Assembly (NCBI GenBank): GCA_036493475.1
Contig: DASXPS010000059.1
Span: 1 to 39,739 of the forward strand
Reading direction: 5' to 3'
DNA: 39,739 nt
DNA from: Sporichthyaceae bacterium
Lineage (GTDB): Bacteria; Actinomycetota; Actinomycetes; Sporichthyales; Sporichthyaceae
Shown: positions 1-39,739 of the stretch, one piece after another
How positions within the stretch are numbered: position 1 is the stretch's first letter
Layout of the letters: each line of letters starts with the position of its first letter
Program-made: the position numbers and the translations under genes
The notes under the pieces: model-generated
What the model was told of the DNA's origin: nothing
The model's input: only the letters and a program-made list of their open reading frames with translations
The model's database searches: none

Positions 1-234
<234 letters not shown>

Positions 235-280
235 TCCGCCGGTCGCCGGCGCCTCCCCGGACGGACTCGCGGACGAAACC

Positions 281-303
281 GGACAAAACACCCGGGTTTG
301 TCC
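281..303. promoter_or_regulatory. inverted repeat, possible operator
   Basis: GGACAAA (281-287) and TTTGTCC (297-303) form a perfect 7-bp dyad around a 9-nt spacer. The left arm is also the second copy of a 10-nt direct repeat (GGACGAAACC / GGACAAAACA, 271-290). It lies in the divergent gap / secreted-protein spacer, 70 nt before the latter's start, where a regulator could act on either gene. The function is inferred from position only. Confidence 0.3.
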
Positions 304-372
304 AATTTGGTTGCAGGCGTCCGATTCGCGGCGGATCGTGAGCGTCAGGCGGCCACAGGGGAAGGGCATTCC

Positions 373-1467
373 ATGGGCATTCGGGGTCGGTTCGGCGCCA
401 CCGTCGCAGCACTCGCCCTGGGGCTGGCCGGTCTCACCGTCAGCTCCCCAACCGCATCCGCCGCCGGACCGGCGGGAGCTTCGGTCAAGCCCGAGGTCAC
501 CTCGGTCAAGGTCGGCCCGTTCCTGCTGCCGCCCGCCCCGTTGGGCACCGCGCCGAATCAAAACCGGGTGTTGCCGCAGATCGCCAAGCCGTGCTCGGAC
601 TGCTTCATCACCTCGGTGGTGCCGCACCTGGTCTACGCCGACGGCAGCAACGCGGACATGGACACCGGGGTGATGCTGCATCACCTGGTGATCGTCGAGC
701 CGGGCAAGACCGACGTCACCTGCGCGCGCACCAAGGGCATCGGGGCCGCGGGTCGGCGCATCTTCGCCTCGGGCAACGAGCGCACCCCGATCACGCTGCC
801 GGACGGCTTCGGCTTCAAGGTGGGCGACGAGCGCTGGGCCGGGATCATCGAACTGATGAACCACAGCGACCAGCCGAAGACCGTCTACTTCACCGCCGAC
901 GTGACCCACGTGCCGGCGAGCACGCCCGGCATGAAGCCGGTGACCCCGGTCTGGCTGGACGTCAACAACTGCTCGGACTCGCAGTACTCGGTGCCCGCCG
1001 GCAAGAACGCCACCCCGTGGAACTGGACGTCCACGATCACCGGGCGCATCGTCGCGGCCGGCGGGCACGTGCACCCCGGTGGCCAGGGTGTGACGTTGGA
1101 TAACGCCACCACCTCCCAGCGCATCTGCTCCTCGCGCGCGTCCTACGGCATGGACGGCATGGACATGCAGGGCATGAGTGAGATGGCCGGCATGAAGGCC
1201 ATGGACGGCATGGTCACCAAGATGTCCACCTGCAGCTGGGACAGCCTCGGCGTGCTGCACAGGGGCGACGATTTGCGCCTGACCAGCATCTATGACGCCC
1301 CACACGCCCTGCACGGCGTTATGGGCATCATGCTCATTGCCGTCTACGAGACCAACGACCTCACCGGCGGCACCAAGGCGCCGGCCAGTATGCGTCGGAC
1401 CCCGGACACCAAGGTCCCGGCCGACGTCGCCGACGACGAGGGCGGTCACGACCACCCGATGTCGTAG
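373..1467 (+). CDS. secreted Met-rich, probably copper-binding protein
   Basis: This 364-residue protein begins MGIRGRFG and has a classical Sec signal peptide (hydrophobic residues about 8-25, AxA-type cleavage near residue 32). GGGGAAGGG lies upstream of the ATG; reading further upstream adds only non-signal sequence. The mature part has a His-His pair at 103-104 (LHHLVI), a His-x-His at 232-234 (GHVHPGG) and a stretch at about 260-285 with a Met at almost every third residue (GMDGMDMQGM). The HH and HxH spacing recalls the copper sites of peptidylglycine alpha-hydroxylating (PHM-type) monooxygenases, and Met clusters are typical of periplasmic copper proteins. I infer extracellular copper binding or oxidation. 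The family assignment is by motif only and could be wrong. It sits alone between gap and whiA. Confidence 0.75.
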   Translation: MGIRGRFGATVAALALGLAGLTVSSPTASAAGPAGASVKPEVTSVKVGPFLLPPAPLGTAPNQNRVLPQIAKPCSDCFITSVVPHLVYADGSNADMDTGVMLHHLVIVEPGKTDVTCARTKGIGAAGRRIFASGNERTPITLPDGFGFKVGDERWAGIIELMNHSDQPKTVYFTADVTHVPASTPGMKPVTPVWLDVNNCSDSQYSVPAGKNATPWNWTSTITGRIVAAGGHVHPGGQGVTLDNATTSQRICSSRASYGMDGMDMQGMSEMAGMKAMDGMVTKMSTCSWDSLGVLHRGDDLRLTSIYDAPHALHGVMGIMLIAVYETNDLTGGTKAPASMRRTPDTKVPADVADDEGGHDHPMS

Positions 1468-1530
1468 CTGATGTCATCCGCCTCGACCACAAAACGAGGC
1501 CCGCTGGTGGTCGAGGCAGATGACGTCAGC
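1467..1530. terminator. long inverted repeat between convergent genes
   Basis: Arms of 24 nt (1467-1490 and 1507-1530) pair with one G-U wobble and one C-A mismatch around a 16-nt loop. It lies between the 3' ends of the secreted-protein gene (stop at 1467) and whiA (stop at 1546), so it can work as a bidirectional terminator. There is no T-tract on either side, which is common in high-GC actinobacteria. Confidence 0.7.
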
Positions 1531-1545
1531 CCGGTGTTACGGGTG

Positions 1546-2526
1546 TTACGGGACGAGCATGTCCGGGGTGAGCGAGGCCTCGGTGTCCGGGATGCCGAGG
1601 TCGGCGGCCTTCTTGTCGGCCATGGCCAGCAGTCGGCGGATACGCCCGGCGATGGCGTCCTTCGTCAGCACCGGGTCGGACAGCGCGCCGAGTTCCTCGA
1701 GGCTGGCCTGCTTGTGCTCCACCCGTAGCCGGCCGGCCGCGGCCAGGTGCTCGGGCACCTCGTCGGCGAGGATCTCCAGGGCCCGGGCCACTCGGGCGCC
1801 GGCCGCCACCGCGGCGCGGGCCGAGCGACGCAGGTTGGCGTCGTCGAAGTTGGCCAGCCGGTTGGCGGTGGCGCGCACCTCGCGGCGCATCCGCCGTTCC
1901 TCCCACGCCAGCACGCTCTGGTGCGCACCGAGGCGGGTGAGCAGCGCGCCGATGGCGTCGCCGTCGCGGACGACCACGCGGTCCACCCCGCGTACCTCGC
2001 GGGCCTTGGCCGCGACGCCGAGCCGACGGGCCGCGCCGACCAACGCCAGCGCCGCCTCCGGACCCGGACAGGTGATCTCCATCGCGGAGGACCGCCCCGG
2101 CTCGGTCAGCGAACCGTGCGCGAGGAACGCCCCACGCCAGGCCGCCTCGGCGTCACACATCGATCCGGACACCACCTGCGGCGGCAGCCCACGCACCGGG
2201 CGGCCCCGACCGTCCACCAAACCGGTCTGCCGGGCCAGCGCCTCGCCGGCTGCCACCACGCGGACCACCCAACGGCTACCCCGACGCAACCCACCGGGCG
2301 CCATCACGGCCACCTCGGAGGGATGCCCGAAGATCTCCGCGATGTCCTTGCGCAGCCGTCGCGCGACCGACCCGGTATCGAGTTCGGCCTCCACCACGAT
2401 GCGTCCACCGACCAGGTGCAACCCGCCGGCGAAGCGCAGCGTCGAGGAGACTTCTGCCTTACGACAACAGGGTTTTGTCACCGAGAGTCGGCTGAGTTCG
2501 TCTTTCACGGATGCGGTCATCGCCAT
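1546..2526 (-). CDS. whiA: sporulation/division regulator WhiA
   Basis: The 326-residue product is WhiA-like from end to end. The N-terminal half carries [18 protein letters not shown] and the LAGLIDADG-like core, with GLPPQVVSG and [15 protein letters not shown]. The C-terminal half has the helix-turn-helix region with [19 protein letters not shown] and SLEELGAL. WhiA binds DNA, activates sporulation-septation genes with WhiB in Streptomyces, and affects division in Bacillus. The start [10 protein letters not shown] is used; MTASVKDE two codons in is an alternative. It is the last gene of the uvrC-rapZ-yvcK-whiA block, 44 nt after yvcK, and is followed by an inverted repeat. WhiA is typical of Gram-positives and this copy looks fully intact. 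Confidence 0.97.
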
Positions 2527-2570
2527 CTACCGCACACCGCCACTGGTTCGAGCGCCCCCGCGCGGTCCCG

Positions 2571-3545
2571 TCATGCCCCGATCCTGCCACGCATGAAGAT
2601 GCGACGGTACGCCGCTGCCAAGAGTCGCGGATCGTGACGTGGTGTTCCGTCGCCCAAAGCCACCGGTTCCAGGATCAACTCAGCACCCATGGAGCTCGCC
2701 GTTTTGCGCAACGCCTCGCGATCGGTGACCGCCGCCGGATCGGCGAGTACGACGTCAAGGCGCAGGTCGGGGGCGTGTTCGGCGAGTACCTCGAGATGAC
2801 GCTGTGGGGAAAAGCCGGTTGTCTCCCCCTGCTGCGCCTCGAGATTGAGGGCCACCGCCCGACCCGCCGACGTGGTGCACAAGGCCGCGGCAAGTTCGGG
2901 CACCAAAAGGTGCGGCAGCACGCTGGTGAACCATGATCCCGGCCCCAGCACCACCCACTCCGCCTCCCGGATGGCCGCGACCGCCTCCGGACAGGCGGGT
3001 GGATTCGGCGGCAGCAGACCGATGTTGACCACCCGGCCCCGGGTCGTGGCCACTGCGAACTGCCCACGCACGGCGGTGATCCGGTCGGGCACCGCCGGGT
3101 CCAGGCCGGCCACCGCGGCGGTGATGTCCAACGGCACCGAGGCCATCGGCAGCACCCGACCGCGCGCGCCGAGCAGTCGGCCCACCCAGTCCAGACCGGC
3201 CACCGGGTCGTCGAGCAACTCCCACAGCGCGACAATCAACACGTTGCCGACGGCGTGATTGTGCAGGTCCCCGGCCGCCCGGAAGCGGTGTTGCACCACG
3301 CGGCTCCAGGTGGCACCCCACTCGTCGTCGCCGCACAACGCGGCCAGCGCCATGCGCAGGTCACCGGGCGGCAGCACGCCGAGGTCGCGGCGCAGTCGCC
3401 CGCTGGAACCGCCGTCGTCGGCAACGGTGACCACTGCGGTGAGCGCGTCGGTGACCCGACGCAACGCGGTCAGCGAGACCGCCAAACCGTGACCGCCGCC
3501 GAGGGCGACCACCCGCGGGCCCTGGCGCTCGGGCGCGGGCCTCAT
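2571..3545 (-). CDS. yvcK: YvcK/CofD-like gluconeogenesis factor
   Basis: The 324-residue product has the family N-terminus VVALGGGHGLAVSLTALR, then VTVADDGGSSGRLRRDLG, LPPGDLRMALAAL and HNHAVGNVLIVAL, and later VLGPGSWFTSVLPHLLVP. These define the CofD-like Rossmann fold of YvcK (mycobacterial CuvA), a UDP-sugar-binding factor needed for growth on gluconeogenic carbon and for correct cell-wall enzyme placement. The ATG at 3545 has only a weak AGG upstream, so the start is less certain than the identity. It is co-oriented with rapZ (55 nt upstream) and whiA (44 nt downstream), the canonical arrangement. The rapZ-yvcK spacer contains a short purine/pyrimidine-rich direct repeat (cgctcgctgcgctcgctc) of no obvious role. 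Confidence 0.95.
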   Translation of the reverse strand: MRPAPERQGPRVVALGGGHGLAVSLTALRRVTDALTAVVTVADDGGSSGRLRRDLGVLPPGDLRMALAALCGDDEWGATWSRVVQHRFRAAGDLHNHAVGNVLIVALWELLDDPVAGLDWVGRLLGARGRVLPMASVPLDITAAVAGLDPAVPDRITAVRGQFAVATTRGRVVNIGLLPPNPPACPEAVAAIREAEWVVLGPGSWFTSVLPHLLVPELAAALCTTSAGRAVALNLEAQQGETTGFSPQRHLEVLAEHAPDLRLDVVLADPAAVTDREALRKTASSMGAELILEPVALGDGTPRHDPRLLAAAYRRIFMRGRIGA

Positions 3546-3600
3546 CCTGGTGTGGGGTGCGACGAGTTCACTGTGACCATGGTTCGCTCGCTGCGCTCGC

Positions 3601-4500
3601 TCACTCTCGTCCCATGTCGCGGTGCACCACCCGGGTGGCCGGCCCGGTCGCGCTCAACCGCGTTCCGATCTCCTCGGCCATCGCCACGCTGCGGTGCTTG
3701 CCGCCGGTGCAGCCCACCGCCAACGTCACGTAACGCTTCCCCTCCCGGCGGTACCCCTCGATCACGTTGGTCAGCAGCGCGAGATATCCGGTGAGGAACT
3801 CGTACGCCCCCGGCCGGGACATCACGTACTTGCGCACCTCCGGGTCCAGCCCGGTGTAATCGCGCAGCTCCGGCACCCAGTGCGGGTTGGGCAGAAACCG
3901 GCAATCGACGACGAGATCGGCGTCCACCGGCAGCCCGTACTTGTAGCCGAAGGACACCACGGTGATCGACATCGTCGGGTCCATGCCGCCGCTGAACGCC
4001 TCGTCGATGCGTTCGCGCAGTTGGTGGACGTTCAACGTGGTGGTGTCGATGACGTGATCGGCGCGGCCGCGCAGGTCGCGCAGCAGCGCGCGCTCGGCGG
4101 CGATGCCGTCGGTGACCCGGCCGTCCTCCTGCAGCGGGTGCGGCCGGCGGACGTTCTCGAAGCGGCGGACCAGCGCGCCGTCGGAGGCCTCCAGGAACAC
4201 GATGCGCAGCAGCACGGCGCGGGCTTCGAGCTCCTCCAGGGCTTCGCGCAGGGTGTCGAAGAAGGCCCCGCCGCGCACGTCGACCACCGCGGCGATGTTC
4301 GGCACGGTGCCCTTGGTGCGCACGCCGAGCTCGACCAGCGGCGCGAGCAGGGCCGGCGGCAGGTTGTCGACCACGAACCAGCCCAGGTCCTCCAGCGCGT
4401 TGGCCGCGGTGCTCCGGCCCGCGCCGGACATGCCGGTGATGATGGTCAGCGCGATCGGGGCGCCGGGCTGGGCGCCCTCGCTCCCTGCGGACACGCTCAC
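3601..4500 (-). CDS. rapZ: RNase adapter / nucleotide-binding protein RapZ (YvcJ)
   Basis: The 299-residue P-loop protein has Walker [10 protein letters not shown] near residue 23, the family motif [10 protein letters not shown] just after it, VVDVRGG, and a C-terminal half with [21 protein letters not shown] and [16 protein letters not shown], the RapZ signature for RNA or metabolite binding. RapZ targets glmZ-type sRNAs in enterobacteria. In Gram-positives (YvcJ, Rv1421) it binds and hydrolyses nucleotides and is linked to the amino-sugar/cell-wall branch with YvcK. The ATG at 4500 overlaps the uvrC stop by 4 nt (ATGA), suggesting translational coupling. The P-loop has Arg where Lys is usual (GAGRS versus GxGKS); I have no alignment to say how common this is. 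Confidence 0.96.
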
Positions 4501-6479
4501 TCCTCCGCGTCGGTGGTGTCGTCGAAGTTGATCATGACGCCGGTGGCGGTGTTAAGGGCCGGGGCTTGACCCGGAAGGGTGGCGAGCGCGGCATGCACCG
4601 CGGCCGCGGTGCGCGGGCCGAAGCCGGGCACCGCCGCGATGTCGTCCACGCCGGCCGCCCGCAGCTTGCGCAGCGAGCCGAAATGCTTGAGCAACACCGC
4701 CCGCTTGCGCTCCCCCAGACCAGGCACGTTGTCCAACGCGCTGGTCACCATCGACCGGGAGCGGCGCTGGCGGTGGTGGGTGATCGCGAAGCGGTGCGCC
4801 TCGTCGCGGACCCGCTGCAACAGGTACAGCCCCTCGGACTGCCGGGGCAGAATGACGGGGTCGACGACGTCGGGCAGCCAGACCTCCTCCAGCCGCTTGG
4901 CCAGCCCGCACAGCGCGACGTCGTTGACACCCAGCGCGGCCAGCGCGGCCGCGGCCGCGGCGACCTGCGGGGCGCCGCCGTCCACCACCACGAGGTTCGG
5001 TGGGTAGGCGAACTTGCGCGGCTTACCGGTCTCGGGATCCAGCGGGGAGGCGCTGGGGTCCTCCGCGCCCGCCGCGCGCTCCTCCAGGTAGCGGCGGAAC
5101 CGACGGGTGATCACCTCGGCGATGGCGGCCACGTCGTTCTGCCCCTCGACCCCGCGGATGAGAAACCGGCGGTACTCGCTCTTGCGGGCCAGGCCGTCCT
5201 CGAACACCACCATCGACGCGACCACTTCGGTGCCCTGCAGGTTGGACACGTCGAAGCACTCGATGCGCAGTGGGGCGTCGTCCAGCGCCAGGGCGTCCTG
5301 GATCTCCTGCAGCGCCACGGACCGGGTGGTCAGGTCCGAGGCGCGCTTGGTCTTGTGCTGCACGAGGACCTCGGCGGCATTGCGCGCGACGGTCTCCATC
5401 AGCGCTTTCTTGTCCCCCCGTTGCGGCACCCGCAGGTGAACCCGGGTGCCGCGGGTGGTTTCCAGCCATTCGGTCAGCGCAGCCGCGTCGGCGGGCAACT
5501 CGGGGACGAGCACCTCGCGGGGCACGGCCTGCGCCCCCTGCACCGCGTCTCCGTAGAGCTGTTGCACGAAGTGCTCGACGAGGTCTCCGGTGGTCACGTC
5601 CTCAACCTTGTCCACCACGAAGCCGCGCCGGCCGCGTACCCGCCCATCCCGTACGTGGAAGACCTGAATGGCGGCCTCCAGGGCGTCGTCGGCGAGCGCG
5701 ATGACGTCCGCGTCGGTGCCGTCGCCGAGCACCACGGCGTTGCGCTCCACCGCCTTGCGCAGCGCCCCGATGTCGTCCCGGATCCGGGCGGCCCGCTCGT
5801 ACTCCAGCTCCGCGGCGGCCGCGGCCATTTCCTTCTCCAACCGGCGCAGGTAGGTCGCCGTCTGCCCGGCCATGAAGTCGCAGAAGTCCTCCACAATCCG
5901 CCGGTGCTCGGCGGCCGAGACCCGACCCACACAGGGCGCGGAGCACTTGTCGATGTAGCCGAGCAGGCACGGCCGACCGGCGATGGCCGCACGACGGAAC
6001 ACGCCGGCCGAACAGGTGCGCGCCGGAAACACCCTCAACAACAGATCGAGGGTTTCCCGGATCGCCCAGGCATGGGCGTAAGGGCCGAAGTAGCGCACGC
6101 CCTTCTTGCGCGGCCCGCGCATCACCAGCAGCCGCGGGTACTCCTCGTCGAGGGTCACCGCCAGGCTCGGGTAGGACTTGTCGTCGCGGTAGCGGACGTT
6201 GAACCGCGGGTCGTACTCCTTGATCCAGGAGTACTCCAGTTGCAGCGCCTCGACCTCGGTGTTGACCACCGTCCAGTCGACCTTGGCCGCGGTGGTGACC
6301 ATGGTCTGGGTGCGCGGGTGCAGCGCCGTGAGGTCCTGGAAGTAGGAGCCGAGCCGGGACCGCAGGCTTTTCGCCTTGCCGACGTAGATGACCCGGCCGG
6401 TGGCGTCGGAGAACCGGTACACGCCGGGCGAGTCCGGGATCTCCCCCGGCCTCGGACGGTAGGTCGCCGGGTCAGCCAC
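4497..6479 (-). CDS. uvrC: excinuclease ABC subunit C
   Basis: The 660-residue UvrC makes both incisions in nucleotide excision repair. Domains in order: GIY-YIG nuclease (about 15-95, [19 protein letters not shown]), a Cys-rich linker ([24 protein letters not shown]), the UVR motif that binds UvrB (about 205-240, [14 protein letters not shown]), the RNase H-like 5' nuclease (about 385-545, [20 protein letters not shown] and VVDGGAPQV) and tandem helix-hairpin-helix motifs (about 600-650, [27 protein letters not shown]). Everything needed for activity is visible and the length is normal for actinobacteria. It is the first gene of the uvrC-rapZ-yvcK-whiA block. Only 9 nt separate its start from the stop of the Rieske gene upstream, so read-through from the Rieske trio is likely. 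Confidence 0.98.
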
Positions 6480-6488
6480 GACCCGAGA

Positions 6489-7025
6489 TTATGCGGTGAG
6501 GGAGACGTTTCCGCCGGAGACGCTGACGTTCTTGCTGGGCAACGGCTGCTGGGCGGGCCCGTGCACGACGGAGCCGTCGTTGATGGAGTACTTGCTGCCG
6601 TGACAGGGACAGTTGATGGTGCCGTCGGAGACGTCGGAGACCGTGCAGCCCTCGTGGGTGCAGATCGCACTGAACCCCTGGTAGCTGCCCGCGGTGGGTT
6701 GGGTCACCACGACCTTCTGCGCGTCGTAGATCTGTCCGCCGCCGACCGGGATGTCCGAGGACGCCCCGAGCGCCTCGCCACCGGAACTGCTCGAACCGCT
6801 GTCGCTTGCCGATGCGCTCGGTGACGGGCTGCCCTCGGTGGGGGCCGCCGCCGTCGGCGTGGAGCCGCCGGTGTCGCCGCCGGACGGGGCGCGCACCGCA
6901 CCGCTGTCCGAGGACGAGCCGCCACATCCGGCCAGCGCGCCTACCGCTCCCAGCGCCAGTGCTCCGCGCAGCACGGTGCGCCGCGCAGGGTGCGCCGGCA
7001 GCGTCGGGTCGTCGTGTTCGGGCAT
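6489..7025 (-). CDS. Tat lipoprotein with Rieske [2Fe-2S] domain (copy 1)
   Basis: The 178-residue protein starts at the ATG at 7025 behind GGAG. It has a twin-arginine motif (RRTVLRG), a hydrophobic stretch and a lipobox ending LAGC, then a Ser/Thr/Pro/Gly-rich linker to about residue 80. The Rieske domain has the cluster ligands C122, H124, C139 and H142 and the disulfide cysteines C127 and C141 (CTHEGC ... CPCHGS), the canonical high-potential pattern. It should be folded with its cluster in the cytoplasm, exported by Tat and anchored to the outer membrane face, acting as a one-electron carrier. The partner is unknown. A 537-codon open frame continues upstream, but that part is the antisense-like alternative frame of copy 2 and is not coding. 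Confidence 0.9.
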   Translation of the reverse strand: MPEHDDPTLPAHPARRTVLRGALALGAVGALAGCGGSSSDSGAVRAPSGGDTGGSTPTAAAPTEGSPSPSASASDSGSSSSGGEALGASSDIPVGGGQIYDAQKVVVTQPTAGSYQGFSAICTHEGCTVSDVSDGTINCPCHGSKYSINDGSVVHGPAQQPLPSKNVSVSGGNVSLTA

Positions 7026-7101
7026 GGGCTGGTCTCCTGTCGTGAGCTTCCGCGGCGGTCCCGCGACAGGGTATTCGGCCCCGATTAGCGCACGGTTGGC
7101 T

Positions 7102-7135
7102 GCCGGGACGCCATCACCGCAGACGGCATCCCGGC
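7102..7135 (-). terminator. hairpin after Rieske copy 2
   Basis: Arms 7102-7112 and 7125-7135 pair over 11 positions with one mismatch or wobble, around a 12-nt loop. It lies 10 nt past the stop of Rieske copy 2 and before the start of copy 1. It could terminate or attenuate between the two genes. There is no T-tract. Confidence 0.5.
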
Positions 7136-7144
7136 GGCCGCAGA

Positions 7145-7732
7145 TCAGACCTCGTAGACCTTGCCCCCCGCGACCTGGACCTTCTTCTTCGGCAGCGCCA
7201 CCGTGGCGGGACCGCCGAGCGGGTGCCCGTCCGTGATCGAGAACGAGCTGTTGTGACACCCACAGTTGATCGTGCCACCGTCGCAGTCGGCCAGGACGCA
7301 CTCCTGATGGGTGCAGACCGCGCTGAAGGCGAGGAACTCGCCCTTCTTGGGCTGGGTGACCACGATCTTCTGGTCGTCGAAGATCTTGCCGCCGTTGACC
7401 GGAATGTCCGAAGTCGGGCCGAGCTCCGTGCCCTTGGGCTTCACCGCCGCGGCCGTGGTGGCCTTGGGCTTCGCCTCCGCGCTTGCGGTGGCCTTGGGCG
7501 TCGACTTGGCCTTGGCCTTGGCCTTCTTCTTCGCCGCCGCGGTCGGCGACGGAGTGCTCTCCGGGGCCGCAGCGCCGGCGTCCGCCGGGGTCTGCGCCGC
7601 CGCATTGCTGTCCGAGGACGAGCCGCCGCAGCCGGCCAGGACACCAGCTGCCCCCAAAGCCAGTGCCCCGCGCAGCACGGTGCGGCGCGGAGGCTGCCCG
7701 GGAAGTGTCAGATCGTCGTCGTGCTCGGGCAT
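7145..7732 (-). CDS. Tat lipoprotein with Rieske [2Fe-2S] domain (copy 2)
   Basis: The start chosen is the ATG at 7732, giving MPEHDDDL, closely like copy 1 (MPEHDDPT), with AGGAGG 10 nt upstream; an in-frame extension of 11 residues upstream is possible. The 195-residue product has RRTVLRG, the lipobox LAGC, and a linker (about 55-110) that is unusually rich in Lys and Ala (KKKAKAKAKS). The Rieske ligands are C140, H142, C157 and H160, with disulfide cysteines C145 and C159. Glu replaces the usual Gly in CTHQEC, and Asn replaces the Gly after the last His (CGCHNSS). These changes sit beside the cluster and may shift its potential. An additional Cys (C150) lies between the two ligand boxes. 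It is a paralogue of its neighbours, with role and partner unknown. Confidence 0.9.
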   Translation of the reverse strand: MPEHDDDLTLPGQPPRRTVLRGALALGAAGVLAGCGGSSSDSNAAAQTPADAGAAAPESTPSPTAAAKKKAKAKAKSTPKATASAEAKPKATTAAAVKPKGTELGPTSDIPVNGGKIFDDQKIVVTQPKKGEFLAFSAVCTHQECVLADCDGGTINCGCHNSSFSITDGHPLGGPATVALPKKKVQVAGGKVYEV

Positions 7733-7820
7733 GGAGATGGCCCTCCTGTCGTCGGGTGGTGCCATAGCGGCATCCCGGACAGGTTATGCGAGGACCATCA
7801 CGGAACGGTTGCCTACAGGT

Positions 7821-7854
7821 CCCGGGACGCCAATTCGAAACATGGCGTCCCGGG
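7821..7854 (-). terminator. hairpin after Rieske copy 3
   Basis: CCCGGGACGCC (7821-7831) and GGCGTCCCGGG (7844-7854) pair perfectly over 11 bp around a 12-nt loop. The hairpin is 12 nt past the stop of Rieske copy 3. The sequence beside and within it (cggttg...cgggacgcc) resembles that of the hairpin after copy 2, so the spacer was probably duplicated with the gene. Confidence 0.6.
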
Positions 7855-7866
7855 GAGTTTGCAGGG

Positions 7867-8385
7867 TCAGCCAGCGGTGATCTTGCCCTTGACGATCTTG
7901 ACCTTCTTCTTGGGCAGGGGCACGGTGGCCGGGCCGCCCTGCGGGGCGCCGGTCGTGAAGTCGAACGAGCTGTTGTGACACCCGCAGTTAATCTTGCCGC
8001 CGTCACAGTCGGCCACGACGCACTGCTGGTGCGTGCAGACCGCGCTGAACGCATGCCACTGGCCCTTCTTGGGCTGGGTGACCACGATCTTCTGCGCGTC
8101 ATAGATCTTGCCCTGGCCGACCGGGACGTCCGAGACCGGGCCCAGCGGCTTGAGGCCGCCCTCGGTGCTCACCGGATACGCGGCGGCGACGTCGCCGTCC
8201 TCGCGCTTGTACAGGTCGGACTTTCCGGTCGGGTTCGGCTGCTCGGCGGCGCGGGCTGTGCCGGCGCCCAGCGGTGCAACGGCGGCCAGTCCGGCCACTG
8301 CAGCAGCACCACGAATCACCGTGCGGCGGGCGGGCGACGAAGCGTGTTCGTCGCTGATGTCATGGGGGTTCGGGGACTCAGTCAT
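7867..8385 (-). CDS. Tat-secreted Rieske [2Fe-2S] protein (copy 3)
   Basis: The 172-residue protein is the most upstream and probably first-transcribed member of the trio. Its Tat signal has RR at 20-21 (RRTVIRG), a hydrophobic core and ARA-A cleavage near residue 46. Unlike copies 1 and 2 it has no lipobox, so it should be soluble outside the membrane. Cluster ligands are C117, H119, C134 and H137, with disulfide cysteines C122 and C136. Like copy 2 it has CTHQ(E/Q)C, the extra Cys (C127) and CGCHNSS. There is no clear Shine-Dalgarno before the ATG at 8385; a good -10 box sits where a leaderless promoter would. A soluble carrier beside two membrane-anchored ones suggests a relay, but this is inference. 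Confidence 0.9.
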   Translation of the reverse strand: MTESPNPHDISDEHASSPARRTVIRGAAAVAGLAAVAPLGAGTARAAEQPNPTGKSDLYKREDGDVAAAYPVSTEGGLKPLGPVSDVPVGQGKIYDAQKIVVTQPKKGQWHAFSAVCTHQQCVVADCDGGKINCGCHNSSFDFTTGAPQGGPATVPLPKKKVKIVKGKITAG

Positions 8386-8392
8386 GGGCTTA

Positions 8393-8421
8393 AGAATAAA
8401 TCGGACAAATCGCTAGAACAA
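8393..8421 (-). promoter_or_regulatory. probable leaderless promoter of the Rieske genes
   Basis: On the minus strand TTGTTC (8416-8421) and TATTCT (8393-8398) are separated by 17 nt, and the -10 box lies 7 nt before the ATG at 8385. Transcription would start at or next to the A of the start codon, which agrees with the missing Shine-Dalgarno. Leaderless mRNAs are common in actinobacteria. A TTGACA further upstream (8490-8495) has no matching -10. Confidence 0.55.
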
Positions 8422-8573
8422 GAGGTGAGGACTCGGCCGTATGGCTTTTTACGTCGGTCGTGGCCCGCGCATTCATCATGAGTTCACCTTGTCAAGTTGG
8501 CGTTGCACGTAACGCGTTTCCGCTGTCCTCATTGGGGTAGACACGGCCGCAATTTGCCGACATCGGGAGGTGC

Positions 8574-11417
8574 CTACTTACGGGAGAGCAACGGAGCCAG
8601 GAAACGTCCGGTGTGACTCTTCGAGCACTTGGCGACCTGCTCGGGAGTGCCGGCGACCACCACGGTGCCGCCGCCGGCGCCGCCCTCCGGACCCATGTCG
8701 ATGATCCAATCCGCGGTTTTCACCACGTCCAAGTTGTGCTCGATAACGATCACCGAGTTGCCCTTGTCGACCAGCGAGGTGAGCACGCCGAGCAATTTGC
8801 GCACATCCTCGAAATGCAGGCCGGTGGTCGGCTCATCGAGCACATAGACGGTCCGCCCGGTGGCCCGCTTCTGTAGTTCGGAAGCGAGTTTGACGCGCTG
8901 CGCCTCGCCGCCGGAAAGAGTCGGCGCGGGCTGACCGAGACGCACATAGCCCAAGCCGACCTGCACCAGCGTCTGCAGGTGTCGGGAGATCGCCGGGATG
9001 GCCTCGAAGAACTCCGCGGCCTCCTCGATCGGCATGTCCAGAACCTCGGCGATGGTCTTGCCCTTGTAATGCACCTCGAGGGTTTCCCGGTTGTACCGGG
9101 CGCCCTGACAGACCTCGCACGGCACGTACACGTCCGGCAAGAAATTCATTTCGATCTTGATGGTGCCGTCGCCGGCGCAGGCCTCGCAGCGTCCGCCCTT
9201 GACGTTGAAGGAGAACCGGCCGGGCAGGTAGCCGCGGACCTTAGCCTCCTGGGTCTGGGCGAACAGCTTGCGGATGTTGTCGAACACCCCGGTGTAGGTG
9301 GCCGGGTTGGACCGCGGGGTGCGTCCGATCGGTGACTGGTCAACGTGGATGGCCTTATCGACGTGCTCCAGGCCGTCGATGCGAATGTGTCGACCCGGGA
9401 CCTCCCGGGCGTTGTACAGGTGCCTGGCCAACGCGTTGTAGAGGATGTCGTTGACCAGGCTGGATTTGCCCGACCCGGACACCCCGGTGATCGCGACGAA
9501 GCAACCCAGCGGGAAAGACACCGTGATGTCCTGCAGGTTGTGTTCACGCGCCCCACGGACCGTCAGTTCCCACCCCTTCTGCGGCTTGCGCCGGGTCCTG
9601 GGTACCGGGATGGCACGGCGACCGGACAGGTAAGCCGCGGTCAGCGAGTCCTCGGTGGCGAGCAGATCCCGGTAGGGACCGGAGAACACGATCTGCCCGC
9701 CGTGTTCACCGGCGCCGGGCCCGATGTCCACCACCCAGTCCGCGGTGCGGATGGTGTCCTCGTCGTGCTCGACCACGATCAGCGTGTTGCCCAACCCCCG
9801 CAGCCGGATCAACGTGTCGATCAGCCGGTGGTTGTCCCGCTGGTGCAACCCGATGGACGGCTCGTCGAGCACATACAGCACGCCGACCAAACCCGAGCCG
9901 ATCTGGGTGGCCAACCGGATGCGCTGCGCCTCGCCACCGGCCAGGGTGCCCGCGGCCCGATCCAGACTCAGGTAGTCCAGCCCGACGTCGAGCAGGAAAC
10001 CCAGCCGCGCGTTGACCTCCTTGAGCACCCGCTCGGCGATCTGCCGCTCCCGCGGGCTCAACTCCAGCTCGCGCAGGAATTCCGCGCAGCCGGCGATCGG
10101 CAACGAGGCCACCTCGGCGATCGACCGTCCGCCCAGGGTGACCGCCAACGACACCGGCTTGAGCCGGGCACCCCCACAGGCCGGGCACGGCACCTCGCGC
10201 ATGTAGCCGGCGAACCGGTCCCGGCTGGCGTCGCTCTCCGCCTCCGCGTGACGCCGGCTCACCCACGGGATCACGCCCTCGAAACCGGTGTAGTACGAGC
10301 GCACCCGCCCGTAGCGGTTCTTGTACTTCACGTGCACCTGGTGGTTGTGGCCCTCCAGGATCGCCTTGCGGGCCTTGGCGGGCAGCTTCTGCCACGGAGT
10401 GTCCGTGCGGAAGCCGAGTGCCTCGCCCAACGCGGCGATCAGCCGGCCGAAGTACTCCGCGGTGTGCGCCGAGGCCCACGGCGCGACGGCGCCCTCATCC
10501 AGCGACTTCGACGGGTCCGGCACCACCAGCTCCGGGTCCACCTCCATCCGCGTGCCCAGGCCGGTGCAGTCCGGGCAGGCGCCGAACGGGGAGTTGAAGG
10601 AGAACGAGCGGGGCTCCAACTCCTCGAAGTCCAGGTCGTCGTAGAGGCAGGCCAGATGCTCGGAGAACACCCGCTCGCGGTGCGGGTCGTCCTCGGGCAG
10701 GTCGACGAATTCCAGCGTGACCAGCCCACCGGACAGACCCAATGCGGTCTCCACCGAGTCGGTGAGCCGGCGCTTGGCCGAGGACTTCACCGCGAGGCGG
10801 TCCACGACCACCTCGATGGTGTGCTTCTCCTGCTTCTTCAGCGTCGGCGGTTCGGTCAGCGGGTACACCACCCCGTCCACCCGGGCCCGGGAATAACCCT
10901 TCGACACCAGGTCCCGGAACAGCTCGCCGTACTCCCCCTTGCGCTCCCGGATCACCGGGGCGAGCACCTGGAACCGGCTGCCCTCGTCGAGTTCCAGCAC
11001 CCGGTCCACGATTTGCTGCGGGGTCTGCCGGGCGATCGGGCGACCACACACCGGGCAGTGCGGACGACCCGCGCGGGCGTAGAGCAACCGCAGGTAGTCG
11101 TAGACCTCGGTGATGGTGCCGACCGTCGAGCGCGGGTTGCGCGACGTGGACTTCTGGTCGATGGACACCGCGGGCGACAGGCCCTCGATGAAGTCGACAT
11201 CGGGCTTGTCCATCTGGCCCAGGAATTGCCGTGCGTAGGCGGACAACGACTCCACGTACCGGCGCTGGCCCTCGGCGAAGATCGTGTCGAAGGCCAGGCT
11301 GGACTTGCCCGACCCACTCAGCCCCGTGAACACGATCAGGCTGTCCCGCGGCAGATCCAACGAGACGTCCTTGAGGTTGTGCTCGCGGGCACCCCGGACG
11401 ATCAGCCGGTCGGCCAC
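8574..11417 (-). CDS. uvrA: excinuclease ABC subunit A
   Basis: UvrA is the damage-sensing ATPase that loads UvrB in nucleotide excision repair. From the GTG at 11417 ([15 protein letters not shown], the usual family N-terminus, with AAGGGG 5 nt upstream) it is 947 residues. The frame could be extended 12 codons to an ATG at 11453, less likely. Visible are Walker A of the first ABC domain (GLSGSGKS), the Zn module CPVC, the UvrB-binding region, further CxxC pairs (CPDC, CPACGG), the first signature (LAGGEAQRI) and Walker B ([10 protein letters not shown]), then Walker A of the second domain (GVSGSGKS), its Zn finger (CEAC...CEVC), signature (LSGGEAQRV) and Walker B ([10 protein letters not shown]). 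It is complete. It is divergent from the NIDO-protein gene and preceded downstream by a 188-nt spacer. Confidence 0.98.
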
Positions 11418-11593
11418 ACCCACCCCTTCGACGACGCTGCTACTCCATGACACCGCGGCGGCCGGCGGGCCGCCGGAATCATCGTAGGCAAAGCCACCGA
11501 CAAAGTTCCCGGACGGAGCAATCGCGACGACTCGGGCCGGTCCGGGCCGGCAGCCTCGTGATGATCATGGTCGGACTGTCTTTGGGGGACGGC

Positions 11594-13915
11594 ATGCGCG
11601 GACTGACGCGCCGGTGGCGAGTGTTGGCCGTATCCGGGGTACTGGTGGCCGGGGTAATCGCACCGGCCGCAGCCGACTCCGGCCTGCCGGGCGTCCCACA
11701 GCTCGGCAGCAACCCCGTCTCGGCGCTGCTCGACCTGATCACCGACAACGGTGACGACGCCTTCCAACTGGGCTGCCGAGGCAACCTGATCGCACCCACG
11801 GACGACGGCTCCTCCCCCGCCGTGCCGCTTCCGTTCTCGCCGAACTTCTTCGGCACCCGCGGCCGGCTCTACGTCAACAACAACGGCAACGTGACCTTCG
11901 GCAGCGCGCGCCCTGACTTCCACTTCGATGACCTGTCCGCGGACACCGGCAACCCGATGATCGCGCCGTTCCTGGCCGACGTGGACACCCGTGACGTGTT
12001 CCACTCGCAGGCCGTCACCTACGGGGTGTCCACCGACCAGAAGGTGTTCTGCGCGGATTGGCCCGGCGTCGGTTCCTACAGCAACCATGGCGACAAGCTC
12101 GACAAATTCCGCCTGCTGCTGATCGACCGGTCCACCGACCCCGGCAACGCCCCCGGCGACTTCGACATCGTCATGGACTACGACTTCATCAACTGGGACA
12201 CCGCGGACGCGAAGGCGCCGGCCGTCGCCGCCGTAGCGCGGGCCGGCTTCTCCGATGGCACCACCGCCTCCAACCACACGTTCCAATTGCCCGGCTCGGG
12301 CACGCCCGGCGCGTTCGGGGACAGCGGACCGAACTCGCTGGCCGAGCACAGCCTGGTCACCCACGACCAGCACGTGACGAAGCAGGCGGACGGCCGGTAC
12401 GTCTTCGCGGTGCGCGGCGGGCAGCCGCTGCCCGCGGGTCAACCGCCGGAGGTCGCGGACATCACCATGCACACCGCGCAGGACGTCCCGCTGCAGGTGA
12501 AGGTTCCGGCCACCGATCCCGACGGGGACGTGATGGTGCTGCACTCGGCAACCGACGGCGAGCACGGCAAGGTGAACTGCGTCAGCGACCCCGAGGCGGC
12601 AACCGGCCCGATCCACTGCGCCTACACCCCGGCCGCGGACTTCCACGGCACGGACTCGTTCAAGGTCACCGTCGCCGACAGCCACGCCAACCAGGGCACC
12701 GGCACCGTCAACGTGGTGGTGGACGCGGTCAACACGCCGCCCACGGTGGTCACGCCGCAGAGCATGACCGTGTCGGTGACCCACACATCGACCCCGACCA
12801 CATCGGCGACCAACGCACCGACGCCGGTCACCGGCAATGTGCTGACCGGAGCGAGCGACCCGAACGGCGACGCCGTGACGCTGACCGCACCGCTGACCCC
12901 CACGCCCACCGGGCACGGCAGCGTGGTTTGCACCGCCGACGGCCGGTGCACCTACACGCCGAACGCCACCTTCACCAAGGGCAGCACCGACACGTTCACC
13001 TTCACCGCCGCTGACGGCAAGGGCGCATCGACGTTCGGCACGGTGAACATCGCCGAGCACAACGATCCGCCGACCGCCGTCTTCGGGGCCCGACTGCAAA
13101 CGGCGAGCAACTCCCTCACGGTGGCCTTCGACGGCTCCGGCTCACATGACCCGCAGGGGCCGGTTGCGAGCTACGCGTGGGACTTCGGCGACGGCAGCAG
13201 CGGCGTCGGGGTCAGCCCGGTGCACACCTACCCGCAACCGGGCATCTACCAGGTGCGGCTCACGGTGACCGACTCCGGCGGCCTCACCAACTCGGTCAGT
13301 CGGTCGGTCCGACTGATTGCGGGTAGTACGCCGGACCACGCCGGGACCGGCTCCGGCGACACCGGCGGCACCGACCCCGGTGACGCCAATCCCGGCAACG
13401 CCAACCCCGACAGCACCAATCCCGGTAGCGCCGGGCCCGACAGCACAAATCCCGGTAGCGCCGGGCCCGCCGGGCAGGTGCCCGATCACGGCCCCGCCAC
13501 CAACCCGGGCAATGCTCCGAGCCATGCGCAGCCGCAGGGCCGCGATTCCGGAAAGAGCTCACACCGGAGTGCTCGCCACGACCGGCTGGAGCTGGTGAAC
13601 ACCGGCGGCCAGGGGTACAACATGCGCGGCACCGTCCGCGAGGGCGACTTCCGCATCGAGCGCGTGGACGGGCAGATCCGCCGGATTACCGGCACCGGGG
13701 AGTTCGGCGACGGCTCGTCGGTGACCTTCAACCTGCGCGTGCGCGACGACCACGCCTTCGGCACGATCGCGATTCGCGACAGCGATGGACGTCTCGACCG
13801 CTTCCGCGTGGACGGGGTGCGCATCGTTGATCACGGCGACACGGTGGAGGGGCACGCGAAGTATCGGGACAACGGCAGCCGCTTCGCCTTCGCCATTGAG
13901 GATCGACGCCACTGA
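11594..13915 (+). CDS. large secreted NIDO / cadherin-like / PKD surface protein
   Basis: The start is the ATG at 11594 (GGGGGA just upstream), giving MRGLTRRWRVL with a Sec signal peptide cut near AAA-DS at about 27. The 773-residue protein shows, in order: a NIDO (nidogen-like) domain (about 50-280) with LYVNNNGNVTFG and IAPFLADVDTR; two cadherin/Ig-like repeats (about 284-378 and 380-490) each with DPDGD or DPNGD and CxYTP-type motifs; a PKD domain (about 495-575, YAWDFGDGSS ... HTYPQPGIYQVRLTV); a low-complexity linker of NPGNA/DSTNPGSAGP repeats (about 590-626); and a C-terminal beta-rich domain (about 650-773) resembling the small C-terminal modules of bacterial surface proteins. There is no LPXTG and no C-terminal membrane segment. 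It is likely extracellular, with adhesion or matrix binding inferred from domains. Confidence 0.88.
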   Translation: MRGLTRRWRVLAVSGVLVAGVIAPAAADSGLPGVPQLGSNPVSALLDLITDNGDDAFQLGCRGNLIAPTDDGSSPAVPLPFSPNFFGTRGRLYVNNNGNVTFGSARPDFHFDDLSADTGNPMIAPFLADVDTRDVFHSQAVTYGVSTDQKVFCADWPGVGSYSNHGDKLDKFRLLLIDRSTDPGNAPGDFDIVMDYDFINWDTADAKAPAVAAVARAGFSDGTTASNHTFQLPGSGTPGAFGDSGPNSLAEHSLVTHDQHVTKQADGRYVFAVRGGQPLPAGQPPEVADITMHTAQDVPLQVKVPATDPDGDVMVLHSATDGEHGKVNCVSDPEAATGPIHCAYTPAADFHGTDSFKVTVADSHANQGTGTVNVVVDAVNTPPTVVTPQSMTVSVTHTSTPTTSATNAPTPVTGNVLTGASDPNGDAVTLTAPLTPTPTGHGSVVCTADGRCTYTPNATFTKGSTDTFTFTAADGKGASTFGTVNIAEHNDPPTAVFGARLQTASNSLTVAFDGSGSHDPQGPVASYAWDFGDGSSGVGVSPVHTYPQPGIYQVRLTVTDSGGLTNSVSRSVRLIAGSTPDHAGTGSGDTGGTDPGDANPGNANPDSTNPGSAGPDSTNPGSAGPAGQVPDHGPATNPGNAPSHAQPQGRDSGKSSHRSARHDRLELVNTGGQGYNMRGTVREGDFRIERVDGQIRRITGTGEFGDGSSVTFNLRVRDDHAFGTIAIRDSDGRLDRFRVDGVRIVDHGDTVEGHAKYRDNGSRFAFAIEDRRH
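13411..13470 (+). repeat. 30-bp tandem repeat inside the surface-protein gene
   Basis: Two nearly identical 30-bp units (13411-13440, 13441-13470) encode DSTNPGSAGP and a variant. They extend an older 15-bp repeat (13376-13410) coding for DPGDANPGNA-type pentapeptides. The repeat makes the linker between the PKD and C-terminal domains and could vary in number between strains. Confidence 0.85.
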
Positions 13916-13945
13916 CCGGCACCGACCCGGGCCACACTGGGCGGC

Positions 13946-14433
13946 ATGATCCAACCGCTCGACGCCGACACGGTGGCCCGGGTCGTCGCGCAGATCGACA
14001 TCGCGACCAAGCGGTTCATCGATTCGGTGACCGCCCTGGATGACGTCGGCGTGCGTGCCCCGTCACTGCTGCCGGGATGGACCCGGGGCCATGTGGCCAC
14101 CCACGTCGCACAGCGCAATGGCAATGAACAACCTGCTGCACACCGCCGGCACCGGCGAGGACCTGCCCGCCTATCCCAGCGCAGTGGCCCGCGCCGAGGC
14201 CATCTCCGCCGGCGCGAACCGACCGCCGGCGCCGTTGGCAGCCGACCTGACGGACACCGCGGCGGCGTACTCCACCGCGGTGCGGGGGCTCGCGCTGGAC
14301 CGGTGGGACGTCGAGGCCGGTGAGAATCAGCGGGCCGCGGACTGCCCTGCTGGCCTGGGCGGCGGGGCGGTCGGCCGGGGACGGTCTGCAGTGCAGCGCG
14401 GACGTGCTGCCGATGCTGCCGCCGTGGCCGTGA
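13946..14433 (+). pseudogene. maleylpyruvate isomerase-like protein, frameshifted and internally deleted
   Basis: Three consecutive segments in three frames resemble one mycothiol-dependent maleylpyruvate isomerase-family protein. From ATG 13946 the first frame reads VVAQIDIATKRFIDSV and LLPGWTRGHVATHVA. Near 14110-14124 the homology moves to another frame (MNNLLHTAGTGEDLPAYPS, DTAAAYSTAVRGLALDRWDV). From about 14344 it moves to a third (ALLAWAAGRSAGDGL ... MLPPWP, stop at 14431-14433), which resembles the family C-terminus. About 70-80 residues of the middle, where the metal-binding His residues normally lie, are missing. So there is at least one frameshift plus an internal deletion. The full-length ancestor would be a cytoplasmic DinB-like fold thiol transferase. 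The downstream hydrolase keeps a good ribosome site, so the decay did not spoil it. Confidence 0.8.
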
Positions 14434-14469
14434 AGAATGGGAGCTCCGGATCCGGGCAAGGAGGCCAAC

Positions 14470-15126
14470 GTGCACACATATCACGGCAAGGTCAGCGTCG
14501 GCGGTCCGCCGGACGTCCGTGAACTGGCCGGGTTGATCATCACCAAGGTTGCGGTCGGCCCCATGGACAACAACTGCTACCTGCTGCGTTGCCGGGACTC
14601 CGGCGAGCAGCTCATGATCGACGCCGCCAACGACGCGCAGACGCTGCTGGGCATGCTGGGCGGTCCGCTGGAGCGGATCGTGACCACCCATCAGCACTAC
14701 GACCACTGGCAGGCGCTCGGCGAGGTGACGAAGCGCACCGGCGCGCGGACCACCGCGCACACGCTGGACGCCGAGGGGATCCCGGTAGCCACGGACGACC
14801 TGGTCAACGACGGCGACGAGATCGCCGTCGGTCGGGTCAGCCTGAAGGCGATTCACCTGGTGGGCCACACCCCCGGCAGCATTGCCCTGCTCTACGACGA
14901 CCCGAACGGCCACCCGCACCTGTTCACCGGCGACTGCCTGTTCCCCGGCGGCGTCGGGAACACCCAGAGCGACAGCGCGCGCTTCACTTCCCTCATCCAC
15001 GACGTGGAGACCAAACTGTTCGGCGCCCTACCGGACGAGACCTGGGTCTACCCCGGCCACGGCGGGGACACCACACTGGGAACCGAGCGGCCGAACCTCG
15101 CGGAATGGCGGGCTCGCGGCTGGTAG
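14470..15126 (+). CDS. metallo-beta-lactamase-fold hydrolase (glyoxalase II-like)
   Basis: The start is the GTG at 14470, 5 nt after AAGGAGG, giving 218 residues (VHTYHGKVSVGG). The two-metal site is complete: THQHYDHW (HxHxDH), GHTPGSIALLY (third His), LFTGDCLFPGGVG (bridging Asp) and VYPGHGGDTTLG (last His). This is the short MBL-fold family related to hydroxyacylglutathione hydrolase, likely cleaving a thioester or similar substrate in the cytoplasm. In streptomycetes a close relative lies beside uvrA and a maleylpyruvate isomerase-like gene, as far as I recall. Here the latter is a pseudogene, so a mycothiol-linked role may be lost or changed. The substrate is unknown. Confidence 0.9.
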   Translation: MHTYHGKVSVGGPPDVRELAGLIITKVAVGPMDNNCYLLRCRDSGEQLMIDAANDAQTLLGMLGGPLERIVTTHQHYDHWQALGEVTKRTGARTTAHTLDAEGIPVATDDLVNDGDEIAVGRVSLKAIHLVGHTPGSIALLYDDPNGHPHLFTGDCLFPGGVGNTQSDSARFTSLIHDVETKLFGALPDETWVYPGHGGDTTLGTERPNLAEWRARGW

Positions 15127-15146
15127 CCCCGACAGGAGAAACAGCG

Positions 15147-15554
15147 ATGTCCCCACACCCCAACGCGATCCGTATCCGTCAGATCTACCAGGCGCTGGGG
15201 GCAGGCGATGTGGGAGCTGTGCTGGAGGGCTTCGCCGCCGACACGCTGTTCCACATGCCGGGCTCGGGCGAGCTGGCCGGGGACCACAAGGGCCGCGACG
15301 GGGTGGCCAAGGTGGTCACTCATCTGATGGGGATCAGCGGCGGCACCATGGCCTTCGAAGTGCACGGCGTGTACGCCGACGCAGACCACGCCGCGGTCCA
15401 TCTCCGGGAGACCGCCACCCGCGCCGCGGACGGAGCGGTGCTCGACGTCGAGGAGGTGCACCTGCTCGCGCTCGACGCCGACGGGCGCATCCGCGAGTTC
15501 TGGGATCTCCCCGCCGATCCGGACGCCCACAATGGCTTCTTCGAGGGCCGATAG
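15147..15554 (+). CDS. SnoaL-like / NTF2-fold protein
   Basis: The 135-residue protein begins MSPHPNAIRIRQIYQALGAGD, with AGGAGA upstream and 20 nt from the stop of the MBL gene, so the two are probably co-transcribed. The pattern of an N-terminal helix (RQIYQALGAGDVGAVLEGF), FHMPGSGELAGDHKGRDGV and a final VHLLALDADGRIREFWDL sheet is that of the SnoaL-like polyketide cyclase/NTF2 superfamily, alpha+beta cones with a hydrophobic pocket. Members range from cyclases to ligand-binding proteins, so no reaction can be assigned. The 43 nt after the gene separate it tail-to-tail from vapC and hold nothing recognisable. Confidence 0.85.
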   Translation: MSPHPNAIRIRQIYQALGAGDVGAVLEGFAADTLFHMPGSGELAGDHKGRDGVAKVVTHLMGISGGTMAFEVHGVYADADHAAVHLRETATRAADGAVLDVEEVHLLALDADGRIREFWDLPADPDAHNGFFEGR

Positions 15555-15597
15555 CCCCGCGCCCCTGACAGTGCGTCACAAGGCTACGGTCTTGGGA

Positions 15598-15990
15598 TCA
15601 TGCTCCGGGTGAGGCGACCGTGAGGCCGAGGCCGCGAGCGGCGGCGATCAAGCGGTGGTCGTAGGCGATCAGAATGTCGGCGGCGACCCGGAGCGCCATC
15701 GTCAGATGCAGGGCATCCAAGCTGCGCAGGCCGGGGCCGGGGAGGATTCCGGCCTCCCGAAACACGGAGCGCGGCAGGTCGATCAGATCGAACCGCGACA
15801 GCACGTCGGTCGCCAGGGCTTGGTCCAACTCCAACCGCACCGCCATCCGCCGCAGTTCGGTCTCCGCCAGGGCACTCGACATTCGTTCATCGGACGCGGG
15901 CAGACCATCCAGATACGCCTTCAGCGCGGCCGTTTCCGCTTCGGCGACAAGCAGTTTCGCCGCGGCCGAGGTCTCGATGTAGTGCCTCAC
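15598..15990 (-). CDS. PIN-domain toxin, VapC family
   Basis: The 130-residue protein has the PIN-domain layout: N-terminal MRHYIETSAAAKLLVAE, a central acidic residue in SSALAETELRRMA, LRSLDALHLTMAL and a C-terminal ILIAYDHRLIAAARGLGL. VapC toxins are Mg2+-dependent RNases that cut tRNA or rRNA. Three or four carboxylates form the site; here the first position, usually Asp (Y-x-D-x-S), is Glu (YIETS), which appears in some VapC proteins and need not abolish activity. The start overlaps the stop of the antitoxin gene by 4 nt, the normal toxin-antitoxin arrangement. Confidence 0.88.
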   Translation of the reverse strand: MRHYIETSAAAKLLVAEAETAALKAYLDGLPASDERMSSALAETELRRMAVRLELDQALATDVLSRFDLIDLPRSVFREAGILPGPGLRSLDALHLTMALRVAADILIAYDHRLIAAARGLGLTVASPGA

Positions 15991-16232
15991 CGCTCCCCGC
16001 GCAGTTCGTCGAGCACGTCCCCGGTCCCCTCGGCCCGCGGCACGCTCTCGATGTTGGCGAACGGCCGATGGTCGGTGGCACGGCGCACGCTGAGGGGTTC
16101 CGGACCGGCGGGGGTCAGCAGGGCGACCACCTCACCGTGGTTGGTGATCTCGAAGGAAGCTCCCTCGGCAACGGCACGCAGTATTTCCGCGCTGCGATTG
16201 CGCAGATCGCGGTGCGCAATCTGTTCAGTCAC
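15987..16232 (-). CDS. Phd/YefM-type antitoxin, partner of the PIN toxin
   Basis: The start chosen is the GTG at 16232 with AAGGAGG about 6 nt upstream; a 99-codon reading from 16286 lacks such a site. The 81-residue product opens VTEQIAHRDLRNRSAEILRA and continues FEITNHGEVVALLTPAGPEP, the DNA-binding Phd/YefM fold, with a charged disordered tail (AEGTGDVLDELRGER) that would wrap the toxin. It should neutralise the PIN RNase and repress its own operon. Upstream, GCTACG appears twice in direct repeat (GCTACG-ATT-GCTACG, about 16247-16261), overlapping a possible -10 (TACGAT), and is a candidate operator. Confidence 0.88.
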   Translation of the reverse strand: MTEQIAHRDLRNRSAEILRAVAEGASFEITNHGEVVALLTPAGPEPLSVRRATDHRPFANIESVPRAEGTGDVLDELRGER

Positions 16233-16285
16233 GGCGGCCTCCTTCCCGTAGCAATCGTAGCACTTGCCCTCGTCCGGATACGACA

Positions 16286-16318
16286 CGAACCCCCGGACCG
16301 CAGGCGGCCGGGGGTTCG
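16286..16318 (-). terminator. strong hairpin after the ferredoxin gene
   Basis: Arms of 11 bp (16286-16296 and 16308-16318) pair perfectly and continue with a 3-bp stem and a CAGG loop after one bulged A. It is 18 nt past the ferredoxin stop and just ahead of the antitoxin gene, isolating the P450 operon from the toxin-antitoxin pair. Confidence 0.75.
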
Positions 16319-16335
16319 ATGGTGTTCGGGTGGGC

Positions 16336-16536
16336 TCAGTCGTCGACGAGGGTCAGCGCCTCGGTGGGGCAACCGTCGATCGCTTCCTGAACCACGTCCA
16401 TCTGGTCGTCCGAAGGATGCTCGCAGAGCACCGTCATCGAGCCGTCCGGCTGGATCTCGAACACGTCCGGTGCGGCGGCCTCGCACATGCCGAGGCCGGT
16501 GCACCGGTTGCGGTCGACGACGATCTTCTTAGGCAC
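16336..16536 (-). CDS. [3Fe-4S]-type ferredoxin, P450 redox partner
   Basis: This 66-residue protein (start GTG 16536, VPKKIVVDRNRCTGLGMC) has the pattern C-x5-C ... C-P (CTGLGMC and CPTEAL) of single-cluster ferredoxins; with three ligands in the classical positions a [3Fe-4S] cluster is expected. Such ferredoxins pass electrons from a reductase to the bacterial P450 encoded beside them. The start overlaps the P450 stop by 8 nt, so translation is probably coupled. No ferredoxin reductase gene is in the window. A strong hairpin follows. Confidence 0.93.
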   Translation of the reverse strand: MPKKIVVDRNRCTGLGMCEAAAPDVFEIQPDGSMTVLCEHPSDDQMDVVQEAIDGCPTEALTLVDD

Positions 16537-17881
16537 TACGCGTCTCCGGGGTCCTGTGCTTCTCAGGCGTGAAGGCAAAATCGAGGTGCGTGATCCCGCG
16601 CATGAAGTTCGTACCGAGGTATGTCGGGTTCGACGCCTTGAAGTCCGGGATCCGGGTGAGGATCTCGAAGAACAGCGCCCGCAGCATCGACTTCGCCAGG
16701 TTGCTGCCGAGGCAGAAGTGTACGCCGCCACCCCCGAACCCACAGTGCGGGTTCGGGTCGCGAGCGAGGTTCATCTCCCCCGGGTTCTCGAACGCCGTCT
16801 CGTCCCGGTTGCCCGAGCCGTAGAAGAACACCACCTTGTCGCCGGGCATGATCTGCTGCCCACACAACTCGGTCTCCACGATCGCGGTGCGCCGGAAGGT
16901 CATCACCACCGTGCCGAAGCGGATGAACTCCTCGATCGCGCCGTCGATGCGGCCCTCGAAATCCTCCATCAGCCAGGCGCGTTGTTCGGGCTGACTGGTC
17001 ATGCCCAACACGGCGTAGCTCGAGGTGTGCTTGGTGGTGTCGGTGGCGGCCACCGACATCAGCACGAAGAACGCTCCCAGTTGCGCCTCGTCCAACTTCT
17101 CGCCGTCGATCTCGGCCTGCACCAGCGCGGTGAACAGGTCATCGGTGGGGTTGCGCAGCCGCTCCTCGTACATCTCCCCGGCGATCTCGTGCAGCATCGA
17201 GGCGGCCTCGATCTGCACCTCGTCCGGCGCGCGACCCTGCAGGATCTCCGGGTCCGCCCAGGCGACGATGCCCTGGGCGGCGGTGATGGTGTCCTCCCAC
17301 CGGTCCCGGGGCACGCCCATGATCTCGCAGAAGGTGATCATGGGCAGTTTCTCGGCCAGGTCGACAGCGAAGTCGATCCGGCCCGCCTGCGCGATGTCGT
17401 CCACCAGCTGCTTGGCCGTCTGCCTGATCTTGTCCTCCATGCGCCGCACCTGCTTGGGCGTGAACGCGCTGGAGACCAGCTTGCGCAGCTTGTTGTGCAT
17501 CGGGTTGTCCATGGCCAGGAACGACTGCGTCATGGTCAGGAAGATCTTGGGCAGCATGTCGAAAATGACGCCCTGACCGGAGATGTAGACCTCGGAGTTC
17601 CGGCTGACCTCGTTGATCTCCTTCAACCGGGTCAACGCCCAATAGCCGGGGTCGTCGGGGTCCGGGGTCACCGCGTCCTCGACCGGTCGCTGCCAGGACA
17701 CCGGGCGCTGCTCGCGCAGCATGCGGAAGTGCTTGTCCTGCTCCGCGAACTCCATCTTCCAGAACGCCGAGGACGACACGTCGATCTCGTCGTAGTCGGG
17801 CTTGTTCTCCGACGTGGCCGGGAGAAAGGCGGTGTCGTCACCCTCGTCCCAGTCAACCTCGTCGATCAGGGCGTTGCTCAT
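16529..17881 (-). CDS. cytochrome P450, possible sterol/lipid hydroxylase
   Basis: Start ATG 17881 (MSNALIDEVDW) with GAGGAG 7 nt upstream gives 450 residues; a frame extension of 20 codons has no ribosome site. The I-helix segment is SVAATDTTKH, the ExxR motif is EEFIRF, and the heme loop is FGGGGVHFCLGSNLAK with the axial Cys in HFCLG. The length and heme-loop wording are like the mycobacterial CYP124/125/142 group that oxidises steroid side chains and branched lipids. The adjacent SCP2-like lipid-binding protein supports a hydrophobic substrate, but neither proves it. Electrons probably come from the overlapping ferredoxin. Confidence 0.93.
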   Translation of the reverse strand: MSNALIDEVDWDEGDDTAFLPATSENKPDYDEIDVSSSAFWKMEFAEQDKHFRMLREQRPVSWQRPVEDAVTPDPDDPGYWALTRLKEINEVSRNSEVYISGQGVIFDMLPKIFLTMTQSFLAMDNPMHNKLRKLVSSAFTPKQVRRMEDKIRQTAKQLVDDIAQAGRIDFAVDLAEKLPMITFCEIMGVPRDRWEDTITAAQGIVAWADPEILQGRAPDEVQIEAASMLHEIAGEMYEERLRNPTDDLFTALVQAEIDGEKLDEAQLGAFFVLMSVAATDTTKHTSSYAVLGMTSQPEQRAWLMEDFEGRIDGAIEEFIRFGTVVMTFRRTAIVETELCGQQIMPGDKVVFFYGSGNRDETAFENPGEMNLARDPNPHCGFGGGGVHFCLGSNLAKSMLRALFFEILTRIPDFKASNPTYLGTNFMRGITHLDFAFTPEKHRTPETRSA

Positions 17882-17915
17882 CGATGGGCTCCTCGCGACG
17901 GGATGCCCGCGGAGT

Positions 17916-18314
17916 TCAGCTGCCGCCGTCCTTCTCGGCAACGAGCTCGCGGTACATCGGGAACAACGGCTTGGTCAGCGGCACCAGCTTGAGGATCTTG
18001 TTGACCGGCCCCTTGGCCTTGACCTGACCCTTGGCCAGACCCACGGCGAGGTTGTAGTCGCCCCGCCAGAACTTGTCCGCGATATCCGCGGGCATGGCCA
18101 GGGTGACGTCCGCGGCGTCCTCCACCGGACCGGCGACGACCTGCATCGGGTCGCGCATGATGACGTTCATCTCGACGTCGGGGTCGGTGTAGAGCACGCG
18201 CATCACGAGATTCGCGGCCTTCATCTTCTCCCCGACCTCCGGGTGGTCGGCAGCCAGACGGAAAACGCCGCCGATGTACTTGTCGACCTCATTGGCGTCC
18301 GCGAAGTACGGCAT
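17916..18314 (-). CDS. SCP2-like sterol-carrier domain protein
   Basis: Start ATG 18314 (MPYFADANEVDKYIGGV) with AGAGGAG 8 nt upstream; the frame runs 19 codons further without a good start. The 132-residue product has the SCP2 fold: FRLAADHPEV, AANLVMRVLYTDPDVEMNV, ADVTLAMPADIADKFWRGDYN and QVKAKGPVNKILKL. SCP2-like proteins bind hydrophobic ligands in a tunnel. It is 34 nt upstream of the P450 and co-oriented, so the three-gene order SCP2 / P450 / ferredoxin suggests substrate delivery to the oxygenase. This is contextual inference. Confidence 0.88.
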   Translation of the reverse strand: MPYFADANEVDKYIGGVFRLAADHPEVGEKMKAANLVMRVLYTDPDVEMNVIMRDPMQVVAGPVEDAADVTLAMPADIADKFWRGDYNLAVGLAKGQVKAKGPVNKILKLVPLTKPLFPMYRELVAEKDGGS

Positions 18315-18485
18315 GGGAGGTGCTCCTCTCGGAGCCCGGGGACCGCAGCCGGGGTGGCGGGGCGGAAACACCGGGCGTCAGACAGAATTCAACAGGAATG
18401 CGCAGGTCGCAATGCGAGAGGGGCACCGCCTCCGTCGTCCGACAGAGGCATTTCTGCCCTCCGACAGACGCCGAGGAGTCCGACG

Positions 18486-19334
18486 ATCGACGCCATTGCC
18501 TATCAGGGTGAGCCCGGCTCCAACTCGCAGTTGGCTGCCGCACAGGCCTGGCCGGACCATCCGACCGCGCCGTACCCCACGTTCGAGGACGTGTTCACCG
18601 CGCTGATCGAGGGTGACGTGGACCGGGCGCTGATCCCGATCGAGAACTCGCTGGCGGGCCGGGTGGCCGACATCCACCACCTGCTGCCCACCTCAGGGCT
18701 CTACATGATCGGCGAGCACTTCCTGCCCATCCAGTTCCACCTGATGGCGCTGCCGGGCGTCACCGTCGAAAAGCTGACCAGCGTGCACTCGCACGTGCAC
18801 GCGCTGGGCCAGTGCCGCAAGGTGATCCGGCGTCTGGGCCTGCGCCCGGTGGTCGCCGGGGACACCGCCGGGGCAGCCCGGGAGATCGCCGAACTCGGCG
18901 ACCCGAGCGCGGCCGCGCTGGCCCCGGAACCGGCCGCGGCGCTGTACGGGCTGGACATCCTGGAGCGCAACGTCGAGGACGAGACGCACAACACCACCCG
19001 GTTCGTGCTGCTGGCCCGCGACCCGATCGACGTCGCGGTGGATCACCCGGAGGTGGTGACCTGTTTCGTGTTCCGGGTGCGCAACATCCCGGCAGCGCTG
19101 TACAAGGCGCTGGGCGGGTTCGCCACCAACGCGGTGAACATGACCAAGCTCGAGTCCTACATGGTCGACGGGCAGTTCAGCGCCACCCAGTTTTACGCCG
19201 AGGTGGACGGCCACCCGAAGAGCCCGCCACTGCGCCGGGCGCTGGAGGAGCTGAGCTTCTTCGCCGCCGAACTGCGCATGCTCGGCACCTTCCCGGCTTC
19301 TCCCCTGCGCCGCGACCTCGTGCTCGGCGGGTAA
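18486..19334 (+). CDS. pheA: prephenate dehydratase with ACT domain, apparent AUC start
   Basis: The product reads IDAIAYQGEPGSNSQLAAAQ, the family N-terminus. It continues through FEDVFTALIEGD, IPIENSLAGRVADIHHLL, HSHVHALGQC and NTTRFVLLA (the catalytic TRF motif), then the ACT regulatory domain (about 190-265, FRVRNIPAALYKALGGFATN). It dehydrates and decarboxylates prephenate to phenylpyruvate for phenylalanine, and the ACT domain suggests feedback by Phe. No ATG, GTG, TTG or CTG is found in frame near this N-terminus. The best-placed start is ATC at 18486, 7 nt after GAGGAG (18473-18478). Starting there yields 282 residues with two residues before IAYQGE, as in relatives. A base error or mutation of ATG is an alternative. 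The frame extends to 17802, which is not coding. Confidence 0.9.
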   Translation: MDAIAYQGEPGSNSQLAAAQAWPDHPTAPYPTFEDVFTALIEGDVDRALIPIENSLAGRVADIHHLLPTSGLYMIGEHFLPIQFHLMALPGVTVEKLTSVHSHVHALGQCRKVIRRLGLRPVVAGDTAGAAREIAELGDPSAAALAPEPAAALYGLDILERNVEDETHNTTRFVLLARDPIDVAVDHPEVVTCFVFRVRNIPAALYKALGGFATNAVNMTKLESYMVDGQFSATQFYAEVDGHPKSPPLRRALEELSFFAAELRMLGTFPASPLRRDLVLGG

Positions 19335-19344
19335 GAATGAACAG

Positions 19345-19602
19345 GTGAAGGACGCCCGGGTACCGCGACCGCGTCGCCGGCGGGGGCAACCGCCGGCGTA
19401 TGACGTGGTCACGCCGACGCCGAGCCAGGAGCACCTGGAGAACATTCGGCGGCGGCAGAAGCGCTACTACCGGGTCATGGTGCCGTGCATCATCCTGGTG
19501 GCGTTCGGCTTCTTTGTGCCGGCTCCCACCCCGATCCGCCTGGTCGCCTTGGGCATCGCCGCGGTCATGCCGCCGATCGCGGCGATCGTCGGCAATATAT
19601 GA
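19345..19602 (+). CDS. small DUF3099-like membrane protein
   Basis: The 85-residue protein has a basic N-terminal third (VPRPRRRRG), RRRQKRYYRVM, and two hydrophobic stretches (about 45-61 and 67-83) with MPPIAAIVGN at the end. This layout matches small actinobacterial DUF3099 membrane proteins, of unknown function. The start used is GTG 19345; the ribosome site is weak. It is 10 nt after pheA and co-oriented, so probably in its transcript. It ends 7 nt from the stop of the convergent hydrolase. Confidence 0.7.
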   Translation: MKDARVPRPRRRRGQPPAYDVVTPTPSQEHLENIRRRQKRYYRVMVPCIILVAFGFFVPAPTPIRLVALGIAAVMPPIAAIVGNI

Positions 19603-19609
19603 TGACCCG

Positions 19610-20416
19610 TCAGGCCGCGGCCGCCTCGATCCGGTCGGTGAACTCCAGCACGGTGCGGGCAACCAGTTCCGGGTTGTCGTAGATCGGCACGTGCCCGGCG
19701 CCGGTCAGCCGCACCAGATCCACGTTGGGCAGCAGGGCCTGGTAGGGCACCCCGTAGCGCTCCCAGGGAATCGTGCGGTCCTTGATCGGCCAGGCGATCC
19801 GCACCGGGCAGTCCTGCGGCATGGTCAGCTTGGCCAGCGAGCCCGTGCTGGTGAGGTTCTCCAGCAGCCCGTCGAGGATGGTGCACGCGGCGAGGTCTTC
19901 GAACATGCCGGTCATCTCCTCGGCCGGGACCAGGTCGGCACGGTCCATCGCCTGGCGGAACAACGCCCTGCGCACCCCGGGACGGGCGGTCAGCTTGTGC
20001 ACCCAAGGCTTGTTGCTGCGCCGGGCCAGCTTGAGCAGCCGGCCCACCCGGGCCAGGTCCCGCGGTTTGGTCCAGCAACCGGCCGGCGCGAACGCGACCA
20101 CAGACGCGCCCCGGCCGCGCTGGCCGAGTTCCAACGCCAGCCAACCGCCGAGGGAGTTGCCGACCAGGTGGGCGCGCTTGACGCCCGCCTCGTCGAGTTG
20201 CTTCTCCATGTCGTCGGCCAGCATCTCGATGCCGACCGGCCCGGCCGGGATGGCCGTCCCGCCATGGTGCCCGGCCATGGTCACCGCCAGCACCTCGTGG
20301 TTGCGCGCCAGCAACGGGATCACCGGCCGCCAGGTCCGCCACGACCCGTTCAGCCCGTGCAAGAGCACGATCGGGGTGCCGCTGCCCTCGCGATGCAGGT
20401 GCGTCAGTTCGGCCAC
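19610..20416 (-). CDS. alpha/beta hydrolase
   Basis: Start GTG 20416 (VAELTHLHREGSGTPIVLLHG) with GAGAGGAG 5 nt upstream gives 268 residues. The frame continues to 20656 but overlaps the divergent hydrolase gene. Features are VLLHGLNGS (oxyanion loop), GNSLGGWLAL (nucleophile Ser in G-x-S-x-G), DRTIPW (acid region) and GAGHVPIYDNP (catalytic His). It is a cytoplasmic serine hydrolase of the lipase/epoxide hydrolase-like superfamily, with no substrate clue. It is divergent from the dehalogenase-like gene at a 70-nt spacer. Confidence 0.88.
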   Translation of the reverse strand: MAELTHLHREGSGTPIVLLHGLNGSWRTWRPVIPLLARNHEVLAVTMAGHHGGTAIPAGPVGIEMLADDMEKQLDEAGVKRAHLVGNSLGGWLALELGQRGRGASVVAFAPAGCWTKPRDLARVGRLLKLARRSNKPWVHKLTARPGVRRALFRQAMDRADLVPAEEMTGMFEDLAACTILDGLLENLTSTGSLAKLTMPQDCPVRIAWPIKDRTIPWERYGVPYQALLPNVDLVRLTGAGHVPIYDNPELVARTVLEFTDRIEAAAA

Positions 20417-20486
20417 GGTGGCTCCTCTCCGCGGCCGACGGTCGGCCTGTGCCGGACACCGTAGCCGGACCCGTACCGTGAGCCCC

Positions 20487-21368
20487 ATGAGCGGGTTGTT
20501 GGACACATTCGAGCGGCGCACGATCCGCACCCCGGACACCGAGATCGCGGTGCGGGTGGCGGGCCAGGGACCGGGGTTGTTGTTACTGCACGGGTACCCG
20601 CAGACGGGGGTGATGTGGCACCACATCGCTCCGCGGCTGGCCGAGCGGTTCACCACGGTGGTACCCGATCTGCGCGGTTACGGCGCCAGCGGCAAGCCGA
20701 ACGGATCGCCCGGCGGTTCGCTGTACAGCAAGCGAGTGATGGCGGCCGACCAGGTCGCGGTGATGCGTGAGCTCGGCTTCGAGCAGTTCGCGCTGGTCGG
20801 GCACGACCGGGGCGCGCGGGTCGGGCACCGGCTGACGCTGGATCACCCCGACGCGGTGGTGCGCCTGGCGGTGCTGGACATCGTGCCCACCCGACACGTG
20901 TTCCGCTGCGCGGACGAGATCATGGCCCGGGTGTACTTCCACTGGTTCTTCCTCAGCCAACAGTTCGATCTGCCGGAGCGGCTGATCGGCGCCGACCCGG
21001 AGTACTTCCTGCGCTGGTGCTTGAGCCGGTGGAGCTCGGACGAGGCCACCTTTCACCCGGACGCGTTCGCGGAGTATCTGCACGCGTTCGTGCAGCCGGA
21101 CACCGTGCACGCCACCTGCGAGGACTACCGGGCCGGGGCCGGCATCGACCTCGAGCACGACGAGGCCGATCTGGACCAGCGCATCAGCTGCCCGGTGCTG
21201 GCGTTGTGGGGCGCGAACGGGTTCGTCGGCCGGGCCTACGACCCGCTCGCCGTGTGGCGGGAACGCGGCACCGACGTGCGCGGGCACAGCGTGCCCGGCG
21301 GCCATTTCCTGCCGGAGGAAGCACCCGAGGAGACCCTCGCGGCCCTGCTCCCCTTCCTTACGGAGTAG
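20487..21368 (+). CDS. alpha/beta hydrolase resembling haloacetate dehalogenase
   Basis: The 293-residue protein (MSGLLDTFERRTIRT) has LLLHGYPQTG, DLRGYGASGKP and the Asp nucleophile box GHDRGARVGHR, in which D-R-x-x-R gives the nucleophile plus two Arg that bind the substrate carboxylate in fluoroacetate dehalogenase. The His-Trp pair (YFHWFFL), the acid-region LDIVPT and the C-terminal GGHFLPEE His are also in the expected order. FAcD-type enzymes hydrolyse haloacetates, but many homologues lack fluoroacetate activity, so halide specificity is only likely. There is no clear ribosome site before the ATG at 20487. Its 3' end overlaps the convergent membrane-anchored gene by 11 nt. Confidence 0.85.
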   Translation: MSGLLDTFERRTIRTPDTEIAVRVAGQGPGLLLLHGYPQTGVMWHHIAPRLAERFTTVVPDLRGYGASGKPNGSPGGSLYSKRVMAADQVAVMRELGFEQFALVGHDRGARVGHRLTLDHPDAVVRLAVLDIVPTRHVFRCADEIMARVYFHWFFLSQQFDLPERLIGADPEYFLRWCLSRWSSDEATFHPDAFAEYLHAFVQPDTVHATCEDYRAGAGIDLEHDEADLDQRISCPVLALWGANGFVGRAYDPLAVWRERGTDVRGHSVPGGHFLPEEAPEETLAALLPFLTE

Positions 21369-21921
21369 GCGAAGCCGTCGCCGTAGGGGTGGCGCTCGTG
21401 GACCGGCTCGCGGTGTCCGACGGTGTCGGACCCGGGCCGCTGGACGCGGTCGCGGTCGGCGTCGGGGTCGGTGCTGGCGAAGTGGTCGGCGTCGTCACCG
21501 GGCGCCCCGCGAACACGTCGGTGATCATCATCGCCATCCGACCCGCCGCCTCACCGAACGCCGGGCCGCCCTTGTCCTGACGTCCCGTCAGATCAGTAAG
21601 GGCCTGGAGCACGACGCGCCGCTGTCCGGAGTCGACCCACGGCGCCCGGTCGAACTCGTCGGCCAGTTCCCGCGCGGTGCGGGCCAGCACCAGGTCGGTG
21701 CCGCCGGCGCCCACCGAGGTGGCCTCGGCGTGCAGGCTGATCACCTGCAGCCCGGAGGCGGTGTCCTTGGCGTCGTTGCGCACACTCGCGACCCGGTCGT
21801 CCACGGTCGGCGCGGACAACCGCCCGAGGCCGGCTCCGATTCCCAGCCCCACCACCGCCGTGGCCGTGGCGATCAGCGCCAGTCGCCGACGGCGGCGGGA
21901 CTGCGGAACGTAGAGCGCCAT
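21358..21921 (-). CDS. small anchored protein with Pro/Thr/Ser tail
   Basis: Start ATG 21921 (MALYVPQSRRRRRL), with GGGAG 5 nt upstream, gives 187 residues. A basic N-terminus is followed by one transmembrane segment (about 15-33) and then an extracellular helical part, including SGLQVISLHAEATSVG and QALTDLTG. The tail, from about 140, is rich in Pro, Thr and Ser (TPTTSPAPTPTPTATAS). It is the last gene of the EfeU-HyuA operon, 2 nt from the HyuA stop. I do not recognise the family. Position suggests a cell-surface role linked to the operon. Confidence 0.75.
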   Translation of the reverse strand: MALYVPQSRRRRRLALIATATAVVGLGIGAGLGRLSAPTVDDRVASVRNDAKDTASGLQVISLHAEATSVGAGGTDLVLARTARELADEFDRAPWVDSGQRRVVLQALTDLTGRQDKGGPAFGEAAGRMAMMITDVFAGRPVTTPTTSPAPTPTPTATASSGPGPTPSDTASRSTSATPTATASPTP

Positions 21922-21923
21922 GA

Positions 21924-24008
21924 CTACTCCCTGCCGACGATCACGGTGAAGTCCGCGCCGGGCGGACACAGTGCGAGCACGGTGGGCGCGACCTGCGCCG
22001 GGTCGGTCACCGGCACCTGCAGCAGCCGGCTGCCGCTGATCAGCCACACGTCCGGAGTGATGGTCACCGGGCCCATCCGCTTGATGCCCCGGGCGAACAC
22101 GTCGGCCACGCCGGCGCCGGGCTCCGGCGCGTGCACCGCGGCGGAGGACAACAACTCACCCCGCACGTCGATGACCAGATCGGCGAATTGGTCCAGCACC
22201 GCCATCCGCTCGGTGCTCGACCCGCCGTGGCACACCCAGAACTGGCCGACCTGACGGGCCTGCGGGTACCCGCGGTCCAGTGCCACCGCGGCCGCCTCGG
22301 TGGGGTCCGCCGGCGGCCGGCCGGGCATGGCGCCGGACAGCAGGGCCACCGACCCGGTGGCGGTTACCCGCACCGCGCCACGTTCGGCGAGATGTTCCAC
22401 CCGCACGTCCAGGCTGCCCGCGCCGGCTCCCGCGCGCACCGCCTCGTCCTCCACTTCGGCGACCAAGGCGGCCAGCGAGCCGGGATCATCGGTGGCGAAC
22501 GTGCGTTCCCGCTCGGCGCGGATCAGCGACAACGCATCGCCCACCGCGCTGATCACCTCGGCGTTCGCGGGCAACACCAGATCCAACGCCATGGCCCGGG
22601 CCACCGCGCGACCCAGCCCGCCCGCACCGCCACCCACCGCGACCAGCGCCGGGGAGTCGAGGTGGTGCGCGGTGATGACCTGCGTGACCAATTCGCACAA
22701 TGCATCGGTGGACGCGCGCAACATGCGCAGGGCGACCTCGGCACCGGGCAGCCCGAGGAAGCGACCCGCTGCGGTGAACCCGGCCACCGCGGCCTCGGCG
22801 TTGCCCGCGGCGTAGTCCCCCGGGTGCGTCACCTGCAACGCATTGGCCGCACAGGTGTTGGTCAATGCTGCCCGCCGTCCGTCGGCCAACCGCAGCACCA
22901 GATAGTCGGCAGGGTCGCCCGCCCGGGGGGCGATCAGTTCCGCTGACGCGCCGTCAAGTTCCATCGGGGTAAGGAAACACACGTACGGCAGACCGGCGAT
23001 GTGCGCGCTGCGTGGCCCCACGCCGTACACGCCCTTGCGGCCCTTGGTCTTCGCGCGCAGCAGCGAACCGCCCGCCACGCCCAGCACCCGCACGTCCAGT
23101 GCGCGCAACGCGGTGGCGTGACTGGCCACCTGCACGTAGGACAGCGCCGGTCGGCCGCGCCGCACGGCGGCCACGTTGGTGGAGGTGCCGCCGACCTCGA
23201 CGATTACCGCATCAGAAATGCGGGTGGAGCGCAGTGCGCCGGCCACCGAGGCGGCCGGCCCGGAGTACAGCGTGCGGGCCGGTGCTTGCCGGAACCCGGA
23301 CAGGTCGGTGGCCCCGCCGTCGCCGCGCATCACCATCACCGGCCCACCGATACCCGCGGCGGACACCCCGGAGCCGACCACCTCGGCGGTGCGCAGCGCG
23401 ATCGGCAGCACCGAGGCGTTGATGGCCGCGGTGACCGCGCGCAACTCCAGCCCATACAGACCGGTGAGTTCCGCGGAGGTGGTCGCGGGCAGGCCCTGCC
23501 GCAACGCCATGGCGGCGACCATGGCCTCGTTGGTGGTGTCGTCCGGGGCGAACGCCTCCGCAACCGCGATCGCCTTCGCACCCGCCCCGACCAGCCGGGT
23601 CACCGCGGCTGCCGCGGTCTGCTCGTCCAAGGTGGCGACGTCGAGGAACTCGCTGACCAGTGGCAGCGTGCGCCCGGCGGCGAGTTGGATGCGCACGTCC
23701 ACCGTGCGCTTGCGTGCCTTGCGCCGTTCCGCGCCGGTGCTCATGCCGATCATGCCGACGCAGGCCACGTCGCCCTCCAGCAGCGCGTTCACCGCCTGCG
23801 TGGTGGAGTGGGTAACCAGTTCGATGCGGTCCGCGCCGACCTGCCCGGCCAGCGTGGTCACCACCTGCACCACCCCGGCGGCAACGCCGTCGGCGTGGTC
23901 ATGGGTGGTCGGCACCACCGCCTGCGCGACGACGGCACCCACGGCGGTGTCGAACGCGATGGCTTTGGTGAACGTGCCCCCGACGTCCACCCCGACTCGA
24001 ACGCTCAT
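21924..24008 (-). CDS. HyuA-like hydantoinase/oxoprolinase subunit
   Basis: The 694-residue protein begins MSVRVGVDVGGTFTKAIAFD, with the DVGGTFT ATP-binding motif at 8-14 typical of the hydantoinase/oxoprolinase N-terminal domain. It continues with LVTHSTTQAVNALLEGD, VMVMRGDGGA, TLYSGPAASVAGAL and VEVGGTSTNVA, as in HyuA. HyuA proteins work with HyuB to hydrolyse cyclic amides such as 5-oxoproline or hydantoins, or serve as one half of acetone carboxylase-like enzymes. No HyuB-like gene is in the window. The 5-nt gap from the EfeU stop places it firmly in the iron-boxed operon, an unusual neighbour. The ribosome site is weak, so coupling to efeU is likely. Confidence 0.9.
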   Translation of the reverse strand: MSVRVGVDVGGTFTKAIAFDTAVGAVVAQAVVPTTHDHADGVAAGVVQVVTTLAGQVGADRIELVTHSTTQAVNALLEGDVACVGMIGMSTGAERRKARKRTVDVRIQLAAGRTLPLVSEFLDVATLDEQTAAAAVTRLVGAGAKAIAVAEAFAPDDTTNEAMVAAMALRQGLPATTSAELTGLYGLELRAVTAAINASVLPIALRTAEVVGSGVSAAGIGGPVMVMRGDGGATDLSGFRQAPARTLYSGPAASVAGALRSTRISDAVIVEVGGTSTNVAAVRRGRPALSYVQVASHATALRALDVRVLGVAGGSLLRAKTKGRKGVYGVGPRSAHIAGLPYVCFLTPMELDGASAELIAPRAGDPADYLVLRLADGRRAALTNTCAANALQVTHPGDYAAGNAEAAVAGFTAAGRFLGLPGAEVALRMLRASTDALCELVTQVITAHHLDSPALVAVGGGAGGLGRAVARAMALDLVLPANAEVISAVGDALSLIRAERERTFATDDPGSLAALVAEVEDEAVRAGAGAGSLDVRVEHLAERGAVRVTATGSVALLSGAMPGRPPADPTEAAAVALDRGYPQARQVGQFWVCHGGSSTERMAVLDQFADLVIDVRGELLSSAAVHAPEPGAGVADVFARGIKRMGPVTITPDVWLISGSRLLQVPVTDPAQVAPTVLALCPPGADFTVIVGRE

Positions 24009-24013
24009 CGCCT

Positions 24014-25366
24014 TCAGCGGTCCGCGGAGGGTTCCAGCACGGTGAACCGCACGCCGGCCACCGGCGCCGCGGTCGATGCCGGGGTGGGCGTGGCGGAGCG
24101 CGGGATCGGGCGCGGCGCGGGACGACGAATCCGTCGCGGTCGGATGCCGAACATGTACACCGCGCCCATCAGGTAGATCGCGGTGAGCAGGCCCTGAGCG
24201 AGGATCGTCTCCCGGCTGGGCCAGTAGCCCACCGACTGGGACACGAAGATCGGCGCGGTCGGCCAGCTGTCCCACCGGTGCAGCGCGAGCACGTCGGCCT
24301 CCTGCAGCGCGCGCACCGCGTTGCCGAGGAAGGCCACCGAGGTGGCCATGAGCAGGATCACCGCGGTGGACAGGAACACCTTGACCGGGATGCGCCGGCC
24401 GAGCCGGAACACCACCCAGGCGACCACCGCCAGGCACACCGCCCCGGTAAGGACCCCGGCCACGATGTACCAGCCCAGGCCCGAACCGAAGCCGGCCAAC
24501 GCCTGGTAGAACAACGCGGTTTCGAACCCCTCGCGGTACAGCGCGGTGAAGCCGACCAGCGTCAGCGCGGTCGCCGAGCCGGCCGAGGCCGCCGTCCACA
24601 CCCGGGCGCGCAGGAACTCCAACCAGCGCTTCTGTTCCATCCGCGAGATCAGCCAGAACGAAACCCAGAACAGCACCACCACCGCCAGCAGCGCGGTGAT
24701 GGCCTCGAGCAGTTCCCGGCCGAACGGCAAGGCCTGCAGCACGCCCTGCAACAGGAAGAACGTGCCGATGGTGGCCAGCACCGCGGCGCCCATGCCGATG
24801 AGCACCGGCTTGCGGAACCGCCCGGCCTTGGCCGCCTCCAGGTACCCCAGCAGCACCGAGATCAGCAGCACGGCCTCCAGGCCCTCCCGGAAGATGATCA
24901 CGAAGGCCTGGCCGAAGACCAGCGATGGCGCGGACAGGCCGGTGTCGGTGAGCGTGCGTTCGGCGTCGTCGATGAGTCCGCGCAGGTCGATGATCTCGCT
25001 GCGGATCTCCGCGACCGGGGCGTGCGAGGAAATGGATCCGCGGATCTCGGCGAACTTGGTTTCCGCGCGGGCGGTGAGTCCGGCGTCGGCCACCCGCAGC
25101 GGGATCTCGACGTACTCGAAGTGGCTGAGGTAGCCGTCCTTGGCCTCGGTGAAGGCCTGCTCGGCGTGGCCCTCCTTACTGAGCGCAAGCGTGCGGTCGA
25201 TGGAGCCGCGCACGATCTGCAACTGGTGGATGGCGTCGGACCGGGACACGCCGGTGGACACCGCGGCACCCGCGGTGCTCGCGCCGGCCAGCTGCAGGCC
25301 GAGCAGCGCCGCGAGCAGCAGCAGCCCGGCGGCGGCCCAGCGGCGGGGTGCGCGGTCGATGGTCAT
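24014..25366 (-). CDS. efeU: EfeU/FTR1-family iron permease
   Basis: The 450-residue protein has a signal-like N-terminus (to about 35), an extracytoplasmic helical domain (about 38-145) and then the FTR1 membrane domain of about seven segments. The two iron-binding REGLE-type motifs are present at 160-164 (REGLE) and 278-282 (REGFE). FTR1-type permeases pass iron across the membrane together with an oxidase or an EfeO/EfeB system. Its start overlaps the lipoprotein stop by 1 nt (TGATG), indicating coupling. No EfeB (DyP peroxidase) gene is present. An iron box lies upstream of the operon, so low-iron induction is expected. Confidence 0.92.
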   Translation of the reverse strand: MTIDRAPRRWAAAGLLLLAALLGLQLAGASTAGAAVSTGVSRSDAIHQLQIVRGSIDRTLALSKEGHAEQAFTEAKDGYLSHFEYVEIPLRVADAGLTARAETKFAEIRGSISSHAPVAEIRSEIIDLRGLIDDAERTLTDTGLSAPSLVFGQAFVIIFREGLEAVLLISVLLGYLEAAKAGRFRKPVLIGMGAAVLATIGTFFLLQGVLQALPFGRELLEAITALLAVVVLFWVSFWLISRMEQKRWLEFLRARVWTAASAGSATALTLVGFTALYREGFETALFYQALAGFGSGLGWYIVAGVLTGAVCLAVVAWVVFRLGRRIPVKVFLSTAVILLMATSVAFLGNAVRALQEADVLALHRWDSWPTAPIFVSQSVGYWPSRETILAQGLLTAIYLMGAVYMFGIRPRRIRRPAPRPIPRSATPTPASTAAPVAGVRFTVLEPSADR

Positions 25367-25872
25367 CAGGGGGTCGGCGAGGCCGAGGAACTGGGCGACG
25401 ACGAGGTCGACGGGCTCGGCGAGGCGGCGTTTACCGGGTGTGCCGCCAGGTAGGAGTCGGCGGTCGTGGTCACCAGCGCAGCTGCGGTCTTCGCAGAGGT
25501 GTCGTCCTTCTGCGTGACCGCCTTGCCGATCACCGCGAACTGGTCCTCGAAGGTGAGGTAGGCATTGGAGTCGTTGGCCTTGATGGTGCCCTCGATGCTC
25601 TCCCAGATCGGCTCGATCTGTGCCTGCAGGTCCTTGGCGTGGTTGTTGTCCGACGACGCGCTGTCACCGATCTGGTTGGCGATGTCCTTGAGCTTGCCCA
25701 GGCCGTCGGCGACCTCGGAATCCGGGGCGCGTACGTCCTCCGGCGAGCCGTTGCCGTGCTCGGTGCCGACCGCCGGGGAATCGGCATGCGACGAGCTACC
25801 GCCGCAGGCGCTGACCCCCAGAATCATTGCCCCGGCCAACGTCCCGGCGGCCAACACGCGCCTCGCTTGCAT
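25366..25872 (-). CDS. lipoprotein, EfeO-like helical domain, first gene of the EfeU operon
   Basis: The start chosen is the ATG at 25872 (MQARRVLAAG), giving 168 residues; a TTG two codons upstream is the longest possible start. The signal ends in a lipobox, VSAC, with Cys at 23. The mature part is helical and acidic-polar (QIEPIWESIEGTIKANDSNAY, FEDQFAVIGKAV), reminiscent of the helical M75/EfeO-like domain of iron-uptake proteins. It then ends in a Ser/Pro-rich tail. No cupredoxin domain is visible. It should be anchored to the outer membrane face and may collect iron for EfeU. Identification as EfeO-like is by partial motif only. Confidence 0.8.
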   Translation of the reverse strand: MQARRVLAAGTLAGAMILGVSACGGSSSHADSPAVGTEHGNGSPEDVRAPDSEVADGLGKLKDIANQIGDSASSDNNHAKDLQAQIEPIWESIEGTIKANDSNAYLTFEDQFAVIGKAVTQKDDTSAKTAAALVTTTADSYLAAHPVNAASPSPSTSSSPSSSASPTP

Positions 25873-25917
25873 CAGCAATCACCCCACGCATCAAGCGCAC
25901 CCCGACGGCACGTCAGA

Positions 25918-25936
25918 TCAGTCAAGGCTAACCTAA
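25918..25936 (-). promoter_or_regulatory. iron box (IdeR/DtxR type)
   Basis: On the minus strand the 19-mer TTAGGTTAGCCTTGACTGA has a perfect left half (TTAGGTTAG) and a partly matching right half compared with the DtxR/IdeR consensus. It lies 45-64 nt before the ATG of the lipoprotein gene, a usual place for repression of iron-uptake operons in the presence of iron. It overlaps a possible -10 (TAGGTT). The iron-related gene content supports the call. Confidence 0.8.
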
Positions 25937-26008
25937 CTGGATGTGCGGGGTATTTTCTCCCTTTGCCCCTCCAGCCCCACGGTTCCCGGACGTGAGTCGG
26001 CGAGGGTG

Positions 26009-28138
<2,130 letters not shown>

Positions 28139-28221
28139 GGTGCCCACCGTACGTTCCCGCACCGACAGAAGCCGCCGCGCGGGGCCCGCACGGATTACGC
28201 TCCCGTTTCGCCCCGGACGCA

Positions 28222-28253
28222 AGGATGGGCGCCGCTGGAGCGGCGCCCATCCT
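28222..28253 (-). terminator. perfect 15-bp hairpin after the EF-hand protein
   Basis: Arms 28222-28236 and 28239-28253 are perfectly complementary over 15 bp with a 2-nt spacer (a tetraloop once the innermost pair opens). It lies 17 nt past the stop of the minus-strand gene at 28270. There is no T-tract. It would protect the uvrB start from read-through. Confidence 0.8.
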
Positions 28254-28269
28254 GTTGGCGCGGGGTGGA

Positions 28270-28890
28270 TCAGGTGTGCAGCTTGCCGCAGACGGCCGGG
28301 GAGGTCGCGGCCAGCGGGAGCGAGGGCACGATGTCGCTCTTCTCCTTCTGGGCCTTCTTCGACAGCTTCGCCGGGTCCAGGCCGTGCACCACGATGGTCG
28401 CCTTGCCCTCCTTGATCGCCTTGACGGTGGCCTTGTCCAGGGTGATGGTGCGCTTGTAGTGGATCGAGCCGCCGCTCGGCGCGGTGGTCAGGGTCAGGCC
28501 GGCCTTCGGGCTGGCGTCACCGCTGGTCGTCAGGCTCGCGCCGATGCCACCGTACGCCGGGGTGCCCTCGGTCGTGGAGATCACGCCGTCGTTGTTCTTG
28601 TCCGCCTTGATGGTCGGGCACTTGCCCAGGCCGCCGGTGTGGATGTGCTGCACGTGCGGGAACGGCTTGCCCATGAACTTCGACGCCAGGCCGGTGACGT
28701 CCTCGACGATGGTCGCCTTGTTGCCCGTGAGCGTGAGGGTCAGGGTGCCGTGTGCGTGCGAGCCGCTCAGCCCGGTGAGGGTGGCGGTGTAGACGGTGGA
28801 CGTCGCGGCGTTGGCCGGGGCGGCGAGGCCCAGACCGGCAACGAGCACGATCGGCAGGGAGCCGACCACGAGCTTGGACGCGAGATTCAT
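28270..28890 (-). CDS. secreted CHRD-like protein with an EF-hand loop
   Basis: Start ATG 28890 with AGGAG 8 nt upstream; 206 residues with a signal peptide cut after about 28 (ANA-A). The mature part is Thr- and Gly-rich with beta repeats ([20 protein letters not shown]), then HVQHIH at 79-84 and a textbook 12-residue EF-hand loop, D97-x-N-x-D101-G-x-I-S-x-x-E108. The His-rich VQHIHTG motif and the strands resemble CHRD/superoxide-dismutase-like secreted proteins. Calcium binding is inferred from the loop. Function is unknown. It is divergent from a lipoprotein gene at a 141-nt spacer. Confidence 0.85.
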
Positions 28891-29031
28891 CTGGTTTTCT
28901 CCTGGGGATTCAGTGCTTGGGGGTAACTGTGTCTGCTTCGTCCGGTAGGTCGGCGCGGTTTGGCGGATTTGCGAGTTTCTAACCCAGCAGCGCGGAGCAA
29001 GCCCGCCGGCGGGCCGGCCCGAAGAAGGGAT

Positions 29032-29625
29032 ATGAGCAGACCGGCTGCCGTGGTGACGGTCATCGCGTTGTTGTCGGTGATCGGCGGATGCTCCTCCGGC
29101 ACACAGCACGTCGCGACGACACCGCCCGCAGCGGCCGCGCCCACGATCACCGACGCGGTGATGTCTTCGGGCATGGCGATGTCGCTGAGCACCGCCGGAC
29201 CGTCGAAGCCCGCCGCGATGATCTGTTCCGAGGAGGTGCGCGGCGACCTACGCACCATCCTGGGCGCCAAGCAGCTCCCGGCCGGCGCGCCGTCCTGGCG
29301 ATACCCGGTTTACACATGCAGCTACCGACTGGGCATGGGCACCCTGACCCTGGCCGTGCACGAGTCCGCCGACGAGACGACCGCGGCGGCGACCGTGCGC
29401 CGGCTGCGCCGCGACCTCGGTGGCGGCCCGAGCGTGCTGGGCCTCGGGCCCGACGGCTACACGCCGGCCGACGGCGTCGTGTTGCTGCGCAAGGACAACG
29501 ACGTGCTGGTAGTCGATGCCCGTGGGCTGCCCACCGTTTTCGGCAGCAATGATCAGCACCGCGCCGACTTCGCCTTCGAGGTTGCCACCACCATCCTCGG
29601 CTGCTGGACCGGGGACGACGACTGA
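29032..29625 (+). CDS. small lipoprotein of unknown function
   Basis: The ATG at 29032 (MSRPAAVVTVI) is preceded closely by AAGGGA. A signal with lipobox VIGGC places the lipidated Cys at 20. The 197-residue mature part has a Thr/Pro/Ala linker and then a compact domain (about 60-195) with four Cys including ICSEEV, TCSYRL and LGCWTG, so disulfides are possible. I do not recognise the family; it resembles actinobacterial surface lipoproteins of the DUF3558 kind only loosely. It is convergent with cysN, with a 7-nt gap. Confidence 0.8.
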   Translation: MSRPAAVVTVIALLSVIGGCSSGTQHVATTPPAAAAPTITDAVMSSGMAMSLSTAGPSKPAAMICSEEVRGDLRTILGAKQLPAGAPSWRYPVYTCSYRLGMGTLTLAVHESADETTAAATVRRLRRDLGGGPSVLGLGPDGYTPADGVVLLRKDNDVLVVDARGLPTVFGSNDQHRADFAFEVATTILGCWTGDDD

Positions 29626-29632
29626 CGACGGG

Positions 29633-30883
29633 TCAGTGGGTGTCGGTGATCATCCCGGCGCCCACCGTGACGTTGGTGGCCTCGTCGATGAGGATGAAGC
29701 CGCCGGTGGTGCGGTTGTTGCGGTAATCGTCGACGAACAACGGCACCGTGGTGCGCAACCGCACCCGCCCGATGTCGTTGAGCCCCAGTTCGCCGGTCGT
29801 CTCGTCGCGGTGCAGGGTGTTCACATCGAGGCGGTACTGGACGTCCTTCACCAGGGCCCGCGCCGAACGCGTGGTGTGCTTGATCACCAGCTTCGCCCCG
29901 ACCCGCAATGGTTCATTGATCATCCACGCAACCATGCCGTCGATGTCCTGCGTCACCGTCGGCATGTTCTTAGGCCGGCAGATCATGTCCCCGCGCGACA
30001 CGTCGAGGTTGTCGGCCAGCCGCACCACCACCGACATCGGTGCGTACGCCTCAACCACCGGGCCGTCGAGGGCGTCAATGGCCTCGATGGTGGTGGTGAA
30101 CCCGCTGGGCAGCACGGTGACGGTGTCCCCCGGCTTGAGCACGCCGCCCGCGACCTGGCCCGCGTAACCGCGGTAGTCATGGTGTTCCTTGGTTTGCGGG
30201 CGGATCACGTACTGCACCGGGAAGCGCACGTCGATCAGGTTGCGGTCGCTGGCCACGTGCACGTGCTCGAGGTGGTGCAGCAGTGACGGTCCGTCATACC
30301 AGGGCGAGGCCGAAGAGCGCTCCACGACATTGTCGCCGTTGAGTGCGGAGATCGGGATGATCACCAGGTCGCGGATGCGCAACCGGGCGGCGAAGGCGAC
30401 GAACTCGGAGTGGATGCGGTCGTAGACCTCCCGGTCCCAGTCGACCAGGTCCATCTTGTTCACCGCCACCACCAGGTGGGGCACCTGCAGCAGCGAGGCG
30501 AGGAACGCGTGCCGCCGGGATTGCTCGACAAGGCCGTTGCGGGCGTCCACCAGGATGATCGCCAGGTCCGCGGTGGACGCACCGGTGACCATGTTGCGGG
30601 TGTACTGAATGTGCCCCGGGGTGTCCGCGATGATGAACTTTCGTTTGGGCGTGGCGAAGTAGCGATACGCCACGTCGATGGTGATGCCCTGTTCCCGCTC
30701 GGCGCGCAGGCCGTCGGTGAGCAGCGCCAGGTCGGTGTACTCGCGGCCCTTGTCCCGGCTGACCTTCTCCACGTGCTCGAGTTGGTCCTCGAAGATCGAC
30801 TTGGTGTCGTAGAGCAGTCGCCCGATCAGCGTGGACTTGCCGTCATCGACAGACCCCGCCGTGGCGAAACGCAGCAGGTCCAT
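29633..30883 (-). CDS. cysN: sulfate adenylyltransferase subunit 1 (GTPase)
   Basis: CysN is the GTPase of ATP sulfurylase, which with CysD makes APS from sulfate and ATP. The 416-residue product has G1 AGSVDDGKSTL, the switch region AEREQGITIDVAYR, G3 DTPGH and G4 NKMD, then EF-Tu-like beta-barrel domains. No APS kinase (CysC) domain is fused, unlike some NodQ-type proteins. The ATG follows the cysD stop directly (TAAATG), so translation is coupled. It is the last gene of cysQ-cysD-cysN; no cysC or cysH is here. Confidence 0.96.
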   Translation of the reverse strand: MDLLRFATAGSVDDGKSTLIGRLLYDTKSIFEDQLEHVEKVSRDKGREYTDLALLTDGLRAEREQGITIDVAYRYFATPKRKFIIADTPGHIQYTRNMVTGASTADLAIILVDARNGLVEQSRRHAFLASLLQVPHLVVAVNKMDLVDWDREVYDRIHSEFVAFAARLRIRDLVIIPISALNGDNVVERSSASPWYDGPSLLHHLEHVHVASDRNLIDVRFPVQYVIRPQTKEHHDYRGYAGQVAGGVLKPGDTVTVLPSGFTTTIEAIDALDGPVVEAYAPMSVVVRLADNLDVSRGDMICRPKNMPTVTQDIDGMVAWMINEPLRVGAKLVIKHTTRSARALVKDVQYRLDVNTLHRDETTGELGLNDIGRVRLRTTVPLFVDDYRNNRTTGGFILIDEATNVTVGAGMITDTH

Positions 30884-31804
30884 TTAGAAGTAGCCCTCTT
30901 TCTTGCGGTCTTCCATCGCTGCTTCGGTGGCCCGGTCATCGCCCCGGGTGGCGCCGCGTTCGGTCTGCCGGGTGGCCGCGACCTCGGCGATGATTGCCTC
31001 GACGTCGCGGGCGTCCGAACGCACCGCCGCGGTCAGCGTCGCGTCGCCCACGGTGCGGTAACGCACGGTCTCGACGAAGCACTCCTCGCCCTCGCGTGGC
31101 CGACAGAACTCGTTGTTGGCCATCAGCATGCCGTCGCGGGAGAACACCTCGCGCTGGTGCGCGTAGTAGATCGAGGGCAGCGCCACGTGCTCCGCGGCGA
31201 TGTAGTGCCAGATGTCCAGCTCGGTCCAATTGGACAACGGGAAGACCCGGATCGACTCACCGGTGTGAATACGCCCGTTGTAGAGGTTCCACAGCTCCGG
31301 GCGTTGGTTCTTCGGATCCCACTGGCCGAACTCGTCACGGAAGGAGAAGATCCGCTCCTTGGCCCGGGCCCGTTCCTCGTCGCGACGGGCCCCGCCGAAC
31401 AGCGCGGTGAACCGGTGTTTCTCGCAGGCCTCCAGCAACACCGGCGTCTGGATGCGGTTGCGCGAGCCGTTGGGTTCCTCACGCACCAGGCCGCGTTCGA
31501 TCGCGTCGGGCACCGAGGCCACGATCAATTGGACGCCGCAGCGAGCCACCTCGGAGTCGCGGAAGGCCAACACCTCACCGAAGTTGTGCCCGGTGTCCAC
31601 GTGCATCACCGGGAACGGGATGGGTGCGGGGGCGAAGGCCTTCGCGGCCACGTGCAGCATGACCGCGGAGTCCTTGCCACCGGAGAACAGCAGACACGGC
31701 CGCTCCATCTCCGCGGCCACCTCGCGGATGATGTGCACGGCTTCGGATTCCAGCGTGCGCAGTTGCGAGAGCTGGTAACTGTGCGGGGCGATCGTCTGAT
31801 CCAT
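30884..31804 (-). CDS. cysD: sulfate adenylyltransferase subunit 2
   Basis: CysD is the adenylyl-transferring subunit of ATP sulfurylase. The 306-residue product starts at ATG 31804 (MDQTIAPHSYQLSQLRTLES), with the PP-loop LLFSGGKDSAVMLH, MHVDTGHNFGEVLAFRD, FGGARRDEERARAKERIFSF and the C-terminal DRKKEGYF motif typical of the family. A GGAAG site overlaps the cysQ stop, which is 4 nt upstream. The operon probably makes sulfur available for Cys, CoA and mycothiol. Confidence 0.96.
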   Translation of the reverse strand: MDQTIAPHSYQLSQLRTLESEAVHIIREVAAEMERPCLLFSGGKDSAVMLHVAAKAFAPAPIPFPVMHVDTGHNFGEVLAFRDSEVARCGVQLIVASVPDAIERGLVREEPNGSRNRIQTPVLLEACEKHRFTALFGGARRDEERARAKERIFSFRDEFGQWDPKNQRPELWNLYNGRIHTGESIRVFPLSNWTELDIWHYIAAEHVALPSIYYAHQREVFSRDGMLMANNEFCRPREGEECFVETVRYRTVGDATLTAAVRSDARDVEAIIAEVAATRQTERGATRGDDRATEAAMEDRKKEGYF

Positions 31805-31808
31805 CGGG

Positions 31809-32570
31809 TCAACTTCCGTTGATCGCGGCGAGCACCGCGTCGGCGTATTCCGGTCGAGCCACCACCAGATCGGGCAGGGACAACTCGGCGCGGTTGTAGC
31901 GCAGCGGCGAACCGTCCACGCGTGAGGTGTGCAGGCCGGCCGCACGGGCCACGGCCACCGGGGCGGCGGAGTCCCACTGGTACTGGCCGCCGCTGTGCAC
32001 GTAGACGTCGACGGTGCCGAGCACCACCGCAGCAATCTTGGCGCCGGCCGAACCCATCGCCACCAGCTCGCCGCCCAGCGCCTCCGCCACCGCGCGCGCG
32101 GCGGCGGGCGGGCGGGTGCGGCTGACCACGATGCGCGGCGGGCCGTCCGGTCGCGGACGGGCCGGCGACCCGTCGGAGGCGAGCACCACACCCTGCGCCG
32201 GTAACGCCACCGCGCCGACGATCAGGTCGTCAACGGCCCGGTCCCACAGCGCGACGTGCACCGCCCAGTCCTCGCGGCCCTCGCCGTACTCGCGGGTGCC
32301 GTCCAACGGGTCGAGGATCCACACCCGATCCGCGTGCAGCCGGGCCGGGTCATCCGCGGCCTCCTCGGAGAGCACCGCGTCGGCGGCCCGAGCCGCACGC
32401 AGGCCGGCGGCGAGAAGCTCCTGGGCGGCCCGGTCGCCGTCCGCGCCCAGCGAGGCCGAGCCCGCCGCGCGTAGTCGCAGCAGCTGCTCCCCCGCCGCCC
32501 GGGCGAGATGCACGGCCAGTTCAAGGTCGGTGGCGTCGACGGCGGCCCGCTCGCCGGAACGGGTCTGCAC
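31809..32570 (-). CDS. cysQ: 3'(2'),5'-bisphosphate nucleotidase, CysQ family
   Basis: The 253-residue product (start GTG 32570, AAGGA 12 nt upstream) has the inositol-monophosphatase fold with the metal-binding box ILDPLDGTREY, an LSEEAADD acidic loop and a C-terminal QYQWDSAAPVAVARAAG. It should hydrolyse PAP or PAPS to AMP or APS and phosphate, relieving PAP build-up from sulfate assimilation. It heads the cysQ-cysD-cysN operon, which supports the assignment. IMPase-family substrate ranges overlap, so a wider phosphatase role is possible. Confidence 0.9.
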   Translation of the reverse strand: MQTRSGERAAVDATDLELAVHLARAAGEQLLRLRAAGSASLGADGDRAAQELLAAGLRAARAADAVLSEEAADDPARLHADRVWILDPLDGTREYGEGREDWAVHVALWDRAVDDLIVGAVALPAQGVVLASDGSPARPRPDGPPRIVVSRTRPPAAARAVAEALGGELVAMGSAGAKIAAVVLGTVDVYVHSGGQYQWDSAAPVAVARAAGLHTSRVDGSPLRYNRAELSLPDLVVARPEYADAVLAAINGS

Positions 32571-32771
32571 GTGCTGGTACGTCCTTTCGCGCAGGCGGGG
32601 GTGTTCGGAGGATTTTACGTGCCCAACTCCGATGCCCTTCGTCCTGTTCCATCCGCGGTGCCCCGCGCCACGCGCGGGAGACGCGACCGCGACGCCCCGG
32701 TGTCTGAGAAAGCGCTAAACAGCAAAGATCACGAATTGACAACAACCCCACAGGGCGCGAGAAGATCGGGC

Positions 32772-33071
32772 ATGGCCGACGTCGTCCCTCTGCGCGCTCG
32801 TGCACCGCGGCCGGACGCAGCCGAACCCGTCGTCTTCGACGACGCGGCGGGTCCCGGCTGGTTGGCCGTGCAGTGGCTGCAACCCGGTGGGGTGGACCTC
32901 GCGATCGGCCTGGACGGCACCGAGGCCTCGGTGTTCCGACTGGCCACGCAGGACGTTCTCGAGTTGGTCCGGGTGCTGGTCGAGGGCCTCGGTGAGCCCG
33001 GCCCGGTGCACTTGGGTCCGCCGGCCACCGTGCTGCCGTGGACCCCGCGGCGTCCGGGTCCCGTTACCTGA
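32772..33071 (+). CDS. small conserved-looking hypothetical protein
   Basis: The 99-residue frame starts at ATG 32772 (MADVVPLRARAPRP). It has a short Arg/Pro-rich head followed by an ordered-looking middle (GWLAVQWLQPGGVDLAIGLDGTEASVFRL, read here as two pieces around residue 45) and VLELVRVLVEGLG, suggesting a small alpha/beta fold. I do not recognise the family. The upstream spacer of about 200 nt is divergent from cysQ. Its last 8 nt overlap the coaE stop tail-to-tail. It could be a true gene or chance coding in GC-rich DNA; the codon pattern looks real. Confidence 0.55.
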   Translation: MADVVPLRARAPRPDAAEPVVFDDAAGPGWLAVQWLQPGGVDLAIGLDGTEASVFRLATQDVLELVRVLVEGLGEPGPVHLGPPATVLPWTPRRPGPVT

Positions 33072-33675
33072 CTTCGTTCTGACGCTTCTTCAGTTCGGCC
33101 CATAGCTCCTGGACGCGAGTCCGCATGGCCTCCCGGTCGCCGGAGTTGTCCAGCACCACATCGGCCGCGGCAAGGCGGGTGGCCCGGTCGGCCTGCGCGG
33201 CGATGCGCGCGCGGGCATCGGCAGGTTCCATGCCGCGCCCGTTCACCAGACGGTCCAGCGCCACCTCGGGGTCGACGTCGACCACCACCACCAGGTCGTA
33301 GGCGTTCGCCAACCCGGCCTCGACCAGTAGCGGAACGGCCTGGATGACGATCGCGTCCGGACCCGCCGCGCGCACCAGCTCGGCAGCCCGCACCCGTACC
33401 GCCGGGTGCACGATCCCGTTCAGCGTCTGCCGGGCGGCGGGGTCGTTGAACACGATCGCGGCCACCTTGGCCCGGTCCATCTCCCCGTCGGGCCCGAGCA
33501 CCTGCGGCCCGAACGCGGCCACCACCGCGGCCAGCCCCTCCGAGCCCGCGGCGACCACCTCCCTGGCCAGCACGTCGGAGTCAACGATCACCGCGCCCAG
33601 CCGCGCCAGTTCGTCGGTGACCGTGGTCTTCCCCGACCCGATACCGCCGGTCAGCCCCACCTGCACGCGGTGCAT
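33064..33675 (-). CDS. coaE: dephospho-CoA kinase
   Basis: CoaE phosphorylates dephospho-CoA at the ribose 3' position in the last step of CoA synthesis. The 203-residue product (ATG 33675, MHRVQVGLTGGIGSGKTTVTD) has Walker A GGIGSGKTT, VDSDVLAREVVA, LNGIVHPAVR, VPLLVEAGLA and the lid-domain R-x-A-x-Q-A-D-R-A. A GTG 9 nt in (33666) is an alternative start. Many actinobacteria keep coaE next to rpsA, as here, with a 225-nt spacer that holds the rpsA terminator and an inverted repeat. Confidence 0.95.
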   Translation of the reverse strand: MHRVQVGLTGGIGSGKTTVTDELARLGAVIVDSDVLAREVVAAGSEGLAAVVAAFGPQVLGPDGEMDRAKVAAIVFNDPAARQTLNGIVHPAVRVRAAELVRAAGPDAIVIQAVPLLVEAGLANAYDLVVVVDVDPEVALDRLVNGRGMEPADARARIAAQADRATRLAAADVVLDNSGDREAMRTRVQELWAELKKRQNEVR

Positions 33676-33720
33676 CCTGCCGGCGCCCGGGCCTCCCGTT
33701 GCAGGGCGGGTCCGTTCGTT

Positions 33721-33837
33721 CGCTCATTCATGAGCGCAGCGAGCACTGTCATACCCGGGGCGTCGTTCTCGGGGCGAATTTGGGCCTTCGGATGACGCCT
33801 GCCGTATGGGAGAGCTCCGCCAGATCATGAATGAGCG
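33721..33837. repeat. 13-bp separated inverted repeat in the coaE-rpsA spacer
   Basis: CGCTCATTCATGA (33721-33733) is repeated in inverted form as TCATGAATGAGCG (33825-33837), about 90 nt apart. The left copy also contains a local 6-bp palindrome (GCTCAT-TC-ATGAGC). No gene lies between. Function unknown. Confidence 0.7.
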
Positions 33838-33855
33838 GAGGATCCCGCCAAGACG

Positions 33856-33894
33856 CCGAGGGGCCCCGACCGCGAGTGCGGCCGGGCCCCTCGG
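33856..33894 (-). terminator. rpsA terminator hairpin
   Basis: CCGAGGGGCCC (33856-33866) and GGGCCCCTCGG (33884-33894) pair over 11 bp with an inner CCGC-GAGT-GCGG helix. It starts 6 nt past the rpsA stop. No T-tract follows. Confidence 0.85.
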
Positions 33895-33900
33895 TACGAA

Positions 33901-35406
33901 CTAGCTGCGGCCGGTGAGCTTCTCGCGCAGCGCGGCCAGCGCCTCGTCGGAGGCCAGCGTGCCACCGTCGGACTCGACGCTGGAGGCCTCCGAGGAGTAG
34001 GACGTCTGCGCCGCGTCCTCGCCCTCGCCACCCACGCCGGCCTCGGCGTCGGCGGCCTTGGCGGCGACCACCTGCTTGCGGTGCGCGTCGTAGCGGGCGC
34101 GGGCCTCGGCGTACTGCCGCTCCCACTCGACCTGCTGGGTCTCGAAGCCGGGCAGCCACTCGTTGGTGTCGGAGTCGAAGCCCTCCGGGTACACGTAGTG
34201 GCCCTCGGCGTCGTACTCGACCGGCATGCCGTACAGCGCCGGGTCGAAGTGCTCCTCGCCGGTGTCCGCGGCGCCGCCGGCGCCTTCGTTGGCCTGCTTG
34301 AGCGACAGCGAGATGCGCCGGCGCTCCAGGTCGATGTCGATGACCTTGACGAAGATCTCGTCGCCCACCTGTACGACCTGCTCGGGCACCTCGACGTGGC
34401 GCTCGGCCAACTCGGAGATGTGCACCAGGCCCTCGATGCCCTCGTCGACGCGGACGAACGCACCGAACGGCACCAGCTTGGTGACCCGACCCGGCACGAC
34501 CTGACCGATCGCGTGGGTGCGGGCGAACTGCTGCCACGGGTCTTCCTGGGTGGCCTTCAGGGACAGCGAGACGCGCTCGCGATCCATGTCCACGTCGAGC
34601 ACCTCGACGGTGACCTCCTGGCCGACCTCGACCACCTCGGAGGGGTGGTCGATGTGCTTCCAGGACAGCTCGGAGACGTGCACCAGACCGTCGACCCCAC
34701 CGAGGTCCACGAACGCGCCGAAGTTGACGATCGAGGACACCACACCGGGCCGGACCTGGCCCTTCTGCAGCGTGGTCAGGAAGGTCTGGCGGACCTCGGA
34801 CTGGGTCTGCTCGAGCCAGGCGCGACGGGACAGCACCACGTTGTTGCGGTTCTTGTCCAGCTCGATGATCTTGGCCTCGAGCTCCTTGCCCACGTAGGGC
34901 TGCAGGTCCCGCACACGGCGCATCTCGACCAGGGAGGCCGGCAGGAAGCCGCGCAGGCCGATGTCCAGGATCAGGCCACCCTTGACGACCTCGATCACCG
35001 AGCCGGTGACGACGCCGTCCTCCTCCTTGATCTTCTCGATCGTGCCCCAGGCGCGCTCGTACTGGGCGCGCTTCTTGGACAGGATCAAGCGGCCTTCCTT
35101 GTCCTCCTTCTGGAGAACCAGGGCCTCGATCTCATCGCCGACCTTGACGACCTCATTGGGGTCGATGTCGTGCTTGATGGAGAGCTCGCGGGAGGGGATG
35201 ACGCCCTCGGTCTTGTAGCCGATGTCGAGCAGGACCTCGTCCCGGTCGACCTTCACGATGACGCCTTCGACAATGTCGCCGTCGTTGAAGTACTTGATGG
35301 TCTCGTCGATGGCGGCGAGGAAGTCCTCGGCAGTGCCGATGTCGTTGATCGCTACCTGCGGCGGTGCGGCAGAGCTTGGGGTAAAGGCGTCGAGGGTGCT
35401 GGTCAT
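33901..35406 (-). CDS. rpsA: 30S ribosomal protein S1
   Basis: The 501-residue protein has four S1 RNA-binding domains, visible as GDIVEGVIVKVDRDEVLLDI (first), GVVTGSVIEVVKGGLILDI (second), GQVRPGVVSSIVNFGAFVDL (third) and GQVVPGRVTKLVPFGAFVRV (fourth), followed by an acidic, less ordered tail typical of actinobacterial S1. It binds mRNA on the small subunit and helps initiation. A GGAG 11 nt before the ATG is the likely ribosome site. A long leader and a good promoter lie upstream; autogenous control is known for S1 in E. coli but not shown here. Confidence 0.97.
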   Translation of the reverse strand: MTSTLDAFTPSSAAPPQVAINDIGTAEDFLAAIDETIKYFNDGDIVEGVIVKVDRDEVLLDIGYKTEGVIPSRELSIKHDIDPNEVVKVGDEIEALVLQKEDKEGRLILSKKRAQYERAWGTIEKIKEEDGVVTGSVIEVVKGGLILDIGLRGFLPASLVEMRRVRDLQPYVGKELEAKIIELDKNRNNVVLSRRAWLEQTQSEVRQTFLTTLQKGQVRPGVVSSIVNFGAFVDLGGVDGLVHVSELSWKHIDHPSEVVEVGQEVTVEVLDVDMDRERVSLSLKATQEDPWQQFARTHAIGQVVPGRVTKLVPFGAFVRVDEGIEGLVHISELAERHVEVPEQVVQVGDEIFVKVIDIDLERRRISLSLKQANEGAGGAADTGEEHFDPALYGMPVEYDAEGHYVYPEGFDSDTNEWLPGFETQQVEWERQYAEARARYDAHRKQVVAAKAADAEAGVGGEGEDAAQTSYSSEASSVESDGGTLASDEALAALREKLTGRS

Positions 35407-35623
35407 AGGGTCGATTGCTCCGGCAACTGGGTGAGTCGGGAGGCCCGAGAGCCTCGTCGGCGCGCCAGGGGCCGCCCCCGCCTGCCGAGTAACCGCCCGA
35501 CCCCTCCTGGTCCGACCGGCTCAGCTCGAGCCGACGAATACCGAAAGACACCTGACTGGAACGCGACCTGCGAGCGCGCGACCTCCTAGGTCCGAGGTCA
35601 CACCAGCCCACAACGCGTCTGCC

Positions 35624-35653
35624 AGGATACTCCCTGCGGTTGACAGGCTTCAA
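35624..35653 (-). promoter_or_regulatory. rpsA promoter with long leader
   Basis: On the minus strand TTGAAG (35648-35653) and TATCCT (35624-35629) are separated by 18 nt. Transcription would start near 35617, leaving a leader of about 210 nt before the ATG at 35406. The leader is GC-rich with several short G/C-paired segments and no recognisable open frame, so it may hold a regulatory fold. Confidence 0.55.
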
Positions 35654-35670
35654 TCGACTCGGGGGCACGG

Positions 35671-36501
35671 GTGGGGTCGGTGGGGCGCGGCGAGCCCGGG
35701 GTCTGCGGGTCCGAGGACACCGTTCGGGCCAATCGGGCCTGGTGGGACACGGCGGCCGCGCAGTACCAGGCCGAGCACGGTGCGTTCCTCGGCGACGCGG
35801 ATTTCGTGTGGTGCCCGGAGGGGCTGCGCGAGGCCGACGCGCGGTTGCTGGGCCGGGTGGACGGGGCCGACGTGCTGGAGATCGGCTGCGGGGCGGCCCA
35901 GTGCGCCCGGTGGCTGCGCACCGAGGGTGCCCGGGCGGTCGGCATCGACCTGTCTGCGGCGCAACTGGGGCAGGCCCGGACATTGGACAAGCGCACCGGG
36001 GTGCGGGTTCCCGCGGTGGTGGCCGATGCGGCCGCGCTGCCGTTCGGTGACGGGGCCTTCGACCTGGCCTGTTCGGCGTTCGGCGCGTTGCCGTTCGTGG
36101 CCGATGTGGCAGGTGTGCTGGTCGAGGTGCACCGGGTGCTGCGGGCGGGCGGACGGTTCGTGTTCTCCGTCTCGCACCCGATCCGGTGGTGCTTCCCGGA
36201 CGACCCGGGCCCCGGCGGGCTGACCGTGCGGGACTCCTATTTCGACCGTCGGCCCTATGTCGAGCACGACGACGTCGGGGGGTTGTCCTACGTGGAGCAC
36301 CATCGAACGTTCGGCGATTGGGTGCAGCACATCGTCGCCGCCGGTCTGGTGCTGGATGGGCTGGTGGAGCCGACGTGGCCGGACGGCCTCGAGTCGGTGT
36401 GGGGTGGCTGGAGTCCGCTGCGCGGGCGGCTGCTGCCCGGCACCGCGATTTTCCTCACCCGCCGGGCCCCGGACCCGATGGGCACGGTCAGCCGGAGGTG
36501 A
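35671..36501 (+). CDS. SAM-dependent class I methyltransferase
   Basis: From GTG 35671 the product has 276 residues; GTG 35680 is an alternative and neither has a clear ribosome site. It shows the Rossmann motif I LEIGCGAAQCARWL (about residue 70), the acidic VGIDLSAAQL, DAAALPFGDGAFDLACSAFG and LRAGGRFVFSVSHPI, as in the UbiE/Methyltransf_11 group. The substrate is unknown. An orthologue beside rpsA and polA is common in streptomycetes as far as I recall. Its end overlaps the convergent transglycosylase gene by 14 nt. Confidence 0.88.
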   Translation: MGSVGRGEPGVCGSEDTVRANRAWWDTAAAQYQAEHGAFLGDADFVWCPEGLREADARLLGRVDGADVLEIGCGAAQCARWLRTEGARAVGIDLSAAQLGQARTLDKRTGVRVPAVVADAAALPFGDGAFDLACSAFGALPFVADVAGVLVEVHRVLRAGGRFVFSVSHPIRWCFPDDPGPGGLTVRDSYFDRRPYVEHDDVGGLSYVEHHRTFGDWVQHIVAAGLVLDGLVEPTWPDGLESVWGGWSPLRGRLLPGTAIFLTRRAPDPMGTVSRR

Positions 36502-37834
36502 CCACGCTCGTGTCGTCGCCCGGCGGTGCTTGCGGGGTTACCGGCGGCAGCGCGGTGAGGGCGAACGGGGTGAGCAGCAGCGTCTGCCCGACCAGGGCGG
36601 TTACCGGCACGCTCTCGGTAAGCACCTGGTAGCCGTCGGTCTCCGGCACTGCGACGGCGTACGCCCCCGGTACCAGGTCGGCGGCCAGCCAGGTGCCGGT
36701 GTCGTCGGTGCGCACGCTGAGCTCGGTGGGGCCGTGCAATTGCACAATGACGTTGGGCACCGGCTTGCCGAGTTGGTCGAGCACCTGACCGGTGAGGGTG
36801 CCGGTGGTGACGGCCGGCGGGGTCGCAACCGGCGGCGTCGGTGTCGGGTCGGGCTTGGACACCGGCGGCGTGGGTGGGGCTGCCGGTTGCGAGGGAGTCG
36901 GCTGCGGCGTGCTCGGGGTGGTCGGGTGCGGTGCTGGGCTCGTCGGCGGCGCGGTGGACGGCGTCGGGGTGGCGGCAGGGGCCACGGTGGGCAACGCGCC
37001 GGCGTAGATGCCGGCCCAGGTGAGCACCATCGACACGTACTCCCAGGACCGGTTGTACCGGTACACCGCGGCGAGCAGTCCGTTGCGGGTGGCCAGATCC
37101 CCGCCGCCCGCGCAGAGGAACGTCGCCGAGCCCAGCGCCGCGTCGTTGATGTTCTCCGGATCGGGCAGGCCGTCGCCGTTGCCGTCCCGACCGACCCCGC
37201 GCCAGGTGTCGGGCAGGAACTGCATCGGGCCGATGGCGCGGTCGTATTTCTTGTCCCCGTCCCACAGGCCGCCGTCGGTGTCGGTGATCCGGGCGAAGTT
37301 GCCGGTGCCGTCCAGCTTCGGGCCGATGATCGGCGGCGCGGCCCTCCCGGTGGCATCCAGGCTGCCGTTGTCCGCGTGGTCGGACTCGATGCGGCCGATG
37401 CCGGCCAACAGCGCCCAGGGCAGGTGGCAGGACGGTTGTTCGGCGGCCAGGGTGCGCGCGGCGGCCTGGTAGGCGGCGAGCACCTGCGGCGGGATGGAGC
37501 GGGACGCGCCGGAGGAGACCACGTAGGGCACGGGGGCCGGGGCGGTCGGCGTCGGGTTGCCCGGGGTCGTCACCGGGGTGACCGGGTCGGGCAGTTGGTC
37601 GGGACCGGCCACCTGACGCGGGGCGTCCGGGGTGTACAGGTCCGCCGGGGCGACGCCCGGCAACGGTTCACCGGTGCCGATGCCGTGCAGGAGGTCGACG
37701 CCGGTGGGCACCATGTCCGCGGCCTCGCTGTGGTGATGCGGCGGCAGCGCGCCGGCCGTGCCCATCACCACGGCGAGCACGGCCGTTGCCACCGCGCCCA
37801 GGCGCGCGTTCGTGGTGAAGATGTGCTTACCCAT
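36488..37834 (-). CDS. secreted lytic transglycosylase with C-terminal Ig-like domain
   Basis: The 448-residue protein has an N-terminal signal or anchor (about 10-30). The MltB/Slt-type core has the catalytic Glu at about 150 in IGRIESDH, AIGPMQFLPDTWRGVG, and a DGNGDGLPDPEN loop like the EF-hand calcium loop of Slt35. It continues with GSATFLCAGGG and AVYRYNRSWEYVSMVL. A Pro/Thr-rich linker (about 280-345) leads to a carboxypeptidase-regulatory-like Ig fold (about 350-420, GTLTGQVLDQLGKPVPNVIV). It should cleave peptidoglycan glycan strands outside the membrane. Its single-gene unit lies 54 nt downstream of polA. Confidence 0.9.
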   Translation of the reverse strand: MGKHIFTTNARLGAVATAVLAVVMGTAGALPPHHHSEAADMVPTGVDLLHGIGTGEPLPGVAPADLYTPDAPRQVAGPDQLPDPVTPVTTPGNPTPTAPAPVPYVVSSGASRSIPPQVLAAYQAAARTLAAEQPSCHLPWALLAGIGRIESDHADNGSLDATGRAAPPIIGPKLDGTGNFARITDTDGGLWDGDKKYDRAIGPMQFLPDTWRGVGRDGNGDGLPDPENINDAALGSATFLCAGGGDLATRNGLLAAVYRYNRSWEYVSMVLTWAGIYAGALPTVAPAATPTPSTAPPTSPAPHPTTPSTPQPTPSQPAAPPTPPVSKPDPTPTPPVATPPAVTTGTLTGQVLDQLGKPVPNVIVQLHGPTELSVRTDDTGTWLAADLVPGAYAVAVPETDGYQVLTESVPVTALVGQTLLLTPFALTALPPVTPQAPPGDDTSVVTSG

Positions 37835-37888
37835 CGGGGCAGGTATCGGTGGTCTCGCCCCGAACCTTGAGCCCTGCGCGGGTATCGG

Positions 37889-39739
37889 TCAGTGACCGGC
37901 CTCGTGCCAGGTGCGGCCGATGCCCACCGAGACGTCCAGCGCAACGGACAGGGGGTAGGCGTTGCCCATTTGGTCGCGGACCAGGGCCTCGAGCGCTTCG
38001 AGTTCGTCGGGGGCGACCTCGAAGACCAGTTCGTCGTGCACCTGCAGCAGCATGCGGGAGTTCAGGTTGGCGGCGCGCAGCGCGTCGTCCACGCCGAGCA
38101 TGGCAACCTTGATGATGTCCGCGGCGGAGCCCTGGATCGGGGCGTTCAGCGCCATCCGCTCGGCCATCTCCCGGCGTTGCCGGTTGTCGCTGGTCAGATC
38201 GGGCAGGTAGCGGCGGCGGCCGAGGATGGTTTCGGTGTAGCCCTCGCGGCGGGCCTCCTCGACCACCTCGCGCAGGTAGTCGCGCACCCCGCCGAAGCGG
38301 AAGAAGTACTCGTCGCGCAGTTCGCTCGCCTCGTCCACACCGATCTTCAGTTGGCGGGACAGGCCGAACGAGGACAGCCCGTAGGCCAAGCCGTAGGACA
38401 TCGCCTTGATCTTCGCGCGCATCGCCTGGGTGACGCCGTCGGGTTCGACGGAGAAAACCCGGCTCGCCACCGTGGTGTGCAGATCCTCCCCGGACGCGAA
38501 CGCTTCTTGTAGGCCGGTATCCGCGGACAGGTGGGCCATGATGCGCATCTCGATCTGGCTGTAGTCCGCGGTGAGCAGGGATTCGTAGCCCTCGCCGGCA
38601 ACGAAGGCCGAGCGGATGCGCCGGCCCTCCTCGGTGCGGATCGGGATGTTCTGCAGGTTCGGGTCCACCGAGGACAACCGGCCGGTGGCGGCGATGGTCT
38701 GGTTGAACGTGGTGTGGATGCGGCTGCCCGCGTCGAGCATCGGCAGCAGGCCGTCGACCGTGCTCTTCAGCCGGGTGACGTCGCGGTGGCGCAGCAGATG
38801 TTCCAGGAACGGATGCTGGGTCTTCTCGTACAGGTCCACAAGTGACTCAGCGTCAGTGGTGTAGCCGGTCTTGATCTTCTTGGTCTTGGGCAGCCCGAGT
38901 TCCTCGAACAGCACCACCTGCAGCTGCTTGGGCGAGCCCAGGTTCACCTCGTGACCCAACGCTGCGAACGCGGCCTGCTCGGCGGATTTCACCTCGGCAC
39001 CGAACTGCGCGGACAAATGCGCGAGGTAGTCCTCGTCGGCGGCGATGCCGGTCTGTTCGAGCCGGGCCAGCACGTCGACCAGCGGCAGTTCCACCTGCGC
39101 CAGCAACGACGCGCCGCCCTTACCGGCCAGGTCGTTGTCCAGATACGTCGCCAGGTCGATGACGGCCCGCGCGCGCACCATCGAGGCCTGCGCCACCGCC
39201 TGCTCGTCGCCGCCGTCGAAGGACAACTGCCCGTCGTCGACGCTGTCGTTGCGCAGCTCGCGGTGCAGGAAGCGCAACGCCAAATCGGAAAGCTCGAAGG
39301 ACCGTTGCCCCGGCAACGCCAGGTAGGCGGATAACGCGGTGTCCGAGGTGACCCCGGCCAATGGCCATCCCCGGGCGGCGAGTGCCAACATCGGGCCCTT
39401 GGCGTCGTGCAGCGCCTTGTGCCGGGCCTCGTCGGCCAGCCAGCCGGCCAATGCGGCGTCGTCCTCGGGGTTCAATCCGGCCGGATCCACCCAGCACGCC
39501 GCCCCGTCCTCGGCAGCCAACGCCACCCCGGTCACGTTCCCGGTGCCCCGGCCCCAGGTGCCGGTGACGTCCACCCCGGTGCGCTCCGGACCGGCGGCAT
39601 GCTCGGCCAACCAGGCGGCCACCTCGTCCGGGCCCAACACCGACCCGGAGATCTCGAACCCGGACTCGGCCTCCGGCTCGGCGGCCTCCAGCGTGGCCCA
39701 CAACCGCTCGCGCAGCACCCGGAACTGCAGGGTGTCGAA
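37889..39739 (-). CDS. polA: DNA polymerase I, C-terminal part
   Basis: The visible 616 codons contain the polymerase domain with motif A DYSQIEMR, motif B RAKIKAMSYGLAYG and motif C VHDELVFE; the frame runs off the right edge before the start codon and 5' nuclease. The upstream 3'-5' exonuclease-like domain (FEISGSVLGPDEVAAWL, TGVDVTGTWG) lacks the D-x-E box, so proofreading is probably absent, as in mycobacterial Pol I. The O-helix residue equivalent to E. coli F762 is Tyr (MSYGLAYG). It fills gaps after UvrABC incision and at Okazaki fragments. Confidence 0.97.
   Translation of the reverse strand, partial: FDTLQFRVLRERLWATLEAAEPEAESGFEISGSVLGPDEVAAWLAEHAAGPERTGVDVTGTWGRGTGNVTGVALAAEDGAACWVDPAGLNPEDDAALAGWLADEARHKALHDAKGPMLALAARGWPLAGVTSDTALSAYLALPGQRSFELSDLALRFLHRELRNDSVDDGQLSFDGGDEQAVAQASMVRARAVIDLATYLDNDLAGKGGASLLAQVELPLVDVLARLEQTGIAADEDYLAHLSAQFGAEVKSAEQAAFAALGHEVNLGSPKQLQVVLFEELGLPKTKKIKTGYTTDAESLVDLYEKTQHPFLEHLLRHRDVTRLKSTVDGLLPMLDAGSRIHTTFNQTIAATGRLSSVDPNLQNIPIRTEEGRRIRSAFVAGEGYESLLTADYSQIEMRIMAHLSADTGLQEAFASGEDLHTTVASRVFSVEPDGVTQAMRAKIKAMSYGLAYGLSSFGLSRQLKIGVDEASELRDEYFFRFGGVRDYLREVVEEARREGYTETILGRRRYLPDLTSDNRQRREMAERMALNAPIQGSAADIIKVAMLGVDDALRAANLNSRMLLQVHDELVFEVAPDELEALEALVRDQMGNAYPLSVALDVSVGIGRTWHEAGH

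Follow-up and report, generated by a model that had tools for sequence, protein, structure and literature searches.

Three tandem Tat-signal Rieske proteins between uvrA and uvrC in a Sporichthyaceae genome, probably duplicated locally from a widespread actinomycete family

Three Rieske genes between uvrA and uvrC

We analyzed a 39,739-nucleotide stretch of a Sporichthyaceae genome, here called the window. Its minus strand carries three intact Rieske [2Fe-2S] genes in a head-to-tail array (8385-6489) between uvrA and uvrC, transcribed in the order copy 3, copy 2, copy 1, uvrC, with only nine bases between the copy 1 stop and the uvrC start. Three homologous 280-nt blocks stand in register across the array, so the trio is no chance reading. 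For copy 2, we took the start at 7732, which has an AGGAGG site and matches the start of copy 1; the earliest ATG in the open reading frame listing is at 7765. The features of the locus are as follows.

8574-11453, minus strand: uvrA, the upstream flank of the recurrent slot
7867-8385, minus strand: Rieske copy 3, 172 aa, first gene of the array, with an extra loop cysteine
7822-7853, minus strand: hairpin of 12 pairs just past the copy 3 stop, no T run, z -4.4
7145-7732, minus strand: Rieske copy 2, 195 aa, with a Lys/Ala/Pro-rich linker and an extra loop cysteine; mosaic
7103-7134, minus strand: strong hairpin just past the copy 2 stop, no T run, z -5.6
6489-7025, minus strand: Rieske copy 1, 178 aa, with a Ser/Gly/Pro-rich linker and the box CPCHGSKY, which holds Ser and Tyr tuning residues
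4497-6479, minus strand: uvrC, the downstream flank of the recurrent slot
3601-4500, 2571-3545 and 1546-2421: rapZ, yvcK and whiA, in that order beyond uvrC

All three products match the Pfam Rieske family above its gathering score (E = 4.5e-13, 7.7e-12 and 3.5e-13), and their ligand boxes are intact: CTHQQC/CGCH in copy 3, CTHQEC/CGCH in copy 2, and CTHEGC/CPCH in copy 1. The disulfide cysteines of the high-potential, bc/b6f-like type are present in every copy (CTHxxC and CxCH), as is the VxTQP motif before the first ligand box that is also found in the family occupying the uvrA-uvrC slot. Judging from these residues, all three proteins probably carry a cluster. The copy 2 domain was modeled by AlphaFold2 as a Rieske fold with a mean pLDDT of 97.7, and in a Foldseek search it falls among Rieske proteins. 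The best solved match, 8hn2 from Chlorobaculum tepidum, has the same fold and 35% identity over 93 alignment columns; it is annotated as a cytochrome b6-f-type subunit, whereas the trio has no cytochrome b gene beside it. PetC3 of the Synechocystis plasma membrane (5cxm) is likewise an extracytoplasmic Rieske domain matching in structure and sequence, although it comes from a different phylum.

The copies differ around the cluster. Copies 2 and 3 share the box CGCHNSSF, and the stretch linking their two ligand boxes holds an extra cysteine (ADCDGG) that no other copy shows among about 145 inspected. The second-sphere tuning pair is Ser and Tyr in copy 1 and Ser and Phe in copies 2 and 3.

The copies also differ in their predicted anchoring. 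By motif inspection, all three have the twin-arginine signal RRTV[LI]RG. A LAGC lipobox goes with it in copies 1 and 2 but not in copy 3, whose signal ends ARA-A and is predicted to be cut by signal peptidase I behind ARA. All three would be exported, two of them apparently anchored by lipid and one apparently not. By the same inspection, the lipobox is missing from several relatives too, while in a sister genus (genomes G002 and G003) all three array copies have one, unlike copy 3 of the window. The first-pass annotation had described three tandem Rieske genes at these positions, with all ligand and disulfide residues kept, a twin-arginine signal and a lipobox in copies 1 and 2, and a twin-arginine signal with an ordinary cleavage site in copy 3; our inspection of the frames and motifs of each copy agrees with it throughout.

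The hairpins that follow copies 3 and 2 are GC-rich and related in sequence, and each folds far better than its shuffles; the pattern has just one further occurrence in the genome. They are possibly terminators or attenuators, but because they lack a T run, a terminator function is only a guess.

Several other genes of the window can be recorded here. Divergent from uvrA, at 11447-13915, is a gene for a predicted secreted protein with nidogen-like, bacterial Ig/cadherin-like and PKD domains. At 16336-17881, on the minus strand, a small ferredoxin gene adjoins a cytochrome P450 gene. An FTR1-family iron permease is encoded at 24014-25366, and together with a small predicted lipoprotein of unassigned family it spans 24014-25827.

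Probable duplication, recombination and the recurrent slot

Copy 2 is a mosaic of a copy-1-like export end and a copy-3-like domain. Over the 35 shared codons of the signal, it has 78% nucleotide identity with copy 1 and 52% with copy 3, whereas in the domain the figures are 67% and 79%, respectively. A permutation test of the best break point gives p = 0.0005. Part of the pattern could come from a copy 3 signal that has changed more quickly. Recombination is nevertheless the simpler reading, because copies 1 and 2 are more alike in the signal than in the domain, even though signal peptides generally evolve faster than cofactor domains do.

The domain tree places copies 2 and 3 as sisters (support 100/93), but it has 96 columns and is poorly resolved, and a free quick search missed better trees. 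Neither holding all three window copies as one clade nor joining copies 2 and 3 to the uvrA-proximal copies of Nonomuraea was rejected by AU tests (p 0.73 for each). We therefore limit our claims about history to the sister relation of copies 2 and 3 and to recombination.

The slot itself is not particular to this genome. The order uvrA-Rieske-uvrC recurs in many families, with a single copy in many of the slots and two or three in others; because likeness to copy 1 decided which named genomes were included, the counts do not give frequencies. Two copies occur in Actinoallomurus and in Planobispora, where the contig ends at that point, and three in both sister-genus genomes, Nonomuraea, Thermoactinospora and Thermocatellispora. 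Another genome of the same genus as the window has a single copy in the slot, and the Streptomyces relatives sampled lie outside it, among housekeeping genes. The sister genus has more exported Rieske copies elsewhere (L049, L051, L052), several of them without a lipobox, and with Lys-rich linkers. A search of the literature for the uvrA-Rieske-uvrC arrangement found nothing relevant.

Beyond the slot, 394 genomes drawn from the class were scanned with the domain profile, and 356 of them contain between one and five matches, some of the weaker ones being more distant Rieske types. The family signature is VVTQP...CTHxxC...CxCHxS, and most relatives are Tat lipoproteins by motif. Actinomycete proteins that Rhodococcus and Nocardia records call "Rieske (2Fe-2S) protein", with counterparts we found in Streptomyces, Nonomuraea and other genera, share this signature and the Tat signal, usually have a lipobox, often sit in the uvrA-uvrC slot, and sometimes stand three in tandem, like the window trio. 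Compared with them, copies 2 and 3 of the window are distinguished by the loop cysteine and CGCHNSSF, and copy 3 by its lack of a lipobox.

The first-pass annotation knew of no described system with this composition. The search for the three-gene order in other actinobacteria changes that picture: up to three tandem copies occupy the same slot in several actinomycete groups, and single copies are very widespread across the class. The trio belongs to an ordinary, widespread family that has been tripled and reshuffled locally, and what is particular to this genome is the loop cysteine of copies 2 and 3, the missing lipobox of copy 3, and the mosaic copy 2. In-place duplication, with the copies multiplied by tandem duplication and recombination, is the best explanation of the array.

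Such a history also raises the possibility that the copies all do the same job and that their number drifts by unequal crossing-over, as a simple expansion of gene dosage. The variation of slot copy number from one to three among relatives, the single copy in the other genome of the genus, and the recombination between copies that produced the mosaic copy 2 all favor this idea. It has to be set against the differences among the window copies in anchor, linker and second-sphere residues, and against purifying selection on the orthologous copies of the sister genus (pN/pS 0.10 and 0.28). On balance, we regard expansion for dosage as a possible but rather doubtful account.

Partner genes in the genome and among relatives

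As the first-pass annotation had stated, no cytochrome b, oxidase or oxygenase gene is adjacent to the trio; we saw no reductase or other redox gene next to the array either. The nearest oxygenase seen is the P450 of the P450-ferredoxin pair, 8 kb off on the far side of uvrA. Among rejected candidates, DUF2231 and DoxX proteins are present in the genome but unlinked to the trio, and a dioxygenase-type Rieske ferredoxin was set aside on account of the export signals, the disulfide cysteines and the lack of an adjacent oxygenase.

Membership in a respiratory bc1-type complex or in an arsenite oxidase was considered as well. The domain fold is alike, and models for QcrA, b6f and AioB give weak matches, but all such NCBIfam models score far below their cut-offs: 32-45 bits against 275 for QcrA, at most 56 against 154 for b6f, and 27-34 against 95.65 for AioB (TIGR02694). 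QcrA of the actinobacterial bcc-aa3 supercomplex resembles the trio in having a Rieske domain and an exported cluster, but in this genome it is a separate protein of 352 aa, encoded on contig C217 beside the genome's single match to the N-terminal cytochrome b domain, away from the trio. No large arsenite oxidase subunit (AioA) was found above cut-off in the genome. We consider either kind of subunit extremely unlikely.

The trio does not invariably accompany a known reductase, but its relatives elsewhere do have recurrent neighbors. One is DUF6529 (L149:6330-6914, L055:6182-6766, L121, L151, L062 and L163-L192): in 26 of 30 DUF6529 loci inspected, a Rieske gene is no more than 1.5 kb away, several times with overlapping stop and start codons. 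Four histidines are invariant in DUF6529, a helical membrane protein, and many, though not all, of the adjacent Rieske proteins have the family signature or its QP motif. The top Foldseek matches of its model are STEAP and cytochrome b561, a likeness to b-type cytochromes that is suggestive only: the matches are weak (E 0.03-0.2), the model pLDDT is 69, and the VIA-align list consists of generic helical bundles. We therefore set aside a b561-like identity for DUF6529, of which we found no mention in the literature searched. The Rieske partner in many of these pairs has the signature of the trio, but searches of the window's genome and of other members of its family did not recover DUF6529, and we do not count the trio as part of a DUF6529-Rieske module.

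A second association is an operon on Rhodococcus and Nocardia plasmids in which a Tat-signal multicopper oxidase, a ZIP-like transporter and a Rieske protein of the same family are encoded together (L226:1525-4261, L228, L229 and L230), several times in metal-resistance surroundings. By analogy, the trio might serve as redox partner of an exported metal-handling enzyme, such as a multicopper oxidase or a metal uptake system. The linkage in one operon on all four plasmids examined and the presence of the FTR1 iron permease in the same window are consistent with this. However, neither the window's genome nor other members of its family yielded the ZIP-like protein, the oxidase has only a weak relative in the genome, and FTR1 lies 16 kb away in another gene group, so that a metal-handling role seems unlikely for the trio. 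The ZIP-like transporter was also rejected as a general marker of the module, chromosomal relatives sampled not being beside the Rieske family.

More distant relatives include fusions of DoxX and Rieske domains (L047:5416-6537, L072 and L077). The fusion in L077 directly follows uvrA, and that in L047 is convergent with an exported Rieske gene.

A probable carrier role

We think it likely that the trio consists of Tat-exported one-electron carriers that arose as in-place duplicates of the widespread actinomycete Rieske gene. Stand-alone Rieske domains are one-electron carriers. Each protein would fold around its cluster in the cytoplasm and then be exported by Tat, and Tat export with a lipid anchor would position the cluster at the membrane's outer face, where the protein could act as a one-electron carrier. 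Copies 1 and 2 would be held there by their lipid through a flexible linker; copy 3 would be free or associated with the wall. Because no partner adjoins the trio, and neither DUF6529 nor the ZIP-like protein was found in its genome or family, the carrier role is argued by analogy, from the domain and from the neighbors of relatives, and on these grounds it is the most likely one. A point against it is that pN/pS among the window copies is high (0.60-0.98), and part of their divergence may reflect relaxed constraint.

The first-pass annotation had suggested a small extracytoplasmic electron relay. Its extracytoplasmic carrier survives as the most likely function, but nothing shows the three copies acting as one relay, and the trio needs none, since duplication and recombination within the array explain it. 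A tuned relay would have copies of differing potential pass electrons outward from the membrane, with copy 3 as the diffusible outer carrier. The Tyr kept in copy 1 and replaced by Phe in copies 2 and 3, the differing anchors, with two lipoboxes against one copy without, and the extra loop cysteines could all be taken as signs of it. In yeast, mutating the second-sphere Ser or Tyr of the Rieske protein lowers its potential by about 130 or 65 mV, respectively (PMC12954380), and judged by its residues copy 1 might be the higher-potential member of the trio. We claim no gradient, however: a Phe-bearing Rieske protein has been reported at +335 mV (PMC12954380), so the potential is unreadable from the Tyr/Phe residue. 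Moreover, Tyr and Phe vary freely among single-copy relatives, and the array copies of the sister genus are all lipoproteins. We judge a tuned relay to be improbable. Very unlikely, in our estimation, is a still more elaborate form, in which three Rieske proteins with differing potentials and tethers would make up a dedicated extracytoplasmic wire, recombination would swap export and anchor modules between copies, and the loop cysteine would give copies 2 and 3 a second redox or dimerization function.

Likely carriers duplicated in place, the three proteins belong to a family for which we found no assigned function. An exported iron-sulfur protein is present in about nine of every ten sampled genomes of the class with its function unassigned. 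The linkages of relatives to DUF6529 and to the multicopper oxidase are the most valuable leads and offer concrete, testable partners, and the window array shows anchor and redox modules reshuffled between tandem copies.
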